DNA from: Odiellus spinosus
Taxonomy: Eukaryota > Arthropoda > Arachnida > Opiliones > Phalangiidae
NCBI GenBank assembly: GCA_963920705.1
Contig: OY987238.1
Coordinates: forward strand, 14,874,183 to 14,938,182
Direction: 5' to 3'
DNA length: 64,000 nt
Under the pieces are notes generated by a model. It saw only the letters and a program-made list of their open reading frames with translations. It did no database searches and was not told the DNA's origin. Both the position numbers and the translations under genes were made by a program. Of the stretch, positions 1 through 64,000 are shown piece by piece (the first letter of the stretch is position 1; every line of letters begins with the position of its first letter).

Positions 1-963
1 TTATATAACTATGAAGTTTTTAAAATCATCTTAATTCCTTATTTAAAAATATCTTACGTGGAAATCAAAACCAGGAATGAAATTTAATAATAGGTACAGG
101 CAAAGGAAATATCTAATTTATCCTTAGACTTTAAAATTGATTTACAGGAAATAATAAAAACAATTGGACCATTTCCCTAAGGTATCAAATGAAATCATTT
201 TTTTCTCTCCAGCATAAGAATAAGTTTGAATTAATTATTTAAATTTTTTTCTATTAAATAGGTATATCAAAAGTACATACCTTTGTTCTTTAAAAGTAAA
301 CAACGCCCCGTAGCTCAATACTATCAGCAAAGGCCCAGTACTAACCCATCAATTAAAAACAGGCAAAAAAGTCATCACCCCTGTCTATCTCGAATACACT
401 TTTAGGGGATAAAGTTATGTACTTTTGGTATATGTATATATATATTTTGAATCGTTTTTTAATGATCCTTAAAAATATATTTTATTAATTACGAATAGGA
501 TAATTACCCAAAAATCGTAATGAGCTTGTTTTTCAACCACTGACTACCTAATTACTTCAAATCATAAATGTTGTTTTTTCAAACGGATTTCCCTGATTGC
601 CCAATTTTATTTGAATGTCAAATGATAATGACAGGAAAACTTATTAATTTTAGGCTATTATCAAGATATTATTGAAATAGAAAGAATTGGAAAAGCGTAA
701 TTAGCGTAAAAATGGGGGGAGCTTAGTTTTAAAATGAAAACTTTTTGTTGAAATTTCAACAGATATTTAAGCAATTACAATTGATAGTCAAGGACCTTTG
801 TCCAATTGATTGATTTGCAAATGATCAACAATTTGGATTGCATTCAATTGATCAATATATAAATATTATAAATAAATTAATTGCATATATAAATATAATA
901 AATTAATTAAAATTACTCAAAACTAGGCCTAAATACGAAAATTATAAAAAAATTGTACTATAC
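1..963. other. Putative first intron of the minus-strand FAAH2 paralogue
   Basis: This AT-rich sequence has no exon I could recognise. If the exon at 964-1164 is real, it is that gene's first intron on the minus strand. Around 430-475 it carries a copy of a dispersed repeat (ATATTTTGAATCGTTTTTT) that recurs near 4630 (reverse), 9350 and 52300. Confidence 0.5.
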
Positions 964-1164
964 CTTGCACGTGCGTATTTCCTGAGCCAAAACAGTAGCT
1001 GGTATTAATAATAACTTGTTTCTAATTGGTGGTAATTTCTTATTGGCGTATCCGTCAAAAATGCTGAATATTTTGTAGACAAAGAAACTCAACACTTTGC
1101 TATACAGCATGAAGATTCTTTTGATACAGTTAATTATCATTTTGTCCCTTTTATTGGAACCCAT
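964..1164 (-). CDS. FAAH2-like amidase paralogue, first exon only (partial)
   Basis: This is a 67-codon open exon on the minus strand, starting at ATG (1164) and ending in phase 0 at a GT donor (963-962). It encodes a basic N-terminus, a hydrophobic stretch and then LPPIRNKLLLIPATVLAQEI. That end aligns with the first exons of the two complete FAAH2-like genes at 4349 and 11332 (IPIIKKQVLLTSATELARKI and IPSIREDILKLSAVELAAKI), and the donor falls at the same place in the protein. In FAAH2-type amidases the N-terminal hydrophobic segment anchors the enzyme in a membrane. The catalytic exons would lie left of position 1, outside the window, so I cannot tell whether this is a working gene or an orphan exon. 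It faces away from the gene at 4349, making a head-to-head pair about 3.2 kb apart. Confidence 0.72.
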
Positions 1165-2507
1165 TTTCTTTTTTAAAGCGAGTAGAAATAATGGAAATTA
1201 CGCGGGCAAGAACCACAACAGCGTCCGACTGACAATACTCCCCTTAGGAAACTATCGTCCACCGAAAAGATAACGCGCCAACACGAACGAGGAAAGATAG
1301 AGGATTAAAAAGAACCTCGAAGGTTCCAATCAAGGATGAACCGGTTAGGCTTAATGATATCTCAATAGAATCATTTTGTAGAGAAATAAATTTCGAAGGC
1401 TACATCAAAATTTCACACTCCAGCGAGATTTCGTATTACCCTTCTCAGTCGCTTGACGTCTGGGTTTTAGCTCTCTTAAGCCTAAATCTAGTTCTCTTCT
1501 ACTGGTTGGTTCATCTGGTCAAGGTGCCGCGCTATTATCCACCACTGAGCTTGCGTGATAGTTACATAACCTTTATCGATCATATCCTCAAAGAGAGAAA
1601 GAGAGAGAGAGAGAGAGAGAGGAAACAGCCTGCAAGACAGTCTTAAAGGGACTATATACCAAAACGAAAGATCGTCTGCTAACGTACTGCGCTTTGTCTC
1701 GTTTCCCAACGTAATACGTTAGGCTTAGTGACATGAATGTAAAATTTAACCATTTCTCTTGGGTGAAACAGCGGTGATTTGTGCAATTTTAAACTAGTTA
1801 GCTAAGATTTAATTGGGGGCTACTCAAAGCTGATTCCGAAGCCTTTATCCAAAGCCCCCTCAAGTCTTTTATGGAAGGCCCCTCAAGCTCGATTACTAAT
1901 ATCACTAATTTGTGATATACTTCATTTATTCTTGTTTTAAATAGTTTATTTTTGCAAGCTTTAGTTTTAACGTATCAAGTTTACAAAAACATCATGATTT
2001 CCTTATTTAATTCTTAATTTAATCCTGATTTGGTGTTGTTTCCATAAATTTAAAATTCCCGCCATATTTCCATTCCTGAATACATACGTTTGGTTTTACC
2101 CGAGGTCAAGTAGTTCCACCTATCGGCGGATCATTCTTTAATTAAAAATAATTAATTTAATTGCGAATTTCTAGAAAAAGTAGAAAATATACAAAATATT
2201 TTATTTTTTGTAAGGTTAAATTTACATTAAATTATCTCTTATTGTAGCTTTTAAAAATATTAGTAGATGGCGCTGCCAATTAGATATATTTCTGTTTTCA
2301 TACCACAGTAAGTTAAAGTGATTGTGACACAAATTTTTCTTAAAAACCAAATAGACATAGGCCTATAATTAGTATAATAGGGTCATCAAAGTGTTTGGAA
2401 TTAAGTTGTAGACATGATTAAGGTGTAAAATTAAATTAACTGATATTATTTAACTAGAATTAAACTGCAGTGAACCAAAAATTAAAAATGCGTTTTAGCC
2501 TAAATCA

Positions 2508-2553
<46 letters not shown>

Positions 2554-4348
2554 AAAATTATCAAATTTTCTTTGAATTTTCAAGTTTTGGTTTAGTGTCC
2601 TACTTCGTACCATTGTACTATACTTAAATATATACTTTAACACAATATTCTTCGGGTTTTTATTTATGAATAGATTTTTGTAAAACGCGTAATCCAAATT
2701 CCGTTTGTCAATCAAGCAAACTTTCTAATAGAAGTCGTACAAGATTTTCTAGAGAAATATCTCGACTTTCTCAAGAATAGAATGGATTTCAAATAAGGAT
2801 TAAAATTATATCGAGATTAATTAAGTTTAATCCGTTTTAAATATCTCAACAAACAAAAAAATCAAATTAATTGGTACGTAATTATTTTATATTGTAATAT
2901 TTGCTTTCCAACTAAGATATATTTTTGGAGTGGATATCCATTTCTTTTGGTAAATTTGAGATTACAGATGTAATCCAGGAGTATTTGAGTAATAATGATA
3001 ATTTAATTAATTTATATTTTAATTATTGTTTAGAATTTGGGGTAAACAATTTATTTTTACATGATTTAGTTCGCAAAAATAAACATGATTTCTCAATTAA
3101 CCCCCTGACCTCCCCAATTAAATTCTCAGCTCGAACTCGCTATAAATTACTACATAGATTTTAGAGTTAATTCAAATTAACAACTCTAATTATTAATCAA
3201 CCCTTGTTTTCCCGATTAAATTATATTCAAATCGTAATTTTTCTCAGTTAATAATACACATTCAAAATGAATTTCCTCGGGAAAACCTCGAAATTTCGAA
3301 ATATTTTATTTTCAAATTTCCTTGTTAGCAAAAGATAATATTCAAGGGGATAATGAATATTAATAATTTCTTATTGTTTAAAACCTGCCAATCCACCGAT
3401 AAAAAGTTTACAAAACAAATATTAAACTATAAATAAATTTAAAACTTAATATCAAAATAGGCTTTGCGGGATTCATGGAGATCAGTTGATTTCCTGACAA
3501 TATAAGGTCTACCAACCAATCGAACGCGATTATAAGTCTCGTGGAGATCTCTTGGGCCTTCGCTGATTGGTCGCTAGACCACGTAGACAATTCAGCCGAT
3601 CTCCATGAATCGCGCTAAGCCTATTTTAAATTTATTTTTAGTTTCATATTTGTAAACTTTATATTGGTGGGAAATATTAACTTTTAAAATAAATAATTCA
3701 TTATCCCTTTGAATTATGTCGAAAACAAAAAATATTGGACCTTCGGACGTGTGTTTTCAATACACAAGAGTTTTGTGAGAGAGGAATCTTAATTTATTTA
3801 AACATTATAACTAACATTTCCATAGATATAATTGGGTTTGTTGGTAGATTTCGCTTTCTTTTCCTCTATTTGGCATTCGCTCTAAACCAGTTGCTAAATT
3901 CTTATCTCTCTGTGGAAGGTTACGAAGCAGTTATAGACATTTTTAGATGGGGCCTTAAAATCGCGTATATACTGAAAATAATTATCTATAATGATAATTC
4001 CAATGTTCAAGGTTCGTTATTTTTCAATATAAAAATTTCTAGTAGTGGTTTAAATCACTCTTGGCTCACTCGCGTCAAGGCGCAGTCGGTGAGGTGAGGT
4101 ATACCTTGTGGTTTGAGTGTTGGGGTCACATTGTCATATGTGTAGTACATTCAAGTAATTATTAATTCAATTATTTAAATTGTTGAAAATTTAAGCATTG
4201 GGGCCTAAGTAATGAAACAGCTTACTGTTAATAATCTTTGACCAATATAATTTGAAATATACGCTAAGTCTATTTTGCAAATAACTCTTATTTAAATGGG
4301 TTGCAGGTCCAATTGATATCGACTTACCTGCTGGCGTAGTTACCTACG
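1165..4348. other. Intergenic region between head-to-head FAAH2 genes
   Basis: No gene is supported here. It holds a GA dinucleotide run near 1591-1622, a pure poly(T) tract of about 40 bases at 2510-2549, and one long-inverted-repeat MITE at 3393-3670. Both flanking FAAH2 copies are transcribed outward, so their promoters should lie at the two ends, but I see no clear TATA box. The open frames at 2925-3164 and 3735-4097 show no recognisable protein. Confidence 0.6.
3393..3670. mobile_element. Long-inverted-repeat MITE, family D, copy 1
   Basis: The left end CCACCGATAAAAAGTTTACA and the reverse complement of the right end (CCACCAATATAAAGTTTACA) form an imperfect terminal inverted repeat. The similarity continues about 100 bp inward to AATAGGCTT and GATTCATGGAGATC. 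The interior has no coding capacity. Related copies lie at about 49790-50880, 52813-52917 (truncated) and 56022-56500. No target-site duplication is obvious. Confidence 0.7.
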
Positions 4349-6828
4349 ATGGGTATTTCAACTAATTCCGCCTTGTCAGGAGTCTTGGGAACGTTTATGC
4401 TAACGTTCCGACGCGCAGTCTCCGCTTTGTGTCGATTCTTCTCTCCTCCAATGAAAAACGAAATACCAATTATAAAAAAACAAGTGTTACTTACGTCAGC
4501 CACTGAATTGGCTCGGAAAATCAGGACTAAAGAGGTACCTATTATTATTATTATTATTAAAAGTCAGGCTGTCATGGTGTTTTCATGAACCCCAAAAGGA
4601 AATTGAGTAGTATTTTCGGGTTTATCGTTAAAAAACAATTCAAAATATATATACATATGTCATAGAGACTTTAAAAATACATATTTAGTAATCATTAATC
4701 ATTATATTTATACCCCGCAATCTACGTCATCATTATGGTCGCGTGATTTCGCTATTGTAATGCCTACATTGTTGATTCTCGCGCGTTCGGAAACACGTCA
4801 TAAATTCACTTTCGCGCGGTCTTTTTCGTAAAAGTACTTTAAACTAAAACTAGGACTTAATTACTTATATTTCATGTTGCAGTTGATGTGTCAAGATGTT
4901 GTTAAATGTTTTATTGAACGAATCAAAGAAACCAATCCTATTATAAATGGCATAATAGAGGAAAATTTCGAGCAAGCGTTACAGGAAGCGTTGAATGTTG
5001 ATAACCTAATTAACATTTCCGGTCAAAGCCAAGAGGAATTAGTTAAAAACAAACCACTCTTAGGGGTACCATTCACTGTTAAGAGTAACTTAGCTTGCAA
5101 AGGTGAGTTCGTCAGTTTGGGAACAGTGTTTTTACAAGTACTTGAACCGTATTTGTGATGTAGGTCTTCTTCAAGAAGGTGGTCTTCTTGTCCGCAAAGG
5201 TACGAGAGCGGAAGACGACGCGGTCATCGTTAGTCGACTGAAAGAAGCCGGTGCCATCGTCATTGGTGTGACAAACGTACCAGAAATGTCTACCAGTTAC
5301 CACGCATTCAATAAAATTTACGGACACACCAGAAACCCGCATGACATATCCAAAACTCCTGGCGGATCGAGTGGTCAGTAATCATCAACATGTTGATTTC
5401 ATTTCAATTAAACTTAAAGTTAAATCTTCGGTTTAAAGGAGGCGAAAGCGCAATCATATCAGTGGCAGGGTCGGTTCTAGGTGTGGGTAATGATTTATGC
5501 GGTAGTTTACGAATGCCCGCTTCGGTTACTGGCATCTTTGCCCATAAACCAACAACAGGCATCGTCTCGAATGTCGGAATGTTTCCACCTTCCCAAAAGG
5601 GTACAACCGTTGACCAAGTCTTAGTACAAGGTCCATTAACTCGTTACGCCGAAGACTTATCAACCGTAATGAAAATCATAACGGAACCATCATACAAAAA
5701 TAATTTAGATTTTGACGAAAAGGTAACAACTACTCAAAAAAATCAGTGATTTGATTTAAATACTTAAATTTTGTTAAATTAGGTCGATTTAAGTAAGATT
5801 AAAGTCCTTTTTTGGGACGATGACTCCGAGGATGTCTTTGCTGATCCGTTGTGTAAAGATACGAAATGGGCCATTTCAAACGTAAGTTACAGAAACTATG
5901 TAATTAGGCTTAAAGACGGGCCTTTTTCAAGTTAATTTCCCGCCAAAATGACGAGGGCTGAGCATAAATATATAAAAATAAACTAGATCCTTGACCCTAC
6001 CAAAGTCACGCGCCAAAAATGACAGAAAATATTTTCGCGCGCTAATGCTCGCCTTTGACTGTACAAATTTCACGCGCCAGAGGGGGACGTCCCCCTCTGG
6101 CGCGTGAAATTTATACAGCCAAGGCAGGGGAAAAAAGCTTCTATGTTGTGTTAAAAAGAGTTGTGAATCTAGGCTTAAACCTTTTTTCAATTTTCTTTTT
6201 CTTTGCGATCTAATCGTAACAGGTTGTTTCACATTTGAGTCGCAAATATGGAGTTACACCTCGTAAAGTGTCTTTTCCTGGTAACCATTTATTACCTTGG
6301 GTAATCGGTACTAAAAATCTCGAAGAAGGAGCTGTCAAATATGGCAAATTATTAACCAACGGTAACTCCAAACACGAAATCAACTTCTGGTTAGAATTGT
6401 CCAAGTACTTTTTAAAATTATCAAACCACACGTTTGATAGTATCAAATTTGGTATTTTAAACCCGGGTACCATCCCGGAACCTTCGGTACTAGAAGAATA
6501 TCGTAAAATAGAAACCAATCTTCGTGCTCGTTATGAATTGTTGTTAGATGAAAACACAGTTTTAATCGCACCATCTTGGCCTAAAACTTCGTCATATCCT
6601 TTTGAATGTCATATTGAAGACTTAAACATGACTTATTACATGCTTTTTGGGATGGTAGGAGCTCCAGTAACTAACTGCCCAGTTGGAACAGATAGCGAAG
6701 GTTATCCGATAGGGATTCAAGTAGCGGGAGCGCCCTTTAGAGATTGTTTGACGATAGAAGTGGCCAAGGAGATTGAAAAAGAGTTTGGGGGATGGGTTAA
6801 GCCTTGCCAAGTACAATTAACATTGTAA
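4349..6828 (+). CDS. FAAH2: Fatty-acid amide hydrolase 2-like amidase, copy A
   Basis: Spliced from six exons: 4349-4534, 4883-5102, 5164-5373, 5439-5722, 5783-5881 and 6223-6828. All junctions are GT-AG and phase-compatible, giving 534 residues, close to the usual length of this family. The enzyme is expected to hydrolyse fatty-acid amides such as endocannabinoid-type lipids as a membrane-anchored serine hydrolase. The amidase signature is intact. The catalytic Lys is K129 in GVPFTVKS, the bridging Ser is S204 in TPGGSSGGES, and the nucleophile is S228 in GNDLCGSLRMPA. Their 75- and 24-residue spacings match the family. The N-terminus has a hydrophobic segment. The ATG at 4349 is the first in-frame start and gives the same exon 1 boundary as both paralogues. 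A possible poly(A) signal AATAAA lies at 7109-7114. Exon 4 is unsplit where copy B has two exons. Substrate preference cannot be read from sequence. Confidence 0.93.
4540..4850 (-). repeat. Dispersed AT-rich repeat, reverse copy, in FAAH2-A intron 1
   Basis: Read in reverse, this contains AAGTACTTTTACG, then a GCGCGAAAGT block, then CATATGTATATATATTTTGA and a T-rich stretch ending in GACAGCCT. The same order of blocks occurs forward at about 9215-9430, with a shorter version at 52283-52360. The family is unclassified, and the central element is AT-rich with no coding potential. A short (ATT)n run lies at 4540-4560. Confidence 0.5.
6059..6118. repeat. 60-bp near-perfect palindrome without spacer (FAAH2-A intron 5)
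   Basis: Two 30-bp arms meet directly at 6088/6089, with the centre GGGGGACGTCCCCC flanked by CACGCGCCAGA and TCTGGCGCGTG. I see one mismatched pair. The outer flanks (GCCTTT and AAGGC) extend the symmetry imperfectly. It is probably the core of a short fold-back MITE sitting in the last intron of the amidase gene. Confidence 0.85.
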
Positions 6829-6970
6829 TATTTGGCGGGAAGATGATGTTTTAATAGTGACGTCACCATGACGTTTTTAACGTAGTGATAAGTTAAGCCT
6901 TGCCAAGTACAATTAGAGATTGTAATTTAAGTAGAATGTGGTGTGAAAACTTTTAATAGTGACGTCACAA
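6795..6970. repeat. Tandem duplication of FAAH2-A 3' end
   Basis: The last coding bases and start of the 3' flank (GTTAAGCCTTGCCAAGTACA at about 6796) reappear about 95 bp downstream at about 6891. The following TTAATAGTGACGTCAC block is likewise found at about 6851 and 6953. The unit is therefore about 95-100 bp, present twice. The first copy holds the real stop codon (6826-6828), and the second is non-coding. Confidence 0.75.
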
Positions 6971-8326
6971 TGACAGTAAGAATTTTAATACGTGGTGTGA
7001 AGCCTTTTTAAGTGACGTTTGTCACGTGATATATTTTACATCGAATTTTTTATTTAAATATAATACCATCTTTGTTTCAAATATCTGTGATATTTTCATA
7101 GATATGAGAATAAAAAAATAAATATATTTTGATATACGTAGGGATTAAATTGTTTTAAAATTATTAGTAAAAAAATAATAATTTTTGATTAGTTCAATTT
7201 TAAATTTATATATTAAATATATTTTTAATTAATAATATAATTAATATTATGTTCATTTAATCTAAATTCCTCTAGACGCTATGATTGAACAACAAATATT
7301 TAAAAATCATTTTTTTCGGCCCATTAAGTTTCCTACGTAATGCAAAACAAGATGGTAAAACGGCTATAATCGTTACTTCACCATTTATATTTATTTACTA
7401 TTAGATTAGGTCTATTTAAAATGAAAGAATCACTTCTTAGAACAAACCTTTTCTATTATAGATCTAATATTTTAAACCACGAGATTTCAAGCAATCTAGC
7501 TGTTGATCCTTGTTAAGCCTACTTTCTAGATTAGCTCTATTTAAACTCAAATCGTTAGAAAATGAAATGATTTTCGTGTTGCAATCACTGTTAAGCGTGG
7601 AAACACATCGAGAAACGTAATGTATTATTATCATATCTGTGTTTAGACTGGACATGAATTTAAGTGCGAAACCGGTTACTCGAGGCGATGTTCTACATAT
7701 GTTGGATAAAAGGCGGATATACCGTCCAAAATTGGAACACTTGTATACTACGTGTGTTCCCCTAGTTCTTCCTGCCAACCACATCCAAGAGTAGCTCATC
7801 GTTTTGCCTAAATTCGGGGTTCATGGTCGTCCTATTTAAAAAAAAAAAAAAAAAAACTCTATTAACGACCTCATTTCCGATGAAGGTTTTTTTGTCGTTT
7901 TCAATATTAACATTCTTAAAATATTCTCTTAGAAACAGACGTCGTGTTCTTCGTAGCTTCATTTTGATAGGATACTATTACTAGTATTATTAATAATAAT
8001 AATAATTATAATAATTACTGATGGTATTACAACTCTATTTTAATGGTAAGAATTTTTTTATTATTATTTATTTTAAAGCTCAAATAGTAGGTAGGTCAGG
8101 GTTAGGTTATAGTTTAACTACTAATGGACATTTTAAAAATCTGTTACGTAATTGGAGGCAATCTACAGTAATTGTCCTTCGCAGTTAAGATATTCACCTG
8201 AAGTAATTGTAATTTACAGTTAATGTCATCCGTAGTCCATTCTTAATTAGATATGACCCAAGAGCATTTAGATGCGTCAGTAATTTCTTAATTATATAGG
8301 TTGATTGATTTGAGACACTCGTCATA
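6829..8326. other. Intergenic, FAAH2-A to the DM4/DM12-like gene
   Basis: This holds the FAAH2-A 3' flank with the duplicated tail and the AATAAA at 7109-7114, then AT-rich sequence, a poly(A) run near 7837-7856 and a TAA-rich microsatellite near 7980-8020. Two overlapping minus-strand open frames (7464-7799 and 7762-7962) have no recognisable domain, so I do not call them genes. Confidence 0.6.
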
Positions 8327-9791
8327 ATGCTTGCTTGGCATCATCTCCTGTTCGTTTTACTGTTACTTCAGTATCTGGTGCCATTAGCCGAACCAGGCGG
8401 ACACGCCTTAGTCATAGCACCAGTTAAATTAAGCGTACCATTCAATGGTCTTATCGGTTTAGCAGCCCTCAAAGTTGCCCAGGTAAGATAAATTAGTACC
8501 TTAACATGACTAAAAGTATTTGATCCGAAATTTTTGGTAGCTTTCCCTAGCGACTTCGTTACTAGCCAAAGGACGGTTGATAATCTTGAAATCAGCTCGT
8601 AGAAAAATAAGCACCAAAACTGTATACCCACATCCACCAAGGATAAAAATTCTACCGCCTAGTTTCGCTAAATTACATCCGGTTCCTGGATTCAATCCGT
8701 GGGCACCTTCATTTCCACCAGCTTTTGGTCATCTAGGGTCCGCGAGTTTCCATCATCCTAGTTTCGCGAAACCACCCCCTTTTGGACCTTTCGGACCATA
8801 TCCGCATTTCCACCCTCCTCCACATTTTGGACCACCATTCAAACCATTCGTACCACCATCATTCGGGCCACACTTCGGACCACCAAAGTTTGTACCAGGA
8901 CCTATAGTATTGCCTCCTTCAACTCTTGGAGGCATTGGTGGCGTACCTTATCTACCACCGAGATTACCTCCAGTACCGGACTTCTTGAAATCCAAATTGG
9001 TACAACCCAAAGACGCTTGCATATTGAAAATGATTTGCCAGTTTGAATTTCACCCTAATAAACTAGGAGGTGGACAATTGGAAAATTTGTTACTTGGATT
9101 CTCGAGGTTGGTGAAGATTATTTTTAAAGTTAGGCTGTCATTAATAAAACGCCATGTTAAAAATTTTATACCTTTGGGTTCACTCTTTTAGAAACTTTCT
9201 ATTTCTTGAGTTAAGTACTTTTACGAGAATGACTGCGCGAAAGTAGAAATAGATCTTAATTAACCATAATTTTCGTACGAAAGGTTGACATGATCTGGAT
9301 TAAGTACTTTCATGAAAGAGACGGCGCGAAAGTAACTTTATATGTATATATATTTTGAATCGTTTTTTAACGATCAACCCGAAAATTCTACTAAATCTTT
9401 ATTTGGAGTTCATTAAAAATCTCTGACAGCCTATTTCCAAAATGAAATTAAAGGGACAGTAACACGATTAATTTTTTTTTTAATTTTTATTAAATTCAGT
9501 CCAATTGCCAAAAAATCTACGTCACTTTTTCGACGACGACGCAGTGAAGAGACTTCATTTTGGATTAACATCAAACAAGTTCACAGGGATGAAAAGGTCG
9601 GTTCCGAAATCTGTGAGAATCGGTACCCGTCTTGTCATTTCAGTCCAATCTTCAAGTTTAATAAAAGGAGTGGTGAAATAGAACCCGAAATAACATCAGG
9701 TAATGAAATTAAAAATTCGCGCCTTGATAAATTCGTCAGCGAAGTTGCCAATCGAATGGCCGAATGGACAGCCAAATTAAAAGCCTTATAG
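8327..9791 (+). CDS. Secreted Pro/Gly/Phe-rich protein with DM4/DM12-like cysteines
   Basis: Modelled as three exons: 8327-8482, 8541-9106 and 9500-9791 (337 aa). The first exon starts MLAWHHLLFVLLLLQYLVPL, a clear signal peptide. Exon 2 gives a low-complexity stretch rich in Pro, Phe, Gly and His (FGPPFKPF-type repeats), then DACILKMICQFE. Exon 3 gives EICENRYPSCHFS and a Lys-rich tail. The pattern CxLxxxC, a Gly-rich spacer and a later C...YPSC resembles the arthropod DM4/DM12 family of uncharacterised secreted proteins. That assignment is by motif only. The intron 1 acceptor (8539-8540) is the only nearby AG that keeps phase 0. The intron 2 donor at 9107 is weak (GTTGGT) but is the one that keeps the frame. 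Signal peptide and low-complexity body suggest an extracellular or cuticle-associated protein. It lies between two FAAH2 genes with no evident functional link. Confidence 0.72.
9215..9430 (+). repeat. Dispersed AT-rich repeat, forward copy, in intron 2
   Basis: Contains two AAGTACTTT(T/C)A blocks each followed by a GCGCGAAAGTA block (near 9212 and 9303), then ATATATATTTTGAATCG and TTTTTTAACGATCAACCCGA, ending near CTGACAGCCT. It matches the reverse copy at 4540-4850 and a shorter copy at 52283-52360. Its family is unknown. Confidence 0.55.
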
Positions 9792-11331
9792 TGTGTGTGT
9801 GTGTATTTGTGAACACAGTGAACTTAGTGAACATAGTGAACATCGCGTAGCAAATTTGAAGTTTTGCGTGTTTTGTGTTCGTGATTCTGTTAGTTGTTTT
9901 CACAGCCATGAATTCTATGAATTCCCTATTAATTTTTATCCTAGTTTGAAACGCAAAAATTTATTTATAATTTTTGAACTATAAATTTATTATCTAAAAA
10001 AAAATTATAAATTTATGAAAAAACCTAATTTAATTTTTTTTAATATACATTCATGAATTTATTAATTTTAATTAATTCCAGTTTTTTTTTTTTTTAATTA
10101 GGCAAGTTATTTCTATATAAATTCTACGAATAAGCTATGAATTTATTTATTTTAATGACGTGACGTCATATGAAAACTGAATTTATTATTAAGATCATGG
10201 ATAAATTATAATTAATTTTTAACGCGTAATGACGTCATCACGTTTTCGTTAATGAGTTTTTGAAACATCAAAACGAAAAATCGTCTGCTAACGCGCGCGA
10301 CGTCTTGTTTTGTGACGTAACGTGTTCCGATTATGGAGAGAACTCTTGTTAGGAATGCCATGATGTACCTTCCACTTGGACAAGAGTTTTAAAATCACTT
10401 TAACTTATTATTTATAATTAATTTATCCAGCGCTAATATTTAAGTTAAATATTAACTTTAATTTAATTAATCAGTCATAAATTGCCAAATCGTGTTGTTT
10501 TTTTGTTTTTTTTTTTTATTCACAGGTATTAAAAATATTTACATTTACTAAATTTCCTACCTTTTTTTTTTTTTTTTTTTTCAAAACTGGTTTATCCAAA
10601 CCATTTTCTTGATTTTTTTCAAATCAAAGCGGAAGTTATGGCGGACTAATACTTAAGGTAAAATCTGATTGGGGATTGAAGTAGCTCTTTGAGACCTGTC
10701 TGGAACGGACAAGTACACTCTATTGATAAGATATACCAAGAAAAATTGCGGGGAAAAGAATTTTTGGGGAATAGTGTAAGTCAAACGAAGGTTTCATTAG
10801 TTTCAAAGCCAAACCTCGAATTTATATTACCAAGAACTTATTTATGAAGTTAAGAACGTGTAATGATAATTCCGAGTGAACTTGGGAACATCTCTAGATG
10901 GCTTTGCCCTCGAATAAACTTGAAATAAGAATCAATCTAAGTTTGCAACGATTATTATCATATGGAGTAGGAATACAGATACATTATGTCTTATTAAAAC
11001 CGATCTAATTTATGAAAATTCCGATTTAAAGAAATAAATTCCGTATTTTCAATCGTTCGTATACGCGCGAAATCTTTCCCAAACTACTTTTACATCTATG
11101 AAGTATTATATTAAGTATCAATGCTCTCCTGTTTCTATCGTATTGTAACTGTAATCGCGAACAAAAATAACCTCCGTCTTCTATATTTCAACAAACATTC
11201 GTAAGGAAAAATCTGATGAGATAAGACATATTTTTTATTAGCTCGATCAAAAATGATTTAGTATAATATTATTACCAAATAAATAATTAGGTTTTTTTAG
11301 TTATAATAGTTAAAAATAATTAACTAGGATC
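9792..11331. other. Intergenic, AT-rich, no gene seen
   Basis: This follows the stop of the secreted-protein gene, with a GTGTGTGT run at about 9791-9804 and long poly(T) runs near 10081-10095 and 10560-10581. Two TGACGTCA palindromes lie at 10161-10168 and 10230-10237. The open frame at 9793-9984 is low complexity and not called. The promoter of FAAH2-B should lie at the right end, but no motif stands out. Confidence 0.6.
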
Positions 11332-13412
11332 ATGTTTAATTTAGGTAAAGGTTTCGCGAGAATTATATCATTAAACCTTCAAAATATTGGTACTGCCATT
11401 ATGTTTGCTATGATTTATTTGTGTTTATGTATCGGACGTGTTGTTTTGGATACGGTGACGTCATTTTTGGGTTGCCTTTATTATGGTAAACAAATTAGAA
11501 GAATTCCTTCAATTAGAGAAGATATTCTAAAACTGTCCGCGGTAGAATTGGCTGCAAAGATACGAAACAAACAGGTTTGTGATATGTTCTTGAACATCAG
11601 AATATTAAAATTGTGTAACTGTTCATGGTGTCCATCGTCTCAGCACCTTCTTAATCAATTGATGATTAATGCGTTGAAATAACACTAATTTCCAGCTTAA
11701 GTCCGAAGACGTTGTGAATATTTACATATCCAGAATTAAATTTGTTAATCCACCAATCAACGCCGTCAATGAAAATCATTTCCGGGAAGCTATTCAATTG
11801 GCACGCGCGGCTGATGACTACATCCAATCTTCCGGACGGTCATCCGAGCATATTGCCAAGACGAAACCGTTACTGGGTGTACCAGTGTCCATCAAAAATT
11901 CCTTCTCTGTTAAAGGTAACGGGACACTTTAAAAAAAGAACCAAGACTTAATCAGCGTAAGAGTTCCGTTTTTGGTTCTTAATAGGATGGGCTTGGGACA
12001 CCGGAAGTCACCCGCGACGAACGAAGAAAGGGGAACAAGACGCGCCTGCAGTTTTACGCTTGCGTCAAGCCGGTGCCATTCCAATTGTTCTGACTAATGT
12101 CCCAGAGTTATGCATGTGGTTAGATTCGTATAATACGATTTACGGATCCACCTGCAATCCCTACGACTTAAGTAGAATCCCTGGAGGAAGTAGTGGTGAG
12201 TACCACGAAGTTTAGTACTTGTTCGAACGTTTAAACCACGATGCCAATACATTTCAGGCGGGGAAGCGGCGTTGATAGCGTCAGCTGGATCTGTACTTGG
12301 TCTTGGTAATGATATTGGTGGAAGTCTAAGGTTCCCAGCGTTCTTTTGCGGTATTTATAGCCATAAACCATCTGCTGGTAAGAACTGTCCAATTCATATA
12401 GTCGTTGGTTGTTGGTAACATTCCAATTTTTAGGTTTGGTAAATACTGATCTCATCTATCCAACACCTGGCAAAGAAACTATATCTTACGCAACTGTTGG
12501 TCCTCTGTGCCGCTATGTTTCGGATCTCAGGCTTTCGTTAAAAGTACTTTCTGGAAGAAACGCCTCCAAATTGCAATTGGACCAAGAGGTAATTATCGAA
12601 ATTTAAGAGAGTGAGGAACAGTTGCTAACTTAAACAGAACTCGCGTCCATCATCAGGTTGATTTCAGTCAAGTTAAATTCTTCTACTTAACGGAAATCGA
12701 CGATCCATTGACTACTTCCGTTCAACCGGAAATAAAGAAAGCCACAGAAAAGGTAACTTTAATTTCCAATCGTTACCAGAAGACTTGGAGTCCTCCTTGT
12801 TAAATTATTAAACTTTCACAGGCTGTTTTCCACTTCAAAAACAAGTACTGTTCATCCGTGGAACGTTTGAGTTTACCATTGTTAAACAAAGTCTTCGTTA
12901 TGTGGATGACAGCCATGAGAGTCGGTGATAACCCGACTTTTGCCGAACTTATGACCGACATGAACGGGAACGTCAAACTTCTACCAGAATTTTTACTTTG
13001 GTGTCTGCGACGACCGAGACATACTCTACCAATTTTACTTTTGGCTCTAATGGAGAAATTCTCACCACCCAAAGATTCTGAAGGTTACGAGAAGGTCATG
13101 AGGAAGTTAGACCGTTTAAAGAAAGATTTCCACAAGATATTCAACATCGAGGGCAAAGAGATAGTACTGATTATGCCACCGTATCCGGAAACGGCGCCAT
13201 TCCACAATGAAACTCTTTTAAAATCGGTGAACTGCGCATACTCCTTCGTCTTCAATTTAACCGGCATGCCCGTTACCACTTGTCCAACTGGAAGGGGGAA
13301 AAATAATCTACCCATCGGGGTACAAATCGCTAGTGGCCTCAACAAAGATTATTTAACGATAAAAGTCGCTGAAGAACTGGATTTGGTCTTCGGTGGATGG
13401 ACTGCGCCCTGA
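11332..13412 (+). CDS. FAAH2: Fatty-acid amide hydrolase 2-like amidase, copy B
   Basis: Spliced from seven exons: 11332-11574, 11696-11915, 11986-12195, 12258-12377, 12434-12588, 12657-12752 and 12822-13412 (544 aa, stop TGA). All introns are GT-AG and 56-121 nt long. The N-terminus has a hydrophobic span (about residues 18-45) typical of the membrane anchor of FAAH-type enzymes. The triad is complete: K148 in GVPVSIKNS, S223 in IPGGSSGGEA and S247 in GNDIGGSLRFPA, with the same 75/24 spacing as copy A. It should act as a serine hydrolase on lipid amides. Exons 2 and 3 have the same lengths (220 and 210 nt) as in copy A. One extra intron after HKPSAG splits what is a single exon in copy A. 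AATAAA at 13620-13625 is a candidate poly(A) signal. The region before the second catalytic block (WDTGSHPRRTKKGEQDAP) diverges from copy A. Confidence 0.92.
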
Positions 13413-16400
13413 TTTGCAAGGTACAGTAGGTAATTAGACAGTTTGGAATTTCCGGGCAAGTTAAAAGTCGCGTTGGACTGTCCTGGAGATGGTTAAATTA
13501 AATTTAAGTCGTTTAAGACAATTTATAAGTTAACAATTTTCGTACAAATATTTTAAAATTGAATCTTCCGAATTTATTCTTATTTTTTTTAATCGATCCG
13601 CGCGTTGAACACTAATTGAAATAAATTATTCATCATTGACCAAGGCTTAAGTGTTATTAAAACAAAGGCTTGAGCTAATGATATAAGCTACAAATCCTTA
13701 GATTCAAATCCATTTTAATCTACCCAACATCTTTTAAGGAGTATTCATAGATTTGTTGCAGTTGCAGTTAGGTGTAAAATTACAAGTAGTTAGTTTTCAA
13801 AGGTATGTTCAAGTGATGTTTCAGTTGTCAATGGCGCCATTATTTTAGTAAGTTTATTATAATAGTATCAGAAGTATATAGAAGAAAGTAGGTAAGCCCC
13901 CTTTAACGCGTGCTAACCAATTAGAGAGAGGCAGCAATTTGTTTCCGATTTTCGGAGATGCGCCACGACACGGTGGTAATCCGAACTAAAAACCAAGGTT
14001 AAGATTGATTCTGGCATTCCTTTTTTTAATCGGCTAAAAACTAATAAGTTTAACTAATAAGTTTAAGTTATTTACTTCTGCTATTATCAAAACTTAAAAA
14101 AGTATCATTTCCCATAAAGAACTTTTTCTAAAACACTGGTATACTTTCATCACACTTATGGGTAAAAATACTAATATATTAGAACTTGACTTATCTTTAG
14201 GGTTTACGGATAATTTCCTGAACTATTTTATAATCAATATGATTTAACATTATGTAGTAATGAGCCATAGTTTTTCTTATATTGCAAACAGTTATTGAAT
14301 TAGTTAAGAAAAAAAAAATCCCTCTTGTTTCCGCAAATAGTTTTTTGGAGCGGGTTGCGTTTGTTCATCGTAAGTTTAGAGCGCGAAAAAACTGAGTTTC
14401 ATTTCAAAACTATATGGGTAGGGTTGATAAGGGCCCTAGGCTTTTAGGCTAAGTTAAACTTAACCTGATATTAACTTTATATGAGCGTGGCGCCACTGTA
14501 TCTTTTAATCGGAGTAAAAATTGTAACGTTGAGAAAGTACGAAGTCTGCTTTTTTTCGAGTGAGCTTCAACAAGACTAGGTTTTTGTGATAAGATTTTCA
14601 AGTAATTTTATATCGAATAAGAATACGTTAAGATTTATGAAAGGTTATGGTTCGATTTCCGCCTGTAAGTGCCCGTGAACATTTGGATTAATATTACAAC
14701 AATTACCTGACTTGTTTTAAGGTAAGCGAGGTTGACCTTTATAACGTTTGTATTGATGTAGTTTTGTACTCACGTTCTTGTAATTGTTCACAAACTAAAC
14801 CCGGTTAAAAACCATTAGGTTATGATAGATTAGGATACGAAAAAGCTTCATGGTACTTGTTGTATCAGAAATCTGGTCCTCACAAATTGGTTACTCGTAA
14901 TATCCTCAAATGTAAGCGAATATAAATTTAGGAGGGCATTATGAAAACATTTGCTGATAAAGAAATCGCATTACTTCACGTGGTAATAAGTAGCTGTAGC
15001 TTTGCATCTGTGTAGGTCAAACCTTCATGGTCATGGGTGGTTGGTATCAGTGTTTAATTACATTGAACTAACGTGTACTCGGTAGACGAATGTTTACTGG
15101 TACTGGTACGTAAACTGGACAATTGCAAATATTTCCAGTCAGTCGTGTTAATATGATTGTCCACCAACTAAGTACTGTGGCGATGTTTTTTTGAAAATAA
15201 CTTTATCACTTGAAAAATAAGTACAGAGGTTCGAGTTGTAGTCGCGGTAGTTGTGACTGGAAATTTTTTTGAAACTTTTGAATGACGTCAAAGAACTCGC
15301 GAAGGCCTTGTCCTCGGGTTCCGATTCTTCAAGCTCCTCCGTCTTGATTCAGAGACAAAAACAACAATGTGTTTTCCCCCTTAAAGATGAGATTTCTCTA
15401 GAACTAGATTTCGCCTCGTAGTAAGTAGCTAAATTTAGCATCATATGAGTTAGTATAACGCTTCCCGCTCTTGTCTTGGGATTCTTCTTCAGGAGGTCCA
15501 GACTTAAAAGATAAATATAAGATAAACAGGCTTTTTTTATCGTTTATTACCAGCTTAGGGTACTGACTCCCCGTTAATATCTTGCACCGTTTCGTTTTTT
15601 GGTTTTAATTACTGCGAAACGACTGACAGCTGGGATTTATCACCAGGGGAAAGACATTAAACCATGAGTTAAAGGGCAAGTACAGCTGGAAGGGAACACC
15701 TGATTGGTTTTCAGCGTGTACTAACCAACACTCGCGTCTCTGGTGAGGGGTAACTAGAAATAACTATCTACACATCAACCTTCGCCACTCCACTTTTCCT
15801 TTATAAACCCTAACAGCTGAAGAATCTGTATGTTTTGGACTAAACAATTTGGCTAATGTCTTGAAGTGGTGACTTCAAAGGGGCTCTACTAAAGCAGATA
15901 TTCGCTTTATTGGAAGGACTTATGAACACCGGGTACTTGGGGTTAAAATGAAAGTTTTTCCTTTTTTCCTAATGTAAGAGGCACGTCCTCCATATTGAGT
16001 AAGAATGTCAACAGGACATTCCAGGTGTAGGTACACATATATTTAGATTGCGCTTTGTCTTGTGGACATTTTAGCTACGAAGACATTAGGCTTAGCTCTT
16101 CCTCACGCAATCGCGGAGTGTAAATTGACCCAGAGATTTCATTCTTTGTTCGATGTATGAATACTTGGCGAGGCTAATAGCCTAATTCAGGTGTGTGGGG
16201 GTGTTTCCTGGTATTTTATAACTGGCGAAACGCGAAACGGTCTATCGCAGCTGCGTATATTTCTCAACAGGATAATAATGTTCTATTCGGAAAAATTGGC
16301 AAAGAAAAGTTACCCGACGGCTTTCCTTCATCAAATCGTCACGCAAAAGCGAATTCACCGCTTAAAATCCACGTTTTTGACCCTCACGGAAATTTATAGG

Positions 16401-17540
16401 TATATTAAAAAAATTTCTAGAAGGGCATACGCTAGTATTTGTTTAGTCAGACAGTTCGGTGGGAAACATTCAGATAAATTTTACGTTATCTTTTATATTA
16501 TCACACAGTTCTCATTAACGCGCCGGTATAACTCTGTAGCTGTAGTTTTAATAACTATTTGCGCAGCTTCGTTCAATATTATGTAGTCTAGAACAAATCG
16601 TACGTAACGCCGCGACTGTATATCAAAGGTTTGCCGGAATTTCGCGTCACAATTAAGTACAAGGTTTCGGTAATCGTAAAATCATATTTATAACAAAGGC
16701 TTAGTTCTCATCCTGTATGTCATTTTAAATTATTATCGCCCCTATTATAGTTCGTAATCAAAATCTATTTAATCTAACAATATAGCTTCTGTTAAAAAAA
16801 GATATTGCGGAGTAGTTTCATTCCTTATCGCGATCGCTACTAGACATAGAATTGCCCCGTTTAAAAAAGTCGCTAAGCCTAATTCTAGAATTTGAAACTT
16901 GGAAGCAAGTTTACCTGTTTTGGCGCGAGATTTCAAGATCAATATATGTGTGTGCGCGCGTGAAGAGTTTAAGGATTCTCCTTCCTAATTCTTGGAGACT
17001 AAACCAGATGGCGGAAGTGACGCTGTCCTAGATGGACCAAAAAAAAAAGTCGCGTTTTTTCGCGCTAATTGAAATTAAATGGCTTTGGCTGTTGGTTTAA
17101 AAATATCAAGACGAAAATGTAAGTTTAAATTTACAAACTACGTAATGTTTGAAGGGTTTTTGAAAGAGTTTTGTCATTGGTATTCGAGGTGCTCAAAAAA
17201 GGCCGGCCTCTTTTGACATCATCTACTATAATTATTATGGTATATTAAACGCTTGAAATTCAAGGGTTCACTAAGGGTTTCCATTGAGCAAATACCACGC
17301 TTGTTTAAAACCATTATGACCATAAGGAGATAACAGGTAGAGTCTGATCAACCTCCAAAAAAAGGTGGGATCAAATTAGGCTAAATCAAGAGCTAAATTA
17401 ACACTGGGACACTAATCACCTTGTTAAAGTGTTTTAACACTGGTGGGATGATCTCTTTCACTTCCCACCAAAGTTGGTTTATTACATTCGTTTATTTCCA
17501 GGATAGCGCAGTTGTTTTGCATGTAAATTAGGGTCTGGTC

Positions 17541-17779
17541 CAGGGACGGAAATAAGAAATTTTTCTTATTGGACAAATGTCCAGTAACCCCCCTTAAAAA
17601 TTCAAAAGTTATCGGACATTTAACAAAATTACCGGACAATGCTACATTTCTTGTATTGAAAAGTACTTTTTTTTTATCGGACATTTGTCCAGTGACCCCC
17701 TCTTAAAAATAAAAAGTTATCGGACATTTGGAAAATTTATCGGACAATGACCAGTGACTTGTGCTTATTTCCGTCCCTG
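17541..17779. mobile_element. hAT-like MITE with perfect 8-bp target duplication
   Basis: The ends CAGGGACGGAAATAAG and CTTATTTCCGTCCCTG are perfect inverted repeats. The flanks GTCTGGTC (17533-17540) and GTCTGGTC (17780-17787) are identical 8-bp direct repeats, as hAT transposition leaves. Inside are two related blocks (GGACAAATGTCCAGT and TATCGGACATTT types) and no transposase. It is a 239-bp non-autonomous element. Confidence 0.88.
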
Positions 17780-18820
17780 GTCTGGTCACTATAAACACTT
17801 TATTTCCAGAAATTAAAAATATGATTCTTTAGACACATATCGAACCTGGTTTCGGCTTTTTAAGCCATTTAGTTTTTTAGCAATCTTTATTTTACCAAAG
17901 GCTACATAAAATGGCAACACTAGACACTCACTGCTAAATATAACACCAATAATAATTAAAGAAAATAAATTATTCGAGTTTGAAACGAGTGTCGCACTTA
18001 TGAAATAAACGTCCTTATGCTACTATTTTAGGGGGGGGGGGGGGGTTCGCGGTTACGCTCGTATCCAAAACAAACAAATTAAAAATGCATAAATAACGAA
18101 TAAACGTGGCCGCCCACGGACTAATCCATGCCAGTGAAAACGGACAATGCAATAGAATTATTTCCGCCTTGAGTATATTAATTTGGGTGAGTTCATTTTA
18201 AACAATGGCGTGTACGAGAAATTTTAAGGGGTTTGGATTCGCGCCAAATATTGTTCTACACGCTTCATTAGACTACAAGTTGTTAGGCTTAAAGTGACGC
18301 TTTCACTATATAAACCATTGAAAATAATGATATACTTAAGAATTATTATTATTAGCTTATGATAGATGGTAATTATTATCTACGCTTATAATGAGTTAAT
18401 ACGAATAGACCCTAACAATACACGAACCAGATGAATCCTCTTTCAATTTCTATGTAATGGTAAACACCCACTTATTTGTGGGTTGAACTTAAATGCAAAA
18501 ATGATCTGGCTTTGCGGGTGTTTGAAACTCCGGGTGGTTTCTGATTAAAACAGAATACAAGCTCGATTAGATTGAAGAATTCCATAGAGAACTGTTTCTT
18601 TCCCTGTTAAATTTGACTCTAAACAAGGTTGCTAATGTATATAGTTCAACTTAATGATATTAAGTGTATCAGAAGTTGATAAACGGAGGAGTTCCCTTAG
18701 CGTTTGAAGAATGAAATTAGTTTAATTTTAGCTCGTTTTTGAAACCAGATTCCGCGAGATTAGTGGCCCGTGACGTCAGAGGGCCCCATTTAGTTCGCTG
18801 TATTATCTACAAAGGGATAT

Positions 18821-19165
18821 GGTCAGGGATGATTATCTTGGATGATCAGGGATGATTATCTTGGATGATCAGGGATGATTATCTTGGATGATCAGGGATG
18901 ATTATCTTGGATGATCAGGGATGATTATCTTGGATGATCAGGGATGATTATCTTGGATGATCAGGGATGATTATCTTGGATGATCAGGGATGATTATCTT
19001 GGATGATCAGGGATGATTATCTTGGATGATCAGGGATGATTATCTTGGATGATCAGGGATGATTATCTTGGATGATCAGGGATGATTATCTTGGATGATC
19101 AGGGATGATTATCTTGAATGATCAGGGATGATTATCTTGAATGATCAGGGATGATAATCTTGAAT
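18821..19165. repeat. 23-bp minisatellite, 15 units
   Basis: The unit GATCAGGGATGATTATCTTG plus GAT repeats with an exact 23-bp period. The first 12 units are nearly identical and the last three carry TTGAAT in place of TTGGAT. A decayed unit follows to about 19195. Confidence 0.93.
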
Positions 19166-21139
19166 GATAAGTGAAAATTATCTTAATTGGTCAGGAAAAA
19201 CCTGTAAAATTCAAGGCAAATTTGTGGCAACCCTGTTTACACATACTTTGATTTAGTTGTACTCGAACAAGGCTTAGGAGAAATGATTTTTTATCAATAT
19301 TAAGGGGTGGAGTGATAGATCATAACGTAGAGGCTCACAATTTTTCACTATATCTCTCCGTTATTTAAGAATTAATATAAGTTTGTTCGTACTATTTTTG
19401 GCTCTATTGACGTTTAACATTATGTATTTATCCGCTTCAGTTGCAGTTACGGTTAGTGAAGTGTAGAAAATTATATAATTATACATAGGAAATTGACATT
19501 CCAGCGTTTCAGGGTGTCGAATTATTTTTTTGTCAGCTATTGAACGAGGTTCGGAAACCTTACTCTTCGTATTAAAGTTAATGAATCGAATAGACGTCTT
19601 ACACAATCACTCAATAACTCAGTTGGGGTCATGCAATTTTTGGAACTTGGAAATATCAAAGCCCCTTTCACACTAATCATATTATTTCAGCACTTAAAAT
19701 TAGTATAAATTGAATTATATTTTCGCGCTGCTAACCCTTTAACCCACTAACGAACAATACCGGAAATGACATGTCTGTCATAATTTCCATTTAAGATGGT
19801 CTAAGGCGCTTGTCTTCCCCTAGCTATGTAATTATCTTCGGGGCAAATTTCTTAATTACATTAAGGTATTACTTTAATTATGCCTAGTAAAATATGTTAA
19901 AAATTTGTCTGTTTTAGTTAAAATTAGTTTTTTTGGTAATCCAAGCGTATTAAATTTAATATCTGAGCTGTAGGTGCGTAAGCATTAGTAAAGAGTGGCA
20001 ATGTAATAAATGACTTGATGAAATTTTCTAAATTCCTCGGAAAAAGGGAGATTGAAAACTTCGTGCTCACGCATAGAAGTTCCATCTAAACCGACCCAAT
20101 ATAATTGTTAAATATTAGATTTCAAGCAGTGTAAATGCGCTCATTTTTCGAAATCGTCTAAGATTTCCAGGAGCTATTTTCAAATGTTGTTGGAGCGCCT
20201 TTAAAAGTTAGTTTCTCCGCTCCTTAGTGGTTATCATCGTCTGCTTATAAGATAATAAGTTTATCTTATCTTCTAGATAAGTTATAAACATGATAAGATA
20301 AACCAAGGGGTCCAGAATAAAATGTGATTGGCTGATTCATTAACTTTTGTTTCTTGTTAACATAAGTCCAGAAACAAGTACTTAAGAGTACTATGACCAA
20401 CTAGTAGGTACAGGGAAGAATCCCAATTCTGTTTTTCATCCATTTCAATGTCCCTTTAAACGATTATGAGGCGATAAAACTCTTAACGAAGATAAAAACT
20501 GAATCAGTTGAAAAATACAGCGAGTATACTTCTGTACCACTCGTGATATGTTCTTAGAGATAGAAGAGATACTAACTTCCCACTTACTGACTTAAATAGA
20601 TGGAAAATTACGCCGTAAGTCATTTAAAACTAGCTATTCACTCGCGTTTTTGGCTAGCGAAGAAATATTTTTTTGGAGGGAGAGTTCGACCCAGGGAGTC
20701 TATACAATAATCGCAACAACTTTGACAAGCAGCCGTTACCCTAAAGATATAATTGGCTAGATAAGGAGTACTACAATCGTTTCCAATCGTCTTCGAGTCG
20801 ATAATTGAACGTTTTAGATCAGGCTGCGATTGACGGCTTACTCGTCAAAACTGTCGGTGGTTGATTACGGTCGCCTTCGCGAACAGGTGTCTCCAGAAGC
20901 TATCGCCCCCGCTTTTTTTTTTGTAACGCGATGAAAAAATTCTAGAAAGACTTCGACCCGACTGCAAAAAAATATACGATAAACAGGTTATCCGCGCTCG
21001 GGGAGCTTCGAAGGGGAGCGACAAATATGAATACCGTTTGAAGTGAGAGAAAAAAACATCTAGGTTCTTCCCAAATTGGGAAGTTAACGCGCCAGTTTTA
21101 CTGTCTGAAAAGTGATTAAAGCTCACGGTGTGTTTTTTT

Positions 21140-21154
21140 ATGGGACTCGACTAA
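21140..21154 (+). promoter_or_regulatory. Upstream mini-ORF before dystrophin start
   Basis: ATGGGACTCGACTAA lies seven bases before the dystrophin ATG. If it is inside the transcript, this four-codon uORF could lower initiation at the main start. The transcription start is unknown. Confidence 0.35.
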
Positions 21155-21160
21155 TTCGCT

Positions 21161-24100
21161 ATGGATGCCTTTAAGAAAATGACCACCATGGTTTCCTATC
21201 TGAAACCAGTTGGAATACCAGAATTGATGATCAATGGTGAGTGAGATAATGGCTTATCAGTTGTAGTAATTAAAGACGCCGGTACGGAAGCCATTCATTG
21301 CGTGATAATTAAGGGAATAGAATTACCACACTACGTTTTTAAGTTCCCCTTATAGCTTTGTATCTTTAAGGATGACCTTCGCGTCAAATCTCAGAGCAGA
21401 TAGTTCCTTTAAAGTCCTTATATGCTTTAGAATTATCCCCATTAATGTCATCTTCCCTTGCGTACGATTTATAATAGTCAACGTCGTCTGCTAAGCAAGG
21501 AAAGAAGTGGCTTTAAAAACGCAGATAGTTCCTTTGAAGTCTATATCAGCTTAGAATTTGCCCCTTTAAAATTATCAACAATTTATGTTCTATGTTGTCT
21601 GCTAAGCAAGACAAGATGACGGCTTTAAAGGAGCTCTGCAAATCTCATGAGTCCCTTTAAAGGGACTATCTGCTATTTGTAGAGCGGACGACTCGATTGT
21701 GAAAACAAACGCAGCCTTGTCAGTGTTAGTCTATTGATCTCAATTGAATTCCTAATGTTTTAACTAAAAACCACTTCACTTTTCAAATTTTAGTTTTCAT
21801 AACTGCGGTGAAGCTAAAAACAAGAATGTGCTTGTCAGTAGTATTTTAATCCTTTTTTCGTAGGATTATGACCAGCCCATTTGACTATTATATATTTGAA
21901 TGACGTCACTGAAGTACCATTAGCGTGCCTTGCAGACGACACGCTTTTAGTGAAGTACGCGGACGCGGTGTATGTAATCATTAGAGGTTTTAATTAAGAT
22001 AATTGGATCATCGCTAAAACTATTATATCTTCAATTAACATTACATATCCTTTGTTAAGAAGACAACTTATTTCTACCGAAAGCCCTCTTCCATATCATG
22101 GCCGTGGTTCGAAGCGAATGAAGCCAATCGTAGTGCTTGGAGAGTGCCTAACGGGGATCATCGTAACGGGTGTCATTATAAGGACACCGGAAAAAATTTA
22201 GATTCACCTAGTTTTTATAGAATTTTAAACAAATGAAGTTAATGATAATTTAAACGTATCAATTACACCATATCAAATTAAAATATGAGTGCCTTGAATA
22301 CAGAACACAGCCCTAACATACATCATGGCTTTGGTAAGCTCTTTTAGGCCTAACATCAATTGGAGCATACTGATAAGGTTGTCTGAGGGGAAATTTAATT
22401 AATATTATAAGTTCACCCTAATTGTTGATGTAGATACGAAGTTTAGAGACTAGACTAAATGTAAACTAACGCTGTTAAATTTGTATTTGTATCGATAGAT
22501 GAACGAGAAGACATTCAAAAGAAAACATTTACAAAATGGATAAACATTCAACTAGCGAAAGGTGACTTTCCATTGGTCAAAGAATTATTTCACGACTTAA
22601 GGGATGGAACCCTTCTTTTAGCGTTGCTAGAATCTTTATGCGGTAAAGAACTAGTAAGTTTCCCTAGTTTATAAACAAAATTTTGACAAATGTTTCGAGA
22701 GAAGAATGTGTATATTATTTTTAGAAAAGAGAAAAAGGCAGGTTAAGGGTGCATCATCTAAATAATGTGGCTCGAGCTCTGACGGTGCTAGAAGAAAATA
22801 ACGTGAAATTAGTTAATATAAGTACAAATGATATCGTTGATGGAAATCCTAAATTAACTCTCGGTCTTATCTGGAGCGTAGTTCTACATTGGCAAGTAAG
22901 TAAATTTGAATGCCAGACCAAAGGAGTCGTAGCTTAGTGGTTAAGCCTAACCCTATCGTATTTTAGGTGCAAGGAGTTTTAAAGAGTGTTAGTGATGAAA
23001 TCCCTCAACAAACGAATTTGGAGAAAACGCTATTAGCTTGGTGTCGAGACGTTTCAAAAGGATACGTGGGAATTGACATACGTAACTTTACGACATCATG
23101 GTCGGATGGACTCGCATTTAATGCCTTAATTCATAAATTTCGGTGAGTTTTTATCTATATTAATTTCAACAAATCACGAGCCAATTATTTGTGGTCCTCC
23201 AAATACGCTTTTATCTTATTATTTTGCAGTCCCCATTTGTTCGAGTACGGGGCATTGTTAGCTCAAGATCCCCTCACTCGTCTGGAACACGCCTTTCAAA
23301 TAGCGCACAGATATCTCGGCATTGAACGTTTGCTAGATCCCGAAGGTCATTATCATTCGTCTATTTTTTTAGTTTATTTGCATGAATGGCTTAGAAGTAA
23401 ATTTCGACCTATAATCTAGTGTCTGCTTAGATTCATATTGATACTCTCACGAAGCCTTGGCTTTTTATTGATTATCTGTTAAGCTTTGGTTTCTTTTAAT
23501 ACCTCTTTTAACCCTTGGTTTCTTTTAATACCTCTTTTAACCCTTGGTTTCTTTTAATACCTCTGTAACCCTTGGTTTCTTTTAATACCTCTGTAACCCT
23601 TGGTTTCTTTTAATACCTCTGTAACCCTTGGTTTCTTTTAATACCTCTGTAACCCTTGGTTTCTTTTAATACCTCTGTAACCCTTGGTTTCTTTTAATAG
23701 CTCTGTAACCCTTGATTTCTTTTAATAGCTCTGTAACCCTTGATTTCTTTTAATACCTCTGTAACCCTTGATTTCTTTTAATACCTCTGTAACCCTTGAT
23801 TTCATTTAAAACCTCTGTAACCCTTGATTTCATTTAAAACCTCTGTAACCCTTGATTTCATTTAAAACCTCTGTAACCCTTGGTTTCTTTTAATACCTCT
23901 TTAAGCCTTAGTTTTTTTAATACCTCTCTAACCCTTGATTTCTTTTAAAACCTCCTTAAGCCTTTGCTCTTTTTTTTACCTCGCTAAGCCTTGGTTTCTT
24001 TTAATATCTCACTAAGCCTTGGTTTTTTTTTATTGAATAACGCGCTAAGCCTTGGTAAGGATTTAAACACAACATTTTTTCGATTTTACTGAATTTTAAA

Positions 24101-24233
24101 TCTTGTTTTAGATGTCAACTCGCCGCGACCTGATAAGAAGTCAGTTGTTATGTACGTTATGTGTTTTTTTCAAGCACTACCTCATCAAAGCATTCCATTA
24201 AGGCGATTGGAATCAGTCGAATTATCAGATTCG
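21161..24233 (+). CDS. Dys: Dystrophin exons 1-6: tandem CH actin-binding domain
   Basis: These six exons give 272 codons. Exon 1 is a 25-residue leader ending ...PELMIN. Exons 2-3 form CH1, with [18 protein letters not shown] (the first actin-binding site), then [19 protein letters not shown] and [15 protein letters not shown]. The linker [20 protein letters not shown] ends exon 3. Exons 4-6 form CH2, with [56 protein letters not shown] and [14 protein letters not shown]. Exon 6 ends in the hinge ([11 protein letters not shown]). Exon 5 ends at 23345 in phase 1. Its frame stays open past the donor for 24 codons to a TAG at 23417, so unspliced transcripts would end just inside CH2. A minisatellite fills intron 5. 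Confidence 0.95.
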
Positions 24234-27200
24234 GTAAAGAACCTTTCATATTTCAGCATAAAGGGAGAATAAAGCGTGATTTTATTTTTTGTTTCTCCCT
24301 ATTTTTTCTCAGCAAGATTCTCCAGAACGCGTACGAGTTCCTAAAACTACGACGAGTAGCGCGATGAGTTCTTACAAGCACCAATCGCCGGAGTCTTCCA
24401 CTTTAGCTTCGTATCAATCGAAGCTGGAAGACGTATTAATGTGGTTGTTAGAAGCCGAAGAACATTTGAACCAAGAAGGAGCGGTCGAAGGATCGCTCGA
24501 CGATGTTAAAGAACTCTTTCAAGTTCACGAGCAATTTATGCTCGATTTGAATCGTCATCAAGCTAGTGTCGGTCAAGTGCTACAAGATGGCCACAAGCTG
24601 ATCAATTCTGACAATATTTCTAACGAGGAATTGGAAGAAATACAAATTCAAGTTGAATTACTTAACGGGAGATGGGAGGAATTGAGGGTTAAAGCCATTG
24701 AAAGACAAAATAAGTATGATTTTATTTAAATTCTTCTTCAAAACCCTTTATTTATGCGTTGAATCCGTAGATTACATAGCGTACTAATGCGTCTTCAGCA
24801 CGATCAAGTCGATAGACTTAGACAATGGTTAACCACAATGGAAGACAGAATATCCCGAATAGGCGCAATTGGACCTAACTTGGTTTCCGCTAGACAACAA
24901 GCTGAACAACATAAGGTTAGTCCAAAAAAAAAATAATATCGTCGACCTTTTGAACCTTTAGATCATATATCATCATCGTTTGATTTAGAAACTTCAAGCT
25001 GATATTGAAAATCAACAAGAAATTGTTAATTCTCTTTCGAACATGGTCGTTGTTGTGGACGAAAGCGGCAACGATAATTGTACGTTTTGAACGCGTTTTA
25101 TTCAAATTTTCTTACCGGAACCGGTTTTTCCTTAGCGTATACGGCTTTAGAAGATCAACTGGCGGCTTTGGGCGAACGTTGGGCTCATTTGTGTCATTGG
25201 GTAGAAGAACGCGGTTCGAATATCTTATCCATTTTACCTCAATGGCAACATTTAGAGGACGAGCAGAATCGATTTGACGATTGGCTTCAAAAACAAGAGA
25301 CAATTTTACGTAACATGAGTGAATCGAAATCCAACGATCCGCGTGTCGTTTTGGATCAAGCCAAACAGTTGGAACAAATGGAACAAGATATGGAACTACA
25401 TCATCGTATGTTCGAACATTTAACGGAAAGAACAAAATCAATCGTTGGAAAGCTAGAAAAAGGTTCCGTAGCTTTGTTGGAATTAACTCGACAACTCGAA
25501 AGAACGACCAGGAAATGGGATAAACTTGTACAGGAAATGGAGGCCTTAAGCAAGAAGGTACGTCGCAATGATTTGGCCCCAATTCTTTTCACTTTTGACC
25601 GTCTTCTCTTTTTTAAGTTGGCTAGTTCTGGAACTGGGCAAAGAATTTCTCTAGTTCATCTAAAACACGACGGAGGTCAAAGGTCAGTGAACGAAACGTC
25701 CGTTAGGGACGCAAATGCCAAAAAAAGGAGGCTAGAGAGTGGCAAAGTTCAAGAATGGTACAAGAATCTTGAAAAAATCAACGCTTGGATGGAAAGCGTT
25801 GAATCCAGACTCGGATTATCCGAAGAACAAACCAATACGTTTGATAAAAAATGGGAGAAAATGACCCACGATGACAAGAAAAAATTCTTGGAGGTAAGAA
25901 TCAAATTTTTGGGTCAAAGTTTGGGTTTGAATTTGAGTTTCTTCGGTAGAAAATTTCGTACGACGTTCAAAACCACCAAGAAGATGTCCGTCACCTTTTA
26001 CTTCAAGGACAACAAGTAGTCGAAGATTTAGACGCCGTTGGAGAATCAACCGCTAATTTGCATGAAGTCTTACAACTTTTGGATACTCGTTGGTGCGAAG
26101 TTAATCGAACGATTGATTTGAAGCAAAAACAATTGAACCAAAGCGGATTGGCTCAACAGATTAGGAAAGAAGCCGGTTCTTTGGGTCAAACGTTAGACAC
26201 TCATAGACGTTGGTTAGAAACTACCGAAGGACACCTTCTTACCGCAAAATCCGAGGAGTTGAAGAAAGTTCACGAAACCTGCAAAGTTAGAGTTCAATCG
26301 GTTAGAAGCCACGAAGAAAAACTGAAAAAAATGAAAGAACAAGTAAAACAGTTGGAACCTTCTGTTTCAAACACGGTTCAACAAGAAGTACAAAAGGTTT
26401 ATGAAGGATATCATAGCTTGGCTTTCAAATTAGGTAACAATCTTTTAAGTTATCTTTAGTTTAATGAAGGCAGGGACTATTTAGGCCCAAATTCTGAGCC
26501 TAAATTACTTATATTCTGGGCCTAAATTGCTTATATTCTGGGCCTAAATTGCTTATATTCTGGATCTAAATATAATTTTAGCTTAAATTTTGGCTTAAAT
26601 AACCAAAATTGCCCCAAATAAAATACTTATAGGCCAAAAATGTTCTCAAATAGTTATCCATTACTATTTCGGTCCAAATTTGTTTGTCCTACAAGACTTA
26701 AAACAAAATTTGGGCCTAACTAGCAACATCTAATTAAAATCAACGAAAACTTTCAGAGGAGCTTGAAAAATCATTGAAAACGACCCTACAACACGCTCCC
26801 AGTCCTAAATTCGTTGAGGCCATCGAAGCTTTAGAAAAATGGTTAAACAGCGTAAAAGAAGCTTTAGAATCCGAATTAATCAAGGCCTCGGACTTAGAAA
26901 CTCTCGAAGACAAACTACTAATGTTAAAAGATATGGAATCGACAGTTAACGAAGAAGAAGGAAACTTACAATACGTTAATCGAACTGGCGAACAATTATT
27001 GCAAGATGAACCGAGAGCTTTATGGGTTCCCGCTCTCGAGAAACAATTAGAGAATGTTAATCTTTCGTGGGAAGCAGTTTGTTCGCTTCTCGAAGAAAAA
27101 ATCGAGAATTCCGAAAGAGTTATTAATGAAATTAAACAATTTCAAGAAGAAGTCGAAGGTCTTAGTAGTTGGATGCAAGACGTCGAGGGTTTCTTACAAG

Positions 27201-30200
27201 CCGAGGAAGCCGCCCTAGGAGATATCGAGACATTAGAGGCTCAGCTCGAACAAAGTAACGTAAGTAAAGATACTAATTTCGTATTTCTATTATATGTGAT
27301 ATCATTTTTATTTTTGGTTTCAACAGGCTCTCCAAGATGATATTAAAACTTTGCATCCTAATCTCGAACGAATTAATAAGGGTGGCAAAGAATTGATGGA
27401 TAACGCAATGCCTCACTATTTGGAACACATGAAGTCCAAACTTGATCATTTGAATGAAAAATGGCAAATTGTAAGTTAATAATTTGGGTTTCTGAGCAAT
27501 TTTATGGGTTTCTGTGCAATTCTGTGGGTTTCTGTGCAATTCTGTGGGTTTCTGTGCAATTCTGTGGGTTTCTGTGCAATTCTGTGGGTTTCTGTGCAAT
27601 TCTGTGGGTTTCTGTGCAATACTGTGCAATTCTGTGGGTTTTGTGCAATTCTGTGGGTTTCTGTGCAATTCTGTGGGTTTCTGTGCAATTCTGTGGGTTT
27701 CTGTGCAATTCTGTTAGTTTCTGTGCAATTCTGTTAGTTTCTGTGCAATTCTGTTAGTTTCTGTGCAATTCTGTGGGTTTCTGTGCAATTCTGTGGGTTT
27801 CTGTGCAATTCTGTGGGTTTCTGTGCAATTCTGTGGGTTTCTGTGCAATTCTGTGGGTTTCTGTGCAATTCTGTGGGTTTCTGTGCAATTCTGTGGGTTT
27901 CTGTGCAATTCTGTGGGTTTCTGTGCAATTGTGTGGGTTTCTGTGCAATTGTGTGGGTTTCTGTGCAATTGTGTGGGTTTCTGTGCAATTCTGTGGGTTT
28001 CTGTGTAATTCCACTCGTTCTTGCAGGTTTTACGTCAGGCTAATGACAAGAACAAATCTCTGAATGAGGCTTTGAACAAAAGCGAAGCAGCTGTTCAAGG
28101 AGTGAAAGATATGGCGGAATGGCTTGACAATATTGAACGAGAAACTCCCAATGACAGCGTAATTAGTACGCACAATGAATTGCACTTAAGAGCGAAGCAA
28201 TTGCAAGTCATTAGGGATCGAATGGACGCCAAATCGGTGGAGATGAAAAGTCTTAGAGAAGTGGTACGAGGAATTTTGAGAACCTGCCCCAAAGGAGCCT
28301 ATAAAGAATTAAGCGAAGGGTTCGAAAGTTTAACCCAAAGATGGGACGAAGTTTACAGAACCATACACGAAGCTTATCAGGCCTTTAGGGAAGCTTCCTC
28401 CAAGTACACGGAATTCAGAAGTAAGAAAAAATACTACATTTGAATAGATTTAACCCCATTTTTAGATATTTAGAGACAAAATCCTACATTTAATCTAGAT
28501 TTGAACCAAATTTTTAAAGTTTTTCTGGATTTCAGGGATATAATCCTATATTACTCTAGGTTTATACAAAATAAGCTTACATATTTCCTATATTTTACCC
28601 CAATCCTAATTTTCCTAAATTTCAGTGGGAAATTCCTATATTTAGGGAAAAATTAAAATTTCTATAAGTTAGGAACCATTTTTTTAATTTCCTAAAATTT
28701 CCCGCGTTTGTATTCACCACACAGGCCTTTTAATGATGGAAAAAGATTGGTTAGACCGTCTTGAAAAGAAATTAAAACGATCACCCGAATCAGCCGCGGA
28801 TGCTGAAGAGTTATCAGAAAATTTAGACGTAAGATTTATTAAACCTTAAAACATTTAAATTGAAAATTGATCTCACGTCGAGACGAAATGACTTTCATAG
28901 GATTTAGAAAACCACATGAGAAACCATCCCGCGGAACGTTTACCTCGCATTCAAAGCTTAGCCAAATACCTCTTCGAAGAAGGAATCATGGCGACCACCG
29001 TTCAAGAAGAAGTCAAACAAGTTAGCGCTCGCTGGCAAATTTTAAAAGGTCAAGGTCAAAAACATCAACTAGTCTTAGAATCTAATATGGCACACGCGCA
29101 ACAAATTGAGAAGCAGATCCTCGCTGTACAGAGGTGGATATCGCAAACCGATATCACGCTACAGAATCATTTAGATAATGATACGCTAGCTCACGATGTT
29201 CCTCAAGAACAAGAGGTAATATATCTATTCTTTTTATCAGAGGCAAGCCTTTTTTTCTGCTGGTTTCTAATTCAAGTTAGATTTTGATTTAATCTATTGT
29301 TTCATATGATGCTTTGTAAAATTTCAAAATTCTATGGATTCCTTTCGAAACTTTAGCTTCTTCAGTGCCCCTAGCTAAGCCTGAAACTCAAAATTAAATG
29401 AATTAAAATAAATTTTCAGGTATTTGAAAAAGAGTTTGTCGATAAAGAAAAAGCTTTAAACGCTTTAGACGACCAAGTATCTACGTATAAAGTTCAGGGA
29501 CGAATGGAAGCGGCCACTAGACTTCATGATCAACTAGGCCTTCTGAAGAAACGTCTGACCGAAGCCAGATCAAAGTTTCATCAATTTCAAAAACCTCCGG
29601 ATTTTGAACCTAAGTTGATCCGCGTTGTCAGAATGTTGGACGAAGTTGAACAGAGTTTACCGATCTTGACTAAAGAATCGGATAATCTCGAACAACTTCA
29701 AGAGCAACTCGGGCATTGCATCGTAAGTTTAATTAAATTTTAGTTAAATTTAATCTAAATTAAATCTTCGTCTAGCATTTTTACAAACTTCTGAGCGATA
29801 TTAAACCAGAAGTCGAGCATGTTATCAAACAAGGGAGACGTATCGTTGAAAATGACGAAGGAGAATCGTGTAAAGATCTCTCGAAACGTTTAGACGAATT
29901 GAAACAACGTTATAATCAAATTGGTTCCAAGGTTTGTACAGAAATGGACGTTTTTTAATTCCAATTTAATAATTTTCAATTTAAATCTGATAATTTAGCT
30001 TGATGAACGTAAGGAAGTTCTCGAATCTGTCGCGTTAAACGATAAAGAAATGCGAGAAACTCTGAATAGTTTAGAGCAATGGATAAAAGATTTAGAAGAT
30101 GAAATGGCGAATCGTAGACGACAAAACTCTTTGAATCAACAAACTTCCGACGAGGCTCAATTCTTGAAGGTAACTCGTACTTGTCGAGTAATTATAGCGT

Positions 30201-33200
30201 CTTAATGATATAATTTGTTCTTTTCAGCATTGCCTACAAGAGATGGAGCAGAAACAAGCTTCATTGAACGTATTATCTGATTTGGCAGAAGCCCTCTCAA
30301 GTCTCGCTAAAGAAACTCCGGAACTAAGCTCCGCAGTTTCAGATTTAAAGAGAAACTGGGATCAAGTCAGACAAGAACTCAAGGAAAGACATAGAGAACT
30401 TTTAGTGAGTAGTTTGGAAATTTTAAGGGATTTGTTGTCGCCCGTTTCTCGTTAATGTTTCGCCCGTTTTTATTTTTAGTATGGAAACTCTGACGAAGAT
30501 AATCTCTTGCAAGATTTCTTAACTTCACTTCTCGCCGTTCGATCTTGGATGGACGGAGCCGAAAAACTCTTTGACCTTCTTAAAACGACGAAAGAAACTT
30601 TAAACGAAGACCAAAAGAAAGGATTACAACATGTTATGAAAGAAATTCAAGAAATGAGTAATCGTGTTGAAACTTTACGCGAACTTGGTCACGAATTAAC
30701 GGAACGTGGACAAAACTACGAACAAGCGGTTCATCCCGAATTGGCGAGGCTTAACCAACAATGGGAAACGGTTCAGAAAAAAGCCCAAGTTTGTCGAGAT
30801 CAAGGAGAAGTCGTAGTAGAAGTTAAAAGATCCGTCGTTAACCAATTAACAGCGACTCCCGTTAATTTGGAAAATGATCAAACTACGATCGAGGAATTCG
30901 CCGCTTTAGTTTTAAAATCGGCGGAAGGTTTAGATTCCGTGGAAGATTTCTTGAAAGCCGGAGTTCAACTTCGTACCAAAGAAGTCGGCTTAGATTTGCA
31001 AGATTTAATGGAAGCTTTGAACGAAAAATTATCAACTGTCGGAATGAGTGTCGAACGCTCCAATCAAGAGTCAAAACGACCCACGAAGAGTTTTAACGCG
31101 GCTGAAAAACATCAATGGGAGAGATTACAGAATCAGTTAGCTTCGATACACGGACGATGGGGTCTTTTGCAACAAGGTTTGCAAGCCAGACAACATCAGT
31201 TGAGAAGCATCTTGGAACAATGGCAGCAACTGTTAAGGGAGAAAGAAAGGCTGTGTTCGAATGTAGAGTCAATGTTTCGAGATCTAGAAATGGTTCATCC
31301 CAATCCAAAGCAGATATTACCGAAGGTAAGGGACTTCTGATTTTATTGTTTTCTAATCTTTTCTAGATTGGTTGAATTACGAGAAAGGTAATTTAGATTC
31401 GATGAAACATGGGGAACAGTTCTTTAAATTAGTTGAAAAACGGGGAAAAGTTATTTAAATTAGATCAAGAACAGGAAAAAGTTATTTAAATTAGATCAAG
31501 AACAGGGAAAAGTTATTTAAATTAGTTCAAGAATGGGGTAAAGTTATTTAAATTAGTTCAAGAATGGGGAAAAGTTATTTAAATTAGTTCAAGAATGGGG
31601 AAAAGTTATTTAAATTAGTTCAAGAATGGGGAAAAGTTATTTAAATTAGTTCAAGAATGGGGAAAAGTTATTTAAATTAGTTCAAGAATGGGGAAAAGTT
31701 AATTAAATTAGTTCAAGAATGGGGAAAAGTTATTTAAATTAGATCAAGAACAGGGAAAAGTTATTTAATTTAGTTCAAGAATGGGGAAAAGTTATTTAAA
31801 TTAGTTCAAGAATGGGGAAAAATTATTTAAATTAGTTCAAGAATGGGGAAAAATTATTTAAATTAGTTCAAGAATGGGGAAAAGTTATTTAAATTAGTTC
31901 AAGAACGGGGAAAAATTATTTAAATTAGTTCAAGAATGGGGAAAAGTTATTTAATTAGTTTAGAAATGGAGAAAATAGTTTCGTTTAAAAAGAGAAAATA
32001 TAATTTTAAATCAGAGATAGTAATTTAGATTTTTTGTATAAAGTGAAGAAATGAGTTTAGATTGTTGAAAAATGCGGAAAATAAATTAAGAAATGTAACT
32101 CAAAATGAAATTTTAACTCATTTGTACCTTTCTTAAAATTTCTTTAGGAGATTTTAGACCAGGCAGCTAAACTTAATAAGGACTTGAGGGTATTTCAACA
32201 AAAAACATCCGATCTGGGTCGTAGAGGTGCCCCTTTAGTCGCGACGGAGGAACTTCTCCAACCCTTATTACATCAATGGAATCAAATGCTAGATATTTTC
32301 TCGTCCTACGACGAAGGCAAAAAAGTTGTCGCGTCATCCCCGCGAGTGTCTGCAGATGGCGCCACGCATCATAATCAAAGTAACCAGAACGTTACCAGTC
32401 CCCAATTACCGGAAAGTCCTCTTGTACGAACAATCACCAACAATAACGAAATCGCCGATTACGTAGCTAAAGTATCGAAACTTCGGGAAGCCATTGGAGC
32501 TGTCAATAGACAATTACATTTACCCGAACTTTCTGGCAAAGATTTTGAAGATTTCGCTAAACAGGAAGGTGCTTTGAAAACGATTAACGACGCGTTAGAA
32601 GCCTTGAGACCCCATATCGAGTCGGTCAAGGGGGAAGCCTGCATTATTTTACAAAAAGCTAATGAAAATGAGAATGTGCAAGTTGGAAGATTGCTCGATA
32701 TGATGACGGATGATTGGCAAAGGGTTAAACAACTTTTCTCAGAACGTCACGGGTAAGTTTATTTTTGATTCAAGCTAGGCCTAAACTTAGGCCTAAACTT
32801 AGGCCTACTCTTAGGCCTACTCTTAGGCCTAATCTTAGGCCTAATCTTAGGCCTAATCTTAGGCCTAATCTTAGGCCTAATCTTAGGCCTAATCTTAGGC
32901 CTAAACTTAATCATATTTATGTATATTTTAGTCGTTGGATTAAAGCTCGTCAAGTTTGGCAAGAATTTGAGTCTAGTTTGACTACATTTACTTCGTGGTT
33001 AGTAGATGCCGAGACTGTTTTAGCTCATAGTTATATGCCTAATGGGGAATTGGATTTTGAACGAGCGCAACATCATCAAGAAGTTAGTTTAATGGTTTTT
33101 TATTGTTTGAAGATTACGTAGTTACATTGTTTTTATTTCTTTATCTATAGTATCTTCAAAAACAAATAGTCGATCGAATGAAACTTCTGGAAACTGTTCA

Positions 33201-36200
33201 TATAACTGGTAGAGAAATACTCGAACAATGTTCCGCTCCTGACGCAGTTTTGCTACAAGAGCAGCTAGAATCTTTAGATCGGAGATGGAAATCGCTTATG
33301 ACTGAATTAGCCACTCGAGCGGAAAGGTAAGAAAACTTGTTCTAAAGGGATTATGAAGTTACTCTTCTTCATCGCTTTGATTTCCATTCGTTTCCTTCTA
33401 GATTGGCTAAAGATGGCAACCAATTAGCCGAGTTAAGGGAAGAAATGACTGATTTAATCTTTTGGTTGGATGAAACTGAGAATGTTTTAAGAGGAACCGT
33501 TAATCCCGCTGATTTAGAAACGGCGACTGAATTACTCAAAAGGGTCAAAGTAAGAAATGCCGTGTTTAATCATAATTAAATTAAATTATAATTAAATTTG
33601 TAAATTTTAGAAATGTGACAGTGAGTTAAGCAACAGGAGAACGAGTTTGATGGCAATTCTTCTCGCAGGCGCTCTTTTGAAACCCGAAGAAGTCGATTCT
33701 ATTGAAAACAAATTTAGAAAGGTAAGTTAGTTAATTTTCAAGTACGCTCTTATTGAAAATAAAAATATGCGAAAATATTTCTTTATAGATGGCGATGCAG
33801 CTTCCCCAACAAATGAAACGTTTAGAAATCTACATCGCTGATTTAGACCGATTTCAAAATCAATTGAACTCCGAAACGAGATGGTTGAGCGAAACCATCA
33901 AAGAATTGGAGCCGAGCGCCAACGCGCCTGTCAGAACCAGGAGTCAACCTAAGCCAAAGGTATTCTAACAATTATGATTATTTGCAATTAAGTTAAAATT
34001 TAAACCTTAATTAAAATAATTAAGTTAATTTCGTATTTGAAATATTGACAGATAACTCAAGAGATCGTTGAAGATCACGTGGCAAAGTTAGCTCAGCTAC
34101 AAACGACCTACGGTCAGCTTGAAGGTCAAAGTCACGCGGCTGGGTTGACATTACCAACAAGTGTCAGGGAAGGCATGGTTCATTTGCTACAAGAATGGCA
34201 ACAACTGCAAATGATGCTTAACAAGGAAGGTGTCTGGAGCAACGTTATGCCACCATCGCCTCCTGTCAGTAAAAGTAAGTTCTTTAACCCTTTTCATCTT
34301 GGCATAGGATTTTTAGGCCATTTTAAGAGAATTCTTTCTTTAATAATTAATATAATTCAGCTTAAGAATCGAGTAATTACACTTTTTCAATGAATTTCAA
34401 CTTTTTATACTTTTAATATTAGGATGGTCTGAAATATTCCATACTTTTAATCTTTAAAGCATTTAATATTAAGATGGTCTAAAATATTCCATTTTTTTAA
34501 TCTTTAAAGCATTTAATATTAAGATGGTCTGAAATATTCCATACTTTTAATCTTTAAAGCGTTTAATATTAAGATGGTCTGGAATATTCCATACTTTTAA
34601 TTTTTAAAGCATTTAATATTAAGATGGTCTAAAATATTCCATAGTTTTAATCTTTAAAGCATTTAATATTCACATGTCTAAAATATTCCATACTTTTAAT
34701 CTTTAAAGCATTTAATATTAAGATGGTCTGGAATATTCCATACTTTTAATCTTTAAAGCATTTAATACTAGTCTCTCCCACATATATGAACCGATAACAA
34801 GAATTATATCTATAACATTTTAAAGCCTTAGCTAAATTAAAAATACACATTATGTACTTATTAAGATTAGAATAGTCTGCAAAATTGCTTAGTATTAATT
34901 TACTAGCTAAAGACTGCTTAAGATTTATATGGTCCGAAAAATTACATACTTTTTAATCAGTTATGACTACCACGAATGAACCGGTGACGAGGCTTATATT
35001 CTATGCCATTTTAAAGGCTTTACTAAAACATTAATACCTTACTATAACGTTTACCTTTAAGGTATAGATAGTCTGTAAAATTCCATACTATTTAAACTTT
35101 TTGTTCTCGCATTACGAACCAGTAAAAACTTATTTTCTATGAAATTTTGTAGGCTTTGCTAAACAAAAATTACTAATAACCACTTTAAGGGTACAAAAGC
35201 CTGTAAATAGTACTAAATTAATTATTTTTCGTTAATACCACGTTGTTAACGCGTAATATATTATCTTTTCAGTGTTCTTGGAACAGCAACGAAGAGTTTC
35301 AAGCTCTTCTCAACTCGGGGAATGGTCGGATGAAATTTTGGAAATACAAAAATGGTTTTCTCTTCAAGATATGGCCCTCAAATCTCAAACTATCGATATG
35401 TCAGATGGAGACAACGTTGTTAAGCAACAGGAATTTGTTCAGGTAGAAACAAATTTTTTTCCACCCTTTTACATTTTGGGGTAGTTAAGTTTTGCGTCAA
35501 ATGGGGATGCATCAGTTTTTGAGCGACAACGAAGCTCAATTTTGTAAGCGCCTGGTATTTATGCAATATCACGTTTTGAGTTATTCAAGATTGCATTGTT
35601 GAAATAATCCACGAATTATTTAAAAAGTTAGGTGGCGCTAAGGTTAAGTTCAACCGAGAGCCAATGAAATTTCGCGCGGTTTTATTAAGCTCTTGAATTA
35701 GGGCTGGAAATGAACACAGTTTTAGGAGAGTGGACATTGTCCAAAAAACTCTCCAAATGTCTCGCAACGTTTCATTTACGAGAGAGAATCGCTGTACTTA
35801 CAATTACAGAAAATCAGACCATGTCTGATAATTTAAAACCTCCGATAATTTTTAATTTATGAACGGGGTTACTGGAGAATTGTCCAGTAGGAAAATATTC
35901 TTGATTACTTCACTGTTTAAGAAAAAAATAATAATTTAAAGGAATGGTTCACCCATAAAGTTTTTTTGCCTCTAAGGGTCAATAGCACTCTTGGCAACAG
36001 AAATTTATAACTCAAAATTAATTTTTAATAATAATAATAATTTTATAGTTAAAAATAAATTTAGTATGGACGTGGCCCTTTTACCCCTAATTCTAAACTT
36101 CTCTGTCGTGCTTGGCCAGGCTAGCAATCTGATAGGCCAATAGAAATAACTTATAAACCAATGAAATGAGACTCCGAGGGGAGAGAGTCTGAGACAGTAA

Positions 36201-39200
36201 AGTCTAGAATCCTTCGTTTTTTAATCGGTGTTGTTTTAAAGAAAGTTCAAAATGCCAAGTTGTATTATAAAAGAATGCAAAAATTTTAGTTCTCGGTTTG
36301 GACTAAGTTTTTATACGGTTCCTGATCATTTAAAGTACCCCGAACTCGCGTCAAAATGGCTAAAATATGCTAAAGAAACAGTGAAAGCCGCGTATTATAC
36401 TAAGCCTTTGCCTACGAAGAAGTTGGATTACAGAGTTTGTCAGGTGCAATTTTCTTTCATCTGGTCTATGTCAATTAAATTTTCGATACCGTCATTATTA
36501 TTCCGCTCTTCCTGTAGTCTATCTCTAATTAAAAGTTCTTCTTCCGTGTACACTGGTTCAACTTCAAACGGATCTATTCGCGGCATGACGATACTCTCCG
36601 AGAGTCCGAATCGCCGACGGAGTTAGGCCTAGGCTACGGCTTACCGGGGTTAGATGCTCCTTCAGTCGGCGTCCCGTTCGTTAGACTGGCGAGCACTGCC
36701 GTTATAACCTGTCGTCGATTTAACGTTCAAGCGCGTAGTAGTCAACTTTACCATTGAGTAAAAGCTGAGCCAAGTTACTTTGGCCAATCAGATTATTGCC
36801 GAAATAAAAACCTTGAAGTGACGTATCGAATGCGCTCTTGCTTTACAGGAAAGCTTCATACGGGCGCCTATGTGCCCTCAATGTAATTTGTTTTAATTGT
36901 TTATTTAAAAATATACTTAATTTTAAATTTTTTTAACACTTGAAAAATTGGTTTTGAGTTTAACTAAAGGGTTTGCAGCAAAAATATTTTAACACCGCAC
37001 CATTCCTTTAAGGCTGTGAAAACTTTTCTCCTCATAAAACGTCTTCTAAAAACTAGATGGCGCCACTCTAAAAAAACCTTATTTCTACTTGAATGAAAAA
37101 CCAGCGAGTCGTACCTTTTACGCGTAATATAATCATAATTTGCTCATGAGGTTGACGGCTCCTAAGAAAATGTGTAAGCTTATACCCGCGAAAATAATGA
37201 TTTCGGGGGATTCCGAGTTGGAAGGGGGGGAGTTAAAAAAATCTTCCTTCTTATTGTGTAATCGGTAAGCGGTAACCCGCCTGGCCTCTAATTAGACTCG
37301 ACCCCACCACCCACTTTTCTCAACCCCTTTTTAATCCCCCCATCGCCACCTATAAAAAAATGGCTGCCGTAATAAGTTGGGCTTCCGTGGTTGTCAAGAC
37401 AACCATAACTGGGGGAACCCCAGCTAGGCCTCTATACCATCGTGTTTCCAAATACACTTCGCCGGCCGGCACTAGTAGCCTAACTTTGCGCTACGTTCTA
37501 TCTTAGCTCCATCGCGAGTTTTCTGCTAGAAGAGGTTATCCTTTTTAAGCACCGATTTCTTTCCATTCTAAAAACGTCCCTCCTAAATGTCGTACTCCTT
37601 GTCTGTCCACTTTTTTTAAAGGGTTATGTCCACTTTTTTTAAAGGGTTATAACCACTTCTTTTTTCGAAAAGTTTACATTTTTAATTATGTTATGAAAAC
37701 CATCAATCCCTAGAGTTAATTACCAACAAAATTAATTTCATTTCGTAGTAAAGAAAATTGTTATTTTGTAATCAATTTTTATGCAAAGAGAGTTAGGCCT
37801 AATACTAGTTTAAAATCTCCTTACTGGCGCGCGCCACTGGGCTCGTGACGTCATTAGGAAACTGTCGCGAGATAGCTACACATCCAAAAATTTATATATT
37901 GTATGTGGTAAATTTGTTTTACCTGATATTAGTGAAATATAATTTTTAAGTCACTAACCCTTTAAGGTTAACAAGGTTAGGTCTTACTGCTCGTGTTAAG
38001 ACTTTTTATGACAGCCCCTAAATTTAACAATGTTACCTTAATGGGAGGGAGTATAATTTCAACATCACATTGCAAAGTTTGCTACCAGGTTAATTGATAT
38101 CGTGAATTTTAGCTTTGGCTAGTTTGCTCGAAATGAAGGGGTCATGCCTAAAGTTAAGATCTTGCTAAGAATCCAGGGTACTTGTTTTTTATCCACGTTG
38201 ACTATTTTGTACAAAACGGCCTCTGCCCTCATTACTTAAGTGGTGTTGTGTCAACATACCAAGATAAATTACAATCTTTATGTAATTTAAACGCATGGGC
38301 GGAAATTTCAAGTACTACTCTTACTTGGTATATATCCTCCACGGTGTAAGCCGCTTTTTTTTTTAAAATGGCGGGAACTATCTTAAATCCAGGGATTTTG
38401 GAAACTAAACAATATGATTGGCTGATTTGCCTGGTTTTGTCAAAACATAGCACGTGACAAACTGACAACCCCCCTCCCCCTGAGAAGTAGACGACACGAT
38501 TGATGTAGCTTAGTTTCCTGTCAAACTTTTAGGCGTTTTTGTGAAGTAACCTTAGACCAGAGTTTTTATATAAAGGGATACTAAACTACAGAAAAAAGTT
38601 AATTTTAACTTAATTTGGATTTAAAATATCAATTAAAACATCAAACTTATCAAATGTTTCACCATAATTTAAAGTTAATTATCAAAGTCGCGGAGTAATT
38701 TTAAAAGATTTCAAATTAAAAGGTTAGAATTGTTTAGACCAATGAAATGTCGTGTGGTGAACTGATTTAGGCTTAGGGAATCTTGTTATCGCGAAACGTT
38801 TGGTGGGTTTTGACACTTAATTGACTAAAAATAACTTGTTCTCAGTGTCTATTATCCCTTTGACTCTTGAAATGTCTTTACTGTAACCCGTATGTGTATA
38901 TAGAAGAAATAAGCGGGCGTTTTCGAAAGAGGTCTGGAGTTTCTTATTAGTGGCATTTAGGCCTAGACTTCCCGGCTACGGTTGACAATAAAAACAAAAA
39001 CGCTTTTCTGTCTCAAAACCCCTCTAGTGTCGTCTTGTAACCCATGTACGGGATTGTTGGTAGATTATATCAAGACAAAGTGAAAAGTTTTACGCGAGCG
39101 AAAGATCGTCTGCTAAATTGAAACATCATTATGGAGAAATACATTGGGCTAAGGTAGTTAAGCCTACTTTTTAAACTGGACTGCCAAGACTATTACGTAT

Positions 39201-42200
39201 CTTTCCTTTCATTTGTCTCTTGATTAAAACGACTAGATTGAAGACTTAGAGGCAATAGTCCTGTTTTCTATGTAAGAACCTTCAATACTGGTCATTGATG
39301 TCATTGTCATGCCCAAATTTACATACGACGAGAGGTCTGTAATAGCTCGTTCGTAAATGCCCGTCGTTAGTCCGACGTAAACTTTATTCGTTATACCGCT
39401 GGACTAATGACGGTGAAATGTTATTTTCCAGACACTGTAGGCTTAATTAAACTTCATCTTGCAATTTAAATACAATGGTTATAGTGTTTTGGTTTCGAAT
39501 TGCTAACTTAGCCAACTGTAGACTCAATTCCATCGGTTTTATCCCCCCTCCCACGGGTTCTAGTGTTAGTTACTCAACTTATTGGCAAGCTAAACCTTAT
39601 CATAGTTTATTTACTAAAGCAGAAATATGGCGCTAAATCATTTCGAGTGCCGGAAATTATACCACGATACGAGCAACCAATTGGGATAGATACGCGACTC
39701 CGACGTTTATGATCAAGGTTTAAGTGTACGGGTTGGAACTAGTGTGCCAGTGAGTCCGGTATAAAAAAGCAGCGCGTGCCGTGACGTTACTATAACCGAG
39801 GGACGCGTTGTTTTCCCGCCAAAATCGAGTTCTACTTGAATGCCGTATTGGCTGGCTCGGTGGGCGCGCGCGACGGTTCCCATTGGCGTCCAGCAGCCGA
39901 GAGCGGTGGCTGGCGCGCGCGATCGATCGGTCGTCGCGAGACTACCATTTACGGATAAAAGCGGGGTAACTCGTTTCGGGCCACCCTCTTAGCTCCGGCC
40001 GTGCACGCGCCGCTCTCTTTACCGCCATACTCCGACCAACAGCTAGCGCCTATAGCTAGAGCTCCGCCGCGCCGGTGTTGGGCTAAGGCCCGCTCTTAAC
40101 GTTTTCCCCTCTCGTTTAATTCGGCCGCCATGGCTAGAATCCCGACACTGACCTAAACGGAGATTTTAATCGGGCTACTGACCTTAAAAATCTACTCCCA
40201 AGGTTGTGCGGTATCGAGGGGCAATGCGCCAACTTTTCTTCCCCCTACGCCAAGGTAAGAGATTTGCGAATTAAACTTTACCTCGGCTCGCCTTGCCATC
40301 GAATATACCTTTAAACCTCCTTCCCCTCGGCTTCCGCGCTAAAATACGCTCTTTCCCGGTTCTCCGGGACTCCGCAATTACCGTATTTGATACGACACGT
40401 TATACCTACCGCTAGCAAAGTGTTTTATTTTCGTGTTAGTGCCACTGCCTTTTTTCCTGGCGTTTATTTAGCGCGTCTTAGTATTTGGCGTTAACCCAAG
40501 TGATCGAAATATATAGGGCCACACTGCAATTTTATTACCCGGCTTTCCCTGGTTCGATTTTAACAGTTCAATAACCTTACCCTTCCCAGTCAAGTCTAGT
40601 TCTTATTCTCTATATCTTTTTATATTTACCTCAATTCCTGACTTGTTTTTGTTCAATTTAAATTAATTTAAACGCCAATTCATATAAAGATTATTTTATA
40701 CCATATAAGTATTGTTTTATAGTTAACATCGATGTTAGGTTAGGTTTTGTTTAATCCCAATCTTGTGTTTATAAAAATATACAATTTTACCTGTCGATAA
40801 TTGTTATTATACTCAATAGCGTATAAATATCAATTTTCTAGAATCAGAGGCAAACTAGTTCTTGTTTAATATCTGTCCCTTTTTAATCTGATCAGATCTC
40901 TCGTGTTTAAAAATATATATAATTTTACCTGTCGATAATTGTTATTATACTCAATAGCGTATAAATATCAATTTTCTAGAATCAGAGGCAAACTAGTTCT
41001 TGTTTAATATCTGTCCCTTTTTAATCTGATCAGATCTCTCGTGTTTAAAAATACAATTTTACCTGTCGATAATTGTTATTATACTCAATAGCGTATAAAT
41101 ATCAATTTTCTAGAATCAGTGGCAAACTAGTTCTTGTTTAATATCTGTCCCTTTTTAATCTGATCAAATGGGTGTCAATTATACATTAGTAAATATTAAA
41201 TATTACTAATTTTAACAAATTGTAAGCCGAAACTAATGTCTTACTAAGTATTCTAAGTGTATAGTGCTCCTCCTAGCGGTTAAATTATTTATTATTTAAG
41301 CCGGCTCATTCTGGCGTTCATTCGCTCGCGTCAGCGAAGCGTTTGTTTAATTATTCGGTTTATGCTTAGGACTTTACCTGTCTTAAAATTATCTGGTCTA
41401 GAAACGATCTGTTTTAACTTATTTATAATTAAGTTTAATTATTTCTTAGCTCTTTTTTTTTCTCCAAAAACCTTGTTTATTGCTTTTACCGATTTCCCAC
41501 AAAATCCAAATTATCTGAAACGATTTAAATTATTTTTTAAACATAAACGGTGTAATAGAGAAATTTATTCTGACTCAATCTGTCACGTGATAGCTCTCGC
41601 GCTGTCTCTTTCGTAAAAGTACTTAATCTTGGAAGTTATCTTTAATTTTAAACTTGATGCTAATCAAAAAATACAAAAATTGGTGACACTATCCCTTGAG
41701 AGTTACGAAATGAATCATTTACGGATGACCCCTTAACGTACATTAATGATAAAATACGCTAAATTATTTAGCTGGTTTTTTTTAAAAGCACGCGTTTGAT
41801 AAAATTTTGAATTTTGCATTGAGTATATTAATGTACGTTAAGGGGTCATCCATACATGATTCATTTCGTATTTCTTAAACGGCGCCCCGTACGATAAAAC
41901 GTCATAGAACATTTTCGTCTTAAAATGACCCATAGAACCCACTGTAGCTTGATCCTACCACCATTTTAGAACACACCCTGTATATATAAAAATATAAAGA
42001 TAAAATAGTGCAACTATCACTTTAAGAAACTATTCGCTCAAATATTTCTGAATTCCAAGAAAACGAAAAAATTAGCTAACAAGGAATCTGGAATAAAAAA
42101 ATATTGATTGCAGGGGGTCGGATAACCCTCACCATTAATAAATATTCAAAACGAAACAGCGCGGGAAAAGTTTTTAACGGCTGGAAGTCGTGAAAATATT

Positions 42201-45200
42201 GAGATCTCCCCTCATCTTAAAGTCAGGTTGAAACCGATATTTTAAATCTATATATACCACCAATAAAAGCATCTTCGAATTATTATAAGTTAATTAGATT
42301 TTTGAAAAATATATTTTTATTAATAACAAAACCTGGCTTTCATAAGCGCACTCTAACGGCAAACAGTGTGAGCAAAGTAAGAACTATCAAAACCACATCA
42401 ATTATTTATCACGTGGTTTTACATACACTATTTGCCGTTAGAGGACGATTATGAACGCCAGGTTTTGTTATATATTTTTATCTATTAGGATAGATGTCTA
42501 TTATTATTAAAGCCAGAAGCCGATGAAACCCTCCTTTGAAGTCCACTACTCCAATGTTCGATATAGCGCTCCTCTCTGTATGGGTAAAATTCCCAATTTT
42601 ACGAATTAGAAGGGGTCCTACTTCATCCCCCCTGTCTACCGAAAATTGGAAATTCTCTCTCTCCACAAACGACGACGTTTTTTTGACGAACTCCGAGGCT
42701 GCTAGAGATATTCGCTCGACGAACTCCCGCTCCGAAAACATCTACCGTTAGGAGGCGTACGAATCGCGCCTTTTGAAAATAACCCATACAGAGAGGGGTA
42801 GACAAGACCCGGGAGTAATAGACTTCAAAGGAGGGTTTCATCGGCTTCTGTTAAAGCTTCTAAAATTTTATTAGAAACTTTGCGTTGTTGTTAACATATG
42901 AATTATTTCAAGTAAAAGGAAAATATAATGGACAAGGTTTAGTTAGTAAGACGCGTTTCCTGTTAACCCGACCTTTAAAAACTCGACATATCTCTTTTAC
43001 TTTCGCCCAGCTTAATGAGTTGGGTTTTTACACCATCACCACCACCAAATATGCAGTTTGCGTTAAAAAAAACTTTTCTTCCAATACCTGTTTGGTGAAA
43101 GTTAAGCCATTACACTATACGGATTCCTCTTTAAGCTATAGATAGGGCTAAAATGAAATGTATATTGGAATTTCAGACGACACGCGATGATTTCTTGGAT
43201 TTGGTAAAGAACATATACTTGGAATTCTTTACGCGTGACCCCTTTGATAACGAGCCACTAAAATTTACTTTGGTACGCTTTGTAGGGATCCACCACAATT
43301 AACTGTAGGTGGAATTCATTTTCGATGGTGTATGTTACCTGTCAGGGTTGCCACAGGTCAGGGAAAAGTCAGGGAATTTGAAAATGAACCAAAAATGGAA
43401 TTTTAAGGTATTTTCGGGTATTTTAAAAAGTCAGGGAATTTAAAGATCTTTCAAGAAGCCAGGAAATTACAATCATTATCCGCTGTTAAGATTCTCAGCT
43501 GACGGCGTGTCAGATACGCAGCTGCAGTTTGGCCAACGCGATTATATAAAACAATAAAAGGTTAAAAATTGTGTAGTATTAGCCGAAACTTTCAGGGAAA
43601 ATCGTTGGAAAAGGTCAGGGAAAAACCTGGAAAAGTGTCGGTCAAGCACAAGACCATTGTTAATATCCAAAATTATTTAGAAAAAACAAATTGGTGACAT
43701 CACCACTTTAATATTAATGGTAATATTTTTGGCTTGGTCTATCCCCCTTCGATATCAGGTCGGTGACATCAACCCCTAGGGGCGGGAACGTTTCATATTT
43801 CCTTCCTCAGCGCTGTCACGGTTCTATCATAGTATGGTATCCATCTATATCGATATTTTTAATTGATTTGGGAAAAACTGGTTTTCAATTTATTCGTTGT
43901 GGCTTAATATAAATTTCAAATCTCCTAAAAAACTCTTAATTTTTATATTTCATCACACCTTTAAAATTATATCTAATAATTAGTAACTAGTTTGGTATAA
44001 TTTTTTTCTGGTAAAAATTAAATATGATAATCTTGTCAGTTTTAATATTCTTCATCATTAATAACACGAAACTAAATAGAGTTTATGATAAATGAACTTA
44101 TTCACCCCTTTGACCTTTTCCCCCCCAAAATATTACGAGCTTATTAAAGGGAAGATGAAACCAAAATTTTAAAAGTTATTTCAATGAACATTTTTCGCAA
44201 TTATTACCTTTATAAATTATTTAAATTGAAATTTGAATTTTAATAAATATAAATTCGGACCAATCATATTATTTCAGCCTTCAACAGCGCTTGTAATGTC
44301 TTAGCGCTTGTGTTTGATGGCCAAGGTCTTAGGCATCAAATATTGACCTATTTTTTTCAATGTTATTACATTACAAGCGCTAGCAAGGATTCGTGGAGAG
44401 TTTTGATACGTCGTTTCTTGTTAATACTATACTTTTGAATAGTTGAAACATGTTATAATAATTTAATATTATTTTTGGACTGTTGCCAGGAAAAATAATT
44501 TTTGAATTTGTCGAATTTTTTTTTTTAAACTCTCTCCGTTTTATTTAAACGTTATAAAACTGTTGTCTTTGATTTTGAAACAAGTTGGGTAGTACATTCT
44601 ATAACGTATATTGGTCACGTGACGCAATTTGACCTATTAAAGGGCTAGAGACTTAATTTTATTAGTAAATATTTTTTATTAAAATTATTTCACTGCTAAC
44701 AGATACAGAAAATCTCCCTGAATGTTAATTACTATAAAATCATTTAAACCAATCAAAACCACTGGTTTTATGGAGTTTGATTCGGTAGTCTCCTCCCAAT
44801 GACGTCACTAAAGTAGTTATTTTTAAATCATATTTAGGCTTAACGCGCCGCTATGTTTTTAACCCTTGTTAGGTCTAACTCTTATTAATAAATATCTACC
44901 ACGCGCTGATATAGCTGTACAGGTTTCCTAATGACGTCATTAGAATTTCGCTGCCGATTTAATTATGAAACTATTGTCCATTTAATTTTTTCGATTACAA
45001 AAAAAATATGTTCCTAACCCTTTAATTTTTCTCCTTTATAAAGACCCGTGACCTTTAACCTTAAGGGAAAAACTTTAGCCTCGTGTCATCGTTTGAGTTT
45101 TCCCAAACACCTTTGCACCCTTTTCAATAATGCTTTTAAGGTCGTAGCTACGTTAGAGTCCTAAGTCAATTGTCTTAGAGCTAATAGAGTCAAAAGTTAC

Positions 45201-48200
45201 CGTAAAGAAATAATCGTACCGTACTTTCTTAATATTGTTTCTAAATGAATGAACGAACGGAGCGCCTGTTCTCGAAAAGTGTCGTAATATAGTCTTAAAC
45301 GAGGCGGAGTAATTAACAATGTTATAACCATATAGGGATTGAAAATAGTTCAGGCGGAATATTGATGAATAATAAAGTTCGCGCGCGCTATTAAATTACG
45401 TTAGCGCGAGGCAGCGACGGGATATTTATTCGACGAATTTCAATCAACGCTATCGTAGCTTAGTGTCTGTGAAATTCCTTACCTTTATTTCCCCTTCTCG
45501 TAGCTTAACTTCGTTACTTATAATAAGTAGAACGTAAAATAAAGGGAAAATCAACTTGAAATTGCAGCGAAGTTAAAGGCTTCAATCTATTTGAATAAAT
45601 TGAATCGCGGATGGTGGATAAGCTTTTTACTTGTTGAAACTAGCAGGTGGTTCAAATTATAGGCTTATGCGGAAACAGAACGGCTCTGTACAAAATCGAC
45701 GCGCGATGCTTATTTCCGGTATAATACTAGCTTTTCATTCGTTCACGGAACTGTTGATTTTTGCCGCTTAAGTAAGAGAATTATAGGTAAAATTGAATAC
45801 ATGTATTGTCATATGAAAAATTGCCGCATATTATTCTTAATTATTCTAAACATTTTGTTCAATTCATCTAAATTACTCTTAGTAATATTCAATATAAATT
45901 TTTCTTAGTAAGTCCCAATTAATCTAAATTCTTAATTAATCTAAATTATTCCTAATAATTCTCAATTAATTTAAATTATTTCTAATAATTCTCAATTTAA
46001 ATTATTTCTAATAATTCTGAACAAATTTAAATTATTTCTAATAATTCTCAATTAATTTAAATTATTTCTAATAATTCTGAACAAATTTAAATTATTTCTA
46101 ATAATTCTCAATTAATTTAAATTATTCATAGTAATTAATTTAAATTATTCATAGTAATTAATTTAAATTATTCATAGTAATTAATTTAAATTATTTCTAA
46201 TAATTCTCAATTAATTTAAATTATTCATAGTAATTAATTTAAATTATTTCTAATAATTCTCAATTAATTTTAATTATTCCTAATAATTCTCAATTAATTT
46301 TAATTATTCCTAATAATTCTCAATTAATTTTAATTATTCCTAATAATTCTCAATTAATTTTAATTATTCCTAATAATTCTCCATTAATTTTAATTATTCC
46401 TAATAATTCTCCATTAATTTTAATTATTCCTAATAATTCTCCATTAATTTTAATTATTCCTAATAATTCTCCATTAATTTTAATTATTCCTAATAATTCT
46501 CCATTAATTTTAATTATTCCTAATAATTCTCAAATAATTTTAATTATTCCTAATAATTCTCAATTAATTTAAATTATTCCTAATAATTCTCAATTAATTT
46601 AAATTATTCCTAATAATTCTCAATTAATTTTAATTATTCCTAGTAATTCTCAATTAATTTTAATTATTCCTAGTAATTCTCAATTAATTTTCATTATTCC
46701 TAATAATTCTCAATTAATTTTAATTATTCTTAATAATTCTCAATTAATTTTAATTATTCCTAATGATTCTCAATTAATTTTCATTATTCCTAATAATTTT
46801 CAATTAATTTTAATTATTCTTAATAATATTCTAAACAATCATTTCTAATTTTCTTATTTAATATTCAATTATTACTCCATTTTTAATTTTTTATTCTACT
46901 CGCTGGGAAGAATTGTGACAGTCACTTGTTCTACGTGACTAATCGAGTTACTATAGCCTTATATTCTGAGAAATTAGATTGGTAAAAATCAATCAATTGT
47001 TCTAACCAGAACGCCTTTTTACCTCATAATATAATAAAGATTATATAAGGCACGAAACGTAACAAAAATATGGGATTTTTTTTATTTCGTTGAGTCACAG
47101 AAAAGGGAAAAAAGCTTACGTGTTATGATCATTAGGTTGGTTCATGATGGGCGTTCTTGTACGATAATATCAAAGAGTTATTTGCGAGCCGACAGGGTTG
47201 CCACAGGTCAGGGGATTTGAAAATGAACCAAAAAAGTCGGGGAATTTTAAGATATTTTAAAAAGTCAGGAAATTTCAAAATCTTTCGAGAAGCTTCCAGT
47301 AAATTGCAATCACTATCTGCTGTTAAGATTCTCAGCTGACGAAGTGTCAGTTGTATAGGTTAGAACAAAGATACGCAGCTGCAGTTTGGCCAACGCGATT
47401 ATATAAAACAATAAAATTGGGTAGTATTAGCTGAAAGGTCAGGGAAAAAACTGGAAAAGTCTGGGAATTTGAATCTGAAGAAACTGTGCCAACCCTGTTT
47501 TATTTTTTTTTTTATTTTTTTTGTAGATTTAAAAAGCTATTTTGCAAATTTTGCGCCTTTGGCTTGCCTTTTTTTATCATTGAGTATAAAGGTTTATTAA
47601 TATACGTTAAGGGGTCATCCGTACATGATTCATTTCGTGTTTCTGTCACGGCGCCCCGTACGACAAAACGTCATGCCCATTCTGTAACTGGGTCCTACCT
47701 CCATTTTCGAAACACTCTGTATATTATAGTTACCTGGTATAACTCGCGTATTTTTTTGGGTTGGAAAAACCTCGGGGAAAGTCCCGCTCTCGAAATCCAA
47801 TCTCGAAAGTAACAAGGACCATAAGAAATAATGATGACTGTATTTACGCGTTCGACAAAATTGATACAATACGAATATAACTTACGCGGATTGATACGCG
47901 GTGTTAAACCTTCGTAGCGAATGGAAAAGTAGTTCATATAAAACATTACGGACGAAAAATTGCCCTTACTATGTTTTGCAAATGATTTCCAGCATATTTA
48001 GCAAAACGGGCTTTACCATAACGTATAACTTAAGCATATTCTCCTATTACGGGTTATGGTATAGTTTTGTCAGTCCTGGGTTCAGTCCTGGGTTCAGTCC
48101 TGGGTTCAGTCCTGGGTTCAGTCCTGGGTTCGGTCCTGGGTTCGGTCCTGGGTTCGGTCCTGGGTTCGGTCCTGGGTTCGGTCCTGGGTTCGGTCCTGGG

Positions 48201-51200
48201 TTCGGTCCTGGGTTCGGTCCTGGGTTCGGTCCTGGGTTCGGTCCTGGGTTCAGTCCTGGGTTCAGTCCTGGGTTCAGTCCTGGGTTCAGTCCTGGGTTCA
48301 GTCCTGGGTTCAGTCCTGGGTTCAGTCCTGGGTTCAGTCCTGGGTTCAGTCCTGGGTTCAGTCCTGGGTTCAGTCCTCGTTTTAGTCCTGGGTTCAGTCC
48401 TGGGTTCAGTCCTCGTTTTAGTCCTGGGTTCAGTCCTGGGTTCAGTCCTCGTTTCAGTCCTGGGTTCAGTCCTGGGTTCAGTCCTCGTTTCAGTCCTGGG
48501 TTCAGTCCTCGTTTCAGTCCTGGGTTCAGTCCTCGTTTCAGTCCTGGGTTCAGTCCTCGTTTCAGTCCTGGGTTCAGTCCTCGTTTCAGTCCTGGGTTCA
48601 GTCCTCGTTTCAGTCCTGGGTTCAGTCCTCGTTTCAGTCCTGGGTTCAGTCCTCGTTTTAGTCCTGGGTTCAGTCCTCGTTTTAGTCCTGGGTTCAGTCC
48701 TCGTTTTAGTCCTGGGTTCAGTCCTCGTTTTAGTCCTGGGTTCAGTCCTCGTTTTAGTCCTGGGTTCAGTCCTCGTTTTAGTCCTGGGTTCAGTCCTCGT
48801 TTTAGTCCTGGGTTCAGTCCTCGTTTTAGTCCTGGGTTCAGTCCTCGTTTTAGTCCTGGGTTCAGTCCTCGTTTTAAAAAAACCAGTCATACTCAATGAT
48901 CAAATAAGCTTAAATAAAATTAAGCTTATTTTAGCATTGAGTATACGTTTATTATTGTACGATAAGGGGTCATCCGTAAATGAATCATTTCGTAACTCTT
49001 TAACGGCGCCCCGTACGACAAAACGTCATAGAAGATTTTCGTCTTAAAATGACCCATAGAACCCACTGGAGCTCGGTCCTACCACCATTTTCGAAACACC
49101 CTGTATATAATTATTATTAATTTTATTTATTACGTTCTTATTATTAATTTTATTACGTTATAATTATTTCGAGCAAATTCTTTACACTTCAACACAAAGC
49201 TGACAAATTTTTGAATATTTACATTTAATAGGATAAAAAATCCAAAAAAAAAACCCACAGGCCTTCGAACAAAAAAAATTTTAAAGTTCAAAGCTGCTAA
49301 TCATAATTCTTTGTGGGAGGGGGGGGGGTGATTTATTTCTCTCATGGATGTCTTGAGAGACTTGGCCAAGAATGAAATTTGCCTTATTAAAAATCTTTCT
49401 AAGAAGTTCCTTTTAGTCACTATGAAGTTTCGATATAAGGTATCATTACGCGCCGGCTTTGTTCTATTACGAATACTCCGCTTGAACGATCGAGTACAGG
49501 TCTAGAAATAATTTTTCTTTGGCAAAGAAGGCGTCAAAAAGCCAATACGTTAAAAGTCACGTTCGCCTATCTCGAGTTCCAAACGCCTCCTCGGAGGCCC
49601 GACGTATACTTCAAAGTTACGCCACTTTGGCAGCTCTTACGAGTTAGAAATAAAACAGACGTCGGATTTCTTGTTTAGTATCAAAAGTAAATTATTCTAA
49701 ATCTAAAAGTATTACGGATTTTTATTTGAAAGTGATAATTCAAGCCTTATAGTTTAATACCAGTAAAAGTACGCGATAAATTTAAAACTTACTTTGAAAA
49801 TAGGCTTAGCTGGATTCGTAGAGATATTTGAATTTCTAAGCGTTAAAGAGTCATCGACCAATGAGCAGGCTCCGTCGTTAAGGCGAGATCTAGACAAAAC
49901 TTCCTATAATATTTGATTGGTCAATGACACTTCAATTCGAAGGAATGTGGTTAAATCTTGATCAAAGCGAAGAAATTCGGCTAAGCCTTGATCAAAGCGA
50001 AGAAATTCGGCTAAGCCTTGATCAAAGCGAAGAAATTCGGCTAAGCCTTGATCAACGCGTAGAAATTCGGCTAATCCTTGATCAAAACGAAGAAATTCGG
50101 CTAAGCCTTGATCAAAGCGAAGAAATTCGGCTAAGCCTTGATCAAAGCGAAGAAATTCGGCTAATCCTTGATCAAAACGAAGAAATTCGGCTAAGCCTTG
50201 ATCAAAGCGAAGAAATTCGGCTAAGCCTTGATCAAAAGCGAAGAAATTCGGCTAAGCCTTGATCAAAAGCGAAGAAATTCGGCTAAGCCTTGATCAAAAG
50301 CGAAGAAATTCGGCTAAGCCTTGATCAAAAGCGAAGAAATTCGGCTAAGCCTTGATCAAAAGCGAAGAAATTCGGCTAAGCCTTGATCAAAAGCGAAGAA
50401 ATTCGGCTAAGCCTTGATCAAAAGCGAAGAAATTCGGCTAAGCCTTGATCAAAGCGAAGAAATTCGGCTAAGCCTTGATCAAAGCGAAGAAATTCGGCTA
50501 AGCCTTGATCAAAGCGAAGAAATTCGGCTAAGCCTTGATCAAAGCGAAGAAATTCGGCTAAGCCTTGATCAAAGCGAAGAAATTCGGCTAAGCCTTGATC
50601 AAAGCGAAGAAATTCGGCTAAGCCTTGATCAAAGCGAAGAAATTCGGCTAAGCCTTGATCAAAGCGAAGAAATTCGGCTAAGCCTTGATCAAAGCGAAGA
50701 AATTCGGCTAAGCCTTGATCAAAGCGAAGAAATTCGGCTAAGCCTTGATCAAAGCGAAGAAATTCGGCTAAGCCTTGATCAAAGCGAAGAAATTTGGCTG
50801 ATATCCATGAATCTAGCTAAGCCTAATTTCCAGATTTTAAATTTATTTCTATTATTTTAATATTTGTTTATTTAAATTGAAATATTAATATTTAAAACTA
50901 GGGTGTATTAATACATAATGTAAACTAATATAGGGACATAAAATAGTACATTTAAACCTAAGCTCAAACAAATTCTCGTATGGAAATTTGGGCGAATATT
51001 TATGAAACTATTTTGAATAAGTAAACATAATTTTTTTTTTTTTTTTTTTTCTTATTTACTGAAATAGAAGCAATTTAGTTTGAAAGGAATTGAAGCTTTA
51101 CTAACTCTTTATTAACATATTTTTCCCTTTCTTTTCCTTCGTTGCTTCAAATTCAAAGAATAGACTGACTTCATTCCCTCACTCTGAACTTTATTATTAT

Positions 51201-51234
<34 letters not shown>

Positions 51235-54200
51235 AAGATTTTTGGCCTTATGAAGCCTTTTTTTCCCGCGTTGTTTATTAAATATGACAAGATATGACTT
51301 GAAATATACGAGCAACACTCTTTACTTTAGTAAGATTTTGCCAAAAGACTTCGAAAAACCTCAAAGAAAAGGGATGGTTGATTTTTTTCTGAAAATACAG
51401 CTCTTCTAATATAACTTATACAAAACGCAATATGGTGCCAATATGTCCTATAGATTGTACTAACGCCTGACTTATAGTTAGTGTCAAAACTTCGACAACA
51501 ACGGCTAGCAAACTCTTTTTTTAATAAGATTAATAAGATGATAATCTTAAAGCTCGGAATCGGTATCATTTTTATTAATTGGATAAAATCTACTAAATTC
51601 TGACGTATATTATCCGTTTCATTAAAACACAGATTATTTTTAATTCGTGTTAACTTATTCCAAGATAAAGTAAAAAAACGTAATCCATATCCGTTTTTAT
51701 CGAAAAATGGCCGCCTTATCTTCGAATATTATCCATCGCGTTATAAGTTCGGATAAAAATTTAATTCAAAATTTATTTTCCCTGAAAAATAACGAATAAA
51801 AAAGATGATTTAAAATCTTATCGTTTTATTTCTATTCTTCGAATTAAAAGTCAATTTGAAATATTGTCTCTTATATTTTAGACTAATTCTGGAAACGCCA
51901 ATGTTTCTTATCCGTCGTTATACGTTTGAATACGAGTAATTTGTAGATAGATAAAGCGGCCAAGGCTTATCTTCGTGTAAACCTTATAACAATTATACGA
52001 ATATAGAAATTTCATTGTTTTAGTTACGAACAATTTATCCGAAAATATCTGAAAATATCCGAATAACGGAAGATAATGGATCGATCCGATTCCGAGCTCT
52101 AGATGAACTGAATTAACTTTGTTTTTTTATTAACTCGCAAGAAGTTAATTATTTAAATTAAACGTAATTAACTGTAGGATCTACAAATAGTCCCCCGACC
52201 ATAGTGATGACGTAGACGGGCAATTTTTATTTTATAAATTATACAAATATATATTTTTACCGTCGTTGTAATTTTGTTCTATGACATATGTGTATATATT
52301 TTGAATCGTTTTTTAACGATCAACCCGAAAATATCACTCAATCTCTATTTGGAGTTCATAAAATAACCTTTAACCCTCAAAATATCAAGTTATACCAAGT
52401 TAATTATTTTTTTTTTTTTAAGATTTTGAGGCTTAGTGTTCGTTTGTTTCTCAGGGTGTGTTGCTGTATTTTTCTGGACTCTTGGTCGCCATTCATTAGA
52501 GTTCGGCACGCGAAAAAAATGAGGGGAAATATCAGCCCAAGTTCATTTCGATTACGCGCCTTGAATTTTTGATATGATATCCCGGTTAAGCTCACTCCGC
52601 GCTGACTAGGAGAAAGAACACTCTTTGTAATACATTAAATCCACCCGCGCAAAACTTAATACATGGATATGAGACCCTAATGTTTACATAAGCGAATCGA
52701 AAACTTCACGGAGGCCCTTTCGAATTTAAAGGAAAAGTCTCATACCTTTAAAGGGAGACTGCAACCTAACAAGTGTTTTTTTTTTATCGATTTCTTAATC
52801 GTTTAAATATCAGCCTAATCCACCGATAAAAAGTTTAAAAAACAAATATTAAACTAGAAATAAATTTAATACTTAACATCAAAGTTCAAAAATGCAGTTT
52901 CGTTGGTGTTGCTATTCCAGGGTTACCACGGGTCAGGGAAAAGTCAGGGAATTTGAAAATGAACCAAAAAAGTCCGGTAATTTTAAGATATTTTAAAAGG
53001 TCAGGGAATTTAAAGATCTTTCAAGAAGCCAGCCAGGAAATTGCAATCATTATCCGCTGTTAAGATTCTCAGCTGACCTTGCAGTCAGTTGTATAGATTA
53101 GAACAAAGATACGCCCGCAGTTTAGCCAACGCGATTATATAAAACAATAAAAGGTTAAAAATTGTGTAGTATTAGCTGAAAGGTCAGGGAAAAACCTGGA
53201 AAAGTCAGGGAATTTGAATCTGAAAAAACTGTGGCAATTAACCCTGCTTTGTTATGGTCTTGACTATCTTGTTTATATTTTTGGGAAGTCTTTCGAGTAC
53301 GAACTTTTCAGCCCAGTTTATGTACAAGACCTTTAATCATTATGCGCCAAAATCAAAATATTAGTGCGTGTTAAAAAAAAATGTTATTGGAAATTGGTGA
53401 CTATATTTTGATTCTACACTTGTTCGGAGAATTGAATTTCGATATAGGACCTCCAGAATTACAAAACGTGTTTTTAAAGTGATTCTATCACAAGTTGAAC
53501 AATATTATTTTATACTTTTAATATTATAATATTGAAAATTGTACACCTTTTGTTAAATTTTAAATATTTTCCGAGAACGTAAAAGCTTGAAGTTTAAGTT
53601 TCGACTTGTTTCCCGATATTATATATTGTATATAATTAGCCAACCATCATTTATAAGCTTGCAAATTCCCAGGTACTTACTCGGTTGCAATGCCAAGAAA
53701 TCTGGGTAAAAAATATTCCCTTTTAATGTTTTTTTTTATCCTGGGTGCCACTGCCCTGTAAATGATCGATTTTAGCCCCCCCCCCCCTATTTGGATTTTT
53801 TTTTTTTTTTTTTTTGTATAAGGGCTAGCGACCAATCCACTTTTTGCACGTGCCTAGTCCCGGCCAAATCCGCGCGCTTTCAAATCTTTAAAGAGCAAGT
53901 CGCGTGTTTTATTAAAAGCGCGCGAAATTTAGATATAAAATGGCGGGAAATCTAGATATAAAATGGCGGGAAATCTTATTGGTATAAGAAATGGCGGGAA
54001 ATGTTATGGGTATGAGGAATGGCGGGAAATGTTATGAGTTTAAGAATTACCGGGAAATATTAGTGGTCTTTAAATGGCGGGAAATATTATTTGTATAAAA
54101 TGGCGGGAAATATTATTGGTATAAGAAATGGCGGGAAATCTTATTGGTATAAGAAATGGCGGGAAATCTTATTGGTATAAGAAATGGCGGGAAATCTTAT

Positions 54201-57200
54201 TGGTATAAGAAATGGCGGGAAATCTTATTGGTATAAGAAATGGCGGGAAATATTATTTGTATAAAATTGGCGGGAAATATTATTTGTATAAAATTGGCGG
54301 GAAATCTTATTTGTATAAAATTGGCGGGAAATCTTATTGGTTTAAGAAATGGCGGGAAATATTATTTGTATAAAATTGGCGGGAAATGTTAGTATTCTTT
54401 AAGACTTCCCCTTGTGTTCGGGGGAGGGGGGGCTAGGTTATCCCCTCGTCGTTCTTGTTCCGGGGGCTCAATCCCTTCAGCTCGAGTTGGGTCCTGTGGG
54501 TTGGAGGCTGGGGAAGATATCTGTTCTTATTGCGTATATGGGTTGGATCGATGATCCGAGCACAGTCTCTTTTTCTTTTTTGCAAAGCCCGGCGTTCGTT
54601 TTATACTCCGATTTACACCAGACACGCTCACGTGACTGGAATACCCTTCTAATGACGTAGCGAGATTCTATATTTCCGTTCGTACTCTCGTAACCAGCTC
54701 CCCCCTCCAAAAAAAAACAAAAAAAAAAGGTTTGGTTTTGGTGCACATTACCATTATGGATTAAATATTTTAGAAAACTTTTATAACACGTGGAGATATC
54801 AGAGTTTAGCTTGATCTCGCGAATTTCATAGTTAACGAGAAAAACGCGGGAATCTTAAGCCTAATTTGAAACTTGTATATCACTGTCATAACAAAATTCG
54901 CGTTTCTCGCTACGTGATTGGACAGATACTTTAGATATCAGTGGACTCGTGTTAAGCCTACTTTCATTGTAAATTAAACAAATGATTTGTAGCTTATTTC
55001 TTTGTAATTTTATAAAACTACAAGATTATCCAAGAGTGGAAAAAAATATATTATCATTATTATTGAAAATAAACCCTGTAAGTTCGGCTTTTCCGCGGAA
55101 GAGTTTGCTCGGCAGGTAGAACACATTTACAGGCGTCAGATAGAAAATACATTAATACCTTTTACTCTGTAAGTTAGGCTTTTACACGTACGCGATTTGT
55201 CTTGACGTTAATTATGCCTATTATTTAAAGGGAGGGTGAAACGAAAACTTTTTTAAATTAATTTTTTTTTTCTAAAAATAAAACGCTTTTGAGAAAATTA
55301 ATGTTTTTCGCGTACTCAACAGTTACAACCTTAGAATGGGCATAATTTCACGTATTTTCTATACAGTTATAGGTATATTTAAGCTCGTATATGTCTATAA
55401 TAATCCATACATATTTATTTTCAACTGGAAACCTCAAAAAGCCATAATCTTAAACAGTTTCTCACGGATACACGGAGCTTTTTCGCGCCTTTTTCTAGAA
55501 AGATCATAACAGGCGTATATAAGGTAGAAATCATTCTGGCGAATGAGGTCAAAGTAGGAAGCAAATTGCGCCAAAACAGACTAGAGGTAGAGAGAGAGAG
55601 AGAGGTGGTTCTGTGGACGCGTGCTTCGATAGATAAGCTTTAAGTCGCCGTTTCAGGACCCGTTCTACACGCGGGAGCGTTTACAAACGACCATACCAAC
55701 CAAAACTATATTTATTATCAGAAGTAAATAAACCCTAAGCCTTTAGAAAGTAACGAAACCATGTTCTAATCTTCCTAAATTCTTAATCGGTCTACAGTGA
55801 GAACATATAGGAAACAGTTTGCGTGTTAATAAATTTTTTGGGCAATTTATGTATAGAATAACCTCTTAACCTTTCCAATATGGTTAAAAAATGTATTTGT
55901 AGTGTGAACGTGTAGACAGCTTTGTATAAAACCACTAGTAAACATGTAAGATGACTTAACTCGCATCAGACAACTTTGTCGTTGTTAAAGGGAAAACCTC
56001 ACGATGATATTCGTGGTTTTTTTAAAACTTAACATCAAAATAGGCTTAGCTGGATTCATGGAGATATCCTGATATTTCCCGTATAAGGACTAGCAACCAA
56101 TGACATTGATCAATGGCTCTTATATGTCACTAGTCCACGAATACAGCCAAGAAGGATCAGATAAGGAGAGGAAAAGTGGGAACGGCGCGGCTCCTAGTGC
56201 GTCGGCCTAAACTCCCACTCTGGGAGAACGGGGGACAGACGGGGGTAGAGATGCTTCGTGGTAAATTGTTGTCACGTGGGTAAAACGAATCCTTTAAGAG
56301 ACGCGCTAGCTAGCGACCACGTGACAACAGTTTACCTCGAGAATTTCCTATCCCCCCTTTCCACCCGAGTGGGAGGTTGGCTCTTCTCTCTCTAACTCAA
56401 CGCAGCCCCACTTTTCCTCTCCTTATCTGATCCTTCTTGATACAGCTAAGACTATTTTTCGTGTAAATTTTAAATTTATTTCTAGTTTAATATTTTTTTC
56501 TAATTTTATTACTGTTGGATTTATTTTTAAAATGCGTTGAATTCTTTATAATTCCGCGAGACTTGATCTTTAGTATGGTCAGCCAATAATGGTATTTTTG
56601 TATTCCTCTGCTGGGAGAATAAGCTTATATTATGGGATGGGTTTTTAGTGGTCACGAGTAAGGGACTCCATAAATCCCAATATAAGACTTTGTATCGCTA
56701 AACGGGTCAGTGAACATACTTTTTTTCTCGCTCCGTTGACATCAGGGACGAGAGACGGTCCCAATGCTAGCTAGGACCTGTCACTACAAATTCCGATCAT
56801 AGACAACGCCAAAATTCAATAGAGAATAAAGCTCATTTATGAACAAATACTTGTTGAACGTTATCTATGACACGAACAATTAATATCTAAAAATTATACA
56901 ATTTATTTTATCTTGAAAATCAAAGAAAAAAGATCAAATATTTCGTGGAAATATTTAAACGGTGATTAATTTAGAAATCCAGGGTTGCCACGGGTCAGGG
57001 AAAAGTCAGGGAATTTGAAAATGAATCGAAAAAGTCAAGGGAATTTTAAGATATTTTAAAAAGTCAGGGAATTTAAAGATCTTTCAAGAAGCCAGGAAAT
57101 TGCGATCATTATCCGCTGTTAAGATTCTCAGCTGACCTTGCAGTCAGTTGTATAGATTAGAACAAAGATACGCCTGCAGTTTGGCCAACGCGATTATATA

Positions 57201-60200
57201 AAACAATAAAAGGTTAAATATTGTGTAGTATTAGCCGAAACGGTCAGGGAAAATCGTTGGAAAAGGTCAGGGAAAAACCTGGAAAAGTCAGGGAATTTCG
57301 ATCTGAAAAAACTGTACCAACCCTGATATATTTAAAACTAGAATAATTAAATTATGTTAATAATTAATTAAACTTAAATTCTGAACATCATCATCATTGT
57401 ACTATTATCTTGGGATGGATTAGAAATTGGGTTTTCTCCCGAGACGAAGCGAAAAAAAAAAACAGATATTGAGTCGATCTAAGAAGATTACTTACGGTTG
57501 AGAAGTAAGAAGTACTTGTGACAGAGGGAGAAGGGGTCATAGGTCATTCTTCAAGACCTAAACCAAGCTAGTATTACAGAAGTGTCACTTCTCCAAATCG
57601 CGTTTGATTGTCGTTTCCAAACAAAAAAGGGTCTGTATAAGGGAATACAGACATTAATTTAATAAGAGCTTAAAATTTTATCTCCTGATAATTCTTATCC
57701 ATTTGAAATAATTTCCGAAAAAAGCTTATTTATCAATGGATAAGTTATTCATTATCTAGGGTTCGTACACTGGAAAAGTCAGGGAATTTGGAAATTGGCC
57801 CAAAAAGTCGGGGAATTTGGAAAGTGGCTCTAAATGTCAGGGAAAAGTCAGGGAATTTGAAAATTCCTCCAATAGGTCAGGGAAAAGTCAGGGAATTGGA
57901 AAATTCCTCCAATAGGTCAGGGAAAAGTCAGGGAATTTGGAAACTCCTCCAATAGGTCAGGGAAAAGTCAGGGAATTTGAAAAGTGACCCCAAAGGTCAG
58001 GGAAAAGTCAGGGAATTTGGAAAGTGGCCCAAAAGTCAGGGAATTTGGAAAGTGGCCCAAAAGTCAGGGAATTTGGAAAGTGGCCCAAAAGTCAGGGAAT
58101 TTGGAAAGTGGCTCTAAATGTCAGGGAATTGTCAGGGAATTTGCTAATTGGCCCAAATGGTCAGAGAAAATAAATATTTTGGTACCAGTGTCAAGGAACT
58201 GGTTATGATTGGTTGACCAATCAGTTGTAACGTAATTATTATCAACTGAAAATATTTGCCTAAAGATTCAAATTGTTTCTCATATTCCGAGTAAACTATC
58301 GGCTGACCCCGATGTCAAATAAAATGCGGGAATTGCCAGCGGCTCAAGCTCGTAAGAATATATTCGTGAAAAAAGTATTAAAATTGGTCAGGGAAATTAT
58401 TTAGAAATGGTCAGGGAAATTATTTGGAAATGGTCAGGGAAATTATTTGGAAATGGTCAGGGAAATCCTGGAAAAGTCAGGGAAATTAACTTCCAAAATT
58501 TTGTACGAACCCTGATTATCCGATTCAGAGCTAAAGAAGAATTTTTTGAATTTTTCTAACAAACTTAATATTATTTTATGCTTGTATTATATTGTATTGA
58601 CTTTTTTTTTTTGGCCAACCACAAAATTTCAAATAAAACCGCGCATGCGCGTAAAGGATAAAAATAGGCCCAGGGAATTCGTAGAAAGCAACCATTTTTG
58701 ATGGGAGGTTTTCTGAATTGAGATTTTTGAAGGGATTTCAAGTTTATCCCATTTTATCCGACTTTCTCTAGACAATAAATAAATACCTACTCTACCTTAA
58801 GACTTATAAGGCTTAAACAAGGTCCCTGCCTTTAATAGCGTTAACTCTGGCTTATCGAATATTGTTATTTCGCATCATGCAAATTATTATGGGGGAAATA
58901 TAGAGGTCGGAAATTCGAAGGATCCTCTTGTGTCTGTCTCTTAAAGATGTTGTTTAAATGCAAATAAGGGAATTGGGGGGAAATAAGTTTATTTTCAACC
59001 TAAGAGTGTAGCGCTATTAAAGCTATCATTCTATGCTTTTTATATTCGATGTTAAAAGTATTGTACTTATGTTATTTCTTTGGTAAATTCTCGCGTTGTA
59101 AAATTGAGAGAAAACCTAGGTTCTAGTTTTGTTTATTTAACAACCTAAGAGTGTAGCGCTATTTAAGGTATGATCCAACGTTTTTATATTAGCCTTGAAA
59201 AGTATCCGTTTTAGCTTCTTTCTTTGGTTAATTTTTAAGTTGTAAAGTTGGGTTAAAATCTTAAATGATGAATCTTGCCGATTCATTCCATTTTTGTTTA
59301 TTTATCAATCTAAGATTGGAGCTCTATTTAAACTACGATCAAAGCTTTTTAAATTATATTTGAATACCATTGTATTATAGTTTAATTATTTGCTAAGGTT
59401 TTTTCGCTGTAAACTGGATTTGAACCCATTCATCAGGGTTTTTTTTTTTTTTTTTTAAATATTGTTTAAGTACCTAGATAATGGAAAACGTTCCTTAGAA
59501 ATGAGTAACCGTTAGAAAACTTTCCTTAGAATTGGGTAACCGATTAAATATTGTCCTTAGCAAGGAGTAACAGATAGAAAATTGTCCTTAGAAATGAGTG
59601 AGCCATAGAAAACTGTCCTTAGAAATGAGTAACTGATAGAAAACTTTCCTTAGAAATGAGTAACCGTTAGAAAACTTTCCTTAGAAATGAGTAACCGTTA
59701 GAAAACTTTCCTTAGAAATGAGTAACCGTTAGAAAACTTTCCTTAGAAATGAGTAACCGTCAGAAAACTGTCCTTAGAAATGAGTAACCGATAGAAAACT
59801 TTCCTTAGAATGGAGTAACCGTTAGAAAACTTTCCTTAGAAATGAGTAACCGATAGAAAACTGTCCTTAGAAATGAGTAACCGATAGAAAACTGTCCTTA
59901 GAAATGAGTAACCGATAGAAAACTGTCCTTAGAAATGAGTAACCGATAGAAAACTGTCCTTAGAAATGAGTAACCGATAGAAAACTGTCCTTAGAAATGA
60001 GTAACCGATAGAAAACTGTCCTTAGAAATGAGTAACCGATAGAAAACTGTCCTTAGAAAGGAAAAATATCTAAGATATACTGAATGCAGTTGCAGTCGTA
60101 GAGTAAAAAATTCACATGTTGCTTACTTTCCTTGATTTCGAACAATACATTAATAATAATATTCGCCAAATTAACGCCTAACGCCTAACAACTTCTAACC

Positions 60201-63200
60201 AATGTATTCTGTATTCTATCAAAGTAAAAAATTAACTAAACTTAACCTAATAGTTAAGCAAACTCAGTTTGAACCCTAGATTTTTTTTTCCCCAACGATA
60301 CACTATGAAAGTGGTGTGGAATTTCTGTAGAGAAATATCTTGTAAGGATAAGACGAGCGAAGTTAGTAGGGATTCCTAGGATTATTGCGTAAGGCGGGCC
60401 AATTTAATATCTCGAATTCCAGGCCATATATTATATTTCCTCCAATGTTATATACACGTTTTGAACTTGGTATCTCATATTATCCAACCAAGAATTCATT
60501 CAGGTTCCATAAGAATATGGGAGGGCCGCGATTCAATAACCATCCTCCCAAACTTTGTAGCGAAAGTTCGTCCGCTTCGAATCGATTTTTCAAGTAAATC
60601 GCTCCTGACATAATATTATTAACCCGCATCACTAACGACCTTGACGTAATATTTTGGGTAATAAAAATGGAGCCGCGACCGAAAAAAGATCTAAGCGTAC
60701 AAATGTTGCGAAAATTGCGGACGAACTTTTGTTACAAAGTTTGGGAGGATGGTACCAGAGGCTAAAGCTACGCTCCCATATTCTTATGGAACCTGAATGG
60801 ATTCTTGATCCAACCAGAAGTAGATGAAACCCTCCTTTGAAGTCTACTACTCTAATGTTCGATATAGCGCTCCTCTCTGTATGGGTAAAATTCCCAATTT
60901 TACGAGATCGGAGGGGTCCTACTTCATCCCCCCTGTCTACGGAAAATTGGAAATTCTCTCTCTCCACAAACGACGACGTTTTTTTGACGAACTCCGAGGC
61001 TGCTAGAGATATTCGCTGGACGAGCTCCCGCTCCGAAAATATCTACCGTTAGGAGGCGTACGAATCGCGCTTTTTGAAACTAGCCCATACAGAGAGGGGT
61101 AGACAAGACCCGGGAGTAATAGACTTCAAAGGAGGGTTTCATCGGCTTCTGATCCAACTCAAAGGAATATGTATGTGTTTTCTCAGAAGTAAATAATTTA
61201 GGAGAATAAGGTAGACACTGCGCCGAGTCTGTCTAGAGTTTTAAAATTATCTTTCTGTTATAAATTGGTAATCCATAAAATTACTGTAATTTAGATTTAT
61301 TTTTTAACAACAATCAATTTTTTATTTCATTTTTAGCACTTTTTAAGCGAGCATGATCGTAAAAGCTCTCATTTAAAGAAGCTGCAAGCGGCTATCAACC
61401 AAAGACGAGCGGAACAAGAAGAAAACGAAGAGGAACGGCAAAAACAAACGGCGCTGCAAAGCTGCGGTAAGTTTAAAATCAAATCTTCTTACTTCCGCGC
61501 AAGACAGGGTGTGTTTCGAAAATGGTGGTAGGACCGAGCTCCAATGGGTTCTATGGGTCATTTTAAGACGAAAATCTTCTATGACGTTTTGTCGTACGGG
61601 TCGCCGTTTTAGAGTTACGAAATGAATCATTTACGGATGACCCCTTAACGTACATTAGTAAACGTATACCAGAAGCCGATGAAACCCTCCTTTGAAGTCT
61701 ACTACTCCAATGTTCCATATAGCGATCCTCTCTGTATGGGTAAAATTTCCAATTTTACGAGTTAGAAGGGGTCCTACTTCATCCCCCCTGTCTACGGAAA
61801 ATTGGAAATTCTCTCTCTCCACAAACGACGACGTTTTTTGGACGAACTCCGAGGCTGCTAGAGATATTCGCTCGACGAGCTCCCGCTCCGAAAACATCTA
61901 CCGTTAGGAGGCGTACGGATCGCGCCTTTTGAGAATAACCCATACAGAGAGGGGTAGACTAGACCCGGGAGTAATAGACTTCAAAGGAGGGTTTCATAGG
62001 CTTCTGCGTATACTCAATGATAAAATACGGTGAATTATCTAGAAGCAGGGGGGTGTTCGGAATTAGAATCGTTCGTTCAGAATTAGAAGTCGCTACTGCC
62101 GTCATTAAAACCGCGTCCGTGTCAAAAGTACGCGTCATGGAATGATGAAAACAAGCGTAACGGGTCCCCAACTATTCAAACTTGATATTAGATAGTTAAC
62201 TTCGGCCGTAAAAATTCTATAGCTACGTCAGATTTCTTAAAAAGTATTCAGAGTTAGGCGACTCTACCCTAGATCAATTTCTAACGTTATTGAATTCTTA
62301 TTATTTTCCTTATCTTAGGAAAACAGTACGATTCACACTATTTCATAGAAATAATATTTTCTTTTTAGTTTTTGTGTAAGATATTTTTTATATAACATTA
62401 ACACAAAGGCTTAGAGGTCTAGAAAAAAAAAGCTTTGAATGCCACTAGCATCGTGTTATTCACCTTCCCGCCTTTGAACCGTATTACATTACGATAAGCG
62501 TGTGAACTAGTATTGAACCTATAAGAAAAAAAAACTTTGCTTTCCCAGATAAATATATTTATAAATCGGACAAGAGATTTGGGCTTCATTTGGTGTTTTT
62601 TCTTCCATTGTTGTGTCCCAGTTAGGGTCTCAGTTTTTTTGGAGTTAGCGATCCCAGTCTCTAGATATTTATTTGGACTCCCATAGAGTCCCTTGGCAAT
62701 CCCCACAGTCCTACATTTCTATTGTATTCCACGTCGAGACCCTGCAAAAAAGCGGCCACGATCTAAGATTCCTTCAAAGAGTGGGTGAAATACATTTTAT
62801 ACAAAGAGACAGTAACACGATTCACATTGAATTAAATCCAAAACTCTAATATTTATTGTACTTGGGACACTTAAAGAGAGACAGGAAACTATTGAAATGA
62901 GTGTAGTATGGTATAAAAAGCATCTTTAAAAAATTTCACTTAAAAATATCCAACCGTTTTCATCTAAAGACGATTTGGAATTCCTACCTTTTCGAAGGAA
63001 TCTGAAATTCAAAGGAAATTGAAGTGTAAAATTTTCCCGCCATTTTGATCTCGAGACGGAGTTTTAAGTTTTATCATTCGAGTGAAAAAGCGCGCGAATT
63101 TCCGCGCGCGCAATTTTTTTTCATTCATTTTTACAAAAGCGCGGGAAAAATCTCGCGATAGTTCTTTTTTTTTCCTTTCGATGGCGCCACTTGTAGGGAT

Positions 63201-63791
63201 TTATTTCGATTTCCAATATTAGTTTTGATTTTGCGAGTAAAAAATGTGTTTTAAATGTACTCTAGTATATAGATCTATAAATGTTACTGCCTTTGGTAAT
63301 GACTTTGCGTTTTTTTTTTTTTTTTGGTGTTGTGGATCACGTAGTATTCCAGTTGCGGCAGGACTTGGAAGACAGCAAAGACCGAGCTATGCAACGAAAA
63401 CGGCAACTAGAAGGAATGCTGGTTGATGGAAAGAGCTTCGATGATAGGAGGCGAGAGGTCGAAGGTTGGCTTAGTCGGGCCGAAGCCAGGTTGGACAGAT
63501 TACCAGCCGTTGGACTCACGCTCGACGTTATTGAATCCCAGCTCAAAGAACACAGGGTAATTAAGACCTTATTATATTAATTAGTTTCATGTTTAAGTTA
63601 CTCGTGAGGGTGCCTTAACTGGGGTTTTATAAATAGCTTTTACAAGCCGAGTTGAATCAATGGAGGATGGCCATGGACAGCATGATGAGGGTTGCGCACA
63701 AAATGGCCGCCGAAAACCCTCACGATGACGCCACGCGAATTAGGCAAATGGCGGATCATGTTAATCAAAGATTCAATGACCTCTCGCAAAG
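21161..63791 (+). CDS. Dys: Dystrophin, N-terminal actin-binding domain and rod (3' partial)
   Basis: Thirty-three exons join in frame to about 2,666 codons: 21161-21236, 22499-22653, 22725-22895, 22967-23142, 23230-23345, 24112-24233, 24313-24713, 24771-24915, 24989-25079, 25136-25557, 25618-25893, 25950-26433, 26757-27259, 27327-27470, 28027-28420, 28725-28828, 28901-29215, 29420-29722, 29776-29931, 29999-30169, 30228-30404, 30480-31325, 32148-32752, 32932-33082, 33151-33326, 33402-33549, 33611-33721, 33789-33959, 34052-34274, 35273-35442, 61337-61466, 63345-63556 and 63637-63791. Dystrophin links cortical actin to the membrane dystroglycan complex. The tandem CH domain, hinge and start of the first spectrin repeat ([19 protein letters not shown]) are unmistakable. 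The gene continues past the right edge, so the rest of the rod and the WW/EF-hand/ZZ region are missing. The start [14 protein letters not shown] is a gene-specific leader before [11 protein letters not shown]. Splice sites were read by eye; weak or alternative exons may be missed. Confidence 0.95.
21398..21640. repeat. Duplicated ~125-bp block in dystrophin intron 1
   Basis: AGATAGTTCCTTT(A/G)AAGTC, then TTAGAATT(A/T), then GTCTGCTAAGCAAG(G/A), occur in the same order twice, at about 21398 and 21523. The copies have diverged. The sub-motif TCGTCTGCTAA also occurs near 1674, 10280 and 39105. Confidence 0.6.
23478..24048. repeat. 28-bp minisatellite in dystrophin intron 5
   Basis: About 20 units of a 28-bp motif made of TAACCCTTGGTTTC and TTTTAATACCTCTG. 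Unit variants are grouped (TTGGTTTC, then TTGATTTC, then ATTTAAAACC), showing stepwise spread. The array fills most of the 766-nt intron. Confidence 0.92.
24313..35442 (+). CDS. Dys: Dystrophin exons 7-30: central spectrin-repeat rod
   Basis: Twenty-four exons encode about 1,957 codons of amphipathic heptad-rich sequence, with the recurrent Trp/Leu pattern of dystrophin spectrin repeats (for example [44 protein letters not shown]). Repeat 1 starts in exon 7, after a Ser/Thr/Pro hinge ([20 protein letters not shown]). The part around repeats 2-3 (exons 8-10) aligns closely with known dystrophins. The rod cross-links the actin-binding end to the C-terminal membrane complex. A Ser/Pro/His/Asn-rich break in exon 23 ([20 protein letters not shown]) looks like an internal hinge, and exon 29 ends in a second Pro-rich stretch ([11 protein letters not shown]). 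Introns are often 55-70 nt. The longer ones are mostly tandem arrays. Intron 10 (60 nt) is in frame and free of stops. Confidence 0.93.
26494..26580. repeat. 22-bp repeat, about four units, dystrophin intron 12
   Basis: CTTATATTCTGGGCCTAAAT plus TG repeats about four times, the last units decayed. It accounts for a large part of this 323-nt intron. Confidence 0.8.
27483..28008. repeat. 20-bp minisatellite in dystrophin intron 14
   Basis: About 26 units of TTCTGTGCAATTCTGTGGGT. One unit near 27620-27650 is altered in length, and blocks of TTAG and GTGTG variants are clustered. The array makes up nearly all of the 556-nt intron and stops about 15 nt before the exon 15 acceptor. Long open frames on both strands here are artefacts of the repeat. 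Confidence 0.95.
31395..31965. repeat. 31-bp minisatellite in dystrophin intron 22
   Basis: About 18 units of a 31-bp motif made of AATTAGTTCAAGAATGGGG and AAAAGTTATTTA. The first units have AGATCAAGAACAGGG in place of AGTTCAAGAATGGGG. It fills most of the 822-nt intron. Confidence 0.92.
32772..32908. repeat. 12-bp minisatellite in dystrophin intron 23
   Basis: About 11 units of TTAGGCCTAATC, with variants AAAC and TACTC at the two ends. It occupies most of the 179-nt intron, close to both splice sites. Confidence 0.92.
34411..34770. repeat. 50-bp tandem repeat in dystrophin intron 29
   Basis: About seven units with a 50-bp period, each carrying TTTAATATTAAGATGGTCT, then AATATTCCAT and TTTTAATCTTTAAAGC. 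A more diverged stretch with related words (AGTCTGTAAAATTCCATAC) continues to about 35200. Confidence 0.88.
35940..37007. mobile_element. TTAA-flanked DNA transposon relic with THAP remains (Kolobok-like?)
   Basis: TTAA lies directly outside both ends (35936-35939 and 37008-37011), and both ends read AGGAATGGT inward, a 9-bp inverted terminus. Inside are a THAP-domain start on the plus strand (36252-36440) and, converging on it, a minus-strand frame (36572 to about 36438). The latter encodes [17 protein letters not shown], which resembles the start of P2X7-tail-like zinc-domain proteins often found in mobile elements. TTAA duplications together with a THAP protein fit the Kolobok superfamily. 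At 1,068 bp the element is internally deleted and non-autonomous. The family assignment is inference. Confidence 0.55.
36252..36440 (+). pseudogene. THAP zinc-finger fragment
   Basis: The frame begins [20 protein letters not shown] and runs through [17 protein letters not shown] to [10 protein letters not shown]. Spacing and context match a C2CH THAP finger: C4, C9, a late Cys, and the aromatic after the last ligand. The position expected for the ligand His is Gln (CQVQF instead of CxxHF), a one-base change. The reading then runs into sequence belonging to a convergent minus-strand frame. It is a truncated, probably non-functional transposon gene. Confidence 0.6.
39750..40254 (+). promoter_or_regulatory. 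CpG-rich island with TATA box and splice donor: putative internal dystrophin promoter
   Basis: In an otherwise AT-rich intron, about 500 bp is dense in CG dinucleotides (GGGCGCGCGCGACGG, GGCGCGCGCGATCGATCGG, CTCCGCCGCGCCGG). A TATA box, TATAAAAAAG, lies at 39760-39769. A consensus donor, CAAG followed by GTAAGA, lies at 40251-40256. Dystrophin genes in animals use internal promoters to make short rod-lacking isoforms, so an alternative first exon of about 39790-40254 is a reasonable reading. Its ATGs do not join exon 31 in frame: GCCGCCATGG at 40130 opens only an 8-codon ORF, and 40224 reaches the donor in phase 1. The exon would therefore be 5' UTR or splice to an unseen exon. An unrelated promoter is also possible. 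Confidence 0.5.
40764..41167. repeat. ~136-bp direct repeat, three units
   Basis: Three near-identical copies in tandem, with ACCTGTCGATAATTGTTATT at 40790, 40928 and 41062, then TTTCTAGAATCAG(A/T)GGCAAA and TTTTAATCTGATCA. The third copy is a few bases shorter. The high identity suggests recent duplication. Confidence 0.92.
41685..41990. mobile_element. Fold-back element, family c, copy 1
   Basis: A left arm (GAGAGTTACGAAATGAATCA through ACCCCTTAACGTACATTAAT) is the inverted copy of a right arm (TTAATGTACGTTAAGGGGTC through ATGATTCATTTCGTA). The right arm continues through GGCGCCCCGTACGA to the terminus ACACCCTGTATA. Termini in CAGGGTGT next to TA suggest a Tc1/mariner-like cut-and-paste element, but no transposase is present. 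Other copies are at 47577-47722, 48892-49105 and, in reverse, 61505-62040. Confidence 0.7.
42323..42472. mobile_element. Short palindromic MITE (~150 bp)
   Basis: TAACAAAACCTGGC at the left and GCCAGGTTTTGTTA at the right are perfect inverted ends. The arms continue as CTCTAACGGCAAACAGTGT and ACACTATTTGCCGTTAGAG. The central loop holds ATTTATCACGTGG. There is no coding capacity and no clear target duplication. Confidence 0.75.
42514..42850. mobile_element. MITE family B, copy 1, 7-bp target duplication
   Basis: A 337-bp element with ends CAGAAGCCGATGAAACCCTC and GAGGGTTTCATCGGCTTCTG. The inverted repeat stays recognisable for about 70 bp (CTCTCTGTATGGGT and ACCCATACAGAGAG). It is flanked by TTAAAGC on both sides (42507-42513 and 42851-42857). 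Copies 2 and 3 lie at 60815-61151 and 61671-62006 and are about 95% identical by eye. Open frames inside are shared by all copies but have no recognisable function. Confidence 0.9.
43343..43637 (+). mobile_element. CAGGGTTGCC repeat family, copy 1 (3' truncated)
   Basis: Begins CAGGGTTGCCACAGGTCAGG and carries the family blocks GTCAGGGAATTTGAAAATGA, CCGCTGTTAAGATTCTCAGC and TTGGCCAACGCGATTATATA. It ends early near CTGGAAAAGTGTCGG without the CAACCCTG terminus. Full copies are at 47193, 52918 and 56980. Confidence 0.75.
45930..46835. repeat. 30-bp AT-rich minisatellite
   Basis: A unit of about 30 bp, TAATTATTCCTAATAATTCT plus C(A/C)ATTAATTT, is repeated about 30 times. The left part is irregular (TTTAAATTATTCATAGTAA variants) and the middle and right are regular. 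Runs of CCATTAATTT units show local block expansion. Confidence 0.9.
47193..47497 (+). mobile_element. CAGGGTTGCC repeat family, copy 2
   Basis: Ends CAGGGTTGCCACAGG and TGTGCCAACCCTG form a short inverted terminus, typical of hAT-like MITEs. The interior matches the other copies, including GTCAGGGGATTTGAAAATGA and TGCTGTTAAGATTCTCAGCT. A T-rich run follows. No 8-bp duplication could be confirmed. Confidence 0.75.
47577..47722 (+). mobile_element. Fold-back element, family c, copy 2 (one arm)
   Basis: Reads ATCATTGAGTATAAAGG, then ATACGTTAAGGGGTCATCCG, CACGGCGCCCCGTACGACA and CGAAACACTCTGTATA. Relative to copy 3 it lacks the block GAAGATTTTCGTCTTAAAAT. Only one arm is present. Confidence 0.7.
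48073..48876. repeat. 12-bp minisatellite, about 67 units
   Basis: The core TTCAGTCCTGGG repeats with a strict 12-bp period. Five units of this type are followed by ten with TTCGGTCCTGGG and then eleven TTCAGTCCTGGG. After that a 24-bp higher-order unit alternates GGG and CGT versions (TTCAGTCCTCGT, then TTTAGTCCTCGT). Because 12 is divisible by three and no unit contains a stop, open frames of about 280-330 codons appear on both strands. I regard them as artefacts. Confidence 0.95.
48892..49105 (+). mobile_element. Fold-back element, family c, copy 3, with central hairpin
   Basis: A hairpin at 48892-48945 (ACTCAATGATCAAATAAGCT and AGCTTATTTTAGCATTGAGT around a short loop) leads into TATACGTTTATTATTGTACG, AAGGGGTCATCCGTAAATGA and GGCGCCCCGTACGACA, ending ACACCCTGTATA. 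This uninterrupted ATACGTTTATTA segment is the empty-site counterpart of the element split by a MITE at 61671. Confidence 0.75.
49790..50880. mobile_element. Long-inverted-repeat MITE, family D, copy 2, containing a minisatellite
   Basis: Left arm AATAGGCTTAGCTGGATTCG and right arm TCCATGAATCTAGCTAAGCC with AAATTTATTTCTATTATTTT match copy 1 (3393) and copy 4 (56022). Between them, at 49946-50800, is a 30-bp tandem array that the other copies lack. Confidence 0.7.
49946..50800. repeat. 30/31-bp minisatellite, about 28 units
   Basis: The unit CTAAGCCTTGATCAAAGCGA plus AGAAATTCGG is repeated about 28 times. Seven consecutive units (about 50221-50437) have an extra A (ATCAAAAGCG) and a 31-bp period; all others are 30 bp. 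The peptide-like frame [10 protein letters not shown] is a by-product of the 30-bp period and breaks in the 31-bp block. Confidence 0.95.
52283..52360 (+). repeat. Dispersed AT-rich repeat, short copy
   Basis: Reads TGTATATATTTTGAATCG, TTTTTTAACGATCAACCCGA and TCTATTTGGAGTTCAT, matching 9340-9420 and, in reverse, about 4590-4660. Confidence 0.6.
52813..52917 (+). mobile_element. Long-inverted-repeat MITE, family D, copy 3 (left arm only)
   Basis: CCACCGATAAAAAGTTTAAA, AACAAATATTAAACTAGAAA and TAATACTTAACATCAAAGTT match the left arm of copy 1. The copy then departs from the family and abuts the CAGGGTT element at 52918. Confidence 0.65.
52918..53246 (+). mobile_element. CAGGGTTGCC repeat family, copy 3
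   Basis: Ends CAGGGTTACCACGGGTCAGG and CTGTGGCAATTAACCCTG; the interior blocks are the same as in the other copies. Flanks GTTGCTAT and TTTGTTAT agree at 6 of 8 bases but are not clean duplications. Confidence 0.75.
53938..54390. repeat. 28-bp minisatellite carrying 16 E2F-type sites
   Basis: The unit AAATGGCGGGAAATCTTATT plus GGTATAAG has a period of about 28 bp, with a few shorter or longer units. Every unit holds GGCGGGAAA, which contains the E2F consensus GCGSSAAA. I count 16 intact copies, plus one ACCGGGAAA variant near 54050. Whether E2F binds here is unknown. Confidence 0.9.
56022..56500. mobile_element. Long-inverted-repeat MITE, family D, copy 4 (interrupted)
   Basis: Left arm AACTTAACATCAAAATAGGC and TTAGCTGGATTCATGGAGAT; right arm AGCTAAGACTATTTTTCGTG and TTTAAATTTATTTCTAGTTT. 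An unrelated 292-bp element has inserted in the right arm at 56148. Confidence 0.7.
56148..56439. mobile_element. MITE family C, 7-bp target duplication, nested in family D
   Basis: Ends CAAGAAGGATCAGATAAGGA and TCCTTATCTGATCCTTCTTG are perfect inverted repeats and extend to about 33 bp (GAGGAAAAGTGGG). A second inner palindrome surrounds GTCACGTGG and CCACGTGAC. ATACAGC flanks both sides (56141-56147 and 56440-56446). It has no coding capacity. Confidence 0.9.
56980..57325 (+). mobile_element. CAGGGTTGCC repeat family, copy 4
   Basis: A 346-bp copy with ends CAGGGTTGCCACGGGTCAGG and CTGTACCAACCCTG. It includes the TTGGAAAAGGTCAGGGAAAA block also found in copy 1. No clean target duplication was seen. 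Confidence 0.78.
57757..58514. mobile_element. GGGTTCGTAC inverted-end element with internal GTCAGGGAA repeats
   Basis: Left end TAGGGTTCGTACA and right end TGTACGAACCCTG are inverted repeats, flanked by ATTATC on both sides (57751-57756 and 58515-58520). The interior has two tandem blocks: about ten GTCAGGGAATTTGGAAA units (57775-58160) and four ATTATTT(A/G)GAAATGGTCAGG units (58385-58470). It is probably a hAT-like non-autonomous element expanded by internal tandem duplication. Confidence 0.75.
58995..59440. repeat. Diverged ~150-165-bp tandem repeat, three units
   Basis: CAACCTAAGAGTGTAGCGCT starts units at 58996 and 59141, and a decayed TCAATCTAAGATTGGAGCTC starts the third near 59305. 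Each continues with TTTTATATT, TTCTTTGGT and TGTAAA blocks. Confidence 0.7.
59477..60058. repeat. 31-bp minisatellite, about 18 units
   Basis: The unit AGAAATGAGTAACCGATAGA plus AAACTGTCCTT is repeated with a 31-bp period. The GTTAG/TTTCC and GATAG/TGTCC variants are clustered in blocks. The last units are nearly identical. Confidence 0.93.
60489..60807. mobile_element. MITE family A, 7-bp target duplication
   Basis: Ends CAAGAATTCATTCAGGTTCC and GGAACCTGAATGGATTCTTG; the inverted repeat continues about 100 bp (CATAAGAATATGGGAG, then CCATCCTCCCAAACTTTGTA). ATCCAAC lies on both sides (60482-60488 and 60808-60814). It is 319 bp and non-coding. Confidence 0.88.
60815..61151. mobile_element. MITE family B, copy 2, sharing a 7-bp duplication with family A
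   Basis: A 337-bp copy of the element at 42514, left end CAGAAGTAGATGAAACCCTC (slightly mutated), right end GAGGGTTTCATCGGCTTCTG. ATCCAAC flanks it at 60808-60814 and 61152-61158. The left flank is also the right duplication of the family A element. Confidence 0.9.
61337..63791 (+). CDS. Dys: Dystrophin exons 31-33: continuing rod
   Basis: After a 25.9-kb intron, exon 31 (61337-61466) resumes in phase 0 with [20 protein letters not shown] and a Glu/Gln/Arg-rich helix. Exon 32 (63345-63556) contains [20 protein letters not shown], a typical repeat helix A. Exon 33 (63637-63791) contains [20 protein letters not shown] and ends in phase 2 at a GTCAGT donor. The acceptor of exon 32 at 63343-63344 was chosen over the AG at 63351-63352 because only it matches the phase-1 end of exon 31. 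The coding sequence continues beyond the window. Confidence 0.88.
61505..62040 (-). mobile_element. Fold-back element, family c, copy 4, split by a MITE
   Basis: In reverse orientation it begins CAGGGTGTGTTTCGAAAATG, then GGTGGTAGGACCGAGCTC, GAGTTACGAAATGAATCATT and ACCCCTTAACGTACATTAGT. It is interrupted at CGTATAC by a family B MITE and resumes CGTATACTCAATGATAAAAT after 62006. It lies in dystrophin intron 31, close to the exon 31 donor. Confidence 0.8.
61671..62006. mobile_element. MITE family B, copy 3, nested in family c element
   Basis: A 336-bp copy with ends CAGAAGCCGATGAAACCCTC and GAGGGTTTCATAGGCTTCTG, flanked by CGTATAC at 61664-61670 and 62007-62013. Confidence 0.92.
62041..63344 (+). 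other. Dys: Rest of dystrophin intron 31
   Basis: AT-rich sequence without recognisable genes. A GCGCG-rich patch lies at 63085-63150 and T runs near 63160 and 63310-63325, the latter possibly acting as the polypyrimidine region for exon 32 although a GTGTTGTGGATCACG stretch separates it from the acceptor. Confidence 0.6.
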
Positions 63792-64000
63792 GTCAGTGCA
63801 ACCTTTTTTACCTTTTAATTGTTTATGTCTAGTTAAACCTATAATTAAAGGTAATTATAAATGCTTTTCGGTAATTATAAGTGCTTTTCGGTATTATTAT
63901 CGGTGTTTTTTTTTTTAATAATTCTCGGTAATTATACATAATTTCACGTTTTTTTTTAATAATTCTCGATAATTATCGATTAATTATTCTTGGTAATTTA
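63792..64000 (+). other. Dys: Start of dystrophin intron 33
   Basis: Follows the GTCAGT donor. It shows short reiterated words (GGTAATTATAA, TGCTTTTCGGTA, TTTTTTAATAATTCTCG), the beginning of another low-complexity intron, and runs off the window. Confidence 0.6.

Follow-up and report, generated by a model that had tools for sequence, protein, structure and literature searches.

Probable P-superfamily MITEs with 7-bp target duplications in the genome of Odiellus spinosus

Five insertions in a 64,000-nucleotide stretch of Odiellus spinosus DNA (the window) are flanked by 7-bp direct repeats and belong to three families, A, B and C, with unrelated interiors. Which transposase moves them? An earlier reading, made from the sequence alone, had proposed a single undescribed or unrecognised transposase. 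The insertions and their duplications are as follows:

42507..42513 (left copy) and 42851-42857 (right copy), no strand: 7-bp target duplication TTAAAGC; read directly and by script
42514..42850, + strand: family A MITE, 337 bp, ends CAGAAGCCGATGAAACCC; read directly and by script
56141..56147 (left copy) and 56440-56446 (right copy), no strand: 7-bp target duplication ATACAGC; read directly and by script
56148..56439, + strand: family B MITE, 292 bp, 33-bp perfect inverted repeat CAAGAAGGATCAGATAAGG...; read directly and by script
60482..60488, 60808-60814 and 61152-61158, no strand: three copies of the 7-bp target duplication ATCCAAC; read directly and by script
60489..60807, + strand: family C MITE, 319 bp, 35-bp inverted repeat CAAGAATYCATTCAGG..., mismatched at position 8
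60815..61151, + strand: family A MITE, 337 bp, adjoining the C copy, the ATCCAAC duplication being common to both
61663..61669 (left copy) and 62007-62013 (right copy), no strand: 7-bp target duplication CGTATAC; read directly and by script
61670..62006, + strand: family A MITE, 337 bp; read directly and by script

Direct reading and a script agree that all the duplications are exact and the inverted ends near-perfect: the five insertions are true MITEs with a true 7-bp duplication. Four of the start positions given earlier stand, and the last shifts by one base, from 61671 to 61670. The A copy at 42514..42850 has a 39-bp inverted repeat with two mismatches and a second block, CCTCTCTGTATGGGT, repeated inward within element positions 55-72; family C likewise has a second repeated block, within positions 51-91, and family B is an imperfect palindrome over its full length (67-69% self-inverse matches). 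A window scan for identical 6-bp ends of the CARRAR type with flanking direct repeats of at least 7 bp recovered the five insertions and one AT-rich pair (41674-42304) whose ends match at 10/20 positions only; no such structure appeared in 20 mononucleotide-shuffled windows. An inverted pair of 7263 bp (41718-48980) was discarded as a candidate autonomous partner, since its 7-mer is part of a repeat found again near 61.63 kb.

The same families were sought across the assembly (443 Mb, 286 contigs) by their exact ends. With copy number approximated as half of the summed end sites, family A has about 10,000 copies (9910 + 9996 sites), family C about 2,400 (2389 + 2360) and family B about 1,800 (1823 + 1813). 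Tabulating flank lengths across genome copies, the check suggested by the sequence-only reading, upheld the 7-bp length in a non-random sample, to which copies encountered incidentally at other loci were added: an exact 7-bp duplication flanks 78 of the 95 copies with both flanks readable (A 35/43, B 24/30, C 19/22), and an exact 8-bp duplication flanks one (A 0, B 1, C 0). The 17 copies inexact at 7 bp include 6 that deviate by a single base. Truncated, edge-cut and self-inverse BLAST rows, 54 in all, are omitted from this count, as are two loci that repeat window copies (L009, L039). The A copies are mostly 30 of 40 scored, among 999 first-look candidates; the C copies are 20 of 40 scored, among 1561; and the B copies are all 28 of 28 first-look candidates, although by the end pattern the family numbers some 1,800. 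The window and the fetched loci were also scanned more widely, for inverted ends matching at 12/14 or better with exact direct repeats; six duplicate or tandem-repeat loci being omitted, this gave 62 structures at duplication length 7, with 25, 35, 12 and 6 at lengths 5, 6, 8 and 9. At length 7, 57/62 start CAGA or CAAG; the abundance of A and B here is by construction, most of the loci having been retrieved as copies of A or B, and the preference for length 7 is not.

The target of these MITEs is a palindromic motif that extends past the duplication. The control windows, which overlap, were taken at 30-47 bp from the elements. In this comparison, T at duplication position 2 together with A at position 6 occurs at 40/80 MITE sites versus 77/762 control windows; T at -3 with A at +3, outside the duplication, at 43/80 versus 77/762; and a purine first with a pyrimidine last in the duplication at 37/80 versus 202/762. 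It had also been claimed that all target repeats end in C, which is true of the window and fails genome-wide (35/80 sites versus 141/762 controls), where a final C is a tendency only.

The P class, named earlier as the nearest, is well represented in this genome: at least 150 matches to PF21787, the P-type RNase-H N domain, were scored, of 386 candidates genome-wide. Ten P-bearing stretches were examined, seven with long flanks and three (L087-L089) with 1.5-kb flanks only. Both ends were located for five elements from these stretches and for one on contig C5:

L090: P element, 5670 bp, duplication GTCTGTC
L091: P element, 3777 bp, duplication TTTGAAG
L094: P element, 5443 bp, duplication CTCCAAT, its ends located without requiring a duplication
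L095: P element, 5318 bp, duplication GTAGAAT
L096: P element, 5269 bp, duplication ATTCAAC
C5:2174221-2183163: P element, 8943 bp, duplication GAATAAC

These are not a random sample; within it, all 6/6 have a 7-bp duplication, and 4/6 of their sites show the T2 and A6 bias of the MITE targets (binomial 0.0013 on the control rate). A scan for 6- and 8-bp duplications at P elements gave weak pairs only (11-12/14). The L094 boundary can also be read as 8 bp (CTCCAATC), but that shifts its repeats one base out of alignment. Ends were also sought for L092 and L093, and none were found. The L091 protein matches the Drosophila P transposase of solved structure 6p5a (E 3.3e-21), with THAP, RNase-H N and GTP-binding domains above the Pfam cut-offs.

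A more direct link comes from family D, the fourth of the MITE families and built on the same plan as the others, met in a structural scan at L027:152-444 with the duplication ATTTTAC. It is small: 16 + 19 exact end sites genome-wide, rising to 29 + 29 if as many as two mismatches are tolerated. At C5:2183145 one D end lies without a MITE partner 2.7 kb beyond a P transposase match, and once two mismatches are allowed the opposite D end is placed at C5:2174221. GAATAAC flanks both of these ends, and the eighth base differs. The right 103 bases of the C5 element are identical to the D right end, its left end matches the D left end after a gap (compared by eye), and PF21787 lies inside it at 2180020-2180400. 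A 1.4-kb internal piece matches P proteins, best that of L093 (39-61% over four segments); as the four segments lie in all three frames, the transposase gene of this copy is broken or split by introns. From the ends common to D and this P element, and the P-protein match inside it, the best reading of D is that it arose from a P element by deletion.

The tips of these elements are largely alike. The pattern C(A/T)(A/T)(A/G)(A/G)A fits B, C, D, L090, the left end of L094, L095, L096 and C5, and is departed from by A (CAGAAG, two bases differing) and L091 (CGGTGC); C is first in 10/10 end sets, A second in 8/10 and A sixth in 8/10, D and its C5 parent both being counted. Families A-D all have inner inward repeats (0/500 shuffles as good). 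Inner repeated blocks are clear in the P element L091 and weak in C5 (p 0.012) and L094 (0.064); in L090, L095 and L096 they were sought and are absent. From the seventh base on, the ends of the four MITE families have 3 to 9 of 26 positions in common, about what chance would give (A-B 3/26, A-C 9/26, B-C 6/26); with five P elements included the range is 3 to 10 of 26, where 6.5 are expected. Because agreement is at chance level past six bases, several P lineages are likelier than one enzyme; each P lineage has its own ends, and A, B and C probably depend on different ones.

Taken together, these observations make it very probable that the P superfamily of cut-and-paste transposons includes A, B and C as non-autonomous MITEs, a membership that we infer because their coding partner was not found. 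The duplication length and the target bias are common to A, B, C, D and the P elements, and the tips largely so. Our confidence is tempered because inner blocks are missing in 3/6 P elements and the A tip deviates. The listed end sites (B to 17.5 Mb and C to 15.2 Mb of contig C1, and for A the forward-strand sites in the first 1.9 Mb) were compared by eye with the scored PF21787 matches: among them no P element terminates in the ends of A, B or C, and no PF21787 match lies between paired B or C ends. The full-length element with the same termini and a transposase ORF that had been proposed as a check was thus not among them. A single B end near P matches was considered as an autonomous partner and rejected, being a B copy beside a P element.

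Dada makes target duplications of 6-7 bp, so it or another known superfamily with duplications of 6-7 bp would fit the length and the missing coding partner among the listed end sites; we hold this improbable, given that the MITEs have their duplication length, target bias and mostly their tips in common with local P elements, and that D is linked to one of these. Slightly less probable still is the view of the sequence-only reading that one undescribed transposase moves all three families. The common duplication length and similar tips speak for it, as does the same lack of a coding partner among the listed sites; P elements explain both the length and the tips, and the near-chance agreement of the ends past six bases speaks against one enzyme reading all of them. 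A third alternative, that these are hAT-type MITEs and that an 8-bp duplication was mistaken for one of 7 bp, draws on the targets of that group, nTnnnnAn, which are one base longer than the nTnnnAn observed; with exact 8 bp in 1/95 copies versus exact 7 in 78/95, it has hardly any probability left.

The P superfamily therefore remains our reading of A, B and C. Most likely the five insertions are non-coding elements carried along by P-type transposons; they are probably not a new kind of transposon. The earlier idea that one class of mobiliser stands behind the unrelated interiors is probably right, the class being the P superfamily, as the ends common to D and a P element indicate, and its naming of P as the nearest class is borne out by the 150 or more P matches and the six P elements with 7 bp. 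The appeal to an undescribed or unrecognised transposase is unsupported: P transposases are numerous here, P elements make 7-bp duplications and D is tied to one of them. Together these findings remove the larger part of the argument for a new class of transposase. In the mechanism that we envisage, full-length elements elsewhere in the genome would supply a P transposase with a THAP DNA-binding domain and an RNase-H catalytic domain bearing a GTP-binding insertion; it would bind the inverted repeats of the MITE, and perhaps also the repeated subterminal blocks, excise the MITE and join it to the target with cuts 7 bp apart, and repair of the gaps at the target would yield the 7-bp duplication. 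The case provides probable P-superfamily MITEs in thousands of copies within one eukaryote genome, and a worked example of how an orphan MITE can be traced to its superfamily, by duplication length, target palindrome and tip motif and then by the parent element.

A separate feature of the local P elements is a second open frame. L090, L092, L093, L094 and L096 have similar open frames on the strand opposite to the transposase and 3' of it; L095 has a frame there too, with no detected similarity to the five, and in L088, L089 and L091 the transposase strand itself carries the comparable region. Used as a protein query, the L092 frame gave 65 matches. For 42 of them a listed P match is no more than 6 kb away, in every case on the opposite strand, and 38 of these 42 lie 3' of the P match. 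For the remaining 23 no listed P match is nearby, 150 of the 386 candidates having been scored. A Pfam search of the five frames and that of L095 returned nothing above cut-off, and a PDB search with the convergent frames nothing at E up to 1; a profile of the five weakly matches the usual P C-terminal region (probability 87, E 3.7e-6, 9% identity). We found no two-gene P elements in the literature, which is weak evidence of absence. The convergent layout is present in L093, the closest to the parent of D. We tentatively raise the possibility, which we regard as the less likely one, that the MITEs are fed by a P clade in which two convergent genes divide the transposase function between them; equally speculative is the proposed division, in which one gene would encode the THAP, RNase-H and GTP-binding domains and an opposite-strand gene a P-like C-terminal domain. 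Such two-convergent-gene P elements could matter more than the MITE finding itself.

The adjoining C and A copies of the window, with one duplication in common, have a counterpart in L096, where a B copy, itself interrupted by another element, and the P element have ATTCAAC in common. A genome-wide search for the joint pattern (C end, 3-11 bases, A end) gave 26 matches, 16 of them with a 7-bp gap. Judged by the neighbouring letters, true C ends are present in 2/16 of the latter versus 0.11 expected at random; one further match, L113, has the look of an A copy nested in a C copy, and 13/16 are ordinary flanks. Outer duplications were checked in six of the 16, and the right copy follows A in four; the joint on C8 has the left copy before C, the right one not being seen, and for the match on C3 neither outer copy was found. 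The rest of the excess at the 7-bp gap is ordinary flank sequence before the duplication of A, perhaps reflecting target preference. A special tandem mechanism for the common duplications was dropped, with 2 true joints against 0.11 expected; adjacent insertions fit the reuse of good targets.

These MITEs are best placed as additional members of an established type of element, a 7-bp duplication having already been described for Galileo, also of the P superfamily. A further 7-bp duplication is that of 1360/Hoppel. By the description in PMC4168063, the latter is placed in the P superfamily and has a palindromic target, in which it resembles the elements here. The best described P elements make 8-bp duplications (PMC7776569). 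Among them the Drosophila P element, whose transposase is matched by the L091 protein, is described with inverted repeats of about 31 bp, internal binding sites and deletion derivatives (PMC7776569); the inner inward repeats of A-D may be analogous to those internal sites, whereas its duplication is of 8 bp versus 7 here, where local MITE copies run to thousands. Zebrafish Pdre2/THAP9 is a P-like element with internally deleted copies and an inverted repeat starting CATACC; unlike the elements here, it is credited with 13-bp repeats and an 8-bp duplication (PMC7776569, PMC10983969). The inverted repeats of Galileo, a Drosophila element, are described as long and internally repetitive (PMC3573991), whereas the well-matched repeats of A, B and C are of 33-39 bp. 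Duplications of 7 bp are described for Galileo (PMC4168063, PMC2775673), in most copies by the account in PMC4168063, where the palindromic target, with the consensus GTANTAC or GTATTAC, also reaches beyond the duplication; in both respects it is like the MITEs of this genome.

Family A may prefer targets extending beyond the 13-bp palindrome. Among the places on contigs C1 to C18 (stretches L112-L127) matched by a genome pattern of a C end, 3-11 bases and an A end, ATTCTTG lies immediately 5' of A's 7-bp duplication in 13 occurrences without being an element end, as against 10 matches for the eight other spacings tested together; this excess at the 7-base spacing hints at the longer preference.

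Insertions are nested at stretch L096, read partly by eye: in a B-family copy (L096:124-1577), the sequence is broken close to the end of the copy by a different element, whose inverted repeat is GGGAGGCTATTCTCTAA and within which sits a further B-variant copy with the duplication GCCAGAT.

The window also contains other repeats. An inverted pair of TTTACGGATGACCC (41718-48980), with an identical 7-mer on its outer sides, is part of a longer repeat seen again near 61.63 kb. Long open frames at 48034-49044 and 50411-50857 consist nearly entirely of short tandem repeats; by eye, several clusters of AAAAGTCAGGGAATTT-type repeats occupy 56980-58500, and a tandem array of GAAATGAGTAACCGATAGAAAACTGTCCTTA (unit ~31 bp) 59480-60060.

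A fourth MITE family, D, has the same ends as an 8.9-kb P element, whose gene is broken or intron-split. Five other P elements contain a second gene, convergent with the transposase gene.

Family D and second convergent genes
L027:152-444, MITE family D copy
C5:2174221-2183163, 8.9-kb P element with D ends (ends read in L097, L098; interior in L099)
L090:5402-6067, minus, second convergent gene, open frame in P element
L092:5774-7225, minus, the same
L093:5424-6281, minus, the same
L094:5179-6840, minus, the same
L096:4708-5202, minus, the same

A protein search of the genome with the L092 frame recovered 65 relatives. For 42 of these, one of the P transposase matches listed is no more than 6 kb away; every one of the 42 is on the strand opposite to that match, and 38 are on its 3' side. 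In profile comparison, the second-gene frames weakly resemble the P C-terminal region.
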